Notes under the pieces: model-generated | What the model saw: the letters and a program-made list of their open reading frames with translations, nothing else | The model's database searches: none | What the model was told of the DNA's origin: nothing | NCBI GenBank assembly: GCA_017470425.1 | Contig: JAFUYT010000018.1 | Span: 1-51,575, forward strand | Source: Bacteroidaceae bacterium | Lineage (GTDB): Bacteria; Bacteroidota; Bacteroidia; Bacteroidales; Bacteroidaceae | Direction of reading: 5' to 3' | Length of the DNA stretch: 51,575 bases | Shown: positions 1-51,575 of the stretch, piece by piece | Layout: the number at the start of each line of letters is the position of its first letter | Numbering within the stretch: the stretch's first letter is position 1 | Position numbers and translations under genes: made by a program

Positions 1-2
1 CC

Positions 3-491
3 AACCGTGAGGTAGCAGGCGAGATGGTGAATGCTGTCAGGAAGAACCAGTGGAAACCCGTGGTCGATGCCATCGAGCAATCGCGTCAGCTGTTACAGGC
101 GACGCTCGACGGCGATGCCGAGGCGGTGGCGCGCGGTGTGGCGGCCGCCCACGACGAGAACACGAGCATCCTCTCGTACAACAACGAGAATTCCCTGGCC
201 TGCGTGCTCTCTATCGCCTACTACTATGCCCGCAACGACTATGTGATGCACCGCGAGTTGGCAAGCGGGAAAGGTTTCGCCGACATCGTGCTCATCCCCC
301 GGAAGAACGTGGACTCTCCCGCCGTCATCCTCGAGCTGAAGGTGAACCGCGATGCAGACAGCGCCATCGAGCAGATCCGCCGCAAACAGTACCCGGCGAA
401 GGTCGCCGACTATGCCGACCGCCTGCTGCTTGTGGGCATCAGCTACGACCGCCAGACAAAGCAACACAGCTGCCGGATCGAGCGGCTTTGA
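3..491 (+). CDS. PD-(D/E)XK nuclease-type C-terminal domain of an AAA-ATPase-like protein (partial, 5' end missing)
   Basis: The frame is open to the left edge of the window, so this is only the C-terminal ~160 residues. It ends with a PD-(D/E)XK-like core: a hydrophobic strand with Asp (GFADIVLIP), then the ExK strand (AVILELKVNRD), then a helix with Gln (AIEQIRRKQY) and a last strand (LLLVGISYD). This order matches the DUF1703/PDDEXK_9 domain that ends the Bacteroidetes proteins with an N-terminal AAA-ATPase-like domain. Those proteins are abundant in this phylum and their function is not established; a nuclease-like or mobile role is usually assumed. The ATG at 24 is internal and not the real start. 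The family is fairly sure; the activity is unknown. Confidence 0.8.
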   Translation, partial: NREVAGEMVNAVRKNQWKPVVDAIEQSRQLLQATLDGDAEAVARGVAAAHDENTSILSYNNENSLACVLSIAYYYARNDYVMHRELASGKGFADIVLIPRKNVDSPAVILELKVNRDADSAIEQIRRKQYPAKVADYADRLLLVGISYDRQTKQHSCRIERL

Positions 492-504
492 CCTCCCGCC
501 GGAA

Positions 505-540
505 GGTTCGTAATGTTTTCCACAAAAGTTTTTCACATGG
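505..540 (+). repeat. Dispersed 3'-flank repeat, copy 1
   Basis: A 36-bp segment beginning GGTTCGTAATG and containing CCACAAAAGTTTTT. It lies 14 bp after the stop of the partial nuclease gene. A related copy in the same orientation lies at 2173-2207 just after hipT, and the inverse complement of the AACATTACGAAC part recurs at 49141-49171 just after nagB. The copies share position (right after a stop codon) as well as sequence. Confidence 0.6.
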
Positions 541-542
541 AA

Positions 543-558
543 TCACAATTTGTTGTGA
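543..558. promoter_or_regulatory. Upstream HipB-type operator (imperfect palindrome)
   Basis: TCACAATTTGTTGTGA has the same arms, TCACAA and TTGTGA, as the perfect palindrome at 604-619. It sits just upstream of the -33 region of the hip promoter. The centres of the two sites are 61 bp apart, close to six helical turns, so bound dimers would face the same side of the DNA. That HipB binds here is inferred from position and symmetry. Confidence 0.65.
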
Positions 559-564
559 ATTTGC

Positions 565-595
565 TTGGTTATTCCGAGACTTCTCCTTACCTTTG
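565..595 (+). promoter_or_regulatory. Promoter of the hip operon
   Basis: A Bacteroidetes-type promoter: -33 TTG at 565-567 and -7 TACCTTTG at 588-595, 20 bp apart. The predicted transcript start, about 600-603, falls at the edge of the downstream palindrome, so a protein bound there would block initiation. Confidence 0.7.
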
Positions 596-603
596 CTGCG
601 AAA

Positions 604-619
604 TCACAATATATTGTGA
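604..619. promoter_or_regulatory. Downstream HipB-type operator (perfect 16-bp palindrome)
   Basis: TCACAATATATTGTGA is a perfect palindrome between the predicted transcript start and the hipB ATG at 623. Together with 543-558 it brackets the promoter, a usual arrangement for an autoregulating antitoxin of the XRE family. Confidence 0.75.
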
Positions 620-622
620 GTT

Positions 623-844
623 ATGAATGCGAAAGAATTAGGAAACATCATCAAGGAACGGCGGAAGCATTTGGGCGTGAACCAACAGACGCTGGCCGAC
701 CTGGCTGGCGTGGGCCTCAACACGCTGGTGGCTATTGAACGCGGCGAGGGCAATCCACAACTCAGCACACTGCTGACGATTCTCGACACGCTTGGCCTGC
801 AGATGGACATATGCCTAAAGACTTTGGATTATGAGACAGTGTAA
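623..844 (+). CDS. hipB: HipB-like XRE-family antitoxin/repressor
   Basis: A 73-residue protein made almost entirely of one XRE helix-turn-helix (about residues 4-60). The recognition region is NQQTLADLAGVGLNTLVAIERGEGNPQLSTL, typical of HipB: the Gln in helix 2 and the IERGEGNP turn are present. It is shorter than E. coli HipB (88 residues) because it has little C-terminal tail. It is the first gene of a three-gene operon and overlaps the next gene by 14 bp. It probably represses its own promoter through the two TCACAA...TTGTGA palindromes upstream. In tripartite HipBST systems HipB mainly augments the neutralising subunit HipS. Fold assignment is sure; the operator link is inferred. Confidence 0.88.
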   Translation: MNAKELGNIIKERRKHLGVNQQTLADLAGVGLNTLVAIERGEGNPQLSTLLTILDTLGLQMDICLKTLDYETV

Positions 845-1142
845 GGTACTTGTTCACGATAGGGAGGCTGGTGTTCTGCGGGAGACAGACGCCCGCCAGT
901 ATATCTTTATATATAATAAGGGGTATGCTGGTGCTCCCGTCTGTCTGGCTATGCCCGTGAGAGAGTCCCCTTACATGAGCGATTATCTCTTTCCCTACTT
1001 CTTCAATATGCTCTCCGAAGGCGCGAACCGCCAGACGCAGTCGATGCTCCTGCATATTGATGAGAATGACGACTTCGGCATCCTTCTGGCAACGGCACAG
1101 GAGGATACGATAGGTGCTGTAACCGTAAAACCCATTGCATGA
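831..1142 (+). CDS. hipS: HipS-like protein (stand-alone HipA N-terminal subdomain 1)
   Basis: A 103-residue protein matching the N-terminal subdomain of HipA kinases (HipA_N / Couple_hipA): KVLVHDREAGVLRE, then YIFIYNKGYAG, the family motif MPVRESPY, then LFPYFFNMLSEGANRQ. In one-piece HipA this subdomain is fused to the kinase; here it is a separate gene. It starts inside the end of hipB (14-bp overlap) and its stop overlaps the next start (ATGA, 1139-1142), so the three genes are translationally coupled. In the E. coli O127 and Legionella HipBST systems this subunit is the actual antitoxin, lying against the kinase core. That role is inferred here from gene order and size. Confidence 0.85.
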   Translation: MRQCKVLVHDREAGVLRETDARQYIFIYNKGYAGAPVCLAMPVRESPYMSDYLFPYFFNMLSEGANRQTQSMLLHIDENDDFGILLATAQEDTIGAVTVKPIA

Positions 1143-2143
1143 TGGAACCTCTGAACGTATGTCCCTCTACACTTGCCGAAGGCTTCGACACGTATTCTCC
1201 CGCGGCTCACAAACAGCTGTTTGACGGCAAGGAAGTGTCGCATATCCTGTCTTTCGACAGTCCCAACAACGAGAATGCCGATGCGGAGGAATATGCCCGT
1301 CATGTGGGGCGCATCTCGCTGTCAGGTGTACAGCCCAAGGCGAGTCTGTTGATAAGCGCTGACAGACAGCTTGTGAAACCCTCGGAGGGTGAGCGCGGCA
1401 GGTACATCCTCAAGCCGGCACCGTCTTCCTATTCCATATTGGAGCGGAAGTACTGCCCCGCCAATGAGCATCTGAGTATGCAGCTGGCCGCACAGGTCTA
1501 TCATATCGAGACGGCTGCCAACGCGCTCTGTTTCTTTCGCGATGGCGAGGCGGCATATCTGACACGCCGTTTCGATGTGGCACCCGATGGCGTCAAGTAC
1601 CAGCAGGAAGACCTGGCATCGTTGAGTGGGCTGACGAAAGCCAATGGAGGGAGTGACTATAAATACAGCCATCTGAGCTATGAGGAGTGTGCAGAACTCA
1701 TCCGCAAGTACACCACAGCCGCACCGGTTGAAGTACTAAAGTTTTTCCGCATCGTGGTTTTTAACTATTTGATCCTGAACGATGATGCCCATCTGAAGAA
1801 CTTCTCGCTAATCAATCGTGGTGACGGAGAGTACCACTTGACGCCCGCTTACGACCTCATCAACACGAGTCTGCATCTTTATGAGCCCCGCATCTTTGCC
1901 CTTGACAAAGGATTGTTCCGTGAAGGAATGATGTTCACCGACACGCACACCGTCGATCGCGGCGACTTCGAGGAGTTTGGGCATCGCATTGGTCTGTCAG
2001 CTCGCTTAGTCAAGCGTGAACTCGATTTCTTTGCAGCCCCGCAGCCTCTCGCCCAAGAACTGATTCATCGTTCCTTCCTCTCCGAGAAGTTGAAGCAGCA
2101 CTATTGGCATTCCTACAATTACAGAAGGGCAACCATCTGTTGA
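1139..2143 (+). CDS. hipT: HipT-like serine/threonine kinase toxin (HipA core)
   Basis: A 334-residue HipA-family kinase without subdomain 1, which the previous gene supplies. The Gly-rich loop reads ISLSGVQPK with Ser60 and Ser62, matching the SxS autophosphorylation motif of HipT rather than the single Ser150 of HipA. The catalytic loop is NDDAHLKN (214-221) and the Mg-binding AYD is at 237-239. All key residues seem present, so it is probably active. HipA and HipT phosphorylate aminoacyl-tRNA synthetases (GltX for HipA, TrpS for E. coli HipT) and stop translation; the target here cannot be told. The four-base overlap with hipS suggests coupled synthesis of toxin and neutraliser. Confidence 0.88.
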   Translation: MMEPLNVCPSTLAEGFDTYSPAAHKQLFDGKEVSHILSFDSPNNENADAEEYARHVGRISLSGVQPKASLLISADRQLVKPSEGERGRYILKPAPSSYSILERKYCPANEHLSMQLAAQVYHIETAANALCFFRDGEAAYLTRRFDVAPDGVKYQQEDLASLSGLTKANGGSDYKYSHLSYEECAELIRKYTTAAPVEVLKFFRIVVFNYLILNDDAHLKNFSLINRGDGEYHLTPAYDLINTSLHLYEPRIFALDKGLFREGMMFTDTHTVDRGDFEEFGHRIGLSARLVKRELDFFAAPQPLAQELIHRSFLSEKLKQHYWHSYNYRRATIC

Positions 2144-2172
2144 ATACCCTACGCTCCCCTCTAACAGCGGCG

Positions 2173-2207
2173 GGTTCGCAAAGTTTTCCGCAAAAGTTTT
2201 CTTGTGG
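2173..2207 (+). repeat. Dispersed 3'-flank repeat, copy 2
   Basis: GGTTCGCAAAG...CCGCAAAAGTTTT, about 80% identical to 505-540 and in the same orientation, 30 bp after the hipT stop. The two copies therefore flank the hip operon as direct repeats. Confidence 0.6.
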
Positions 2208-2231
2208 TAATGAGGTTGAGGGGTGTCTCCA

Positions 2232-2277
2232 GGCGGGAATAAAACGGAAAAAAAGAGACGTCCGTTTTATTCCCGCC
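2232..2277. other. Long perfect hairpin
   Basis: The arms GGCGGGAATAAAACGGA (2232-2248) and its exact complement (2261-2277) enclose a 12-base loop. No T-run follows on the plus strand, so it is not a classical intrinsic terminator, although it may stop or stabilise the hip transcript. Confidence 0.7.
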
Positions 2278-2284
2278 TTGGCTC

Positions 2285-2316
2285 TTGGAGCAAACTGCAA
2301 AATTGTCATATCTTTG
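2285..2316 (+). promoter_or_regulatory. Promoter-like site with no obvious gene downstream
   Basis: TTG at 2285-2287 and TATCTTTG at 2309-2316, with a 21-bp spacer, fit the Bacteroidetes consensus. The next ~630 bp hold no coding region, only the 22-bp array and hairpins, so any transcript would be non-coding. Confidence 0.4.
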
Positions 2317-2383
2317 CCGCTGGAATGCCGACAGCTGCTGGACTGGGAGGCATAAGCTGGCCAGCTCCGGTCCTGCACCCTAT

Positions 2384-2559
2384 GGGGTGCGTGGCAGAAG
2401 CCCGTGGGGTACGTGGCAGAGGGTTACGGAGTGCGTGGCAGAGGGGCATGAGGTTGCAGCGATAAGCTCGCGAGGTTACAACCTGAAGCTCGCGAGGTTA
2501 TGGGCATAAGCTCGCGTGCTTCCGTGCACAACCTCGCGAGGTTCTGTCCCGAAGGCGGC
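2384..2559 (+). repeat. 22-bp tandem array 1 (8 units)
   Basis: Eight contiguous units of exactly 22 bp start at 2384, 2406, 2428, 2450, 2472, 2494, 2516 and 2538. The first three share GGGGTGCGTGGCAGA. The rest approach GAGGTTAYGG(N4)AAGCTCGC, so a CTCGCGAG palindrome forms across each unit boundary. There are no spacers, so it is not a CRISPR. The second consensus recurs in the array at 28270. Confidence 0.85.
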
Positions 2560-2597
2560 GAGGCGAACGCCGCCAGCCTGCCACGCTGCGAATAACA

Positions 2598-2672
2598 GGG
2601 CGTCAGCCTCCGCGAAAAAGCTGGTCGTCAGCTACCCAGGAACAGCCGGTCGTCAGGCACCCCGGTTTTAAA
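2598..2672 (+). repeat. Degenerate 25-bp tandem repeat
   Basis: Three copies of a unit with the core GTCGTCAG, with CGTCAG at 2601, 2626 and 2651, exactly 25 bp apart, merging into a purine-rich tract. Confidence 0.5.
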
Positions 2673-2832
2673 GAGAAAAAAGAAAAAAAGAAGCAAAAAA
2701 AGAAATGAAAGAGAAAAGCAAGCCAGCCTGCATGCAAAAAACGTGCGAGCGGCCGCGGCAGAAATCCTCTGACGCGGGCGGGGGACGGCGTGTGGTTGAG
2801 GGGTGGTTTTACACCCATTATTCAAGAAAAAA

Positions 2833-2857
2833 GACTGCCAAAATGTGTTTGGCAGTC
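2833..2857 (+). terminator. Terminator-like hairpin before the C10 protease gene
   Basis: GACTGCCAAA (2833-2842) and TTTGGCAGTC (2848-2857) are perfect complements with a 5-base loop, followed by a weak T-rich stretch (GATTTTCAGATTTT). It could terminate transcripts arriving from the repeat region. Confidence 0.5.
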
Positions 2858-2898
2858 GATTTTCAGATTTTGGCAGTTCCTGTTTCATTTCTTTATCA

Positions 2899-2906
2899 TA
2901 TCTTTG
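2899..2906 (+). promoter_or_regulatory. -7 element of the C10 protease gene
   Basis: TATCTTTG ends 40 bp before the ATG at 2947. No clear TTTG box lies 19-21 bp upstream, so the promoter may be weak or activator-dependent. Confidence 0.5.
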
Positions 2907-2946
2907 CCCCCGAAGGAATCGATTTTGAACCAAAAACAGGAAAGGA

Positions 2947-4044
2947 ATGAAAGCAAGGAAAATTCTGATGATAATGTTGACGGCTCTGACGGGTGCGCAG
3001 GCGATGTATGCGGACGATGTCAGCGAGGCGCAGGCGCGGCAGATCGCCGTGCAGATGATGAACAGCTTCCCGCAGGCCAAGGCCCGACGCGCCAAGGCTG
3101 TGGGCAGCGTGGAGGCACCGGCGCCGAGACTGGCATATAAGGCGCCGTCGCTCGCGGACGAAGCGGCAAGTCCGCTGTACTATGTGTTCAACAGCGCTGA
3201 GGCCGACGGCGGCTTCGTCATCGTCTCTGGCGACGACGGCACCACCACGCCCGTCCTGGGCTACTCCGACCACGGCTCGTTCAGCCTTGACGGGGCTCCG
3301 GAGAATGTCCGGGCCATGATGGAGCGCTACGCCCACCAGATAGAGATGCTGCGAGCCCATCCGCAGGCTGCAGGTGCTTCTTCGAAACGGGCGTCAAGGC
3401 GAATCGAAACTTATACTTATTCTTTCGGCAATGTCGTGGTGGAACCATTCGTGAAAACAAAGTGGAACCAGACAGCCCCTTATAATTTGCTCTGTCCTAA
3501 GGTGGATGGCGAAAATCCGACTCTGACAGGCTGCGTGAATACAGCAGAAGCCCAGATCCTCAACTATTGGCAATGGCCGAAGCGGGGGCGTGGCTCGAAC
3601 TCCTATTATTGGAATCCTACCATAGATACGCGCTTCGACCTGTCTGGTGATTTTAAACATGCCTACGACTGGGACTATATGCTCGATGAGTACGACTACG
3701 ACTACACCGAGGAGCAGGTAGAGTCCATCTTCCACAATTGGGACAGCTACTACCAGTGGATGCTTGATGCCTACAATCGCTGGGGTGGGTATAACGTGCT
3801 GAAGTCGGGCAACATGAGTCACGACATCGGCGGCACCTTCACCCTGCAGGATATGGGCGACTACTACCTCTACCGCTTCTCGCGCATCGGCTCCTATACG
3901 CTGAACGCCAGAGCCATACTGCGGGCAGTAAACATCCGTTGCATCCCCACAGTGCACTACAATGGCCCATTTTCGATAGAATACACCGACGTGGAGGTGA
4001 AGGGGCAGACGACGATGGAATACCAGTTCACGGTGAAGAAGTGA
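2947..4044 (+). CDS. Secreted C10 (streptopain-like) cysteine protease homologue, probably catalytically defective
   Basis: A 365-residue protein with a signal peptide (1 to about 22), a Spi-type propeptide/inhibitor region (about 23-140; LYYVFNSAEADGGFVIVSGDD is the usual propeptide core) and the first part of a C10 peptidase domain. The active-site cysteine is Cys196 in LTGCVNTAEAQILNYWQWP, close to the family form TGCVATAMAQIM. The second half of the domain, which should carry the catalytic His in a GHAFVCDGY-like motif, cannot be found: after DYDYTEEQVESIF the sequence departs from the family and ends in VKGQTTMEYQFTVKK. It may be a relic, a domain shuffled with foreign sequence, or a secreted propeptide/inhibitor. 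The family is sure; activity is doubtful. Confidence 0.75.
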   Translation: MKARKILMIMLTALTGAQAMYADDVSEAQARQIAVQMMNSFPQAKARRAKAVGSVEAPAPRLAYKAPSLADEAASPLYYVFNSAEADGGFVIVSGDDGTTTPVLGYSDHGSFSLDGAPENVRAMMERYAHQIEMLRAHPQAAGASSKRASRRIETYTYSFGNVVVEPFVKTKWNQTAPYNLLCPKVDGENPTLTGCVNTAEAQILNYWQWPKRGRGSNSYYWNPTIDTRFDLSGDFKHAYDWDYMLDEYDYDYTEEQVESIFHNWDSYYQWMLDAYNRWGGYNVLKSGNMSHDIGGTFTLQDMGDYYLYRFSRIGSYTLNARAILRAVNIRCIPTVHYNGPFSIEYTDVEVKGQTTMEYQFTVKK

Positions 4045-4061
4045 TCCGGCGGAGATAAAAG

Positions 4062-4100
4062 AGAAGCGGCTGTGTCAAGGGGAAAGACACGGCCGCTTCT
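4062..4100. terminator. Bidirectional terminator between the C10 gene and ftsZ
   Basis: AGAAGCGGCTGTGTC (4062-4076) pairs with GACACGGCCGCTTCT (4086-4100) through one G-U pair, with a 9-base loop, between two convergent genes. It probably ends both the plus-strand protease transcript and the minus-strand dcw transcript. Confidence 0.75.
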
Positions 4101-4127
4101 CGGTTATGGGGAGATGAATGGGAGGGG

Positions 4128-5477
4128 TCAGAAGGTGATGGTGAAGGCGAGACCGTCGGAGGAGGGGTCTTCGACCTCGGCTGATGCCGAGGGCACGGCG
4201 GCATCGGATGCCTCGTGGTTGGATTTCTCCTGGATGCGGCGGAGCTCCTCTTTCTTGCGATCGACGGTGGGGGTGGATTCGACCATGGAGATGATGTCGT
4301 CGTTGTCGAGGTCGTTCTCGGAGAAGATGAAGGTCTGGCGTCGGGGCTTCTGGGGGGTGTTGTCGTCGGTGCCGTAGAAGCGTCCGCGGCGCTGTCCTTT
4401 CTCTTCCTGCTCCTCTTCCTCCTGGCGCTGTCGCTCTTCTTCCTCGCGTGTGAGCTTGGCCATGCGGTCCTCCATGCTGGGTACGTTCTGCAGTCCGAAG
4501 CCGGAGGCGAGGAGGGTGATCTTGACTTTGTCGCCGAGTGAGTCGTCGGTGCCCATGCCCCATTTGGTCTCCACGCTGTCCTGGTTGAATTTGCTCATGA
4601 AGTCGTTGACCTCGTTCATTTCCTCCATGGTGAGCTGTGTGTTCTGGTCGTTGCGGCTGAAGGTGATGTAGAAGAGGACTTTCTTGGAGTTGAAGATGTC
4701 GTTGTTGTTGAGCAGCGGGCTGTGGAGTGCTTCCTGGAAGGCTTTGGTGACGCGGTTCTCTCCTTCGCCGTAGCCGGTTGACATGATGGCTACGCCGCCG
4801 TCCTTGAGTACGGTCTTCACGTCCTGGAAGTCGAGGTTGATGATGCCTCGCATGGTGATGATCTCGGCGATGCTCTTGGCGGCGATGCTGAGTGTGTCGT
4901 CGGCCTTAGCGAATCCGTTGAGTACGGTGAGCTCGGGGTAAATCTCGCGGAGTCGTTCGTTGTTGATGACGAGGAGCGCATCGACGTGCTTTGACATTTC
5001 CTCGACGCCGTCGAGTGCCTGGTCGATTTTCTTGTGTCCTTCGAAGCGGAAGGGGATGGTGACGATGCCCACGGTGAGGATGTCGAGCTCGCGGGCGCAC
5101 TGTGCGACGATGGGTGCTGCTCCGGTGCCAGTGCCGCCTCCCATGCCTGCGGTGATGAATGCCATGCGTGTGCCGTCGGTGAAGAGTTCGCGGATCTGTG
5201 GCAGCGAGTCGAGTGCTGCCTTGCGTCCCACCTCGGGGCGGTTGCCTGCTCCGAGTCCTTCGCCCATCTGTAGCTTCATGGGCACGGGTGAATCGGTGAG
5301 CGCTTTGTTATCGGTGTTGCAGAGCACGTAGGTGACATCGTGGATGCCCTCGTTGAACATGTGTGTCACGGCATTACCGCCGCCGCCGCCTACGCCCACC
5401 ACTTTGATGATGCTGGGGTTGTTGACCTTGAGGTTGAACTGAATGCCTCCGGCCTCGTTGTTATATTCTTCTGCCAT
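4128..5477 (-). CDS. ftsZ: Cell division GTPase FtsZ
   Basis: A 449-residue FtsZ. The tubulin signature GGGTGTG is at 113-119, and the N-terminal GTP-binding run VVGVGGGGGNAVTHM is intact. It polymerises at midcell as the Z-ring scaffold. The start chosen is MAEEYNNEAGG at 5477; a longer frame reaches 5573 but would run through the spacer and overlap ftsA. The C-terminal linker is charged (EERQRQEEEEQEEKGQRRG), then comes an acidic patch (DNDDIISMVE), then the repeat-derived AAVPSASAEVE, and it ends GLAFTITF. The usual C-terminal FtsA/SepF-binding peptide (an LR(R/K)-type end) is not recognisable, perhaps displaced by the repeat. It is the last gene of the dcw cluster. Confidence 0.97.
   Translation of the reverse strand: MAEEYNNEAGGIQFNLKVNNPSIIKVVGVGGGGGNAVTHMFNEGIHDVTYVLCNTDNKALTDSPVPMKLQMGEGLGAGNRPEVGRKAALDSLPQIRELFTDGTRMAFITAGMGGGTGTGAAPIVAQCARELDILTVGIVTIPFRFEGHKKIDQALDGVEEMSKHVDALLVINNERLREIYPELTVLNGFAKADDTLSIAAKSIAEIITMRGIINLDFQDVKTVLKDGGVAIMSTGYGEGENRVTKAFQEALHSPLLNNNDIFNSKKVLFYITFSRNDQNTQLTMEEMNEVNDFMSKFNQDSVETKWGMGTDDSLGDKVKITLLASGFGLQNVPSMEDRMAKLTREEEERQRQEEEEQEEKGQRRGRFYGTDDNTPQKPRRQTFIFSENDLDNDDIISMVESTPTVDRKKEELRRIQEKSNHEASDAAVPSASAEVEDPSSDGLAFTITF
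4171..4202. repeat. 32-bp hairpin repeat in the ftsZ tail
   Basis: Identical over 32 bp to 5637-5668 in ftsA. It contains CCTCGGC-TGAT-GCCGAGG, a 7-bp hairpin. It is read in the same frame in both genes, giving AAVPSASAEVE. Confidence 0.85.
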
Positions 5478-5530
5478 AGTGATAGTGACGATTGAGAGAT
5501 TGACAAATTGAACGGATGAGAGATTGCTGG

Positions 5531-6979
5531 TTACCTTTCCTCTACGAGCTCGCTGGCGCGGTCCTTGATCCACTTGCCCATGCGCTGGAAGACGCCTGGT
5601 CCTTTCTCTTTCTTTTCTTTCTTCTCCTCGGAGGGTTCGACCTCGGCTGATGCCGAGGGCACGGCGGCTGCTGATGCCGAGGGCGCGGCGGTAGTGGATG
5701 CCGAGGGCGCGGAGGGTTCTTCGGGCTGTCCCTGTAGGGGTTGCATGACGACGCCTTCTTCCTTGGTGGTGGAGGTGGGGATGGCGGGTTCTTCCTTGGT
5801 GGTGTCGAAGAGTTCGGGCTCAATGGGCCGCTCGCTGGTGCACTCCTCGTCGCCGCGGCGGAGCATGGCCACGAGGGTGGCGAGCGTGTTGGTCTGCGGG
5901 TCGAGGCGCAGGCTGGTGGTATATTCCGTGACGGTCGGCATGAGGCGCGTCTTGACCTTGTCGAAGTGGTGGTACTTGACGAAGGCAGTCTCGAGCTGTC
6001 GCATGTTGGAGGCGCCTCCGGTGAAGATGACGCCAGAGAGGAGTCGGTCGGAGTAGTTCTTGATCTGTTCCCAGACGTTGTTCAGGATCTCCTGCTGGCG
6101 TGCCTCGATGATGTTGAGGAGCCGCTTCTTGTCGATCTGGCGGTCGTTGCTGATGTTGAGTGTCTGTGGCTCTGCGACCTCGGTCTCCTCGGTGTAGGCG
6201 GAGCCGTGGGTGCGCTTGAGGAGTTCGGCTTCCTCGTGTTCGATATGGAAGATGGAGGCGATGTCAGCGGTGATGGTGTTTCCGCCGAGTGGCAGGACGA
6301 CGAGGTGGCGCAGGATGTTCTTCTCGTAGATGATGACGGTCGTCGTCTCGGCGCCGAAATCGACGAGCGCGCATCCGGAGCGCTTCTCGGGGTCGGTCAG
6401 CAGGTAGCCCGAGAGCAGCAGCGGGGAGATGAAGAAGTCGAAAGGCTCCAGCTTGGCTCCTTCGAGGCAGCGGCGCAGGTTGTCGCACAGTGTCTTGCGG
6501 GCGATGATGTTCTTGTAGTAGCCCTCGATGTGGTCGGCCATCACGCCCACGGGGTCCATCGTCAGGTGGCTGCCTACGCGGTACTCCTGTGCCACGAAGT
6601 CGAGGATCTCGGCGTTGGCATAGGGCTGCATCCTGTTCTCGTCCTTCAGGGCGTCCATGATCTCCTCGTTGATGGCGACCTTCACGTCGAGCTGTCGCTT
6701 GATGGTGTTGCCTACGGTGCGGAGTGACTGTCCTGTCACGCCGATATAGACTTTGTTGACATAGACCTTCTGTCGCTCCTCGATGCGCTTGATGACTGCA
6801 GCAATGGCCTGCACGGTCTTGTCGATGTTATAGACAACCCCCTTGTGGATGCTGTCGGGGGCACTCTCTTTCTCATAGCCTGTGATGCACAGACTTCCGT
6901 CGGGCTTTTTCTGCCCGATCATGGCGCGGACGGCTGAAGAGCCCAGCTCAATCGCTACGATGTTCTTTTCTACTCCCAT
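5531..6979 (-). CDS. ftsA: Cell division actin-like protein FtsA
   Basis: A 482-residue FtsA that tethers FtsZ to the membrane. The actin-like N-terminus (IVAIELGSSAVRAMIG), the phosphate-2 loop (CALVDFGAETTTVIIYE) and the adenosine motif (GVIFTGGASNM) are in order. The extreme C-terminus, GVFQRMGKWIKDRASELVEER, is the amphipathic membrane-targeting helix. Between them lies a linker of low complexity: three copies of a 24-bp DNA unit encode PSAS repeats (APSASTTAAPSASAAAVPSASAEVE), sharing 32 identical bp with ftsZ. The linker makes it longer than E. coli FtsA (420). It is followed by a 53-bp spacer and ftsZ. Confidence 0.96.
   Translation of the reverse strand: MGVEKNIVAIELGSSAVRAMIGQKKPDGSLCITGYEKESAPDSIHKGVVYNIDKTVQAIAAVIKRIEERQKVYVNKVYIGVTGQSLRTVGNTIKRQLDVKVAINEEIMDALKDENRMQPYANAEILDFVAQEYRVGSHLTMDPVGVMADHIEGYYKNIIARKTLCDNLRRCLEGAKLEPFDFFISPLLLSGYLLTDPEKRSGCALVDFGAETTTVIIYEKNILRHLVVLPLGGNTITADIASIFHIEHEEAELLKRTHGSAYTEETEVAEPQTLNISNDRQIDKKRLLNIIEARQQEILNNVWEQIKNYSDRLLSGVIFTGGASNMRQLETAFVKYHHFDKVKTRLMPTVTEYTTSLRLDPQTNTLATLVAMLRRGDEECTSERPIEPELFDTTKEEPAIPTSTTKEEGVVMQPLQGQPEEPSAPSASTTAAPSASAAAVPSASAEVEPSEEKKEKKEKGPGVFQRMGKWIKDRASELVEER
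5637..5668. repeat. 32-bp hairpin repeat in the ftsA tail
   Basis: An exact copy of 4171-4202. It is followed by two further partial units (GATGCCGAGGGC at 24-bp spacing, to about 5712), so the array seems to have expanded in ftsA. Confidence 0.85.
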
Positions 6980-7032
6980 AACTATGATCTATTTTAATGT
7001 ATAATGGACAATGGACAATGTATAATGGATTA

Positions 7033-7758
7033 TTAGCGGCGTGTGCAGATGACCTGGTCCTTGAACTTGAGGTTGATGGTCTTGTAGCGGTTCCATCCGG
7101 CCTTGTCGAGGCCTTCGGTGTAGAAGGTCCTCATGCGGCTGAGCTTGTCGTTCAGGTCGGAGGTGTCGCCGAGTTGGATGATATGGTCGCCGGTGCGCGG
7201 TGTGATCTCGATCTCGCCAGCCGGCGTGATATGGATCTCCTCGATCTGATGGTTCCAGAAGGAGTCTTTGCACAGGGTCACGCCCATCGGGGCATAGAGG
7301 CGGCCGGCCGTCTGCTTCGGCACGTTGCCTGTCATCACGATGAGGTCGATCTGATGGTAGCCGCGGGGGATGATGCCGCCGCGGTGGTCGATGTAGAAGT
7401 CCTCGCCCGTCTGGTTCAGCACGTGGAGCACGGGGATGCGCGGCGTCACCTGGATGGTCACCCGTCCGTCGGCTGTCTTGTAGCACAGTGCCTGGTCGAT
7501 GTAGGGGCTGGCGGTGAGGACCTTCTCCAGCTCTCCGAGGTCGATGTCCTGCATCGCCTTGCCTTCGGGAAAGAGTTTGTTGGCGGTCAGCAGGTCGCGC
7601 ACCTCATTCTCGCGAATGAAGTGGGTGTCGTCGTTCACCACGATGTCCAAGCCCGTGCACACCTGTTGCTTGCCGGACTTGTTGAAGGTCGTCAGCGCGA
7701 AGATCAGGTAGGCCAGGACACCTACGAGGATGCAAACTTTTAAGATGGTCTTCCACAT
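7033..7758 (-). CDS. ftsQ: Cell division protein FtsQ
   Basis: A 241-residue bitopic inner-membrane protein: a short cytoplasmic start, a membrane helix at about residues 5-25 (LKVCILVGVLAYLIFALTTF), then a POTRA-like domain (VVNDDTHFIRENEVRDLL... VLTASPYIDQALCYK) and the beta domain (DFYIDHRGGIIPR). FtsQ links early and late divisome proteins by binding FtsL and FtsB. Identification relies on fold pattern and position between murC and ftsA, since FtsQ sequences diverge quickly. Size is normal for the phylum. Confidence 0.9.
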   Translation of the reverse strand: MWKTILKVCILVGVLAYLIFALTTFNKSGKQQVCTGLDIVVNDDTHFIRENEVRDLLTANKLFPEGKAMQDIDLGELEKVLTASPYIDQALCYKTADGRVTIQVTPRIPVLHVLNQTGEDFYIDHRGGIIPRGYHQIDLIVMTGNVPKQTAGRLYAPMGVTLCKDSFWNHQIEEIHITPAGEIEITPRTGDHIIQLGDTSDLNDKLSRMRTFYTEGLDKAGWNRYKTINLKFKDQVICTRR

Positions 7759-7779
7759 GGGCGGGTGAGAGTTGAGAGT

Positions 7780-9150
7780 TTATAGTGAAAGTTTTTCTAC
7801 GACTTCAGCGATTGCGGCGGAGTAGTCCTCCAGGTCGCCGGCGCCGAGGGTCATGAGGACGTCGAAGTCCGTGTGGCGCACCACATCGACGACGTCGGCC
7901 TTGCGGATGAGGCGGGCGGGAACGCCGGGGCGCAGGTGGTCGAGGATGAGCTGGCTGGTGACGCCCGGGATGGGGAGCTCGCGGGCAGGATAGATCTCCG
8001 TCAGGATCACTTCGTCGAGCAGCGAGAGCGCGTCGGCGAACTCGTGGTAGAAGTCACGGGTGCGCGTGTAGAGGTGTGGCTGGAAGATGCCCACGATGCG
8101 GCATCCGGCATAGACCTCGCGGATGCTCTCGATGCACTTGCGCAACTCCTCGGGGTGGTGGGCATAGTCGCTGAGGTAAGCCTTGTGCTCGTTCTTCACG
8201 CGGAAGTCGAAGCGACGTTCCACCCCGCTGAACGATGCCATGCCGCGGCGGATCTCGTCGGTTGGGACGCCGGCAATCTGTGCCAATGCCATGGCGCCGA
8301 TGCCGTTCTCGATGTTCACGCTGACGGGCACGCCCAAGCGCACGTCGCGGATGTCGCCCAAGGGCGAGACGAGGTCGAAGGTGATGTCGCCATTGCCGAT
8401 GCGGATGTTCTCGGCGTGGAAGTCGCCCTCGGTGCGGGAGTAGGTGTAGGTGGTCACGCCCGCCTGTACGTTCGGCTGCATTTTCAGCCCCGTGTGGAGC
8501 ACCAGGTAGCCGCCCGGCTGTATCAGTTCGGTGTAGTGGCGGAAGCTCTCGAGATACGCCTCCTCGGTGCCGTAGATGTCGAGGTGGTCGGGATCGGTGG
8601 CGGTGATGACGGTGGCGAATGGCGCGAGCCAGTGGAAGGAACGGTCGAATTCATCGGCCTCGATGACCACATAGTCGCTCTCGGGTGCCAGGATATAGTT
8701 GGTGCCGTAGTTCTTGGTGATGCCGCCGAGGAAGGCGTTGCAGTCGATGTGGCTCTGGTGCAGCAGGTGGGCGGTCATGCTGCTCGTGGTGGTCTTGCCG
8801 TGGGTGCCGGCCACGCAGAGCCCCTTGTGGTCGTGGGTGAGTGTGCCCAGCACCTGTGCGCGCTTCTGTATGTCGAAGCCTCCAGCGCGGAAGAACTGCA
8901 GCTCCGTGTGCTCAGCGGGGATGGCGGGGGTGTAGATGACGAGCGTCGTCTGCGGGTCGCGGAACGCCGCGGGGATGAGGGCCACGTTGTCCTCGTAGTG
9001 CACGAGGGCGCCCTCCCGCTCGAGGTCGCGCGTCAGTGCCGACGGTGTCTTGTCATAGCCGCCGACGGCGAGACCGCGCTGTAGGTAGTAGCGGGCGATG
9101 GCGCTCATGCCGATGCCGCCGATGCCGATGAAATATACTGAGGTGATCAT
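7780..9150 (-). CDS. murC: UDP-N-acetylmuramate--L-alanine ligase MurC
   Basis: A 456-residue Mur ligase adding L-Ala to UDP-MurNAc, the first peptide-forming step in the cytoplasm. The N-terminal Rossmann motif IGIGGIGMSAIARYYL is typical of MurC. The ATP loop GTHGKT is at 115-120, and the family DYAHHPEEL (central/C-terminal junction) and QPHLYTRT motifs are present. Length is normal. A 21-bp spacer separates it from ftsQ. Confidence 0.97.
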   Translation of the reverse strand: MITSVYFIGIGGIGMSAIARYYLQRGLAVGGYDKTPSALTRDLEREGALVHYEDNVALIPAAFRDPQTTLVIYTPAIPAEHTELQFFRAGGFDIQKRAQVLGTLTHDHKGLCVAGTHGKTTTSSMTAHLLHQSHIDCNAFLGGITKNYGTNYILAPESDYVVIEADEFDRSFHWLAPFATVITATDPDHLDIYGTEEAYLESFRHYTELIQPGGYLVLHTGLKMQPNVQAGVTTYTYSRTEGDFHAENIRIGNGDITFDLVSPLGDIRDVRLGVPVSVNIENGIGAMALAQIAGVPTDEIRRGMASFSGVERRFDFRVKNEHKAYLSDYAHHPEELRKCIESIREVYAGCRIVGIFQPHLYTRTRDFYHEFADALSLLDEVILTEIYPARELPIPGVTSQLILDHLRPGVPARLIRKADVVDVVRHTDFDVLMTLGAGDLEDYSAAIAEVVEKLSL

Positions 9151-9173
9151 GTGAACGATATGTCGTTATTCCG

Positions 9174-10292
9174 TTATTCCGTTGTTTTGCTTACCATCTT
9201 GAAAACCTCCTCGGCGATGACCTTGGCCGAATGGGGGAGGCCCATGGCGGCGGCGTTGGTGCTGAGGCGCTTGAGGGCCTCGTCGTCGGTGGCCACGGTG
9301 AGCGCCAGGGGGATGAGCTTTTCCTCGGCCTCGGCGTCGCGTACCATCAGGGCGGCGTCCTTCTGTACCAGTGCCATCGCGTTGTGCGTCTGGTGGTCTT
9401 CCGCGACGTTGGGCGAGGGCACGAGGATGGAGGGCTTGCCCAGGAGGCAGAGCTCCGAGATGCTGCTGGCGCCGGCGCGGCTGATGACCAGATCGGCGGC
9501 GCGGTAGGCCTCGTCCATGTGGTTGATGAAATCCGTGACCTTCAGGTTGACGGGGCATCCCTGCTCAGCGAGGCGCGCCTTGATGTTCTCGAAGTAGTAG
9601 CCGCCTGTCTGCCATACGATCTGCACCTTGCTCTCGGCGATCTGCGGAAGCCGTGCGATGACGCTCTCGTTGATGGTGCGGGCTCCCAGGCTGCCGCCGA
9701 TGATGAGTACCACGGGGCGGAAGGGGCTGAAGCCCAGCTTCGTGACCGCTTCTGCACGGGTCAGCTTGCACTCCGTCAGTGCCTGGCGCACGGGGTTGCC
9801 GGTGAGCATCAGCTTCTCCGCGGGGAAGAAACGCTCCATGCCTTCGTAGGCCACGCAGATCCGGCGGGCACCCTTGGCCAGCATCTTGTTGGCCTTTCCC
9901 GCGAAGGAGTTCTGCTCCTGAATGAGGTAGGGGATGCCCAGCTGGCGCGCGGCCGAGAGGGTGGGGAAGCTGGCGTAGCCGCCGACGCCCACGACCGCGT
10001 CGGGGCGGAAGTCGCGGATAATCTGCTTCACCATGCGGTCGCTCTTCCACATCTTATAGGGGAGCAGGATGTTCTTCAGCAGATGGGCGCGGTCGAAGCC
10101 CACGATGGGCAGGCCCTTGATCTCGTAGCCTGCCGCGGGCACGCGCTTCATCTCCATGCGCCCTTCGGCACCGACAAAGAGAATCTGTGCCTCGGGCTGC
10201 AGCGCCTGGATGGCGCCTGCTATGCTGAGTGCGGGGAAGATGTGGCCGCCTGTGCCACCACCGCTGACGATGACTCGGATGGGTTGGTTCAT
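9174..10292 (-). CDS. murG: UDP-GlcNAc:lipid I GlcNAc-transferase MurG
   Basis: A 372-residue GT28 glycosyltransferase that adds GlcNAc to lipid I to make lipid II on the inner face of the membrane. The Gly-rich loop SGGGTGGHIFPALSIA is at residues 9-24, and the UDP-GlcNAc site GASSISELCLLGKPSILVPSP is near 270-290. The start is set at MNQPIRVIVSGG (10292); a longer frame to 10388 only adds translated spacer. It ends 23 bp before murC. Confidence 0.97.
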   Translation of the reverse strand: MNQPIRVIVSGGGTGGHIFPALSIAGAIQALQPEAQILFVGAEGRMEMKRVPAAGYEIKGLPIVGFDRAHLLKNILLPYKMWKSDRMVKQIIRDFRPDAVVGVGGYASFPTLSAARQLGIPYLIQEQNSFAGKANKMLAKGARRICVAYEGMERFFPAEKLMLTGNPVRQALTECKLTRAEAVTKLGFSPFRPVVLIIGGSLGARTINESVIARLPQIAESKVQIVWQTGGYYFENIKARLAEQGCPVNLKVTDFINHMDEAYRAADLVISRAGASSISELCLLGKPSILVPSPNVAEDHQTHNAMALVQKDAALMVRDAEAEEKLIPLALTVATDDEALKRLSTNAAAMGLPHSAKVIAEEVFKMVSKTTE

Positions 10293-10359
10293 TATCGATT
10301 CAAAATTTGGTGCAAAATTACGAATAATTCTCTTATGATGAACGTTTTGAGTGGACTTT

Positions 10360-11568
10360 TTACAGCGCGGAGGTGGATAATTCACCATTTTGACGTGCCG
10401 AGCGGCTTATGGACAGCATCATCCCGATGTATGCGCAGTTCACCATGATCGACGAGCCACCACGGCTGACCAGGGGCAGCGGCTGACCCGTGACGGGGAA
10501 GAGGCCCACGGCCACCATCATGTTGATGAGCGCCTGCGTGACGATGAGCAGCGCCAGCCCCAGCATGAGGAACGCCGGAAAGTTCTTTTCGCACCGGCTG
10601 GCGATGCGCGCCGCCCGGTAGAGTAGGGCGATGTAGAGGAGCAGCACGAAGACGCCGCCGATGAGGCCCAGTTCCTCGATGATGATGGCGAAGATGAAGT
10701 CGGAGTAGGCCTGCGGCAGGAAATCGCGCACCTTCGAGTTGCCGGGACCGCAGCCGATGATGCCGCTGGTGGCCACGGCGATGTGGGCCTGCGTGATCTG
10801 GGGATTGGTGTTGAGGTCGAACTGCAAGGGGTCCTCCGGCATCTCGGTGTGGTTGCGTACGCGGTGCGCCCAGGTGGGCAGTCGTTTCAGACCCGGTAGC
10901 TCACTCACTTTCTGGAGCGTGGGCTCGGGCGTGAAGGCCAGTGTGCTATAACCGATGGCACCGGCGATGACCAGGAGGCCGATGAGCGCGCTGAACTGTT
11001 TCCAGGGCACGTCGCCCACGAACATCAGCATCAGCACCACCGCGAAGGTGAACATCGCCGTTGAGAGGTTCTCCTTCACAATCATGCCGCAGATGACCAC
11101 GGTGATGCCGAGAATCCACTTGAAGGCGGAGACGGTGGCGCCTTTCTCGTTGCGCATCACGCCCAGGAGCCACGCTACGACGACGACCAGCGAACCCTTG
11201 GCAATCTCCGAGGGCTGGAACGAGAAGCCGCCCACGCTCAGCCAGCGGTTGGTGTCGTTCAGACTGCCCGACGACAGCATCGCCGCGGCCAGCAGCAGAA
11301 TACTGAGAATCGGGCCCACGATCACGATCCAGCCAAAGAAGCGGCAGGGGATGCGATGGATGACCCACGTGATGCCCACGCCCATGCCCAGATACAGGCC
11401 ATGCTTGAGCACAGGGCTCCAGTAGGCACCCTGCTCGAAGGTCATGTTGCTGGACGCGCTATAGACTTCGAGGATGGAGATGATACACAGGAAGAAGAGA
11501 ATCATCCACAGGACTTTATCGCCCTCGAAGAGGCGGTCGAGATGTATGGTTTTATTGCGGATGGTCAT
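10360..11568 (-). CDS. ftsW: Lipid II polymerase FtsW (SEDS family)
   Basis: A 402-residue SEDS protein with about ten membrane helices, the septal glycosyltransferase partner of FtsI. Recognisable parts are WLSVGGFSFQPSEIAK in the middle, the large periplasmic loop with HIAVATSGIIGCGPGNSKVRDFLPQAYSDFIFAII, and the C-terminal signature GQPLPLVSRGGSSIM. Its place between murD and murG, in the dcw cluster, favours FtsW over RodA. Confidence 0.95.
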   Translation of the reverse strand: MTIRNKTIHLDRLFEGDKVLWMILFFLCIISILEVYSASSNMTFEQGAYWSPVLKHGLYLGMGVGITWVIHRIPCRFFGWIVIVGPILSILLLAAAMLSSGSLNDTNRWLSVGGFSFQPSEIAKGSLVVVVAWLLGVMRNEKGATVSAFKWILGITVVICGMIVKENLSTAMFTFAVVLMLMFVGDVPWKQFSALIGLLVIAGAIGYSTLAFTPEPTLQKVSELPGLKRLPTWAHRVRNHTEMPEDPLQFDLNTNPQITQAHIAVATSGIIGCGPGNSKVRDFLPQAYSDFIFAIIIEELGLIGGVFVLLLYIALLYRAARIASRCEKNFPAFLMLGLALLIVTQALINMMVAVGLFPVTGQPLPLVSRGGSSIMVNCAYIGMMLSISRSARQNGELSTSAL

Positions 11569-11604
11569 CGGGATTTCTGATTTGACGATTTGACAATTTA
11601 CAAT

Positions 11605-12936
11605 TTACAAAGCACGGGCGAGGGACTTGAACTGCTCGCCGCGGTCCTCCATGTTCTTGAAGAGGTCGAAGCTGGCGCAGCAGGGGGAGAGCAGGACGGT
11701 GTCGCCGGGGGCGGCCATCTGGTAGCAGGCTGCCACGCAGTCTTTCATTGAGTGGGTCTCGGCCGTGGGGATGCCCATCGGGTCGAAGAAGTCGTGCAGC
11801 TTGCGATTATCGACGCCCAGGAAGACGAGGCCCTTGCACTTCTGTCGGACCAGGTCCTTGATCTGGTTGTAGTCGTTGCCCTTGTCCAGGCCGCCGAGAA
11901 TGAGGATCGTCGGGCTGGTCATGCTCTCCAGCGCGTACCAGCAGGCATCCACGTTGGTGGCCTTCGAGTCGTTGATGAACGTCACGCCGTGCACCTTGCA
12001 CGTGAATTCCAGGCGGTGCTCTACGCCCTCGAAGTCGCTGAGGCTCTCCCGGATGACGTCATTCGAGATGCCGCTCAAGTCGGCGGTGATGCCTGCGGCC
12101 AACGAGTTGTACATGTTGTGCTTTCCGGAGAGCGAGAGCGACTCCTGTTCCATGTTGAAGGGTGTGGGGCGCTCGATGACGTACTCGCCGTCGGCGATGT
12201 AGCCAATCATCCCTTCCTTGCTCAGGATGCTGAACGGACACATCCGGCTCTCGATGTGGTACTTCTCCAGTTCCGCGCGGATGACGGGGTCGTCGTTCCA
12301 GAACACGAAGGCATCGTCCTTCGTCTGGTTCTGGAGGATGCGCATCTTCGCATCCGTGTAGTTCTGCATATTGTTGTCGTAGCGGTCGAGATGGTCGGGC
12401 GTGATGTTCAGCAGGACGGCGATGTTCGCACGGAAGTCGTACATGTTGTCCAGCTGGAAGCTCGAGAGCTCGATGACGTAGTATTCGTGCGGATCCTCGG
12501 CGACCTGCAGTGCCAGGCTGTTGCCGATGTTGCCGGCCAGGCCTACGTCGTAGCCCGCTTTCTTGAAGATATGGTAAATGAGGCTCGTCGTGGTCGTCTT
12601 GCCATTGGAGCCTGTGATGCAGATCATCTTCGAGTGGGTGTAGCGTCCTGCAAACTCTATCTCGCTGATGATGGGAATACCTGCATCCTGGATTTTGCGA
12701 ACCATCGGAGCTGTGGCGGGGATACCCGGGCTCTTGATGATCTCGTCGGCGGTGAGCACGAGGGCTTCCGTGTGCTGACCCTCCTCCCAGCGGATGCCGT
12801 GGCGGTCGAGCACCTCCTGGTAGTGGGGTTTGATCTTGCCCATGTCTGTGACGAAGACATCAAATCCTTCTTTCTGTGCCAGCACCGCAGCACCTACGCC
12901 GCTCTCTGCGGCACCTAATATCACTATTCTTTTCAT
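11605..12936 (-). CDS. murD: UDP-MurNAc-L-Ala--D-glutamate ligase MurD
   Basis: A 443-residue Mur ligase adding D-Glu. The N-terminal domain begins IVILGAAESGVGAAVLA, the ATP loop GSNGKTTTT starts at residue 109, and the central motifs NITPDHLDRY and FINDSKATN and the C-terminal LLSPCCASFDLF are all those of MurD. It is separated from ftsW by a 36-bp AT-rich spacer. Confidence 0.97.
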   Translation of the reverse strand: MKRIVILGAAESGVGAAVLAQKEGFDVFVTDMGKIKPHYQEVLDRHGIRWEEGQHTEALVLTADEIIKSPGIPATAPMVRKIQDAGIPIISEIEFAGRYTHSKMICITGSNGKTTTTSLIYHIFKKAGYDVGLAGNIGNSLALQVAEDPHEYYVIELSSFQLDNMYDFRANIAVLLNITPDHLDRYDNNMQNYTDAKMRILQNQTKDDAFVFWNDDPVIRAELEKYHIESRMCPFSILSKEGMIGYIADGEYVIERPTPFNMEQESLSLSGKHNMYNSLAAGITADLSGISNDVIRESLSDFEGVEHRLEFTCKVHGVTFINDSKATNVDACWYALESMTSPTILILGGLDKGNDYNQIKDLVRQKCKGLVFLGVDNRKLHDFFDPMGIPTAETHSMKDCVAACYQMAAPGDTVLLSPCCASFDLFKNMEDRGEQFKSLARAL

Positions 12937-12971
12937 ATTTCACTTTTACTTTTCTTCTTTCTCTTTGGTAA

Positions 12972-14237
12972 TCACCTGATCTTTAATGTGACGATAGCCA
13001 GTGCGCACATCATGATGGTGATAATCCAGAAACGGGTCGTGATCTTCGACTCCAGCCAGCAGCCGCGCGGCCAGTTCAGCAGCACCTTGAAGTCGGGGGG
13101 CAGCTGGCCGGGCTTCACGCGGAAGGTGTCGTGGATGGGGGCGCGCTTGAAGAAGCGGAGCTTCAGGCCGCGCTTGTTGCCGTAGCGCGCATAGTTTGTC
13201 TGCAGGATGACGCTCACGCTTTCGATGAAGAAGATGAAGCAGATGAGCGGCAACAGCAGCTCTTTGTGGATGATGATGGCCGTCACGGCGATGATGCCGC
13301 CGATGGCCAGCGAGCCGGTGTCACCCATGAAGATCTGGGCAGGGTACGCATTGTACCACAGGAAACCGATGAGGGCACCCACGAAAGCCATCAGGAAGAC
13401 CACCAGCTCCTCCGAGCCGGGCACGTACATGATGTTCAGGTACGAGGCGAACTGGATGTGCGACGAGACATACGCCAGGATGGCCAGCGCCAGACACATG
13501 ATGGCGGCGTTGCCGGAACACATGCCGTCCATGCCATCGTTGAGGTTCGCGCCGTTCGACACGGCCATCACGACGAAGGTCGTCACGAGCACGAAGAGAA
13601 TCCAGCCTGCGGCCGTGCGGTATTTGCCCAGCCACAGGAAAACGTCGGAGTACCGCAGGTTGTTATCCTTGAAGAATGGAATTGTTGTGACGGTGCTCTT
13701 GACGGGTTCACTCGTGTGGGTGACCATCTCCACGCCGTTCTGCCGCTCCACAGTCACGTTTTCGTGGACGACAGCATCGGGGCTCAGCCACAGCGTCAGA
13801 CCCACGACCAGTCCCAGGATGGCCTGTCCGATCAGTTTGTAGATGGGGCGGATGCCGTCCTTGCTGCTCGTCATTTTCGTGTAGTCATCCCAGAAGCCCA
13901 GCAGGCCCAGCCACAGCGTCGTGCCCACCATCAGAATCAGATAGATGTTGCGCAGACGCCCGAAGAGGAGGACGGGGATGAGCGTGGCCACGATGATGAT
14001 GACGCCGCCCATTGCCGGCACGCCTTTCTTCTCTACGCCGTAGGGGTCGATGCTGGCATCGCGCTGCTCCTCGCTGATGTGGCGGCGGCGCATATACTTG
14101 ATGAACCATTCGCCGAACCAGGCGGAGATGATGAGCGAGAGCACCAGTGTCAGGATGGCGCGGAACGAGATGTAGCTCCACATGTGGGCGCCAGAAATCC
14201 CGAATTCACCGAGGTAGCGGAAGAAGTAGTATAGCAT
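12972..14237 (-). CDS. mraY: Phospho-MurNAc-pentapeptide translocase MraY
   Basis: A 421-residue polytopic enzyme that transfers phospho-MurNAc-pentapeptide to undecaprenyl phosphate, forming lipid I. Visible motifs are GVPAMGGVIII, the DD pair in FWDDYTK, NGANLNDGMDGM and the GDTGSLAIGG loop. It is some 60 residues longer than E. coli MraY; much of the excess is a soluble insertion of about 50 residues (VHENVTVERQNGVEMVTHTS...TIPFFKDNN) after the third or fourth membrane helix, which I understand to be usual in Bacteroidetes. Confidence 0.96.
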   Translation of the reverse strand: MLYYFFRYLGEFGISGAHMWSYISFRAILTLVLSLIISAWFGEWFIKYMRRRHISEEQRDASIDPYGVEKKGVPAMGGVIIIVATLIPVLLFGRLRNIYLILMVGTTLWLGLLGFWDDYTKMTSSKDGIRPIYKLIGQAILGLVVGLTLWLSPDAVVHENVTVERQNGVEMVTHTSEPVKSTVTTIPFFKDNNLRYSDVFLWLGKYRTAAGWILFVLVTTFVVMAVSNGANLNDGMDGMCSGNAAIMCLALAILAYVSSHIQFASYLNIMYVPGSEELVVFLMAFVGALIGFLWYNAYPAQIFMGDTGSLAIGGIIAVTAIIIHKELLLPLICFIFFIESVSVILQTNYARYGNKRGLKLRFFKRAPIHDTFRVKPGQLPPDFKVLLNWPRGCWLESKITTRFWIITIMMCALAIVTLKIR

Positions 14238-14297
14238 TGCGTGAGAGTTAATGGTTGAAGGTTCCTATTGTTTCTATAGCATCTGTTGTTTCTCTCC

Positions 14298-15755
14298 TTA
14301 TTCTATTCCGAATGTCTCGCGGACGACTTCGTGGTCATCGAAGTGGTGCTTGACACCTTTGACATCCTGATAGTCCTCGTGGCCTTTGCCAGCGATGAGG
14401 ATGACGTCGCCCGGCTGCGCCATCATGCAGGCGGTGCGGATGGCTTCGCGACGATCCACGATGCTGATGACCTTACGCTTGTCTTCGGCCGTCGTGATGC
14501 CAGCGAGCATATCGTTGATGATGTCCTGCGGCTCTTCGAAGCGGGGGTTGTCGGAGGTGATGATGACGCGGTCGGAGGCGCGGACGGCCGACTGTGCCAT
14601 CAGGGGGCGCTTGCCCTTGTCGCGGTTGCCGCCGGCACCGCAGACGGTGATGCACTGCCCGGGTTTCTTCAAGATCTCATTGATGGTGCTCAGGACGTTG
14701 TCGAGTGCGTCGGGTGTGTGGGCGTAATCGACAATGGCGGTGACACCCTCGCGCGAGCGAATGGTCTCGAAGCGGCCGTTCACGGGCGTCAGCGTGCTCA
14801 GCACGACCAGCACATCTTCCGGGCGCTTGCCCAGACAGACGGCAGCGCCATAGACGGCCAGCAGGTTGGAGACATTGAAGCGTCCGATGAATTGGACGAA
14901 AACTTCATGTCCGGAGATATCCAGCGTCATCCCCTCGAAGCCTTCTTCGAGAATCCGCGCGCGGAAGTCGGCCATGGCGCGCAGGGAGTAGGTCTTGACC
15001 TGTGCACGGGTATTCTGTGTCATGAACAGCCCGTTCTTGTCGTCGGCGTTTGTGACGACGAAAGCATCTGCGGGCAGACCGTCGAAGAAAGCCTTCTTGG
15101 CGTCGCGGTAGGCCTCGACCGTCTTGTGATAGTCCAGATGATCGCGGGTGAGGTTCGTGAAGATGCCGCCCTTGAACTTCAGACCACCGATGCGGTGCTG
15201 TGCCACGCTGTGGGAGCTCACCTCCATGAAAGCATAGCGGCAACCTTCGTCGGCCATGCGGCCTAGCAGGCGGTTCAGCGTAATGGGGTCAGGAGTGGTA
15301 TGGTCGGTGGGAACGGCGACACCGTCGATATAGTTGCAAACGGTGGAGCAGAGTCCGCACTTGTAGCCAAACTGGCGGAACATCCGGTACAGTAGCGTGG
15401 CGATGGTCGTCTTGCCATTGGTGCCGGTGACGCCGATGAGATCGAGCTTTTCTGTGGGGTCGCCGAAGAAATGGTGGGCCAGCGGGCCTACGGCGGACTC
15501 GGTGTCTGCCATCTGCACGAACGTCACCCCTTCGGGGCGCTCTGCGGGCATCGTCTGACAGACGACGGCGATGGCACCTTGCTCCACCGCCTTGCCGATG
15601 AAAGCATGGCCATCAACTTGAGTGCCGGGCACCGCCACGAAGAGCGTGCCGGGCTTCACCTGCCGGGAGTCAATCGCGATGTCCGCGACTTCGATGTCTG
15701 TGGAGCCTGCTACCTGGAGAGGCTTGACGGGAGAGAGCAGTTCTTCTAATTTCAT
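14298..15755 (-). CDS. murE: UDP-MurNAc-tripeptide synthetase MurE (meso-diaminopimelate type)
   Basis: A 485-residue Mur ligase adding the third stem residue. The ATP loop GTNGKT is at 111-116 and [16 protein letters not shown] follows. The substrate loop reads [15 protein letters not shown] is the signature for meso-diaminopimelate, against DNPA for lysine. The start was set at MKLEELL, the usual MurE beginning; an ATG six codons upstream (15773) is also possible. Confidence 0.96.
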
Positions 15756-15805
15756 ATCTCGATATATTTTCAATTCTTAATGAAGTATCTTTCAATGTTT
15801 CAATT

Positions 15806-17887
15806 TTACATCGCCTTAAGCTCCAGCGTAATCGTCTGTCCCTTCACGGCTTTGGTTCCGGCCGGCATATTCTGGCGATAGACGCGTCCCTGTCCTTGGA
15901 GGCGCACCTTCAGCCCCAGCGCTTCCAGCAGTCCTACGGCATCGCGTGCGCCGAGGCCTACGACGTTTGGTACGGTGCCTGCTTCCGCCTCCGGCATGGC
16001 TGCGGGCTCGGGACGCTCGAAGACTGATGTGCTGTCGGCTGCCTCCTGCACCTCGCGGAAGACACCTTTGGCCATCACGTATTGTGCCAGCTCAGAGAAC
16101 ACCGGGCCACACTGTCCGCCACCAGAGGCGGGGAGACCGCTCTTCTTGATGCAGACGATACAACTGTACTGCGGAGCCTCGCTGGGATAGAAACCGCAGA
16201 AGCTCACCATGTAGCGGGCGGGGGAACCGTGGTAGCTGCCATGTTCGTCGGCAACCTGCGCCGTACCCGTCTTGCCGCAGACCTTGAACTGCTTGCAGCC
16301 TGCTTTCTTGCCGAGGCCGGTCGGGTCGTTGACGACGCGCTCCAGGATCTCGTGGATATCCTTCAGGGTGCTGGGCTTGCAGATCTGCTCCTTCACGACC
16401 TCCACGGGGAAGCTCTTGAGCGTCATGCCATCCTTGCGGATCTCGCGCACGAAGCGGGGCTTCACCATGCGACCGTTGTTGGCGATGGCATTGTAGAAGG
16501 TGACGGTGTAGATGGGCGGGATCTGCGTCTCGTAGCCGATGCTCATCCATGCCAGTGCCGTCTTGCTCCAGTTGCTGCCGTCGGGTTTGGGGCGGCGCAC
16601 GCTGGGGAAGCCTTGCCCCTGGAAGGGTAGTGTGAACGGCACGCCGACACCTTCGCGGTGCAGGCCATCGACATATTTCTCGGGATGTTGGAAGTAGTTC
16701 TCATCGATGATGCGGCTCACGCCTACGTTGGACGAGAACATCAGACACTCATCGACGGAGATCCTGCGGCCGTAGCCGCCCTTGCGCCAGTTGTGATCCT
16801 TCATCACGCGGCCGTGCATGAGATACTGTCCGTTGCCCACCTGCACGCTGTCCTTGCGGGTGACCACGCCGTCCTCGAGTGCCACCATGATGGAGGCGGT
16901 CTTGAACGTCGAGCCCGGTTCCCAGAGGTCGGTGATGGCGTTGTTCTTGACTTCCGCGTAGTAATAGTTTCCCGATGTTCCCAGGCGTGTCATGTTCACG
17001 ATGGCTTTCACGTCGCCCGTGGCCACTTCCATCAGCACCACGACACCTACTTCGCCATTGACTTCGTGCAGCTTGCGCACAAGGATCTTCTCGGCGGCAT
17101 CCTGCATCCCCACGTCGATGGTCGAGATGATGTCGAGGCCGTTGATGGGCTCCACGTCCGTGCGGTCCATCCACTGTCGGCGCACTTTCTCGCGATGCTT
17201 CTTGCCGTTCACGCCGCGCAGGATGCTGTCGTAGGCCAGTTCCAGACCGTTCATGGCGGAATCGCTGGCTGGCAGCAAGGAGCCCAGCGTGCGGGTGGCC
17301 ATATTGCCATAAGGCTTCTGGCGCTGTGGAATCTCCTCGCCGTAGAAGCCGGACTTGTTACGTCCGTAGCGGACATACGGCAGCCTCAGGAACTCGCGGT
17401 ACTGGATGTAGGAGGCGTTGCGGGCCAGCACAAACGTGCGCTGGCATTTCTTGCCGCGCTCGCGTTCCTTCGCATTCTTGTATGCCTTGTGGAGTAGTGT
17501 CTTGTATTCTGCCACCGATTTCTTGGGGAACAGCTGGTTGAGGCCGATGCAGAGGCTGTCGATTTCACGGACAAACACGGTGTCGCGCCAGGCTCGTCCC
17601 CTGCGCTCGGCGACACTGTCGTTCTGATCGACCACGACGAGGTCGGCGTAGAGCGTGTAGATGGGCATTGAGCCCACCAGCAGCTGGCCATCGGCCGAGT
17701 AGATGTTGCCGCGGACGGCGGGAATGTCCTTCTGGCGGGAAGCCAGACGTTCGCGCACCTTCTCCCAGTAGCTCTTTTCGAAAAACATTGAATAGGCGGC
17801 GGTGGCTATCACAGCAACGCCCACCAGCGTCATCAGGATAATGACGAACGTATAACGCGGAATAATATGTTTGTGGTCGAAGTTCAT
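15806..17887 (-). CDS. ftsI: Septal class B penicillin-binding protein FtsI (PBP3) with PASTA domain
   Basis: A 693-residue transpeptidase that cross-links septal peptidoglycan together with FtsW. A single membrane helix (about 13-35) is followed by a dimerisation module (IPAVRGNIYSADGQLL) and the transpeptidase domain, with the active-site serine in STFK (Ser326), then SSN, then KTGTAQV. One PASTA domain closes the protein (VPNVVGLGARDAVGLLEALGLKVRLQ...). It lies 6 bp after the ftsL-like gene, so the two are probably translated together. Confidence 0.96.
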   Translation of the reverse strand: MNFDHKHIIPRYTFVIILMTLVGVAVIATAAYSMFFEKSYWEKVRERLASRQKDIPAVRGNIYSADGQLLVGSMPIYTLYADLVVVDQNDSVAERRGRAWRDTVFVREIDSLCIGLNQLFPKKSVAEYKTLLHKAYKNAKERERGKKCQRTFVLARNASYIQYREFLRLPYVRYGRNKSGFYGEEIPQRQKPYGNMATRTLGSLLPASDSAMNGLELAYDSILRGVNGKKHREKVRRQWMDRTDVEPINGLDIISTIDVGMQDAAEKILVRKLHEVNGEVGVVVLMEVATGDVKAIVNMTRLGTSGNYYYAEVKNNAITDLWEPGSTFKTASIMVALEDGVVTRKDSVQVGNGQYLMHGRVMKDHNWRKGGYGRRISVDECLMFSSNVGVSRIIDENYFQHPEKYVDGLHREGVGVPFTLPFQGQGFPSVRRPKPDGSNWSKTALAWMSIGYETQIPPIYTVTFYNAIANNGRMVKPRFVREIRKDGMTLKSFPVEVVKEQICKPSTLKDIHEILERVVNDPTGLGKKAGCKQFKVCGKTGTAQVADEHGSYHGSPARYMVSFCGFYPSEAPQYSCIVCIKKSGLPASGGGQCGPVFSELAQYVMAKGVFREVQEAADSTSVFERPEPAAMPEAEAGTVPNVVGLGARDAVGLLEALGLKVRLQGQGRVYRQNMPAGTKAVKGQTITLELKAM

Positions 17888-17893
17888 AACGGC

Positions 17894-18505
17894 TTATTTC
17901 TTGATGCGGATGATAAACGGAGGTTCGGTGGCACTCTTCAGGAGGCTGTCGCCCATCTGCTGGAGCTTCCGCTCGATGTTGCTCTGTCGGCTGCTCATGG
18001 TTAGGGTGGCATATTGTGTCAGGGCGTAGTTCTTCTTCTCCACCAGCTCATTGCGCAGGTGCTCTTCCTCGATGATTTCCTGCTGGGCGGCATAGCGGTT
18101 CGAGATATAGAGAATACCCAGCAGGACCAGCACCAGGATAAACCAGATGTTGCGCCGTAGGAAGCTGCCGATGAGGTAGTCGCCGCCCAGGATCTCCCGT
18201 AGGGTCAGCTGTGGCAGGTCTTCCGATGAGAACAAGCGCCATGCCGAACGCCGTTCGTGGGCATCCTCTTCTGTCGTGGCCACGGGGACATCATCGGGCA
18301 CCGGCGTGCTTTCGTCGCCGTCAGCGCCATCAGTGCCATCCACACTGCGAGCGTCATCGCAGTGCGCTGTATCGTCGCTCTCAGCGTGCTGCGTGTCGCT
18401 GTCCACCTCAGGCAATATTGCTTCCTCCAACTCCGAGGTGTTCTCCTCGAGGTTGGTGACGACCAGCTCCACGTCGTCCTGCTGAGCCTTCTTGTCTCGT
18501 TTCAT
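17894..18505 (-). CDS. FtsL-like divisome protein with a long acidic N-terminus
   Basis: A 203-residue bitopic protein between rsmH and ftsI, the usual place of ftsL. The C-terminal half has the FtsL layout: an amphipathic lead, one membrane helix (NIWFILVLVLLGILYIS, about residues 117-135) and a periplasmic coiled coil (AAQQEIIEEEHLRNELVEKKNYAL...). The N-terminal ~85 residues are unusual: almost all acidic and small residues (DSDTQHAESDDTAHCDD, DGTDGADGDEST), probably disordered and cytoplasmic. Typical FtsL is 100-120 residues. Function is assigned from context and topology. Confidence 0.85.
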   Translation of the reverse strand: MKRDKKAQQDDVELVVTNLEENTSELEEAILPEVDSDTQHAESDDTAHCDDARSVDGTDGADGDESTPVPDDVPVATTEEDAHERRSAWRLFSSEDLPQLTLREILGGDYLIGSFLRRNIWFILVLVLLGILYISNRYAAQQEIIEEEHLRNELVEKKNYALTQYATLTMSSRQSNIERKLQQMGDSLLKSATEPPFIIRIKK

Positions 18506-18626
18506 GCAAATCTCACTTATACCTATTTATATTATATAGAGGAGGTGCTTCTACTCCATTTTCTATCACCTCTTCTCCTTTTACTCCTTATTTTCTGTGA
18601 CGGGGTTATTCTTTCCGCCTTGATCT

Positions 18627-19553
18627 TCAAATTTTTTCTGCCACACGCAGGCGCGCACTCCTGCTTCGTGGGTTCTGCTGTACCTCTTCGTCGCTGGCCA
18701 CCACTGGTTTCCCGATGAGGCGGAAGGGAGCCTGACTGCGCCCGTAGATGTCTTGTTGCACGTCGCCGTTGATATTGCCGGCGCGCATCAGGTTCTTGAC
18801 CATGCGGTCTTCCAGCGAATGATAGGCGATGACCACCAGTCGGCCGCCGGGCTTCAGTAGGTTGACGGCTGCAGAGAGCATATCGCGCAGTGCTTCCATC
18901 TCGCCATTCACCTCGATGCGCAAGGCTTGAAAGGCACGGGCCAGATCTTTCTTCTCACGGTCCCGCCCAATCAGCGGAGACAATACCTGCACCAACTGCT
19001 GCGTGGTCGTTATCGGGGAGGCGGCACGCGCTTTGACGATGGCCGCTGCCATGCGCGATGCCTGATGCAGCTCTCCATAGAGCCGGAAGATGGACGTGAG
19101 CTCTTCAGCGGAATAGCTGTTCACCACGTCGGCGGCTGATCGGCGCGCCTGTTGGTTCATCCTCATGTCCAGCGGGGCATCTGCCCTGAAACTGAAACCG
19201 CGCTCTGCGGCGTCCAGATGGTGACTGGAGACGCCCAGGTCTGCCAGAATTCCATCCACACCATCTACTTCGTAGTAGCGCATCCAGTGATGCAGGTAGC
19301 GGAAGTTCGAGCGGACAAGCGTCCATTGTGTTGAGCCTGACATCGTCTCTGACTGCTCCGCTTCACAGCGGGCAATGGCATCGGCATCCTGGTCGAAACT
19401 GAACAAACGGCCGCCCTCTAATTGGGAGAGAATCGCACGACTATGGCCGCCGCCGCCCAGCGTCACATCCACGTAAGTCCCATCACGCCTGATGTTCAGC
19501 GCCTCCAGGGAAGGCTGCAATAGCACGGGAATGTGGTAAATGCCAGTTTCCAT
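18627..19553 (-). CDS. rsmH: 16S rRNA m4C1402 methyltransferase RsmH (MraW)
   Basis: A 308-residue SAM methyltransferase that N4-methylates C1402 of 16S rRNA. METGIYHIPVLL is the standard N-terminus and fixes the start; the SAM loop is VDVTLGGGGHS (28-38). Also present are DGILADLGVSSHHLD, RGFSFRADAPLDMRMN and VIAYHSLEDRMVKN. It heads the dcw cluster: no mraZ precedes it, and the next gene upstream is divergent. The only -7 box ends four bases before the ATG, which suggests a leaderless transcript. Confidence 0.97.
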   Translation of the reverse strand: METGIYHIPVLLQPSLEALNIRRDGTYVDVTLGGGGHSRAILSQLEGGRLFSFDQDADAIARCEAEQSETMSGSTQWTLVRSNFRYLHHWMRYYEVDGVDGILADLGVSSHHLDAAERGFSFRADAPLDMRMNQQARRSAADVVNSYSAEELTSIFRLYGELHQASRMAAAIVKARAASPITTTQQLVQVLSPLIGRDREKKDLARAFQALRIEVNGEMEALRDMLSAAVNLLKPGGRLVVIAYHSLEDRMVKNLMRAGNINGDVQQDIYGRSQAPFRLIGKPVVASDEEVQQNPRSRSARLRVAEKI

Positions 19554-19557
19554 GGCG

Positions 19558-19565
19558 CAAAGATA
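19558..19565 (-). promoter_or_regulatory. -7 element of the dcw cluster, nearly touching the rsmH start
   Basis: Read on the minus strand, TATCTTTG ends four bases before the rsmH ATG (19553). A transcript begun at the usual distance would start at or beside the start codon. The -33 region is not a clear TTTG at the right spacing. Confidence 0.55.
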
Positions 19566-19735
19566 CGAAGATTATTCCAAACTTACATCATCCTTTACGA
19601 ATTATTTTTGAAAAATTTTATAACTCATTGTTTTGGTGCTATTTGTAACTTTAGAGCTACGCTTTAACTCCAAGTCTCCTTCAAAGCACTGAATAGCCTT
19701 TTTCATGTGCCTATATACATATTTTTGCCTCAAAA

Positions 19736-19767
19736 TTTGGCGAAGCCGCTAAAAAACCATACCTTTG
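19736..19767 (+). promoter_or_regulatory. Promoter of the small secreted protein / gls genes
   Basis: TTTG at 19736-19739 and TACCTTTG at 19760-19767 with a 20-bp spacer give a textbook Bacteroidetes promoter, leaving a leader of about 30 bases to the ATG at 19804. Confidence 0.8.
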
Positions 19768-19803
19768 TACCCAAATCAGCTTTTACAGCGCCCTTCTACA
19801 GAC

Positions 19804-20169
19804 ATGAAATCAAACTTATACCAAAAAGGGATTCACCTCATCGCTGTTCTGATGGCTGCTCTGGCATTGCTCATGCCTTGGCGCTTGACAGCACAGGTTC
19901 AGCGGACGGATTCGCTATCCACGCAGTCCACCGTGACAAGCCAGCGTGAAGAGGTGCGCCCTCGGATGATGACCAGCCCTCTGCCCGTCAACATCCGCCA
20001 GCAAGGTCGCCAACTCTGCGTGCAGAGCCGTTATAATCAGCTGTTACCCGTCTATACCGAAGGTGGTACGTTTTATACCGCTTTCCGCTTGTCCAAGGGA
20101 ACGAATTGGCTTTCAGGACTCCCCAAGGGTACTTATTTGATTAACAACCGTAAGTTCACCATTTATTGA
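19804..20169 (+). CDS. Small secreted protein of unknown function
   Basis: A 121-residue protein with a signal peptide (1 to about 31, ending ALLMPWRLTAQ) and no family I recognise. The mature part is basic and ends in YLINNRKFTIY, a shape resembling the C-terminal 'GxYIxNGKK' tails of other secreted proteins in this window, but shorter. ATG 19804 was chosen because earlier possible starts lie inside the promoter. It is followed after 20 bp by the acyltransferase gene and probably shares its transcript. Confidence 0.7.
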   Translation: MKSNLYQKGIHLIAVLMAALALLMPWRLTAQVQRTDSLSTQSTVTSQREEVRPRMMTSPLPVNIRQQGRQLCVQSRYNQLLPVYTEGGTFYTAFRLSKGTNWLSGLPKGTYLINNRKFTIY

Positions 20170-20189
20170 CCTTTTCTTTTCCTCTCACA

Positions 20190-20993
20190 ATGTCAGAACA
20201 TCCCGAGTTAGCCATTGATCTTGAGAAAATCGTCCGCGAGCGGGCAGGAAACCGCGTCCCGGGATTTGTCATCCGATGGCTCAAACGGCTGATTCACGAG
20301 GATTTCATCAATGAGTTTCTGGTGCGAGGTCACGAAGGAGTGGAGTTCTGTGTCAAGGGCATTGAGTACTTGGGCGTCACGGTGACCGTTGAAGGCTTGG
20401 ATCGCCTGCCTGACGACCGCCAGTTCACCTTCGTCTCCAACCATCCCCTCGGCGCCATCGACGGCGTAGCGTTGGGCGGCATCATTGGTACGAAATACGA
20501 AGGCCGTGTCAGGTATCTGGTGAATGATCTCCTCATGAACCTCAAGGGCTTGGCGCCCATCTGTGTGCCTATCAACAAGTTCGGCGCTCAGGCACGCAAC
20601 CTCCCTAATCAGGTGAATGAAGCCTTTGAGGGCGACAATCAGGTGATTATGTTCCCTGCAGGCATCTGCTCCCGACTGATCGACGGGCAGATTCGAGACC
20701 TCCCGTGGGGGAAAGCGTTCATCCAGAAGAGCGTGCAGACGCAGCGCGACGTGGTGCCCATCCATTTCATTGCTCAGAACTCGCCCCGTTTCTACCGGAT
20801 TGCGCAATGGTGCAAGCGGTTGGGCATCAAGTTTAATTTGGCGATGCTCCTGTTGCCCGATGAGATGTACCGCTCGCGCGGCAAGCACTTCATCGTGCGT
20901 TTTGGACAGCCTATCCCCTGGCAGACCTTCGATCGCTCACGTCGTCCCGCAGAGTGGGCAGAGTGGGTGAAGACGCGGGCCTATGAATTATAG
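20190..20993 (+). CDS. glsA: Lyso-glycine-lipid O-acyltransferase (GlsA type, PlsC-like)
   Basis: A 267-residue membrane-associated acyltransferase of the PlsC superfamily. The catalytic motif is NHPLGAIDG, His85 and Asp91, the H-x5-D form seen in the 'putative hemolysin' branch rather than the H-x4-D of PlsC; MFPAGICSR is the later substrate motif. In Bacteroides thetaiotaomicron an adjacent pair makes N-acyl-3-acyloxy-fatty-acyl glycine lipids: this O-acyltransferase and a GNAT-type N-acyltransferase. The next gene is that partner, which supports the assignment. A lipid A or phospholipid acyltransferase is the alternative. Confidence 0.8.
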   Translation: MSEHPELAIDLEKIVRERAGNRVPGFVIRWLKRLIHEDFINEFLVRGHEGVEFCVKGIEYLGVTVTVEGLDRLPDDRQFTFVSNHPLGAIDGVALGGIIGTKYEGRVRYLVNDLLMNLKGLAPICVPINKFGAQARNLPNQVNEAFEGDNQVIMFPAGICSRLIDGQIRDLPWGKAFIQKSVQTQRDVVPIHFIAQNSPRFYRIAQWCKRLGIKFNLAMLLLPDEMYRSRGKHFIVRFGQPIPWQTFDRSRRPAEWAEWVKTRAYEL

Positions 20994-21022
20994 AAAGTAA
21001 GCAGTAAGAGAGTAATAGAGAT

Positions 21023-22000
21023 ATGGAAGAAATCATTGCCCCTATTCCCGTTGACATCCTGAAGAGTGAGCTCACGGAGGACAAGCGCCTGCGCATGACC
21101 AACAAGAGTAACAACGAGGTGTATATCGTCACGTGGCAGAACGCCCCCAACGTGCTGCGCGAGATCGGTCGCCTCCGCGAAATCGCATTCCGTGCGGCGG
21201 GAGGAGGAACGGGTAAGGCATTGGATCTTGATGAGTTCGACACGATGGAGCGACCTTACAAGCAGCTCATCGTCTGGGATCCCGAGGCTGAGGCTATTCT
21301 GGGAGGCTACCGCTATCTGCTGGGGTCGGAGGCCAGTTTCGATGCCGAAGGACAGCCCATCTTGGCCACCTCCCACATGTTCCATTTCTCTGAGCGCTTC
21401 CTGCGCGACTATTTCCCCTACACCATCGAGCTGGGACGCAGCTGGGTGACGCTGGAGTACCAGAGCACGCGCGCCGGTTCGAAGGCGCTCTTCGCGCTGG
21501 ACAACCTGTGGGACGGGCTGGGCGCCCTCACCGTGATCATGCCCAAGATGCGTTACCTCTTCGGCAAGATGACCATGTACCCGAGCTATGACCGTCAGGC
21601 TCGTGATATGATCCTTTATTTCCTGCAGAAGCATTTTGCTGACCCCGATAAACTCATCATTCCGATGAAACCGCTTGAAATCGAGGCGAACCGCGAGGAG
21701 TTAGCGGCCTTGTTCTGCGAGGATGACTTCAAGGCTGACTACCGGATCCTCAACCGTGAGGTGCGACTGCGCGGCTACAATATCCCGCCGCTCGTGAACG
21801 CCTACATGGGACTCTCGCCCACCATGCGTATGTTCGGCACTGCCATCAACTACGGCTTTGGCGACGTGGAGGAGACAGGCATCCTGATTGCTGTCGATGA
21901 GATTCTCGACGAGAAACGCGTCCGACATATCGACAGCTTCATTCGTGAGCATCCCGAGGCACTGTCCATCACTAGCGGCGCCAACAAGATCATCTCTTGA
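21023..22000 (+). CDS. glsB: Glycine N-acyltransferase (GlsB type, OlsB/hemolysin-like GNAT)
   Basis: A 325-residue protein of the Acetyltransf_5 GNAT group. Visible parts are YIVTWQNAPNVLREIGRLREIAFRAAGGGTGK, then the core IVWDPEAEAILGGYRYLLG, ELGRSWVTLEYQ, and a C-terminal LNREVRLRGYNIPPLVNAYMGLSP. The family transfers 3-hydroxy acyl chains to an amino acid; its member in Bacteroides makes the lyso-glycine lipid that the preceding gene product acylates. It lies 29 bp after glsA. The order glsA-glsB is the reverse of what I recall for B. thetaiotaomicron. Confidence 0.82.
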   Translation: MEEIIAPIPVDILKSELTEDKRLRMTNKSNNEVYIVTWQNAPNVLREIGRLREIAFRAAGGGTGKALDLDEFDTMERPYKQLIVWDPEAEAILGGYRYLLGSEASFDAEGQPILATSHMFHFSERFLRDYFPYTIELGRSWVTLEYQSTRAGSKALFALDNLWDGLGALTVIMPKMRYLFGKMTMYPSYDRQARDMILYFLQKHFADPDKLIIPMKPLEIEANREELAALFCEDDFKADYRILNREVRLRGYNIPPLVNAYMGLSPTMRMFGTAINYGFGDVEETGILIAVDEILDEKRVRHIDSFIREHPEALSITSGANKIIS

Positions 22001-22032
22001 TGCAGTCATCAAGATGCTCTGTTGACACAGTC

Positions 22033-24828
22033 TTATCGTATCAGCACCTTCTTACCGTTGAGAATGTAGAGACCCTTCCGCGTCGGATGGGTGAGGCGTC
22101 GTCCGCTCAGGTCATAGTAATGAGCGGGAGAAGAGGCGTTGTGGGAAGACTGCGGGAGGATGGTCATGGGGGAGATGCCGTCGTAGAGCGGGTCGCTGTC
22201 AGCTGCATAGACATGAAGTGGGAAGGTGTGAGCATCTACCGTGTTCCAGTCTCCTTGTTCGCCGATGAGGCTCAGCGTGGCATCGATGTCGAAGTCACCT
22301 GCACTGGAAGGTGTCCATGCGCCTAAGGAACAGAACAGGAGGGTGCCCTGTCCGGGTTGCAGCTCCGGATGGCTGTTCACCAGCGCAGGGGGCGTGTCGA
22401 AGCTGGTGCCGAGAGCGGTCTGGGGACTGTCCGGGGTGCCGATGAGGAGTGCCCACAGGCCTGCGGGCGCAGTGCCTTGGTTCTTCACGTAGGCATAAAA
22501 GGTGACTTCGTCGCCCACGCGAGGGTAACGGGGCTGCGTGAAGAGTTGTGTGATGCGCAGGTCGGGGGCGGAGGGGAGTGTGCTCAGGTCCAGTGTGGTG
22601 GTGAGGGGGAGGTCGGCGGACGAACCGCCGACACTGAGTGTGAACGAGGTGGCGGGCACCTCATAGGCTTCGCGCTGGAGGTTCCACTCGTAGAAGTCCT
22701 CGGCGGAGAGTTGGAAGCGGACGGTGCGCGTCTGCCCGGCGGGGATGCTGATGCGCTCGAAGCCGCGCAGCTGCTGTAGTGGCTGCCAGGCGGGGGCCTC
22801 GTTCTGGTCTATGTAAAGCTGTGCTACCTCCTCGCCGTCGCGTGTGCCAGTGTTGGTGATGTCCGCGGTGATGGCATAGCTCATGCCGTCGGGTTGTGGC
22901 GTCACGGTGAGGTGGTCGTAGCGGAAGGTGGTGTAGCTGAGGCCGTAGCCGAAAGGGTACTGTGGCGTCATCCCTTGCCGTTCATACCAGCGGTAGCCGC
23001 CGCCCCAGTCATCGGTGAAGTAGGTGTCGTTCCACTCGGGCAGCTGGGCATCGTTCTGCGGCATCGTCATGGGCAGACGTCCTGCGGGGTTGCGGAGTCC
23101 GAAGAGGACGTCGGCGATGCCGTTGCCGGCTTCCTGGCCGCTGTAGAAGGAATAGACGAGGGCGGGGATGTCGTCGATGCAGTCGGCCAGCGAGACGATG
23201 CCACCGCTCTGCAGGACGACAATCAGGTGGCTGTTGGCTGCTGCGAGGCGGCGGATGAGCTGCTGCTGGATAGCGGGCAGGGCGGTGCTCTCGCGGTCCT
23301 GCACCTGTACGCCGATGATGCTCTCGCCTTCGAGGGTCTTGTCCAGACCTCCCGCGAAGATGACATAGTCGGCGGCGCGCGCTGCTGCCTCGGCCTCGGC
23401 GAAGGCGGAGGTGTCATCGCCGCTGATGGGGCCGCCCTTGACATAAGTAGCAGATGGCACTACCGCACGGATGCCTGCAAGGAGGCTGACAGCATAGGCG
23501 GGCTGTGTCTCACTGCTTCCGAAGCAGTTGAGGTTCTCGCCTTCAGCATTGGGGCCGATGACGGCGAGCTTCAAAGCGGCGGACGAACCGCCGCTAACGG
23601 GGCGCAGGGAGGTGGAAGAGGGGGAAATGCCGGAGGGGAGGTCAGTGGGGGAGAGGGAAGTGCTTGGGAGGGCAGTGGAGGAGGAAGGGGCGGGGAGGGG
23701 GAGGAGGTTGCCGGTGTTGCGCAGGAGGACGACGGCTTTGCCGGCGGCTTCGCGGCAGAGAGCGCGGTGGGCGGCGTTATCGACAAGGGTCATGGGGTCG
23801 CTGGGAAGGGCGGGTTGCCAGTCGAGCAGACCCATGACGGACTTTGTCAGCAGGACACGGCTGGCGGCGGTGTCGAGGTTTGCCTCGGTGATGGTGCCGT
23901 TGGCGAGGGCGGTGGGCAGCTGTTGGCGGTAGTGCGTGGAACCCATGCAGACGTCGGTGCCGCCGAGAAGGGAAGAGGGACCATCCTGCACGCCGCCCCA
24001 ATCGGAGATGACGGTGAAGGGATAGCCCCAGCGTGTGCGCAGGATATCAGTGAGGAGGTGGCGGTTGGCGGCGACCTGTACGCCGTTCAGCAAGTTGTAG
24101 CTCGACATGAGGCTGAGCGGTACGCCCTCCTGCAGGGCGGTGCGGAAGTTGGTACCGAAGAAGCCCATGAGGTCGCGTTCGCTGATGATCTCATTGCAGG
24201 TTTTGCGATAGGCTTGCTTGCCCTCGATTTCGAAGTGCTTCAGGCATGCCATCACGGGCATCGTCTGGATGCCGCGCACAAGGTATGTGCCAATCTGGCC
24301 ACTTAGGTAGGGATCCTCGCCTGCGCTCTCGGCGGTGCGGCCGCCGCGCGGATCCAGACAGAGGTCGATGCAGGGTGCCAGCCCCACGTGTTGTCCGGCA
24401 GCCCAGAATTCCTCGCCCATAGCGTGGCCCAGGCGCAGGAGTAGGTCGCGGTCCCAGAGAGCAGCCATCGCGATGCCGGTGGGGAACGACGTGTAGCCCT
24501 CGCGGTGTACGCCATGCGGGCCGTCAGACATCAGCCATCCGGGGATGCCCAGCTCCTCGTCGTCAGCCATCGCGAAGAGCGTCTTGCCAGTGAGCTGCGC
24601 TATCTTCTGCGAGGGGGACATTAAACCTAAAATCGTCTGGATGCCATCAACGGACCCGCCCACTGAAGACCTTCCCCCTGAAGACCCTCCCCCCTGCCCC
24701 TCCCTTGTAGGGAGGGGGGTAGATACCTGTGCGAATGAGGGGACAAAGAGTATAACGAACAAGAAGATGAGAAATATTCTTAATAAGAAAGAATTATAGT
24801 ATGTGATAGTCTTCATATTCTTCTTCAT
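22033..24828 (-). CDS. Secreted GH3 family beta-glycosidase
   Basis: A 931-residue secreted enzyme: signal peptide (1 to about 34), GH3 N-domain, GH3 C-domain, fibronectin-III-like domain, a CARDB-like domain (LRITQLFTQPRYPRVGDEVTF...) and a C-terminal tail YDLSGRRL...GLYILNGKKVLIR. The nucleophile is Asp276 in VISDWGG; KHFEIEGK and RGGRTAESAGEDPYL mark the substrate pocket. It probably removes terminal beta-glucose or beta-xylose; specificity cannot be read. Residues 37-60 (STPLPTREGQGGGSSGGRSSVGG) are encoded by a G/C-rich repeat also found upstream of the gene, and a second Pro/Ser-rich low-complexity insertion lies near residues 385-410. Confidence 0.92.
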   Translation of the reverse strand: MKKNMKTITYYNSFLLRIFLIFLFVILFVPSFAQVSTPLPTREGQGGGSSGGRSSVGGSVDGIQTILGLMSPSQKIAQLTGKTLFAMADDEELGIPGWLMSDGPHGVHREGYTSFPTGIAMAALWDRDLLLRLGHAMGEEFWAAGQHVGLAPCIDLCLDPRGGRTAESAGEDPYLSGQIGTYLVRGIQTMPVMACLKHFEIEGKQAYRKTCNEIISERDLMGFFGTNFRTALQEGVPLSLMSSYNLLNGVQVAANRHLLTDILRTRWGYPFTVISDWGGVQDGPSSLLGGTDVCMGSTHYRQQLPTALANGTITEANLDTAASRVLLTKSVMGLLDWQPALPSDPMTLVDNAAHRALCREAAGKAVVLLRNTGNLLPLPAPSSSTALPSTSLSPTDLPSGISPSSTSLRPVSGGSSAALKLAVIGPNAEGENLNCFGSSETQPAYAVSLLAGIRAVVPSATYVKGGPISGDDTSAFAEAEAAARAADYVIFAGGLDKTLEGESIIGVQVQDRESTALPAIQQQLIRRLAAANSHLIVVLQSGGIVSLADCIDDIPALVYSFYSGQEAGNGIADVLFGLRNPAGRLPMTMPQNDAQLPEWNDTYFTDDWGGGYRWYERQGMTPQYPFGYGLSYTTFRYDHLTVTPQPDGMSYAITADITNTGTRDGEEVAQLYIDQNEAPAWQPLQQLRGFERISIPAGQTRTVRFQLSAEDFYEWNLQREAYEVPATSFTLSVGGSSADLPLTTTLDLSTLPSAPDLRITQLFTQPRYPRVGDEVTFYAYVKNQGTAPAGLWALLIGTPDSPQTALGTSFDTPPALVNSHPELQPGQGTLLFCSLGAWTPSSAGDFDIDATLSLIGEQGDWNTVDAHTFPLHVYAADSDPLYDGISPMTILPQSSHNASSPAHYYDLSGRRLTHPTRKGLYILNGKKVLIR
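24685..24722 (-). repeat. G/C palindromic repeat inside the GH3 gene
   Basis: Contains CTCCCTTGTAGGGAGG with a C/G-rich flank. It is the inverted copy of the repeat at 24875-24909 (about 30 identical bp) and encodes part of the linker after the signal peptide. Confidence 0.8.
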
Positions 24829-24874
24829 TATCGTTTCTCCTTATAATTCATTGTCATGTCTTGGCAGGTAATTA

Positions 24875-24909
24875 CTCCCCTCCCTACAAGGGAGGGGCAG
24901 GGGGGAGGG
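24875..24909 (+). repeat. G/C palindromic repeat upstream of the GH3 gene
   Basis: CCCTCCCTACAAGGGAGGGG followed by CAGGGGGGAGGG. It is in inverse orientation to 24685-24722; the GH3 start codon (24828) lies between the two. Confidence 0.8.
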
Positions 24910-24932
24910 TTCTCTGCGGGAGGGTTTTCCTT

Positions 24933-26234
24933 TTACTCCGCAATCAGTAGATAGTAGAACTTCTTGCCTCGCTGCACGAGCAGATAGCGGCCGTCGATGA
25001 GGTCGGCGGTGGTGACGGGCTGATCGAAGGCGGTGAGCTTCTCTTTGTTGAGGCTAACACCGCCGCCCTGCACCATCTTACGCATTTCACCCTTCGAGGG
25101 GAAGCACTGCGTCTCGGTGGCCATGAGCTCCACGGCCTTGATGCCCTCGCCCTCGAGGAGGCTGCGTTGGATGGTGAAATGAGGCACGCCCGAGAAGACA
25201 TCCAGCAGCGTGGTCTCGTCCAGTTTCACCAGGCTCTCCTTGGTGGCCTTTCCGAAGAGGATGTTGGATGCTTCGAGCGCCAGCTCATATTCCTCGCGGC
25301 CATGCACGAGCGTGGTGACCTCTTCGGCCAGGCGCTTCTGCAACACGCGGCGGCCGGGATCCTGACGGTGCTCGGCGATGAGCTGGTCGATGGTCTCCTT
25401 GTCCAGGGACGTGAAGATCTTGATGTAGCGCTCGGCCTCTTCATCGCCCACGTTGAGCCAGAACTGGTAGAACATATAGGGAGTGGTGCGCTTGCGGTCG
25501 AGCCACACGTTGCCCTGCTCGGTCTTTCCGAACTTCTTGCCGTCGGCCTTGGTGATGAGCGGGCATGTCAGTGCAAAGGCCTCGTTCTCAGCGCCCAGTT
25601 TGCGGCGGATGAGCTCCGTGCCAGTGGTGATGTTACCCCACTGGTCGCTGCCGCCCATCTGCAGCTTGCAGCCCTTCGTCTGGTAGAGGTGCAGGAAGTC
25701 GTAGCCCTGCAGGAGCTGATAGGTGAACTCGGTGAAGGACATACCCTCCTGGAACTCACCGTTCAGGCGGCGCTTCACGCTGTCTTTTGCCATCATATAG
25801 TTGACGGTGATGCATTTGCCGATGTCGCGGGCGAAGTTGAGGAACGTAAAGTCCTTCATCCAGTCGTAGTTGTTGACGAGTTCTGCGGCGTTGGGTGCGT
25901 CAGAGTCGAAGTCAAGGAAGCGGGCCAGCTGCTCGCGGATGCAGGCCACGTTGTGGCGCAACGTCTCTTCATCGAGCAGGTTGCGCTCCTGGCTCTTGCC
26001 GCTGGGGTCTCCGATCATGCCCGTGGCACCGCCGAGTAGGGCAATGGGTTTGTGGCCGCAGCGCTGCAGGTGGCGCAGCATCATCACACCGCAGAGATGC
26101 CCGATATGCAGGCTGTCAGCCGTCGGGTCGATACCCACGTAGGCTGTGACTTGTTCTTTCTGAAGGAGTTCTTCGGTGCCCGGCATCATCTGGTGGATCA
26201 TGCCGCGCCAAGTGAGTTCTTCTACAAAATTCAT
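24933..26234 (-). CDS. tyrS: Tyrosyl-tRNA synthetase
   Basis: A 433-residue class I synthetase of the bacterial TyrRS type. HIGH is at residues 43-46 ([10 protein letters not shown]), the tyrosine pocket motif [27 protein letters not shown] is intact, and the KMSKS loop is KFGKT. A C-terminal S4 RNA-binding domain follows ([17 protein letters not shown]...[15 protein letters not shown]). The start is set at [11 protein letters not shown]; an in-frame upstream extension to 26270 has no family support. A -7 box TAACTTTG lies 46 bp upstream on the minus strand (26281-26288). Confidence 0.97.
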
Positions 26235-26414
26235 CGAGGTAATGGTTGGTTTATGATTGAATGATTGCACTTTTCGGGCGCAAAGTTACTTCTTTTTCTA
26301 TGAATAAGCGCATCTTCACTCATTTTTTTTCGCTGCACCCTTCCGCCCCCCCTGTACGGGGCCATTCTATTAGGGCATTATTTATGGGCTTTTCAAGAGT
26401 TTTTTGCCTGAAAT

Positions 26415-26446
26415 TTTGTTGGATTCAGCAAAAGACTCTACCTTTG
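26415..26446 (+). promoter_or_regulatory. Promoter of the coiled-coil protein gene
   Basis: TTTG at 26415-26418 and TACCTTTG at 26439-26446, 20-bp spacer, 15 bases before the ATG at 26462. Confidence 0.75.
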
Positions 26447-26461
26447 CTCCGATTAAGCCCA

Positions 26462-27508
26462 ATGAAACAGACCTTCTTATATCCGATACTGGTTTTCCTG
26501 CTGCTGATTGTTTTCTGCGGTGGGGTTGTGGCGCGTCCCTCTGATCCGCCTGCGCCGGGTCTGGTCTATTACTGCACCGGAGGCACTGATGGCTACTACC
26601 ACAAGTTGAAGACGTGCTCAGAGTTGAAGGGCTGTTCGGGTATCGTGATGCCCGTGACGCCCACGACAGCCAAGGGCAAGGGGCTGACAGCGTGCCCCGT
26701 CTGCTTGAGTGAGGAGGCGGGTGTGAGCCAGCCTGCGACTTCTTATACGCCGCGCACGTCGTCCTCCTCACGCACCGCAGTGGCATCTGCTGGTGCTGCG
26801 ACCGCTGCGACATCTGCTTCTTCGTACGCCAATACGAGGTACCAGCAGCAGGTGGAGCGTGCCCAGCAACGTGCTGCGCGCGAAGAGGAGCGGGCCGCCA
26901 AGGCATGGGAAAAGGCGGAACGTGAACAGGCAAAGACACAGGCGAAGCTGGAGAAGGCTGAGCGCAAGCGGCTGAAGGCAGAGAAGAAAGAGGAGGCGCG
27001 GCTCATGAAGCAGCGTGCCAAGGAGATGAAGCAGGAAGCCAAGGAGCGCAAGAAGGCCATCAAGGAAGCCAAGCTGGCGGCCAAGGAGGCCAAGCGACTG
27101 GCTAAGGAGAAGCGCAAGGAGGCCAGACTGAACCGCAAGCAGACGGCCAGCCTGAAGCGTGATGCGGCCACGCGCATTAAGCAGGAGGCCAGCGATATGC
27201 GTGTCGCTGCTGAAGACAAACGCTATGAGGCCGAGGAACTACGACGCGAAGCACAGGAGCTGAAGCGCGAGGCTGCCAACCGTCGCAAGAGCATCGCGAT
27301 GGAGAAGAAGCGCATCGAGGCAGAGCAGCGTCGCCAGGAGAACGAACTCAAGCGACAGGCTGCTATCCAGAAGCAGGAAGCGGAGCGCATGAAGCGTGAG
27401 GCGGAGGCCATCCGTCGTGATGCCGAGGCACAGCGTAAGGCAGCGAAGGAGGCCGAGAAAGCCGCGAAGGAGAAACTCAAGGAAGCCCGACGTGCCGGCA
27501 AAGGCTGA
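26462..27508 (+). CDS. Secreted Ala/Lys/Glu-rich coiled-coil protein with a small Cys domain
   Basis: A 348-residue protein. A signal peptide (1 to about 25, ending GGVVA) is followed by a compact domain YYCTGGTDGYYHKLKTCSELKGCSGIVMPVT...LTACPVC (about 35-85) with Cys and His spaced as in a short domain common in Bacteroidetes proteins (CTG...YH...C..L..C...V.....A...G...C..C). The rest, from about residue 125, is one very long, highly charged helix with heptads of Ala, Lys, Glu and Arg, probably coiled coil. The long upstream frame (from 26261) covers the promoter and is not used. No function is known to me; the layout suggests an envelope spacer or scaffold. Confidence 0.75.
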   Translation: MKQTFLYPILVFLLLIVFCGGVVARPSDPPAPGLVYYCTGGTDGYYHKLKTCSELKGCSGIVMPVTPTTAKGKGLTACPVCLSEEAGVSQPATSYTPRTSSSSRTAVASAGAATAATSASSYANTRYQQQVERAQQRAAREEERAAKAWEKAEREQAKTQAKLEKAERKRLKAEKKEEARLMKQRAKEMKQEAKERKKAIKEAKLAAKEAKRLAKEKRKEARLNRKQTASLKRDAATRIKQEASDMRVAAEDKRYEAEELRREAQELKREAANRRKSIAMEKKRIEAEQRRQENELKRQAAIQKQEAERMKREAEAIRRDAEAQRKAAKEAEKAAKEKLKEARRAGKG

Positions 27509-27619
27509 CAACCGGCTCTGACTATATATTATATATAGGTACGCGCGCGTGAGAGCATCGCTTGCCACCCTCTACTCACCCCTTTTAGGTATCAGAAGTG
27601 CAAAAAAATCGCCGTTTCC

Positions 27620-27650
27620 TTGCGAGAATCACCAAAAGTGATTACTTTTG
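27620..27650 (+). promoter_or_regulatory. Promoter of the ferredoxin gene
   Basis: TTG at 27620-27622 and TACTTTTG at 27643-27650, 20-bp spacer; leader of about 40 bases. Confidence 0.75.
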
Positions 27651-27695
27651 CCCCGTCAAACCGAACCGATTATTCATTTTTAAACATTCTACATC

Positions 27696-27863
27696 ATGGC
27701 TTACGTAATTAGTGAAGACTGCGTTGCTTGCGGCACCTGTATCGATGAATGTCCCGTTGGCGCTATCAGCGAAGGTGATATCTACAGCATCAACCCCGAC
27801 GAGTGCACCGAGTGTGGCACCTGTGCAGAGGCTTGCCCCTCCGGCGCCATCAGCCTGGGCTAA
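27696..27863 (+). CDS. Small 2[4Fe-4S] ferredoxin
   Basis: A 55-residue bacterial (clostridial-type) ferredoxin beginning MAYVISEDCVACGTC. Two CxxCxxCxxxCP motifs bind the clusters: Cys9, 12, 15, 19 and Cys37, 40, 43, 47. It carries low-potential electrons in the cytoplasm, for example for pyruvate:ferredoxin oxidoreductase in anaerobes. It has its own promoter and a strong terminator, so it is monocistronic. Confidence 0.95.
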   Translation: MAYVISEDCVACGTCIDECPVGAISEGDIYSINPDECTECGTCAEACPSGAISLG

Positions 27864-27884
27864 TCGCAACACTTCCGCGAACCA

Positions 27885-27916
27885 AAAAGCCTCTTCCGTT
27901 CATGGAAGAGGCTTTT
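27885..27916 (+). terminator. Intrinsic terminator of the ferredoxin gene
   Basis: AAAAGCCTCTTCC (27885-27897) and GGAAGAGGCTTTT (27904-27916) form a 13-bp stem with a 6-base loop, 22 bp after the stop. Confidence 0.9.
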
Positions 27917-27972
27917 CTGATGCCTTTGCGTTCTGCTTTTCTGCGCCTCGCATTACTTTTTCAGGCAAAACA

Positions 27973-28004
27973 TTTGGCTATTCCGAAAAAAGAGCGTACC
28001 TTTG
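27973..28004 (+). promoter_or_regulatory. Promoter of tRNA-Met
   Basis: TTTGG at 27973-27977 and TACCTTTG at 27997-28004, 19-bp spacer, 20 bases before the mature tRNA. Confidence 0.75.
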
Positions 28005-28024
28005 CACTCGCAATTCAGAACGAT

Positions 28025-28098
28025 GGCGGGATAGCTCAGCTGGTTAGAGCGCATGATTCATAATCATGAGGTCCTCGGTTCAAGCCCGAGTCCCGCTA
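28025..28098 (+). tRNA. tRNA-Met (anticodon CAU)
   Basis: A full cloverleaf: acceptor GGCGGGA/TCCCGCT (first pair G-U), D-stem GCTC/GAGC, anticodon stem CATGA/TCATG with loop TTCATAA, T-stem CTCGG/CCGAG with loop TTCAAGC, discriminator A. CCA is not fully encoded (only CA follows). CAU may be elongator Met or a lysidine-modified tRNA-Ile2; the initiator is less likely because the anticodon stem lacks the three G-C pairs. Confidence 0.95.
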
Positions 28099-28110
28099 CA
28101 AAGCAAAAGA

Positions 28111-28140
28111 AGAGAGGCCACCCATTCGGGTGGCCTCTCT
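28111..28140 (+). terminator. Terminator after tRNA-Met
   Basis: AGAGAGGCCACCC (28111-28123), ATTC loop, GGGTGGCCTCTCT (28128-28140): a perfect 13-bp stem 12 bp after the tRNA. Confidence 0.85.
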
Positions 28141-28169
28141 TACGTCTTCTCATGTCTTACACAAAATTA

Positions 28170-28618
28170 AGTTTGGCCGAAAATTCTCTCACACTCTCAC
28201 ACGTCCTCATTTTCAACACCTTGTGGTGAGAGAAACGGTGAGGGCGTGAGGGAAAACGCGTTATTTGTGGGGCTTGCAGCGCGAAGCTCGCGAGGTTACG
28301 GCATGAAGCTCGCGAGGTTATGGCGTGAAGCTTGCGAGGTTATGGCGTGAAGCTCGCGAGGTTGCAGCGTGAAGCTCGCGAGGTTATGGCTTGTGCCATG
28401 CGTGGAATGATCTTTTGCCATGCATGGAACAAGCTTGCACGTCCTTACTTTCAACGTTTCACGTCCTTACTCTCAACGTTTCACGTCACTACCTTTACCG
28501 TTTCACGTCGTTACCTGCCTGAGCCCCCCCCTTCCCTCACACTCTCACCGTTTCTCTCACCGCAAGGCGTTGAAAATGAGGCCGCGTGAGGGAGTGAGAG
28601 AATTTTACGCCAAAACTT
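28170..28618. repeat. Inverted-repeat-bounded non-coding element (about 450 bp)
   Basis: The left arm 28170-28252 and right arm 28534-28616 are inverted copies over 83 bp with about 12 differences; the best stretch in both includes GGTGAGAGAAACGGTGAG. Between them lies only tandem DNA (28270-28525). No coding region of any size is credible. It stands between tRNA-Met and gpmI. The arms could fold into a very long hairpin, and the outer edge of the right arm (CCAAAACTTTTG) resembles the outer edges of the repeats at 505, 2173 and 49141. Confidence 0.85.
28270..28525 (+). repeat. 22-bp tandem array 2 (two unit families)
   Basis: Units of exactly 22 bp start at 28270, 28292, 28314, 28336, 28358, 28380, 28402 and 28424; the best approach GAGGTTATGG(N4)AAGCTCGC, as in the array at 2450-2559. 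Four further units of a second family, CACGTCCTTACTTTCAACG, start at 28438, 28460, 28482 and 28504, also 22 bp apart. The second family resembles 28200-28221 inside the left inverted repeat. Confidence 0.88.
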
Positions 28619-28623
28619 TTGTA

Positions 28624-28651
28624 GAAGAGGGTGTGTCGAAGCACCCTCTTC
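28624..28651 (-). terminator. Terminator of gpmI
   Basis: GAAGAGGGTG (28624-28633) and CACCCTCTTC (28642-28651) form a 10-bp stem just past the gpmI stop. Confidence 0.7.
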
Positions 28652-28657
28652 TTTACT

Positions 28658-30178
28658 TTAGTCCTTGATGAGGCAGCGGCCGGTCATGTCCTTCGGCTGC
28701 TCCAGACCTATGATGTGGAGGATGCTGGGTGCGACGTCGGCGAGGATGCCGTCTTCGACCTTGGCGCTCTTGTTCTCGGTCACATAGATGAACGGCACGG
28801 GGTTCAGCGAGTGGGCCGTGTTGGGCGTACCGTCGGGGTTGAGGGCATTGTCGGCATTGCCGTGGTCGGCGATGATGATGACCTCGTAGTCGCCCATGGT
28901 CTTGGCGGCCTCCACGACTTCGTTGACGCACTGGTCAACGGCTACGACGGCTTTCTCGATGGCCTCATAGACGCCAGTGTGACCGACCATGTCGCCGTTG
29001 GCGAAGTTGACGACGATGAAGTCGTACTTGTCCTCCTTGATGGCAGCCACGAGCTTGTCTTTCACCTCGAAGGCGCTCATCTCGGGCTTCAGGTCGTAGG
29101 TGGCCACCTTGGGGCTGGCCACGAGGATGCGGTCCTCGCCCTCGTAGGGCTGCTCACGGCCACCGTTGAAGAAGAAGGTGACGTGGGCGTACTTCTCCGT
29201 CTCGGCGGTGTGGAGCTGCTTCAGACCCTTGCGGCTGATGTACTCACCGAGGGTGTCCTCGACATTCTCTTTCGGGAAGAGGATGTGCACGCCCTTGAAC
29301 GAGGCATCGTAGGGCGTCATGCAGTAGTACTGCAGGCCGGGGATGGTCTTCATGCCCTGCTCCGGCATATCCTGCTGCGTGAGCACGATGGTCAGCTCCT
29401 TGGCGCGGTCGTTGCGGTAGTTGAAGAAGATGATGACGTCGCCCTCCTTGATGGTGCCATCGACGTTGGCGTTGTTGATGGGCTTGATGAACTCATCGGT
29501 GACGCCGTCGGCATAGGAGAGTTCCATGGCCTCGGCCATATCCTTGGCCTGGTAGCCCTCGCCGGAGATGAGGAGGTCGTAGGCAATCTTCACGCGCTCC
29601 CAACGTTTGTCGCGGTCCATGGCGTAGAAGCGGCCGATGATGCTGGCGATGTGTGCGCCGGTCTCATTGCACTTCTCTTGCAGCTGCCGGATGAAGCCCA
29701 CGCCGGAGCGGGGATCGGTGTCGCGGCCGTCCATGAAGCAGTGCACGTAGGTCTCGCGCACCTTGTACTCCTGCGAGATCTCGCAGAGCATGAAGAGGTG
29801 TTCGAGGGAGCTGTGGACGCCGCCGTTGGAGGTGAGGCCCATGAAGTGCACAGCCTTTCCTTCGCGCACGGCATACTCGAAGGCGCTGACGACTTCGGGG
29901 TTCTTCATGATGCTGCCGTCCTTACAGGCGCGGTTGATCTTCACGAGGTCCTGATAGACGACGCGGCCGCCGCCGATGTTGAGGTGTCCGACCTCGGAGT
30001 TACCCATCTGCCCGTCGGGCAGACCTACGTTCTCGCCGCAGGCCAGGAGCTGGCTGTGGGGGTAGTTCGCGTTGAGGTAATCCATGTAAGGCGTGGGTGT
30101 CTGGAAGATGACGTCGCCTTTTCCTTGGTTGCCGATGCCCCATCCGTCGAGGATCATCAGCAGAGCTTTCTTTGCCAT
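28658..30178 (-). CDS. gpmI: 2,3-bisphosphoglycerate-independent phosphoglycerate mutase
   Basis: A 506-residue Mn-dependent mutase of the alkaline phosphatase superfamily interconverting 3- and 2-phosphoglycerate in glycolysis. Asp11 in LMILDGWG and Ser61 in [11 protein letters not shown] (the phosphoserine nucleophile) are in place, as are [38 protein letters not shown] and the metal site [10 protein letters not shown]. Full family length, monocistronic, with a hairpin terminator behind it. Confidence 0.97.
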
Positions 30179-30242
30179 ATTGTTTTTTAATTTAAAGTTT
30201 AGTTTAAAGTATAATGTAGGTTATTTTGCAGAAAGGTAAATT

Positions 30243-31088
30243 TCAATCTTTTAATGTTTCAGTAATCCTCACCCCCTCAGGCTCGATGGTGATCAAGTGC
30301 CGCTTGTAAAGGTCTCCGACGGCTTTCTTGAAGACCTTCTTGCTTACGCCGAAGAGGGCGTAGATCTCCTCGGCAGGGCTCTTGTCGCCTAAGGGTGTGA
30401 AGCCGCCGTTGTGCTGGAGGTGTTCCAGGAGGATGTCGCTGAAGTCATGGACCGCCTTCTGCCCCTTCCGCTGGAGGGAGACGTCAATCTTGCCGTCGGG
30501 GCGCACTTGCTTGATGTAGCCCGTGAGGCGGTCGCCGCTGTGCAGTGGCCGGAAGATCTCATCGTCGAAGAGCAGGCCGCCGAAGCGGTTGTCGATGATG
30601 ACCTTGAAGCCGAGGTCGGTCTTCTGCCATACGAGCAGCTCCACGGCATCGCCGCCGTGGTAGGGCGGGTAGTCAGTGCTCAGGTAGCGCTCCACCTTGG
30701 CGGATGCCATGATGCGGTAGCTCTCGGGGTCGATGTGGAGGTGCACAAGGTAGCTCTTGCCTTTTTGCATCTTCATCTTCTGCTCGCGGAACGGCACGAA
30801 GAGATCCTTCATCAGGCCCCAGTCGAGGAAGGCCCCGAACTGGTTGACCCACGCCACCTGCAGCCATGCGAAGTCGCCCACCTGTGCCTTGGGTGTCTCT
30901 GTCGTGGCGATGAGGCGCTCCTCGGCATCGAGATAGACGAAGACCTCGATGTCATCGCCCTCTTGGGTCCCTTCTGGCACGTAGCGGTTAGGGAGCAGGA
31001 TGTCCTCGGGGCCGCCACTGAGATAGAGGCCCTGGTCAGCGCGGCGCAGGACGCGCAGGGTGTTCATCTTTCCGAGTTGTAGTTTCAT
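30243..31088 (-). CDS. cvfB: CvfB-type S1 RNA-binding protein
   Basis: A 281-residue cytoplasmic protein of the CvfB/YitL family: tandem S1-like OB domains (LNTLRV...[37 protein letters not shown], and [22 protein letters not shown]) and a C-terminal winged helix ([33 protein letters not shown]). In Firmicutes CvfB binds RNA and affects virulence gene expression; its role in Bacteroidetes is unknown. Its start overlaps the stop of the upstream ATPase gene by four bases (ATGA), so the two are coupled. Confidence 0.85.
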
Positions 31089-31735
31089 ACGATTTGTCCG
31101 TCCTTCATGTGAATGGTTCTGTCGGTGGTGCGTGCCAGTTCCTCGTCGTGAGTGACGATGACGAACGTCTGGCCCATCTCGTCGCGCAGGCGGAAGAAAA
31201 GGGCGTGGAGCTCAGCTTTGTTGGCGCTGTCGAGGCTGCCGCTGGGTTCGTCGGCGAGAACCACGGCCGGTTTGTTGACCAGCGCGCGTGCCACCGCCAC
31301 GCGTTGTTTCTCGCCGCCGCTGAGTTCGGCGGGTTTGTGGGTGGCGCGGTCGCTGAGCCCCATGTAGGCCAGCAGCTCCTCGCCGCGCTTGCGGGCGTCG
31401 CTCTGACTGCGTCCCGCGATGAGAGCGGGAATCATCACGTTCTCCAGTGCCGTGAATTCGGGCAGCAACTGGTGGAACTGGAACACGAAGCCGATCTGGC
31501 GGTTGCGGAAGCGGGCCAGCTCGCGCTGGCTGAGGCGCGAGACGTCGGTGCCGTTGATGACGAGGCTGCCGCTGTCGGCGCTGTCCAGCGTGCCCATGAT
31601 CTGCAGGAGCGTCGTCTTGCCGGCGCCGCTGGGACCCACGATGCTCACGACCTCGCCCTGAGCGATGTCGAGGTCGATGCCCTTGAGCACTTCGAGCGTG
31701 TCAAAGCTTTTATGGATGTTGCTAAGATGAATCAT
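31085..31735 (-). CDS. lolD: LolD-type ABC transporter ATPase
   Basis: A 216-residue ABC ATPase with all motifs: Walker A GPSGAGKT (34-41), Q-loop [18 protein letters not shown], signature [15 protein letters not shown], Walker [14 protein letters not shown] and the H-loop [27 protein letters not shown] matches the LolD/MacB branch, which powers lipoprotein release from the inner membrane with LolC/E. No permease gene is adjacent, so the membrane partner must be elsewhere; an FtsE- or MacB-like role cannot be excluded. Confidence 0.82.
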
Positions 31736-31774
31736 TCAATTCTCAATCTTTCAATGTTTCAATTTCTCAATCTT

Positions 31775-33871
31775 TCAATTCCTCAACTTCCCCAGCCACT
31801 CCTCGAACAGCAGTTGCCGCTGCGTGACGCTCTGGCCGTTCGGCGCGAACACCGAGAGCGATTCCTGCGGGTCGCCGTACTGATCGGGGTAGAGCAGGAT
31901 GACGTTGGTGTGGGAAAAATGTTGGGCGATGAAATGGGGGAGGGTGTTCAGGGCGGGCGTGTAGGAGATGAAGCCGGCGCGCGCGGTGACGATGATGAGC
32001 AGATGATCCTCATTCACCTCCTTGGGCAGCCGCATGATCAGGTTCCCGAATCCGTTCTCGGCTTGCACCCCGTGCTGCACCGACGGGTGCTGCGTCGTCA
32101 GATATTCCTTGATATAGTATCCCGTGTCGCCCTGTGTATGGAAGATGATGGGTTGCCCCGTCTGCTCCGCGATGCGGCAGAGATGCTCCAGCCATTTGTA
32201 GAAGCCCACCTCGTACTCCGCCTTCGGGGGCACTGCCACGATGATACGGCGCACGGTGCCCAGCGGCATCTGTAGGTGTACGAGCAGCACTTCGCGGTGC
32301 GACGTGTTGAGCACGCTCTGCGCGGTGACGCCCAGTTTGCCGGAGAGCTTTCCGTCCTCCGTCTCGTGCATACCCATAATAATCTCGCCTGCATCCACCT
32401 CGCGCATTGTGTGCACGATGGCACTGGCCACGTTGCTGCTGATGCGGCTCATGACGGACATATTGACGTCTGCTGCTGCCGCGATCTCGCGGGCCTTTTC
32501 CAGATTGCTGACGCCCTGGGCGCGCAGGAGGTCGTCGGGGTCGTCGTCCATCGACACGGCCAGGCCCATCAGGCTGTCGGGGATGCGCGGGTTGCGGATC
32601 ATGATGGACAGCTGCGTGAGCACATCCACCATCCGGGGATAGGCGTAGGCCGTGAGGCATTTGCCGTGGTAGCTGCCGCGGTTGCGGTCCAGCTCGGTCG
32701 TGCGCAGTGCCATCTGCCGGGCTCCCTTCTCTGTGGCAAAGGAGCTGATGATGCAGGAGAAGAGAATCAGGACGACGGTGGCGTTCAGCACCTCGACATT
32801 CATCAGCTCCACGCCCGGCTGTGTGCCGATGATCACGATGGCCAGGGCACCGGCGGCGTGGGAATTGGTCAGGCCGAACATCAGGAAGCGGTCGGCACGC
32901 TGCAGGCCATAGACCCGCTGCATCAGCAGTGCGGCCAGCCACTTGCCGAACGTGGCCACGGCCAGCATGAGGCCACAGAACATCAGCGTGTGGGCGTCGC
33001 TCACCAGGATCTGCCAGTCGATGATCATGCCCACGCCGATGAGGAACCAGGGCACGAACAGCGCGTTGCCGACGAACTCAATCCGGCTCATGAGCGGGCC
33101 GCCGTGCGGGATGATACGGTTCAGCACCAGACCGGCGATGAAGGCGCCCAGCAGCCCTTCCAGCCCAACGGTCGCTGCCAGGACGGCGCTGATGAAGACC
33201 ATCGTCAGGACGAAGATGTACTGTGTCACGGCATCTTCATTGCGGCGCAGGAACCAACGTCCGATCTTCGGGAAACTGTAGGCCACGGCGACGATGTACA
33301 GCACGATGCCGACTCCGAAGCGCAGCCAGTACCACCCGTCGCGGCCGCCATGCTCCTTCTGCACGACGATGGCCAGCATCAGCAGCGCGGCAAACGAGGC
33401 GATGGCCGTGGCGATGATGGCATAGGTCACGCTGGGCTGCTTCGACAGGCCATAGCGCCCGATGACGGGGTAGGTCACCAGTGTGTGGGAGGCCAGAATG
33501 CAGCTGACCAGCAACGACGAGGGCACACTCAGTTGTAGTAGATAGCGTGCCGCGAAGAAACCTAAGAAGAAAGGAATGGCGAACGTGAACAGCCCGAAGA
33601 CAGCACCCTTGGCGCCGTGGCGGCGGAAGCTGCCCATGTCCATCTCCAGACCCGCCAGGAACATAATGTAGTAGATGCCCACCTGCCCGAACAACTCAAA
33701 CGAGGTGTCGCGCGCCAGGACCCCCAGACCATGCTCGCCCAGCAAGGCACCGGCCAGGATCAGGCCGATGATATGGGGGATGCGCAGACGCCTGAACAGG
33801 ATCGGCGCCAGCAGGATGACGAGCAACATGACGAGGAAGATCCACGTCGGGTTGGTGATGAGAGGTTGCAT
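31775..33871 (-). CDS. CPA2-family Na+(K+)/H+ antiporter with C-terminal USP-like domains
   Basis: A 698-residue protein: about twelve membrane helices (1 to about 390) with the CPA2 features (RLRIPHIIGLILAGALLGEHGLG, GIYYIMFLAGLEMD, GLEGLLGAFIAGLVLNRIIPHG), followed by a cytoplasmic region of about 300 residues resembling one or two universal-stress-protein domains (DVNMSVMSRISSNVASAIVHTMREVDAGEIIMG; REVLLVHLQMPLGTVRRIIVAVPP). It probably exchanges Na+ or K+ for protons. The start at MQPLITNPTW is preferred to 33916, since the extension overlaps the -7 box TACCTTTG (33914-33921, minus). Confidence 0.88.
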   Translation of the reverse strand: MQPLITNPTWIFLVMLLVILLAPILFRRLRIPHIIGLILAGALLGEHGLGVLARDTSFELFGQVGIYYIMFLAGLEMDMGSFRRHGAKGAVFGLFTFAIPFFLGFFAARYLLQLSVPSSLLVSCILASHTLVTYPVIGRYGLSKQPSVTYAIIATAIASFAALLMLAIVVQKEHGGRDGWYWLRFGVGIVLYIVAVAYSFPKIGRWFLRRNEDAVTQYIFVLTMVFISAVLAATVGLEGLLGAFIAGLVLNRIIPHGGPLMSRIEFVGNALFVPWFLIGVGMIIDWQILVSDAHTLMFCGLMLAVATFGKWLAALLMQRVYGLQRADRFLMFGLTNSHAAGALAIVIIGTQPGVELMNVEVLNATVVLILFSCIISSFATEKGARQMALRTTELDRNRGSYHGKCLTAYAYPRMVDVLTQLSIMIRNPRIPDSLMGLAVSMDDDPDDLLRAQGVSNLEKAREIAAAADVNMSVMSRISSNVASAIVHTMREVDAGEIIMGMHETEDGKLSGKLGVTAQSVLNTSHREVLLVHLQMPLGTVRRIIVAVPPKAEYEVGFYKWLEHLCRIAEQTGQPIIFHTQGDTGYYIKEYLTTQHPSVQHGVQAENGFGNLIMRLPKEVNEDHLLIIVTARAGFISYTPALNTLPHFIAQHFSHTNVILLYPDQYGDPQESLSVFAPNGQSVTQRQLLFEEWLGKLRN

Positions 33872-34048
33872 GTACGGTTTCTGGTGTGGGCGGGGGCTCC
33901 CGCAATTCGCGTGCAAAGGTACGGAAAAGTTGAGAGTTTAAAGTTCAAAGTGAAAAGTTTTTGGCCTCTGAGCGAACGTTTTTGTAATATTTTAGACTCT
34001 CAGGCAAACTTTCGACCTTCAAATTTCCTCTTTCATCTAAAAATTACG

Positions 34049-34056
34049 TACCTTTG
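34049..34056 (+). promoter_or_regulatory. -7 element of asd
   Basis: TACCTTTG, 50 bp before the asd start; the leader holds two imperfect copies of AACTGTCAACTCT (34077-34103). Confidence 0.6.
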
Positions 34057-34106
34057 CCCCCGTGAAGCAAAACTCTTAACTGTCAACTCTCAACTGTCAA
34101 CTCTAT

Positions 34107-35111
34107 ATGAAAGTCGCAATCGTAGGCGCCAGCGGCGCCGTAGGTCAGGAATTCCTTCGTGTGCTCGATGAGCGCAACTTCCCCGTGGATGAGCTCGTGC
34201 TCTTCGGCAGCGAGCGCAGTGCGGGGCGTACATATACCTTCCGCGGCAAGGACTACACCGTGAAGCTGCTGCAGCACAATGATGATTTCAAGGGCATCGA
34301 CGTCGCCTTCGTCAGCGCCGGCGGTGGCACCAGCAAGGAGTTTGCCGAGACCATTACCAAGCACGGCACCGTGATGATCGATAACTCCAGCGCTTTCCGC
34401 ATGGATCCCGACGTGCCCCTCGTGGTGCCCGAGTGCAACGCCGAGGATGCGTTGAATCGCCCCCGCGGTATCATCGCCAACCCCAACTGCACCACCATCA
34501 TGATGGTCGTCTGCCTGCAGCCGCTGGAGAAGATCTCCCACATCAAGCGCATCCATATCGCCAGCTACCAGGCCGCCAGCGGCGCCGGCGCTGCTGCGAT
34601 GGCAGAGCTCGAAGCCCAGTACCGCGCAGTCCTCGACGGCAAGGAGCCTCCCGTGGAGAAGTTCGCCTACCAGTTGGCCTACAATGTCATCCCGCAGATC
34701 GATGTCTTCACCGACAACGGCTACACGAAGGAGGAGATGAAGATGTTCAATGAGACGCGCAAGATCATGCACACCGACGCCGCCTGTTCGGCTATCTGCG
34801 TGCGCGTACCTTCTCTACGTAGTCACTCCGAGGCTGTCTGGATCGAGACCGAGCGCCCCATCTCTCCCGATGAGGCTCGCGAGGCTTTTGCCCATGCCCC
34901 CGGCGTCACCCTGGTCGATGACCCCGCCAACAAGAAGTACCCCATGCCCCTCTTCACTGCCGGGCTGGACGATGTCTTTGTAGGCCGCATCCGCAGTGAC
35001 CTGGCCAACCCCAACGGCCTCACCTTCTGGCTCTGCGGAGACCAGATCAAGAAGGGCGCCGCGCTGAATGCCGTCCAGATTGCGGAGTGGCTGATTAAGA
35101 ATGAGAAGTGA
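34107..35111 (+). CDS. asd: Aspartate-semialdehyde dehydrogenase
   Basis: A 334-residue enzyme reducing aspartyl phosphate to the semialdehyde, feeding lysine, diaminopimelate, threonine and methionine. The NADP loop is [11 protein letters not shown] (6-16), the catalytic Cys128 lies in NPNCTT, and [13 protein letters not shown] and [13 protein letters not shown] follow. It supplies the diaminopimelate used by MurE, encoded in the same window, though it is not in the dcw cluster. Confidence 0.97.
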
Positions 35112-35157
35112 AGAGTTCCTCGGAATAAATAGTAAATCTTTAACTTGTAAAATTCTC

Positions 35158-35943
35158 ATGATGAAACACCTTACTCTCCTTGCGGTTGCTGCCTTTGCCG
35201 TCTGTGCATCGGCTACCGCCCAGAACCGTGTCAAGACACTTTCGACGTATTCTCAGAACCTGAATGTCGAGCAGTTGCAGACCTCCGAGACGCCCGTACA
35301 GCTCACCCGCACGCTGTTCGCCGGTTACAACACCCTGTGCCTGCCCTTCTCGCTCACCGCGGAGCAGCTGCAGACGGCAGCCCGTGATCTGCGCGTGGAG
35401 CGCCTCAGCGCCATCCACCAGGAAGGTGCCGTGCTCAACCTCTATTTCCTCGAGTGCACTGAGAACGGCATCGAGGCCGGTGTTCCCTACATCGTCTTCT
35501 CGCCGACCACGCAGACGCTGCGCGCCCGCACCACAGAGGCGCAGGCCATCAGCAGCGCCCTGCTGCCTGTCACCCTCGAGGATGCACAGGGCAACCGCGT
35601 CACGTTCGGCAGCAGCTGGCAGAGCCTCCCGGGCAGTGACAACCGCTATGGCATTCCCGCCAAGCAGGACACCGAGCTGCTGGCGAGCATCCTCATCCGC
35701 ACGAGTGCCGACCAGATGTTCCTCCCCACGCGCTGCGGCGTCACATGGGAGCAGCAGAGCGCTACAGCCACGGACATCCAGGTGAAGCACGCTGCCAGCA
35801 TCGGTGAACTTGCCACAGCCATCCAAGCCGTCGAGGGCAAAACGGGCAGTGCTGCCGTGGTCTATGACCTGCAGGGTCGCCGCACGACGACGTCCAGCCG
35901 CGGCATCTACGTCATCGATGGCAAGAAAACAGTCGTGAAGTAG
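35158..35943 (+). CDS. Secreted protein of unknown function with C-terminal sorting-like tail
   Basis: A 261-residue protein with a signal peptide (1 to about 23; LTLLAVAAFAVCASATAQ). The central part (LFAGYNTLCLPFSLTAEQL...GVPYIVFSPT...) resembles repeats found in large Bacteroidales surface proteins where 'YNTLCLPF' is common, but I know no function. The tail YDLQGRRTTTSSRGIYVIDGKKTVVK matches the C-terminal tails of three other proteins here. MM at 35158/35161 is the likely start because the longer frame from 35101 lacks a signal at its front. It is followed by a terminator. Confidence 0.75.
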   Translation: MMKHLTLLAVAAFAVCASATAQNRVKTLSTYSQNLNVEQLQTSETPVQLTRTLFAGYNTLCLPFSLTAEQLQTAARDLRVERLSAIHQEGAVLNLYFLECTENGIEAGVPYIVFSPTTQTLRARTTEAQAISSALLPVTLEDAQGNRVTFGSSWQSLPGSDNRYGIPAKQDTELLASILIRTSADQMFLPTRCGVTWEQQSATATDIQVKHAASIGELATAIQAVEGKTGSAAVVYDLQGRRTTTSSRGIYVIDGKKTVVK

Positions 35944-36001
35944 CGTTTTGCACGATATTGAGTGTGTAATCGCCATCTATTTTGGTTAAAAAAGATTAAA
36001 T

Positions 36002-36025
36002 GAACGGGGCTTAGCGGCTCCGTTC
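36002..36025 (+). terminator. Terminator after the 35158 gene
   Basis: GAACGGGGCT (36002-36011) pairs with GGCTCCGTTC (36016-36025) through two G-U pairs; CTTTT follows. Confidence 0.7.
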
Positions 36026-36049
36026 TGCTTTTACATCGTTGAAAATATC

Positions 36050-36057
36050 TATTTTTG
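36050..36057 (+). promoter_or_regulatory. -7 element of the large secreted protein gene
   Basis: TATTTTTG lies about 70 bp before the ATG at 36127, leaving an AT-rich leader of about 60 bases. The -33 box is weak. Confidence 0.45.
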
Positions 36058-36126
36058 ACCGCTCAACGTTGGTTAAGCACATTAGAGACACGATAACATT
36101 ACTAACTTAACTTAATTCTTTAACGC

Positions 36127-39100
36127 ATGAAGAAGATTTACTTACTTTTTGTTAGCCTCCTCGCTCTCTTGGGAGGCTTCACGCCTGCCTTCGCACAGGA
36201 TGACCCTGTCACGATTGAAGTGAAGAAGGGAGTCGGAGACTGGTTGTATGCCAACCCGGCGAGAACCTGGGCTTCGCAGTGGCAGTCAGACACGACTCCT
36301 AAAATCCTGATTCGTGAAAGCAGCTCAAACAACAATGGCCTTGGCGCCAACAACATGGCCTATTGGAACGGCACCAATATCCAGTTTTTCAACTGCATTG
36401 GTGGAAATGGCACATCTGATATTTATAAGGTATCCGTTGAGGATGGCTGGGAGTTCGTGGAGCTCTCCGTAGATTTTGTCGCCAGTGCTGCTGATCAAGG
36501 AGTTTATGTGGAAGTGATGGGTGAAAAGTCTGATTTGAACAATAGCACCACAGACCCTGTTCATTTCGAGTATCTGTTCCCGTCGGAAGTTTCCGAGTTT
36601 GACTTTACGGTCGGCGCGAATACGGCATCGAAATTTGCAAACACCTCGGAATTCTTTATCACTGTTCAGAAAAAGGATCCTCTGTTTGTCGCCATTGATG
36701 CGTTGTATGCCACGCAGCAACAGTATGTACAGTATCTTGAGGGCGGTGACTATGCTTTTGTCACAGGCACGGAACCGGGTAACTATGATGCAGAATTGGT
36801 TGCACAATTCAATGAGCTTTACAACAGCATCACAGATGAATATGTTTCGACGCTGACAACCATCGAGGAAATTGATGCTCTGAGGGAGCAGTTGGTTGCT
36901 GCTTATGAGGCAGTTATAGCTTCCAAGGTGACGGATATGTCTTTGGCAGACGGCTATTATCGTTTCCGCACAGCGATTGACTACAATGACGGTGAGACCA
37001 AGTATCTGTATGTGGTGAACAACAATGGTTCCATGACAGGTAACTGGGGCACACGTGCAGATCTGGAGAATGACTGTCAGTCTCTCTTCCAAATTAAGAA
37101 TGTCGGTGAAGGTGTCTATGACATCGTCAGCATGTCCACGGATGCCCGCTTCAATGATAATCCTGGTTCGCTGTCTTATGAAAGCGAGAACCAGTATGTG
37201 TTGGAGCCTTTGATGACAGTGGATGGCGTGACCTATGTTGATATCCGTCGCAATGGCGTAGAGACCGGTGGTTACGGCTATATCCATCAGGCTAGTCATG
37301 GTTCTGGCGCAGGAACGGGCAGTAATCTTACTATCTGGTATCCCAGCTATCCCGCCGCCACCTCGAACAAGATGGGTGGCTCGGAATGGGTCATCGAAGC
37401 AGTGGATGAGGTTGTGGCACAGGCCATCATCGATGCATACGCTCCCATCAAGAACCAAGAAAAGCTCATTGCCAACTTCAATAAGTTGCTGGATGAAGCC
37501 AATCAGGCAGTCAAGGATGCCAAAGATATTCAGGAATACACCGAGCTAATCACTGACGGCTCTCAGTTCAGCTCCCCCTGGACATCTGCAGCTGAAGGCG
37601 TTGGTAAAGATTACGGATGGGAAGGACTGTTGGATGGCGTAAATACGACTTATTGGCACTCGGATTATAGTGGTGGTAACATTGCGAACCATACCCATTG
37701 GCTCGAGGTGGCACTGAACGAGCCTGTAAATGAGCTTATCCAGTTGAAGATTACACGCCGTCCTGTGACCAATGATCACATTACCTTATGGGGCGTCTTC
37801 GGTAGCAATGAGCAGGATGTGGCAGAGGTCCTCTACACGGAAGAGGATGAGGAAGTCATCAACGGTGAGAAAGCCGTCGGCGACGTGAAGGTGGAAGGTC
37901 ATGAGGCAGAGTGGACCGAGGTCGCAAGCCTTTCTACTCCTTTTGGTAACAACACTGAAACAATCACCTCAAAGGACTTTGATACGCGGGGCTACAAGTA
38001 TCTGCGCTTCTACATCGACGGTACTACTACAGGTCGTGGCTATGGCCACGTCAGCGAGTTCCAGCTGGTGCTGCCCGTGCCCAATGAGAATTCTCAGTTC
38101 GCATACATGGGTGAGGTGGCAACAACGCTGGATGCACTCCTGAAGGAACTCAACAAGTTGAGTAATGATGAGATTACGGAGGAGCGCTACAATGCCCTCG
38201 TGGAAGCCTACGATGCCTTCAAGGCTCAGTTCGTGGATCCCACGGAGCTTCGTGAACTGCTGGCCGAGATAGAACCGCTGATCAACGGCGTTGTTGTAGG
38301 TTCTGCACCTGGTTACTGGAGTGAGACCAGCACCGTGGATGCCTTGACAGCAACCTATAATGAGGCGAAGGCTTACGATGAAGGAAGTGTCTATGCTGCC
38401 GCAAAGAGCAATCAGTATGTTGAGACGCTGAAAGAACAAGCTGAGGCTGTCCGCGCTGCTGCCAATAAGATTCAGGAAGGCAAGTGGTATCGCATCCACT
38501 TCGGCTCCAAGGAAACCTTCGAGGCCAATGGATGGGATATTGAAACCAATGATCCTGCCGTAAGCAATGAAGTCGTGGTGGATGAAGCCCTGTGGGACAA
38601 GTATATCACGGTTGCCAACTATGCGACAGATCAAGAGACTGTTATTGTAGAGGGTGAGGATTCCGAAGGCAATCCTACTTCTGAGGAGGTGGAAGTCACC
38701 TACAAGACGGTGGTGCCCATCGAGGACGGAGAGATTATCACCCGCAATCATTACCTCTTCCTGGATGCTGATGAGGACATTGAGAACAAGGATCTCTCCA
38801 TGTTCCGCTTCGTGAGCGTTGGTGACAGTGCCTACGTGCTGCAGAACAAGGCTACCGGCTTGTTCGTGGGTGCATACAATAGCGTACGTCTTGATGTACT
38901 GCCCTCTCTCTTCAGAGTACAGGCAATCGGCTATGGCCAGAACCTGCTTGCACTCACCAATCTGATTACTGACGCAAGCCAGAACTATCTCCATGCTCAG
39001 CGTTCATACAACATGGTTGTTACCTACGGTGCAACCACGGCAGGGAGCCGTAGTGCTCTCTATCTTGAAGAGGCCGGTGATGTCGCAGAGGACTATGACG

Positions 39101-39711
39101 GCACGGAGTTCTTCATGAACCTGAAGCCCGGCTCTGTCAACTCCTTCTGCTTCCCCGTAGGCATACAGCCCGCCGAGGATGCTGAGTTCTACGATGTCGT
39201 GGCAGTGGAAGAGGGTGTCATCAAGCTGAACACCATCACTGAGGCCATTCCTGGTCGCCCGTTCATCTACATCGCTGCTGGCGACTATGATGCAGAACTG
39301 GACGATGCAGAGCCTTACGCCTTCCATCATGATTACAGCCTCACGAAGGAAGCCATTGCTGGTCCGCTGTTGAAGGGTACATACAGCACCATCAACTTGC
39401 CGAAGGGCGCTCTCACGACCCATGCTGATGGCTTCGTCGTCGGTGAGAGTGACGTGATGAGTCTTTACAATGTCCCCGCCAATACAGCTTATGTTCAGGC
39501 CGAGGCACCTTTCTCTTTGACTCTCGATTACACCTACGAAATTGTCACGATTGAGGACGGCATTTCCGCTACCCTCCAGAAGGTGGCTACGACGGGTGAG
39601 CTTTACACCATCGACGGCCGTCAGCTGAGCCGCAAGGCTAACCTGAATGCCCTGAAGCGCTATGGCAAGGGTATTTATATCCTCAATGGTGTGAAGGTGG
39701 TTGTGAAGTAA
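36127..39711 (+). CDS. Very large secreted protein with a discoidin (F5/8 type C)-like domain
   Basis: A 1194-residue protein with a signal peptide (1 to about 23). Visible parts: an N-terminal beta domain, helical linkers rich in 'NxLLDEANQAVKDAK'-type segments, a discoidin/F5-8C-like domain at about 475-655 (DGSQFSSPWTSAAEG...LLDGVNTTYWHSDYSGG...HWLEVALNEPVNELIQLKITRRP...RYLRFYIDGT), ricin/lectin-like stretches (YYRFRTAIDYNDGETKYLYVVN; HYLFLDADEDIENKD), and the tail LYTIDGRQLSRK...GKGIYILNGVKVVVK. The likely role is binding host or plant glycans at the cell surface; no enzyme motif was found. It lies upstream of the M60 protease gene but has its own terminator. Confidence 0.8.
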   Translation: MKKIYLLFVSLLALLGGFTPAFAQDDPVTIEVKKGVGDWLYANPARTWASQWQSDTTPKILIRESSSNNNGLGANNMAYWNGTNIQFFNCIGGNGTSDIYKVSVEDGWEFVELSVDFVASAADQGVYVEVMGEKSDLNNSTTDPVHFEYLFPSEVSEFDFTVGANTASKFANTSEFFITVQKKDPLFVAIDALYATQQQYVQYLEGGDYAFVTGTEPGNYDAELVAQFNELYNSITDEYVSTLTTIEEIDALREQLVAAYEAVIASKVTDMSLADGYYRFRTAIDYNDGETKYLYVVNNNGSMTGNWGTRADLENDCQSLFQIKNVGEGVYDIVSMSTDARFNDNPGSLSYESENQYVLEPLMTVDGVTYVDIRRNGVETGGYGYIHQASHGSGAGTGSNLTIWYPSYPAATSNKMGGSEWVIEAVDEVVAQAIIDAYAPIKNQEKLIANFNKLLDEANQAVKDAKDIQEYTELITDGSQFSSPWTSAAEGVGKDYGWEGLLDGVNTTYWHSDYSGGNIANHTHWLEVALNEPVNELIQLKITRRPVTNDHITLWGVFGSNEQDVAEVLYTEEDEEVINGEKAVGDVKVEGHEAEWTEVASLSTPFGNNTETITSKDFDTRGYKYLRFYIDGTTTGRGYGHVSEFQLVLPVPNENSQFAYMGEVATTLDALLKELNKLSNDEITEERYNALVEAYDAFKAQFVDPTELRELLAEIEPLINGVVVGSAPGYWSETSTVDALTATYNEAKAYDEGSVYAAAKSNQYVETLKEQAEAVRAAANKIQEGKWYRIHFGSKETFEANGWDIETNDPAVSNEVVVDEALWDKYITVANYATDQETVIVEGEDSEGNPTSEEVEVTYKTVVPIEDGEIITRNHYLFLDADEDIENKDLSMFRFVSVGDSAYVLQNKATGLFVGAYNSVRLDVLPSLFRVQAIGYGQNLLALTNLITDASQNYLHAQRSYNMVVTYGATTAGSRSALYLEEAGDVAEDYDGTEFFMNLKPGSVNSFCFPVGIQPAEDAEFYDVVAVEEGVIKLNTITEAIPGRPFIYIAAGDYDAELDDAEPYAFHHDYSLTKEAIAGPLLKGTYSTINLPKGALTTHADGFVVGESDVMSLYNVPANTAYVQAEAPFSLTLDYTYEIVTIEDGISATLQKVATTGELYTIDGRQLSRKANLNALKRYGKGIYILNGVKVVVK

Positions 39712-39733
39712 GTTCTCTCCCATCATTCTTATT

Positions 39734-39763
39734 CGAAGAGACTGCCCTCGGGCAGTCTCTTCG
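39734..39763 (+). terminator. Terminator after the 1194-residue protein gene
   Basis: CGAAGAGACTGCCC (39734-39747) and GGGCAGTCTCTTCG (39750-39763) are perfectly complementary; in practice about 13 pairs with a 4-base loop. Confidence 0.88.
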
Positions 39764-39836
39764 CGTTCTTACCCTCTTCCTTTACACCCTTTCGCCCCCC
39801 CTTTTCATGTCCTCCCCCCGTTTTTTTCGTCTGAAA

Positions 39837-39868
39837 TTTGGCGACTTCGCCAAGAGTTGCTATCTTTG
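39837..39868 (+). promoter_or_regulatory. Promoter of the 39895/M60 transcription unit
   Basis: TTTG at 39837-39840 and TATCTTTG at 39861-39868, exact 20-bp spacer; predicted leader about 20 bases. Confidence 0.82.
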
Positions 39869-39894
39869 CGGCGACAACCTAATGTAATGGATTT

Positions 39895-40179
39895 ATGAGC
39901 AAGGAATCATTAAATAGCCTATTAGGCTATATCCAAGTTACCCTCACGCCAGATGATATGGAATGGTTAGGTGCACAACTCCTTTATTGTGCAAAGTCGG
40001 ATATTCTGAAGCCCTACACTATGGAAGAGGTTTATGCTATGTTGGAACAAGCAGAACGAAACTTTGCCGAAGGAAACTATTCCTCAAATGAAGAAGTGTT
40101 AGCGCGCTTGTACAAGAAATATGGAATGAACGATACAGATGCAGAAGAAGTAGAACTTGTTGAAAGTAACTACAGATAG
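39895..40179 (+). CDS. Small antitoxin-like protein, no toxin gene beside it
   Basis: A 94-residue acidic cytoplasmic protein with no signal. The second half, YTMEEVYAMLEQAERNFAEGNYSSNEEVLARLYKKYG, resembles the C-terminal part of RelB/addiction-module antitoxins of Bacteroidetes (E..A.I..AE.D...G...S.EEV). The expected ~95-residue RelE/ParE-like toxin does not follow: the next ATG, 17 bp on, starts the M60 protease. The gene is more AT-rich than its neighbours, which suggests transfer. It may be an orphan antitoxin, a relic, or something unrelated; the similarity is weak. Confidence 0.5.
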   Translation: MSKESLNSLLGYIQVTLTPDDMEWLGAQLLYCAKSDILKPYTMEEVYAMLEQAERNFAEGNYSSNEEVLARLYKKYGMNDTDAEEVELVESNYR

Positions 40180-40196
40180 ACTAACTAACATATAAT

Positions 40197-43100
40197 ATGA
40201 TAAAGATGAAGACCTCAAAAATTGTATTCCTTTTCCTGACATGGTTGGTCTTGATGGCAACCACGATGACTGTCAGTGCCCAGGACTTTCCTACGGGCTT
40301 GGTGCGGCTGAAGAGCGAGCGCACAGGGTATTATCTATCGACTGCCAAGGCGGGTAGTGCCGCGACGACCGCACGAAACCTCAACACGTACAATCAGGTG
40401 TGGGTGCTGTTGCCCAGCGGCAACGGCTATTCCCTGCGGAGCGCCAACACAGGCGAGTACCTGCAGTCCGCCTACGCTACGCCGGGTTCCGGCAAGGTGA
40501 CGCTGTATATCCGCAAGAGCCCGAATGCCACAACTTCCAAGGCACTCTACAACATCTCCTCGGACAGCGGGTTCGGCGGCAGCTTCCTGAACACCAACGA
40601 TAGCCATAACCTGTTCAGCTATTCGATGGACGCTGGTTGCGATTGGTACATCGAGGCGGTCACGAACTACACCCTGGAAGATGTCAAGCAGCGCCTGCTC
40701 GACCAGTCTCCCTATGCGGGAGAGCTGAGCGAGGGCAAGTACTATCGTGTGATCTCCTACTACGGCCGTGCCCTACAGGATGCGGAAGTCCTGGGTGGGG
40801 ACGTGACCACACAGCCCATAGATGCCAAGGAGGTGGCTCAGTACTGGACGCTCAAGAAGGATGGCGACAACTGGAAGTTTGAGAACGTGCTGACCCAGCG
40901 CTTCCTCCTGCGCCAGAGCGATCAGAGCAAGCCCTACCGCACAACGACAGCAGCGAATATGGAGCAGTTCAACTTGAATGTCTCCTTCGCTATCACGCCG
41001 CAGGACGATGACTGGGAATATAAGTGGACGATTGCCTCCCCCGGAGAGTCCCAGGGCCTGCACGACTCCGAGTCACAGGGTCACAATGCTGTGCGCTGGA
41101 GTACGGCGGCAGCAGCCAGCGTATGGCAGTTCCAAGAGGTAGAGCTGTCGCAGGAGGACATCGATGCCGCCCGCGGGAAACTGTCCGATCTGGACGACAT
41201 CATCGCGGAGTTCAAGGAGCTCTCCAGTCGGAAAGCAGCCCTGCAGAAGGAGCTCGACTCCCTCTTTGTCGATAAGCAGTGCACGACGCTCAGAGACACC
41301 ATCGCCACCCTTACCGACGAGGAACTGGCGCAGAACGTCCACTTCGCTGCCCTCACCGATGCCATGAAGGAAATGGTGCTGAAGGTGAAGAACAACACGT
41401 GGCAGCAATATACCAACGGCGACTATACGGCCGACTACGAACGCTTCTTCCGCGTGGCGGACTATCATGTCTATAGCAACAATGTCTATATGTCCGGCGC
41501 CAACGGATTCACGATGAGCAATCTCTTTGGCCGCCTCTCCGGCCCCACCGGCATCGTGGCGGACAAGGGTGACATCATCTACATCTACGTGAGCGCCACG
41601 CCCAGTGGATATGCGGAGCTGATGCTCGAGGCGGTCTCCACGGAAGGTGTGGCAGGAGCTAATCCCACGGGCACAACCACCGCGCTAAAGGCGGGCCTCA
41701 ACCTGTTCCAGTTCACCGAAAAGAAGATGCTCTATGTGCTCTATCAGCTGAAGGAGACGACCACGGGAAGTCTTTATACGCGCCTCAACCGCTACAACGA
41801 TGTCACCGTGCATATCGAGGGTGGACAGCTCAACGGCTACTGGGATGCTACGCGCGGCATGACGAATGCCGACTGGAAACTCCTCCAGAAAGATCTCCTC
41901 AAGGCAAGCCCCTACGTGAACCTGAAGACGCAGCGGCTGGTGTTCCAGATGGACAAGGATCTCGTCCTGGCGGCGGAGCCCAACGAGATGGAAGGCCTCA
42001 TGCGCGTATGGGATAAGATCGTGGAGAACGAGGACCGCTACATGGGTGTCGAGGACTTCGAGGGCAAGTACAACAACATCTGGAACGCCTTCAGCGGCGC
42101 CAGCTCCTATATGCACGCCTCGACCTACGGCACCTGGTACTCCGAGGGCACCATCTCCACCATCATGAACTACCAGAAGATGACGAACGGCGGCGGCAAC
42201 CTCTGGGGCCCCTCCCACGAAATTGGACACAACCACCAGGGGAGCATCAACGTCATCGGCACCACCGAGAGCTCCAACAACCTGTTCTCGAACATCAACA
42301 CCTTCGAGAGCGGCATCCTCAACTCGCGCCGCTACTATCCGAGCCAGAACTTCGACTACATGGCCAGCCAGACGCCGTGGCTGCAGCGCAATATCTGGAT
42401 GACGACGAGTATGTTCTTCCAGCTCTATCTCTACTTCCATGTGCAGCACCACGACGACAACTTCCTGCCCAACCTGTTCCGTAAGATGCGCAAGAGCCCC
42501 ATCAACAAGTGGAGCGGTCCCGGCAACGGAGGCCCGACATCCTATGGTAAGGATGACTACCTGCATCTGGCCAAGATGATCTGTGATGTGGCACAGGCTG
42601 ACCTCAGCGAGTTCTTCGAGGCCTATGGTATGTTTATCCCCGTAGAGATGCTTCGTGTGGAGGACTACTCCAACTACGATGTCACCACCACGAAGGCTCA
42701 CATCGACGCTGCCAAGGCTTATATGCAGAAGTACGAGAAGAAGCTCGGCAACATCATGTTCATCGACGATCGCATCATCAAGAAGAAGGCTGACCCCGAC
42801 AACATCTTCGGATGCGTGACCGCCTCGGACGGCTACAAGCGGGCGAACGATGAGTACCCCTACCTGATGGCATCGGCAACGGCGACCTACGTCGGCGGTG
42901 ACTATGAGTCGTTCACCGATGATGCCACACCTTGCGCCGATGACTGGTACAAGCTCTCCGCCTCCGGCAAGACCATCACCTTCCAGGGGAACCGGAACTA
43001 TGCTGGACACAAGTTCTACGATGCCGACGGCAACCTCCTCTGGGCCACCAACAAGAAGTCGGTGACGCTGCCGGAAGTGGTGCTGAACGTGGGCATGGCC

Positions 43101-43301
43101 AACGTGAAGGTCGTGACGGCCAACTACGACATGACCGATACGCCCTGTACCGACACGAAGCCCGAGGTCGCCATCCTCGACATCCGCACAGGCGAGTCCG
43201 CCGCCGGACATGAGGTCATCGACCTGACAGGCCGTCGCCTCCAGAAGCCGACACAGGCGGGCATCTATATCATCGACGGGAAGAAAGTCTTTGTCCGTTA
43301 A
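40197..43301 (+). CDS. Secreted M60-family (enhancin-like) metallopeptidase
   Basis: A 1034-residue protein with a signal peptide (1 to about 29). Two ricin-like lectin regions (about 32-150 and 185-310) precede a helical linker and the peptidase M60 domain (about 420-800). The zinc motif is HEIGH, with His674, Glu675 and His678, followed by the third-ligand region TTESSNNLF. M60 enzymes cleave O-glycosylated mucins; the lectin modules and C-tail (DLTGRRLQKPTQAGIYIIDGKKVFVR) fit a surface-displayed mucinase. The catalytic set is complete. The 3' end touches the next gene (43302), so they are likely co-transcribed. Confidence 0.92.
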   Translation: MIKMKTSKIVFLFLTWLVLMATTMTVSAQDFPTGLVRLKSERTGYYLSTAKAGSAATTARNLNTYNQVWVLLPSGNGYSLRSANTGEYLQSAYATPGSGKVTLYIRKSPNATTSKALYNISSDSGFGGSFLNTNDSHNLFSYSMDAGCDWYIEAVTNYTLEDVKQRLLDQSPYAGELSEGKYYRVISYYGRALQDAEVLGGDVTTQPIDAKEVAQYWTLKKDGDNWKFENVLTQRFLLRQSDQSKPYRTTTAANMEQFNLNVSFAITPQDDDWEYKWTIASPGESQGLHDSESQGHNAVRWSTAAAASVWQFQEVELSQEDIDAARGKLSDLDDIIAEFKELSSRKAALQKELDSLFVDKQCTTLRDTIATLTDEELAQNVHFAALTDAMKEMVLKVKNNTWQQYTNGDYTADYERFFRVADYHVYSNNVYMSGANGFTMSNLFGRLSGPTGIVADKGDIIYIYVSATPSGYAELMLEAVSTEGVAGANPTGTTTALKAGLNLFQFTEKKMLYVLYQLKETTTGSLYTRLNRYNDVTVHIEGGQLNGYWDATRGMTNADWKLLQKDLLKASPYVNLKTQRLVFQMDKDLVLAAEPNEMEGLMRVWDKIVENEDRYMGVEDFEGKYNNIWNAFSGASSYMHASTYGTWYSEGTISTIMNYQKMTNGGGNLWGPSHEIGHNHQGSINVIGTTESSNNLFSNINTFESGILNSRRYYPSQNFDYMASQTPWLQRNIWMTTSMFFQLYLYFHVQHHDDNFLPNLFRKMRKSPINKWSGPGNGGPTSYGKDDYLHLAKMICDVAQADLSEFFEAYGMFIPVEMLRVEDYSNYDVTTTKAHIDAAKAYMQKYEKKLGNIMFIDDRIIKKKADPDNIFGCVTASDGYKRANDEYPYLMASATATYVGGDYESFTDDATPCADDWYKLSASGKTITFQGNRNYAGHKFYDADGNLLWATNKKSVTLPEVVLNVGMANVKVVTANYDMTDTPCTDTKPEVAILDIRTGESAAGHEVIDLTGRRLQKPTQAGIYIIDGKKVFVR

Positions 43302-44921
43302 ATGAAGAAAACAGGGACACCCCAGCGTAAGGCCATCGTCTCTATACCCGGCAAGGGCGTAGAGGCGATGGCCTCGGCTTTGTTCTTCTTGATCGCATGG
43401 CTGTGGGCCGCGTGGTGGATGGGTGATGTGTTCCGCATGGCGCGCGAGTATTCCTTCTTCGCGGCTGATGAGACGCTCATGCACGGCCTCTGGCAGCAGC
43501 CCTTCGGCACGCTGTGGATCACGGGGCGCGCCCTGCTGACGCTCTACCGCTGGCCGTGGGGCGGCGGCCTCGTCGTGGCGCTGTTGCTGACGGCCTCGGT
43601 GTGGCTCACGGACTACTGCCTGCGCCTGCGCCCCGGCAGCTGGTGGCGTGGCCTCGGCTATCTCCCTGCCACAGCGTGGATGACGTGGGTGGCGTGGAAG
43701 GGTCTCAATCTCTACTTCCAAGGGGAACCTGGAAGCACACTCGGCGTCCTTCTGCTCGGCGTGCTGGTGCTCGCCATCGATGCCTTCATTATCTGGACGT
43801 TTAAGCGCAGGGGCAGCCACCCGCGGCCATCCAGCGCAGCCGCTCCCCTCTCCCCCGGCCGCAGTGCCCGGCGCCTTCGCGCCGGTCTCCCTGCGCTCCT
43901 CCCTGCGCTCCTCCCCGCCTCCTTCCTCCTCTTCCCCTTCCTCACCACCCACCTGCGCCATCCCTACCTGCGTCCTGTCACCCGCATGGAGGTGCAGCTC
44001 TTGCATGAGGACTGGCAGGGGATGATGGCGACGGCACACGACCATGCCGAGCTGAGCTATCGCCCGTTGGCGGCCTACTACGCCATCGCCCTCGTCCACA
44101 CGGGACACCTCACCGACCAACTCCTGGACATCCGTCTGGACTACGATTCGCTGCGCGTAGCGTCGTGGGGAGGACATCCAGACCTGGGCACGAACTACTA
44201 TCTGGCCGACTGCAACTACCATGCCGGCCTCTTCCGTGCCGCCGCCCACAATGCGATGGAGGGCCTCACGATGAACGGTCCTTCGCTGAAGAACCTGAAG
44301 CATCTGGCACGCCTCGCGCTCCTCGACCATGACTGGGCGCTGGCCCGCAAGTACCTGCACATCCTCAGCCGCCATCCCTTCGAGGGTGAGTTCGTGAGAC
44401 GCTACACGGCGATGCTGGACAACCCCGAGGCGGTGGAGGCAGACCCGCTCTTCGCGCAGCTGCGCCGCACGGAGCCTGTCCACGACAGCTTCGAGAGTTT
44501 CTACCAGCAACCCACGTTCCTCGGCTATGCGGCCGTCCTGACGGAGGGGCGCTCGCAGGAGGCGCTCATGCAGAGCCTCATGGCGAACCTCTACAGCAAG
44601 CGGATGCCAGATTTCCTGATGCGCTGCGAACCCCTCATGGGCACGACGCCGCCCCGGACCATTGCCGAGGGGCTTGTCACGCAGGCGCCCAAGAACCCCG
44701 CCATCCTGCAGGCCTTCCCGCAGCTGCAGATGAACGTGCAGGTCTATCAGGGCTTCTTGCGCACGGCACAGCCTTATATGAAAGATCGCGCGCGCGGAGG
44801 CCTCGAGCTCTTCAACCAGTATCGCGGCTACTATCCCTACTACTATTTCTTCGGCAACCTGAAGGCCACGCGCAAACGTGATGACAAAGAGCACACAAGC
44901 AGCAATGCGGGAGTGAATTAA
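43302..44921 (+). CDS. Membrane protein of the DUF6057 type
   Basis: A 539-residue protein starting right after the M60 stop. Four or five membrane helices fall in the first ~220 residues (ASALFFLIAWLWAAWWMG; GGGLVVALLLTASVWL; LGVLLLGVLVLAIDAFIIW; LLPASFLLFPFL), then a soluble helical part with TPR-like features (RAAAHNAMEGLTMNGPSLKNLKHLARLALLDHDWALARKYLHIL). A Pro/Ser/Ala/Arg-rich stretch (about 168-208) from very GC-rich DNA looks like inserted low complexity. I place it in DUF6057 from overall pattern; its function is unknown. The following lipoprotein is, as I recall, a frequent neighbour. Confidence 0.7.
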   Translation: MKKTGTPQRKAIVSIPGKGVEAMASALFFLIAWLWAAWWMGDVFRMAREYSFFAADETLMHGLWQQPFGTLWITGRALLTLYRWPWGGGLVVALLLTASVWLTDYCLRLRPGSWWRGLGYLPATAWMTWVAWKGLNLYFQGEPGSTLGVLLLGVLVLAIDAFIIWTFKRRGSHPRPSSAAAPLSPGRSARRLRAGLPALLPALLPASFLLFPFLTTHLRHPYLRPVTRMEVQLLHEDWQGMMATAHDHAELSYRPLAAYYAIALVHTGHLTDQLLDIRLDYDSLRVASWGGHPDLGTNYYLADCNYHAGLFRAAAHNAMEGLTMNGPSLKNLKHLARLALLDHDWALARKYLHILSRHPFEGEFVRRYTAMLDNPEAVEADPLFAQLRRTEPVHDSFESFYQQPTFLGYAAVLTEGRSQEALMQSLMANLYSKRMPDFLMRCEPLMGTTPPRTIAEGLVTQAPKNPAILQAFPQLQMNVQVYQGFLRTAQPYMKDRARGGLELFNQYRGYYPYYYFFGNLKATRKRDDKEHTSSNAGVN

Positions 44922-44970
44922 AGACCCACCCCCAACCCCTCCCGTGAGGGAGGGGAGTGCCTGCGGGGTG
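44922..44970 (+). repeat. G/C palindromic repeat between DUF6057 and lipoprotein genes
   Basis: CCCCTCCCGTGAGGGAGGGG within C-rich flanks, of the same type as 24685, 24875, 45051-45158 and, more weakly, 48253-48285. It is followed at 44980 and 45008 by a 24-bp direct repeat beginning ATGATGAATTGTCG, period 28. Confidence 0.75.
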
Positions 44971-45007
44971 GTAGTGAAAATGATGAATTGTCGAAATAAC
45001 GAAGTAA

Positions 45008-46669
45008 ATGATGAATTGTCGAAATAACGAAATATCAAATAATCCTTCAACTACTACGCGCCAGCTTCTCCCCTCCCTTATGGGAGGGGACGGGGGTGGG
45101 TCTCCTACTACGCGCCAGCTTCTCCCCTCCCTCACGGGAGGGGTCTGGGGGTGGGTCTTTTTCTTCCTCCTCTCCTGCACCCATAAACCCTCCTCCCTCC
45201 CCACCTCCTTCGCCGAGACGGCGGATTCGCTGGTCATCTACCCCGACTACCGCGATGTCACCGTGCCCCCCAATATCGCTCCCCTGAACTTCATGGTCAC
45301 CGATGCGGAGGCTACCGAGTTCATCGCCGAGCTGCAGGTGGCAGCTCCTCCCACCGTCGCTGAACCCCCTGCTCTCCTCTGCGGTGCCGCCCGCGATGGT
45401 AAGTTCGACATCGACAGTGCAGAGTGGCGTCGGATTCTGTCCGACGCAAAAGGCCGCACCCTCGCCGTCGCCGTCTATGCCCACCGCTCCGCAGGTTGGG
45501 TGCGCTACCAGCCCTTCACCGTTCAGGTTGCCGAGGAGGACATCGACCCCTTCCTCAGCTACCGCCTCATCGAGCCCGGCTATGAGCTCTACCGCCAGCT
45601 GGGCCTCTACCAGCGCGACCTCACCAACTTCCACGAGGCCGTCATCTACGAGAACAACCGCACCTTCGACGACGAGCACAACCACTGCGTGAACTGCCAC
45701 AGCTACCAGGCATACGACACCCAGCGGATGCTCTTCCACGTGCGCGCCCAGCACGGCGGCACCGTCATCACCCACGGCACCGAGGCTCACAAGGTCGCCA
45801 TCCGCCACGACAGCATCCTCAGCGCCGGCGTCTATCCCTCGTGGCACCCCACGCTGCCCCTCATCGCCTTCTCCACGAACAAGACGGGACAGGTCTTCCA
45901 CATGCAACATGCCGAGAAGATCGAGGTGCTCGACGAGGCCTCGGACCTCCTGCTCTACGATGCCGAGAAGAACACCGTGCAGAACATCCTGCGCACCGAC
46001 GGTGAGCTGGAGACCTTCCCCTGCTGGACGCCCGACGGCACCCGCCTCTACTACTGCTCCGCTGCGATGCCCGCCTCGCTGCCCGAGGAGCACACCGCCG
46101 GCGACCTCGCCGTGCGCTATGACAGCCTCCTCTACAACATCTATTCCATGCCCTTCGACCCCGCCACGCGCCGCTTCGGCGAGCCGCGTCTGGAGGTCGA
46201 TGCCGCCGCGATGGGTAAGAGCGCCTCCGTGCCACGCGTCAGCCCCGGCGGCCGCTACCTGCTCTTCACCCTCGGTGACTATGGCCAGTTCCATATCTGG
46301 CATAAGAGCGCAGACCTCTGGCTGTTAGACCTGCTTGACCTCACGGCAAAGCCATTAAATCAGGTAAATTCGCCCGACGCCGACAGCTACCACGGGTGGT
46401 CGTCCAATGGCCGTTGGATCGTCTTCGCCAGCCGCCGCGATGACGGCAACTTCTCGCGCGTGTACATCTCTTATTTCGACCGCGACGGCCGCGCCCGTCG
46501 CGCCTTCCTGCTGCCGCAGCGCGACCCGGAATACAACATCCTGCTGCTGAAGAGCTACAACGTGCCGGAGCTGACGAAGTCTGCCGTGCGCGTGACGACC
46601 GAAGAGCTGAATCATGTCGTCCTTCACACCGAAGCGGAGACAGCGAGTTACATTTTTTCGGGCAGATAG
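45008..46669 (+). CDS. Putative lipoprotein with CxxCH heme-type motif and TolB/PD40-like propeller
   Basis: A 553-residue frame. Lipobox-like FFFLLSC places the lipidated Cys at residue 57, far from the start; the 50 residues before it are encoded by two 54-bp repeat units. The real start may be 45008, 45011, or the ATG at 45080 inside the first unit. The mature protein has a beta-rich N-part, a CVNCH c-heme motif (Cys227, Cys230, His231) and PD40/TolB-like propeller blades (GVYPSWHPTLPLIAFSTNK; FPCWTPDGTRLYYCS; SVPRVSPGGRYLLFT; YHGWSSNGRWIVFAS). Probably an outer-membrane or periplasmic haem protein working with the DUF6057 protein; its reaction is unknown. Confidence 0.72.
   Translation: MMNCRNNEISNNPSTTTRQLLPSLMGGDGGGSPTTRQLLPSLTGGVWGWVFFFLLSCTHKPSSLPTSFAETADSLVIYPDYRDVTVPPNIAPLNFMVTDAEATEFIAELQVAAPPTVAEPPALLCGAARDGKFDIDSAEWRRILSDAKGRTLAVAVYAHRSAGWVRYQPFTVQVAEEDIDPFLSYRLIEPGYELYRQLGLYQRDLTNFHEAVIYENNRTFDDEHNHCVNCHSYQAYDTQRMLFHVRAQHGGTVITHGTEAHKVAIRHDSILSAGVYPSWHPTLPLIAFSTNKTGQVFHMQHAEKIEVLDEASDLLLYDAEKNTVQNILRTDGELETFPCWTPDGTRLYYCSAAMPASLPEEHTAGDLAVRYDSLLYNIYSMPFDPATRRFGEPRLEVDAAAMGKSASVPRVSPGGRYLLFTLGDYGQFHIWHKSADLWLLDLLDLTAKPLNQVNSPDADSYHGWSSNGRWIVFASRRDDGNFSRVYISYFDRDGRARRAFLLPQRDPEYNILLLKSYNVPELTKSAVRVTTEELNHVVLHTEAETASYIFSGR
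45051..45158 (+). repeat. Two tandem 54-bp units at the start of the lipoprotein gene
   Basis: Units 45051-45104 and 45105-45158 both begin CTACTACGCGCCAGCTTCTC and contain a CCCTCCCTNANGGGAGGGG palindrome; they differ at about six positions. They are read in the same frame as TTRQLLPSL(M/T)GG. Confidence 0.88.
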
Positions 46670-46692
46670 CGCGTGCTTACGAATATTTTGCC

Positions 46693-46700
46693 TATCTTTG
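46693..46700 (+). promoter_or_regulatory. -7 element of the CoA-transferase gene
   Basis: TATCTTTG, 39 bp before the ATG at 46740; no clear -33 box. Confidence 0.55.
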
Positions 46701-46739
46701 CGCCGCAAAACGAATCCATTAAGCAGATAGCATCAAAAA

Positions 46740-48248
46740 ATGATTAAACGCATCCAAGCTGCTGAAGCCGCAGCACTCATCGAGAACGGCCACACCATCG
46801 GCCTCTCAGGCTTCACACCCGCTGGTGTTCCCAAGTGTGTCACCGCCGAACTGGCCAAGAAGGCTCATGCCGAGCACGAGGCCGGACGACCCTTCAAAGT
46901 GAACATCCTGACCGGTGCCTCCACAGGTCAGAGCTGCGATGGCGTGCTCGCCAACGAACAGGCCATCGGCCTCCGTGCGCCCTACACCACCAACCCCGAC
47001 TTCCGCAAGCACGTGAATCTGGGCGAGATCAGCTACACCGACCTGAACCTCTCGAACATGGCCACCCAGATGCGCCAGGGCTACCTGCCCTGCCCCGATT
47101 GGGGAATCATCGAGGCTTGCGACGTGGAGATCCACGGCTCCAAGGCACATATCTTCCTCACTGCTGCCGGCGGTATCAGCCCCACCGTGTGCCGCATGGC
47201 CAAGCGCGGCATCTTCGTGGAGCTCAACGCCTTCCACAGCCCCAAGAGCAAGGGCCTGCACGATGTCTATGAAATCGAGTACCATCCCTATCGCACACCC
47301 ATCAACATCACCAAGCCCAGCGACCGCATCGGCAAGCCCTACGTAGAGGTGGATGCCGACCGCATCATGGGCATCATCGAGTGCAATATCCCCGACGAGG
47401 CTCGCGCCTTCAAGGATCCCGATCCCATCACGACGAAGATCGGGCAGAACGTGGCCGACTTCCTCGTGCAGAACATGCGCGAAGGCAAGATTCCTCCCAC
47501 CTTCCTCAACCTCCAGTCCGGCGTGGGCAGCGGTGCCAACGCAGTGCTCGGCGCCCTCGGCCACAGCACCGAGGTGCCCAACTTCAACATCTACACCGAA
47601 GTGCTCCAGGATGCCCCCATCCAGCTGATGCGTGAGGGCCGCGTGCTCAGCGCCAGCGCCTGCTCGCTGACGGTGACGAATGAGTGTCTGACGGGCATCT
47701 ATGATGACATCGACTTCTTCAAGGACAAGCTCGTGCTGCGTCCCTCCGAGATCAGCAACAACCCCGAGGTCATCGCCCGCATCGGCGTATGCTCCCTCAA
47801 CACCGCCATCGAGGCTGACATCTACGGCCATGTGAACAGCACCAAGATCTGCGGCACGAAGATGATGAACGGCATCGGCGGCTCGGCGGACTTCACCTGC
47901 AACAGCTACCTCAGCATCTTCACCTGCGGCTCCACCACCAAGGGCGGCGCGATCTCCAGCATCGTGCCCTTCGCCAGCCATATCGACCATACGAGCCACT
48001 TCGTGGATGCCGTCATCACCGAGTACGGCGTCGCCGACCTGCGCGGCAAGTGCGCCATGGAGAAGGCCGAGGAGCTCATCAAGGTGGCTCACCCCGACTA
48101 CCAGCCGCTGCTCCGCGACTATCTCAAATACGCCGAGAAGTTCAGCGGCCACACCCACCACTGCCTCAGCGCCGCCTTCGCCATGCACGACACCTTCCTC
48201 CGCAAGGGCGATATGCGCCTGACCGACCTGGCCGAGTACGTGAAGTAA
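46740..48248 (+). CDS. Acetyl-CoA hydrolase/transferase family: succinyl-CoA:acetate CoA-transferase
   Basis: A 502-residue class I CoA-transferase. The probable catalytic Glu287 lies in IYTEVLQD, the oxyanion and CoA-binding features are NLQSGVGSGANAVLGAL and MNGIGGSADF, and the C-terminal ITEYGVADLRGK is typical. In propionate/succinate-producing Bacteroidales this enzyme swaps CoA between succinate and acetate or propionate, saving ATP. Substrate choice is inferred; acetyl-CoA hydrolase is the other family activity. Codon use is strongly biased to C in third positions, fitting high expression. Confidence 0.9.
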   Translation: MIKRIQAAEAAALIENGHTIGLSGFTPAGVPKCVTAELAKKAHAEHEAGRPFKVNILTGASTGQSCDGVLANEQAIGLRAPYTTNPDFRKHVNLGEISYTDLNLSNMATQMRQGYLPCPDWGIIEACDVEIHGSKAHIFLTAAGGISPTVCRMAKRGIFVELNAFHSPKSKGLHDVYEIEYHPYRTPINITKPSDRIGKPYVEVDADRIMGIIECNIPDEARAFKDPDPITTKIGQNVADFLVQNMREGKIPPTFLNLQSGVGSGANAVLGALGHSTEVPNFNIYTEVLQDAPIQLMREGRVLSASACSLTVTNECLTGIYDDIDFFKDKLVLRPSEISNNPEVIARIGVCSLNTAIEADIYGHVNSTKICGTKMMNGIGGSADFTCNSYLSIFTCGSTTKGGAISSIVPFASHIDHTSHFVDAVITEYGVADLRGKCAMEKAEELIKVAHPDYQPLLRDYLKYAEKFSGHTHHCLSAAFAMHDTFLRKGDMRLTDLAEYVK

Positions 48249-48252
48249 ACGC

Positions 48253-48321
48253 CCCCTCCCAGCCTCCCCAATGGGGGAGGAGATGGGGCTGTTAATCTGC
48301 AAATTTGTTAATCTGTAAATC
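48253..48321 (+). repeat. Palindromic G/C repeat and AT word repeat before nagB
   Basis: CCTCCCCAATGGGGGAGG gives a hairpin of the same kind as those at 24.7 and 45 kb; it is followed by GTTAATCTGCAAATTTGTTAATCTGTAAATC-like doubled words just before the nagB leader. Confidence 0.55.
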
Positions 48322-48332
48322 ATATTTTCACT

Positions 48333-49124
48333 ATGCGCGTTATTATTGAACCCGATTACGCGAACTTATCGCGCTGGGCTGCAGAGTATGTCGCCGCCCG
48401 CATCAACGAGGCAAAGCCTACGGCTGAGAAACCCTTCAAGCTGGGATGTCCCACAGGCTCTTCACCCCTGGGGCTGTACAAGCATCTGATTGAACTGAAC
48501 AAGGCCGGCAAGGTGAGCTTCCAGAACGTGATCACCTTCAACATGGACGAGTACGTGGGTCTGCCCGAGGAGCATCCCGAGAGCTACCACAGCTTCATGT
48601 GGACCAACTTCTTCTCGCATATCGACATCAAGAAGGAGAACGTGCACATCCTCAATGGTAATGCCAAGGACCTCGCTGCCGAGTGTGCTGCCTACGAGCA
48701 GGCCATCAAGGATGCCGGCGGTATCGACCTCTTCATGGGTGGCATCGGCCCCGACGGCCACATCGCCTTCAACGAGCCCTTCAGCTCCCTGCAGAGCCGC
48801 ACCCGCGTGAAGAGCCTGACGACCGACACCATCATCGCCAACAGCCGCTTCTTCGACAACGATGTGAACAAGGTTCCCAAGACCGCCCTCACCGTAGGCG
48901 TTGGCACCGTCATGGACGCCAAGGAAGTGCTCATCGTGGCCAATGGCCACAACAAGGCCCGTGCCCTCGCGCACGCCATCGAATTTGGCGTCAGCCAGGA
49001 GTGGACCATCAGCGCCCTGCAGATGCACCCCCATGCCATCATCGTCTGCGACGAGGCTGCCACCGACGAACTGAAGCACGGCACCTACAAGTACTTCAAG
49101 GACATCGAGAAGGACAACCTCTAA
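48333..49124 (+). CDS. nagB: Glucosamine-6-phosphate deaminase
   Basis: A 263-residue enzyme converting glucosamine-6-phosphate to fructose-6-phosphate and ammonia. The phosphate loop is [15 protein letters not shown], the active-site Asp lies in FNMDEYVGL, and the family signature [17 protein letters not shown] is complete; the C-terminal region [18 protein letters not shown] is also standard. It would feed amino sugar from mucin or peptidoglycan into glycolysis, which fits the M60 protease in the same window. It lies 84 bp after the CoA-transferase gene, across a repeat-bearing spacer. Confidence 0.97.
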
Positions 49125-49212
49125 TCCCTCTCCGAAAAAACTTTTGCGTAAAACATTACGAACATTACGAACCTCCCGGTTCCCGTTCCTTCTGTTTTGC
49201 ATACGCCTCCCT

Positions 49213-49254
49213 AATCTTCGGGCTTTTCTCACGCGTGAGAAAAGCCCGAAGATT
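49213..49254. repeat. Perfect 42-bp palindrome
   Basis: Each arm is 21 bp with no mismatch: from AATCTTCGGGC outward in, with ACGCGT at the centre. It may serve as a bidirectional terminator between nagB and RAYT, which converge on it, although the arms lack T-runs. Confidence 0.92.
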
Positions 49255-49292
49255 GCTATCTTATCGGCATAAGATTACTATTCTTCATTCTG

Positions 49293-49402
49293 CTCCCTAT
49301 AGGGTCCTTCGCAGCCCTCTATAGAGACAGAGCTGACCCTCTATAAAGACTGTGATCACCCTCTATAGAGGGTTGCCAAGGTCTCTGTAGAATGGGGGAG
49401 AA
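49293..49402 (+). repeat. 22-bp tandem array 3 (5 units)
   Basis: Units start at 49293, 49315, 49337, 49359 and 49381. The core CCCTCTATAGAG is partly palindromic (CTCTATAGAG) in each. The sequence differs from arrays 1 and 2 but the 22-bp period is the same. Confidence 0.8.
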
Positions 49403-49460
49403 GAGAGGAGGAAGTTTCGTAATGTTCGTATAGTTTTTTAAAAAAACTTTTTGCGAAGCA

Positions 49461-51182
49461 CTACCCGAGCAAGGACTTGTACCCGATAATCTTCATATCC
49501 TGTGCCCCGCAGATTTCCTGCACTAAGTCATTCAGATGATGAAAACGGGCATAGTCACTGATGGGGCTGCCGGCGCTGCCTACGGCATAACCGTTCACTT
49601 CGCCTTTTTGGCTGATCTCATCATCAAGCTGCCAAGGGGCGAGAATGAGGAGGTGACCGGTGGTACAGGCATAGAACCGCCGTTCCGATGGCTTCCAGTA
49701 GCATGTGATGGGTTCCTTCTGTAAGAGGATGAGAGGGAGTTGTGCATCAATGGCGGCATTGACAATGAGACTCTCGCCCTTGGAGATACCTGGCGTCACC
49801 AGCACCGTGCCCTCCTCGGCCATACGCAGGAGGCGGGCGCGTTCACGCACGAAGAAAGCAGTGAGGTGAGTGGGCATCTTCCGCGGAGCCGTTTTCAGAT
49901 GCTGTCGTTCCTTGTCCGTGAGCTGCCCAGAGGATAGGATAGCCTGCCGCTCAGCCTCATCGACCTCTGTATAGCGGTGGAAGAACACCTGCTCCTTCTC
50001 CGGGTTCTTCAGCAGGAAGAGGTTCCCGAACGCCGCATATTCCCGCCCGCCGATCCACAGGTGCAGCTGCCGTTGCATCAGCCGCGGACACTCTTCCCTG
50101 ATGCGGGCACGAAGCGGATTCTCCAGCATATAGCGCTTGATATTTTCGAGCATACCAGGGCGGTTCACGATGCGGTCATGGTAGCCAGAGGAGAAAAGGA
50201 GCGGGTAGCTCATCCAGTGCTGAGGGTATTTCTTAGAAAAGCGGTTGCGATGAGCAGAATTGTTCTTTTGATTGCCCGCGGGGGAATCCGCGGGCACGGT
50301 GGTCTGCATGTCCGCAGGCCGGGTGCCCTGTATGCCAGTAAGCCCGGTTGCCCGTATGTCCGCGGACCCTGTGCCCTGTATGCCAGTAAGCCCGGTTGCC
50401 CGTATGTCCGCGGGCCGGTTGCCCTGCTGCTTGCTGAGGACTTCAAGAATAGCTTTCTTCAATCCCTCGTCTATCTTACCAACTTCTCCCATCCTTCCCG
50501 CCACGTCTGCGATCCCTTTTTCCATCCCTCCCGCCACTTCTGCGATCCCTTTTTCCATCCCTCCTGCAATTTCTGCGATCCCTTTTCTCGCCTCTCCCGT
50601 CCCTTCTGCGTCCCTTTTTCCCGTTCCTCCTGCCACTTCTGCGGTTCCTTTTTCCATCCCTCCCGCCACTTCTGCAGTATCTTTATTCCCGTCCTCAGCC
50701 ATCGTGCCCGCGGATTCCCCCGCGGGTATCACCTCGTCGAGCAGCCTCCACCACGCCCGCGAGCAGCCGCTCTTGAAGCCGCTGACCACTTGCCCCAGAT
50801 GCTTTCCTTCTGGCAGCGCCTCCTTCACCCTCAATAGCAAGTGTATGTGGTCAGGCATCATCGCCACACGCCACACCTCCACCTGCGGGTACCTGTTGTT
50901 GATCTTCGGCACCTCCTCTTCCAATACCCGTCGTCCCAGTTCCGAAAGCACCATGTGTGGAGCCTCCAAATCATATACCCATGCAGCATGGTCCAGCCTC
51001 TTGGTCGCCATTGCACTTCCTTCGATATGTCCGAACACCCGCGCGCGTCCCTCCGTGACGATCGTCACCATATACGTCCCCACCTCCCGGTAGTCGTGTG
51101 CAAACGCCCGCCTGTGTCCGTTCGGCTTCACCTCCCGTCGCACCGCCCCGTGGTTGCTATAATGTGACTGTTCGTCCGTCAT
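49461..51182 (-). CDS. REP-associated tyrosine transposase (RAYT), with a repeat insertion and a C-terminal extension
   Basis: A 573-residue protein. N-terminal Y1/IS200-like core: YMVTIVTEGRARVFG, then the HUH motif MMPDHIHLLLRV (His112, His114). The candidate nucleophile Tyr334 lies in SSGYHDRIVNRPGMLENIKRYMLENPLRARI. The two are about 220 residues apart against roughly 60-70 in ordinary RAYTs; the excess (about 153-303) is translated from an inverted-repeat-bounded insertion of 11-residue (GMEKGIAEVAG) and 16-residue repeats. The C-terminal ~130 residues (LVTPGISKGESLIVNAAIDAQLPLILLQ...KPSERRFYACTTGHLLILAPW) form a Rossmann-like extension I have seen in Bacteroidetes RAYTs. The start is MTDEQSHYS; -7 TACTTTTG is at 51209-51216. 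Confidence 0.85.
   Translation of the reverse strand: MTDEQSHYSNHGAVRREVKPNGHRRAFAHDYREVGTYMVTIVTEGRARVFGHIEGSAMATKRLDHAAWVYDLEAPHMVLSELGRRVLEEEVPKINNRYPQVEVWRVAMMPDHIHLLLRVKEALPEGKHLGQVVSGFKSGCSRAWWRLLDEVIPAGESAGTMAEDGNKDTAEVAGGMEKGTAEVAGGTGKRDAEGTGEARKGIAEIAGGMEKGIAEVAGGMEKGIADVAGRMGEVGKIDEGLKKAILEVLSKQQGNRPADIRATGLTGIQGTGSADIRATGLTGIQGTRPADMQTTVPADSPAGNQKNNSAHRNRFSKKYPQHWMSYPLLFSSGYHDRIVNRPGMLENIKRYMLENPLRARIREECPRLMQRQLHLWIGGREYAAFGNLFLLKNPEKEQVFFHRYTEVDEAERQAILSSGQLTDKERQHLKTAPRKMPTHLTAFFVRERARLLRMAEEGTVLVTPGISKGESLIVNAAIDAQLPLILLQKEPITCYWKPSERRFYACTTGHLLILAPWQLDDEISQKGEVNGYAVGSAGSPISDYARFHHLNDLVQEICGAQDMKIIGYKSLLG
50323..50418 (-). repeat. 48-bp tandem repeat in the RAYT gene
   Basis: Two nearly identical 48-bp units, each starting GTGCCCTGTATGCCAG on the plus strand, encode the 16-residue repeat SADIRATGLTGIQGT. 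A half-unit follows. Confidence 0.88.
50489..50686 (-). repeat. 33-bp tandem repeat in the RAYT gene
   Basis: Six units of 33 bp, the clearest starting CCATCCCTCCCGCCACTTCT, encode 11-residue repeats such as GMEKGIAEVAG. Confidence 0.88.
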
Positions 51183-51575
51183 GACCAGTTCTTTTGATAA
51201 ATCCTCCGCAAAAGTACAATATAATCCCCTTCCCATCCTCCATTTGTATCAAGAACCTGTCTTCCCACCTCCCCATTTCCTTCTTTCTGCCAGCTTTGTC
51301 TTGATGACCTCGCGGTTATAGCTGGCAATGCTCTCGCTTTTCCCTCCCTGTGCAGCTGAACGCCGCCGGTGGCAGAAGCACATGGTACCGAAGTACAAGT
51401 CTGTATTAGTGCATGTGGGGAGAATTTGATTATGTCTGCAAATATAGATAAAATCTCCGAGCTTATAAGCCAGTCGAGATAAAAATGTGAACAAATTGCC
51501 CCGAAAAAAGAGATCAAGGCTCACATACGCTCTATTTTTATCCTTTTACGTGCTCTAAGTCACAAATCTTTTGTA
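51183..51575. other. Gene-free right end of the window
   Basis: It holds the RAYT leader and its -7 box (TACTTTTG on the minus strand, 51209-51216). Beyond that I see no convincing gene: a 91-codon minus-strand frame (51249-51524) has no recognisable family, a poor composition and no promoter of its own. It could be the decayed remains of something continuing past the edge. Confidence 0.5.

Follow-up and report, generated by a model that had tools for sequence, protein, structure and literature searches.

A RAYT (REP-associated tyrosine transposase) gene in this Bacteroidaceae genome carries two inverted REP-like hairpins within its own reading frame, the kind of element that its product might be expected to mobilise. 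This raises the question of whether the hairpins are recent intruders, by-products of a repetitive linker, or residents that are inherited with the gene. The window (the whole stretch of DNA analysed, 51,575 nucleotides) is one entire contig of a source genome assembly which is 72% complete and consists of 36 contigs.

The RAYT gene and its in-frame linker

The gene lies at 49461..51236 on the minus strand and is the last feature of the window. Read from the first ATG it encodes 591 aa; translation could also begin later, at Met19. The protein is a RAYT, as first proposed in a preliminary description of the locus; the assignment is made on motif and predicted fold. It has the HUH motif and single catalytic Tyr of RAYT/TnpA_REP proteins: histidines 130 and 132 (DHIH, 50841..50849) and Tyr369 of the Y motif (KRYMLENP, codon at 50130..50132) are invariant in 21/21 aligned sequences. 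The predicted Y1 fold is like that of the E. coli RAYT (4ER8). NCBIfam model NF047646 matches with E 2e-9 and 37.5 bits. This is below the curated cut-off of 80, because the model spans an undivided domain and the domain here is divided; all 21 relatives match it at E 0.001 or better. The preliminary description placed the histidines at 112 and 114, which is correct if translation starts at Met19 and not if it starts at the first ATG. The Tyr which it named as nucleophile (Tyr334) is Tyr352 in GYHDR; this residue is also invariant in the 21 sequences. The Y motif has its Tyr at 369 (351 from Met19).

Between the HUH and Y motifs is a linker segment of 452 bp (50274..50726, minus strand; residues 171-321), bounded by the two hairpins. 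The upstream hairpin, in the sense of the gene, is CCCGCGG-GGGAAT-CCGCGGG-CACG (50699..50726, minus strand). The downstream one (50275..50302, minus strand) is its inverted copy, with the foot GTG facing inwards. The two arms form inverted repeats of 28 nt which are 96% complementary and perfect over 24 bp, as had been reported for the shorter stretch, and each arm is by itself a hairpin (CCCGCGG-N6-CCGCGGG). By an arithmetic estimate, a perfect 24-bp inverted repeat within about 2 kb is far beyond chance. Two tandem repeats are read through in frame, as the preliminary description had noted. The repeat search places a 33-bp repeat at 50489..50675 (minus strand; GIAEVAGGMEK units, 5.7 copies) and a 24/48-bp repeat at 50308..50426 (minus strand; 2.5 copies of 48 bp, the 48-bp unit being a dimer of a 24-bp one). 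In the predicted structure, residues 171-240, 249-254 and 268-337 have pLDDT values under 50. The gene had been called split; its frame is open throughout, linker included, and relatives have a variable linker at the same site. A separate CCCTCTATAGAG-type tandem repeat (22-bp units, 2.5 copies) occupies intergenic DNA directly downstream of the gene, at window positions 49315-49370.

The C-terminal domain (residues 387-577; 49506..50078, minus strand) matches no Pfam family at E 1 or better. It probably has a DprA/ShosA-like fold, as judged from the predicted structure. Given that fold, the protein may be a hairpin-cutting HUH enzyme fused to a module of the ssDNA-binding type.

Hairpin pairs in related RAYT genes

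The linker found at the same place in relatives ranges from 0 to 166 aa and is often rich in repeats (62 rows surveyed, 48 once repeated rows are dropped). The linker of the window, 166 aa by the same measure, is a long one. Hairpins were sought in these genes by an anchored rule which does not require base pairing (the loop G-R-R-A-A/T-N with CAC at a set distance). Among the 27 RAYTs with at least 55% identity in the N-terminal half, a candidate is present upstream in 24 and downstream in 20. At least five of the seven stem positions are paired in 22 of the 24 upstream and 19 of the 20 downstream candidates. The loop of the upstream hairpin lies at an identical offset in 12/24 genes and within 34-46 nt in 19/24. 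All but one of the 27 RAYTs, together with that of locus L085, form a single supported clade (98/93). It should be noted that the constancy of loop and foot is partly by construction, since the loop and the CAC foot served as anchors.

Twenty-four hairpins picked by hand (alignment A1), each with at least 6/7 pairs, were used to build a covariance model, R1. They were chosen from the 44 anchored hairpins after duplicates and near-duplicates had been dropped; eight with fewer than six pairs or a shifted foot were left out (upstream L020, L043, L045, L047 and L048; downstream L023, L045 and L048). Both hairpins of the window are among the R1 input and score 37.0 bits (upstream) and 38.5 bits (downstream). 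R1 finds an inverted pair inside the gene, feet facing inwards, in 21 of 36 RAYT loci, and hairpins of a single polarity in 4. It finds no match in the other 11; these 11 loci and the 4 both count against a resident pair. The polarity is the same in 21/21 pairs. The internal stems differ widely and include CCCGCGG, CCCAGCG, CTTGGCG, CCTGCCG, CCCTGTG, CCCGAGG and CCCAAGG.

Stem sequences change in a compensated manner. In the 24 hairpins, two-sided changes occur at 5/7 stem pairs, and the covariation score is 0.669 against 0.249 in shuffled and at most 0.236 in slid alignments. Shuffles are also exceeded in number of cells and in pairing; the count of pairs with two-sided changes and the count of pair types are not above shuffles in this test. 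The downstream hairpin alone gives weak covariation, with 8 unique arm pairs and a best shuffle equal to the observed value. In more distant RAYTs the hairpin loops are different (GTCA, TCA and others). A hairpin of this kind, TGTTGCGAC-NNN-GTCGCAACA, is present with at most one mismatch in 16/61 genomes. All 16 belong to the 33 genomes that have a RAYT match, and some occurrences are inside the RAYT genes themselves; its reversed control also matched, in the source genome only.

The preliminary description proposed a BIME-like element between HUH and Tyr, possibly carried within the gene, and a hairpin pair is indeed found there. It would have given way to an ordinary linker if relatives had unrelated linkers of the same length without inverted repeats; linker length and text vary, and inverted hairpins recur. 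Polarity, loop and general position are kept while the stems drift by compensation, so the pair appears to be inherited and not freshly self-inserted. The favoured reading, at a probability of about 0.7, is thus that the 452 bp are an in-frame linker of the RAYT, and that the inverted REP pair at its ends is a resident REPIN/BIME, inherited with the gene. The pair is very probably of the kind that RAYTs of this clade recognise, a reading taken from the sequence patterns.

Dispersed hairpins and the origin of the internal pair

The exact 20-nt hairpin core has no other copy with fewer than three mismatches in the source genome, which counts against the resident reading. Three sites match at three mismatches (reversed control, one); all keep the GGGAA loop and lie inside ORFs, and the stem is fully compensated in two of them. 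CAC is present in 5/6 source-genome hairpins found through loop and stem alone. The preliminary description had held that a lack of hairpin copies elsewhere would count against it; hairpins with the same loop do occur, and the exact stem is absent elsewhere in the source genome.

At E 0.1 or better, R1 gives at least 136 matches in 28 of 61 genomes, with the best 120 candidates per genome scored under strict filters. The 12 genomes with a RAYT of this type (11 by the anchored survey, and G040 at 54%) have a median of 5.5 matches, internal ones excluded. The median is 1 in the 21 genomes with other RAYTs and 0 in the 28 without (p 0.0035 and 4e-6, kinship uncorrected). The RAYT is thus linked to dispersed REPs by association across the 61 genomes, uncorrected for kinship and with G018 as a counter-example. 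This genome has 20 matches, the most of any, yet its incomplete assembly (about 80% complete) yielded no RAYT of the clade; this counts against a strict link between RAYT and hairpin, as do matches in 5/28 genomes without a RAYT match.

Seventy loci were fetched; these are 30 from the R1 search and 40 stretches chosen from the 136 matches, and are not a random sample. They contain 64 hairpins of the R1 type, of which four RAYT loci account for eight. In ORFs of at least 120 aa, 33 of the 56 outside those loci translate as VPxxSPxG (34 by text pattern, one discounted) and eight as PxGExxGT, some of these eight in overlapping ORFs. The remaining 15 are elsewhere or not clearly placed. Known families were found for 18 of the 20 hairpin-bearing ORFs scanned. 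The hairpin lies within the matched domain in about 12 (GcvT, GcvP, PfkB, TrpE-like, RF3 in two genomes and others). In about 6 it falls at a domain edge or between domains (Mrp-like, MetH, UvrA and others). Among the 56 dispersed copies there are 21 different stems, and arm pairing is 0.94 against 0.63 shuffled in this set, which was selected for at least 6/7 pairs.

Acetate kinase provides a site in both filled and empty form. The gene (ackA) was found in 37/41 genomes and was read in 30 loci. At one loop there is an in-frame palindrome insert in 3/30, and the site is empty in 27/30. Relative to L108, the inserts are 57, 36 and 24 nt in G000, G018 and G019, respectively; the filled loci are L003/L105 (contig C15 of the source genome), L106 and L107. 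The insert of G000 has the stem CCCTCGG and a GTG foot. G018 and G019 share the stem CCTTCGG and have GTT as the foot, which counts against a constant GTG foot; both stems are paired. The three inserts may derive from one shared ancestral insertion.

Individual host genes and other palindromes were also noted. In RF3 of two genomes (L153 in G036 and L171 in G027) the palindrome is in the GTPase domain, at the same place in both. In MetH-type genes it is at two different places (L181 in G018 and L165 in the source genome). It also lies in frame within a Mu-type phage portal family gene (L187, G055). The source genome has further palindrome families in long open frames (L070-L084, and window positions 22611 and 23574), in which the stem varies and the loop is fixed (ACGAA, GGAAA, TCT/TGT). 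The palindrome CTCCCCCC-GTG-GGGGGGAG is separate from these and abundant. It is found at L075 4195-4275, L071 6752-6841, L080 17849-17931 and elsewhere, frequently as two inverted copies with a spacing of about 60-70 bp; it too is open in frame in long ORFs, where it reads NSPRGGED...LPPTGG.

The dispersed copies bear on where the internal pair comes from. The linker could be a tolerant landing site where REPs insert repeatedly or arise by conversion from dispersed copies, without any selection that maintains the pair. Same-loop hairpins are indeed dispersed in the same genomes, intragenic REPs are common, and the arms are nearly identical to each other in the window (24 nt) and in L048 (29 nt), as they would be after recent copying or conversion. 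However, repeated landing sits badly with the uniform polarity of the 21 pairs and with the offset of the upstream hairpin, identical in 12/24 genes. In the genomes compared, the internal stems are also mostly unlike the dispersed ones in the fetched loci (exceptions are CCCGAGG in G027 and CCCAGCG in G029), and this origin is improbable, although it is the strongest competitor. Slightly less credible is a regulatory role, in which the RAYT would bind its own mRNA or the single strand of its own gene, or the structure would tune translation of the second half. The conserved structure under changing sequence and the recurrent intragenic place would suit such a device, but the same type of hairpin is present in many unrelated genes, where a RAYT-specific regulator has no need of it.

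An ordinary low-complexity linker, with hairpins as chance products of GC-rich repeats, is very unlikely. In its favour, the linkers of relatives contain many repeats and vary in both length and text. However, a stem-only rule finds a perfect hairpin of at least 7 bp in 53/64 linkers against 4.8 expected from codon shuffles, the density of perfect hairpins is 5.9 per kb in the linker vs 0.36 per kb in the remaining gene, and the stems are compensated. Least likely of all is the self-insertion and inactivation that the preliminary description had raised: the arms are identical over 24 bp and the linker is long, but the frame is open, the HUH and Tyr residues are invariant (21/21), and in most close relatives the linker holds compensated pairs that agree in polarity, loop and foot.

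Under the resident reading, the enzyme, which would act on single strands through its HUH and Tyr residues, would likely recognise and cleave by hairpin shape, loop and GTG foot, and not by stem sequence. The DNA between the hairpins would grow and shrink through tandem repeats. If the enzyme mobilises REPs and so spreads them, the surviving copies would be those whose in-frame peptide, usually VPxxSPxG, does no harm in the loop or linker of the host protein that receives it. A pair inside the ORF would keep enzyme and substrate linked, which may be its benefit.

Known systems and significance

In-frame REPs inside RAYTs and inside other genes are already known, so the core of this finding is of a published kind (available parts of PMC6006769 and PMC3733652). 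Subclass 2.4 of TnpA_REP, which occurs in Bacteroidetes among others, has REPs inserted in frame within its tnpA_REP genes, as a rule between HuH and Y, and a variable domain that bears repeats (PMC6006769, Quentin et al. 2018, as far as the available text goes). The position between HuH and Y is shared by the clade of the window. According to the same part of PMC6006769, the foot in subclass 2.4 is GT[AG]G, whereas it is GTG before stem C here (CAC was an anchor of A1). The Y motif is YIxNNP there, and YMLENP in the window and Y[ML]x[ED]NP in the alignment, as judged by eye; the HuH motif is NH[IFV]H there and DHIH here. Subclass 2.4 has no extension of the core, whereas about 200 residues follow the Tyr here. 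The window RAYT is not filed in subclass 2.4 because it departs from that subclass in foot, Y motif, HuH motif and extension. The available part of PMC6006769 does not describe a conserved, covarying inverted pair. The W position of the subclass 2.4 WQ motif is seemingly LF, as read from the 21-sequence alignment.

A second report, PMC3733652, is presumably that of Di Nocera et al. 2013. In its available text, GTAG and CGTC REPs are intragenic and in frame, with uvrA among the host genes, and have loops typed by family and stems with complementary changes. The hairpins described here share all of these features. The REPs of PMC3733652, in the part available, end in the tetranucleotide GTAG or CGTC, whereas the hairpins here have a GTG foot, subject to the anchor caveat, and very free stems; the RAYT genes there are flanked by REPs or long TIRs, whereas here the pair is inside the gene. 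PMC3733652 also mentions Rickettsia palindromic elements (RPE), which likewise are in-frame palindromes within genes that probably still work. This likeness is drawn from that description, and the available text of PMC3733652 gives no link between RPE and RAYT. REPINs and BIMEs, in the parts of PMC3116915 and PMC6006769 available, likewise consist of two inverted REPs associated with a RAYT; they differ in that the pair here is within the ORF, and R1 matches lie upstream of the matched RAYT region in 4/36 loci.

The literature search found no account of a conserved covarying inverted pair inside a RAYT ORF, of an in-frame family with GTG foot and variable stem in Prevotella-like genomes (a name resting on the titles of the relatives' records), or of a DprA-like C-terminal domain on a RAYT. 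A more speculative possibility, which we hold only tentatively, is that RAYTs of this clade are self-contained REPtrons: selection would keep the substrate pair in the ORF, a DprA-like ssDNA module would be fused to the enzyme, and the enzyme, being blind to stem sequence, would seed a population of free-stem palindromes which diversify host proteins by in-frame peptides.

Should the internal pair prove to be what the enzyme acts on, each gene would record what its RAYT recognises, and RAYT-REP pairing could therefore be tested without guessing which repeat belongs to which enzyme. With loop and foot fixed and stems free, recognition of shape could be told apart from recognition of sequence. 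The filled and empty ackA site, together with the in-frame elements in RF3, metH, gcvT and other genes, would form a natural experiment on how hosts survive the spread of such elements.
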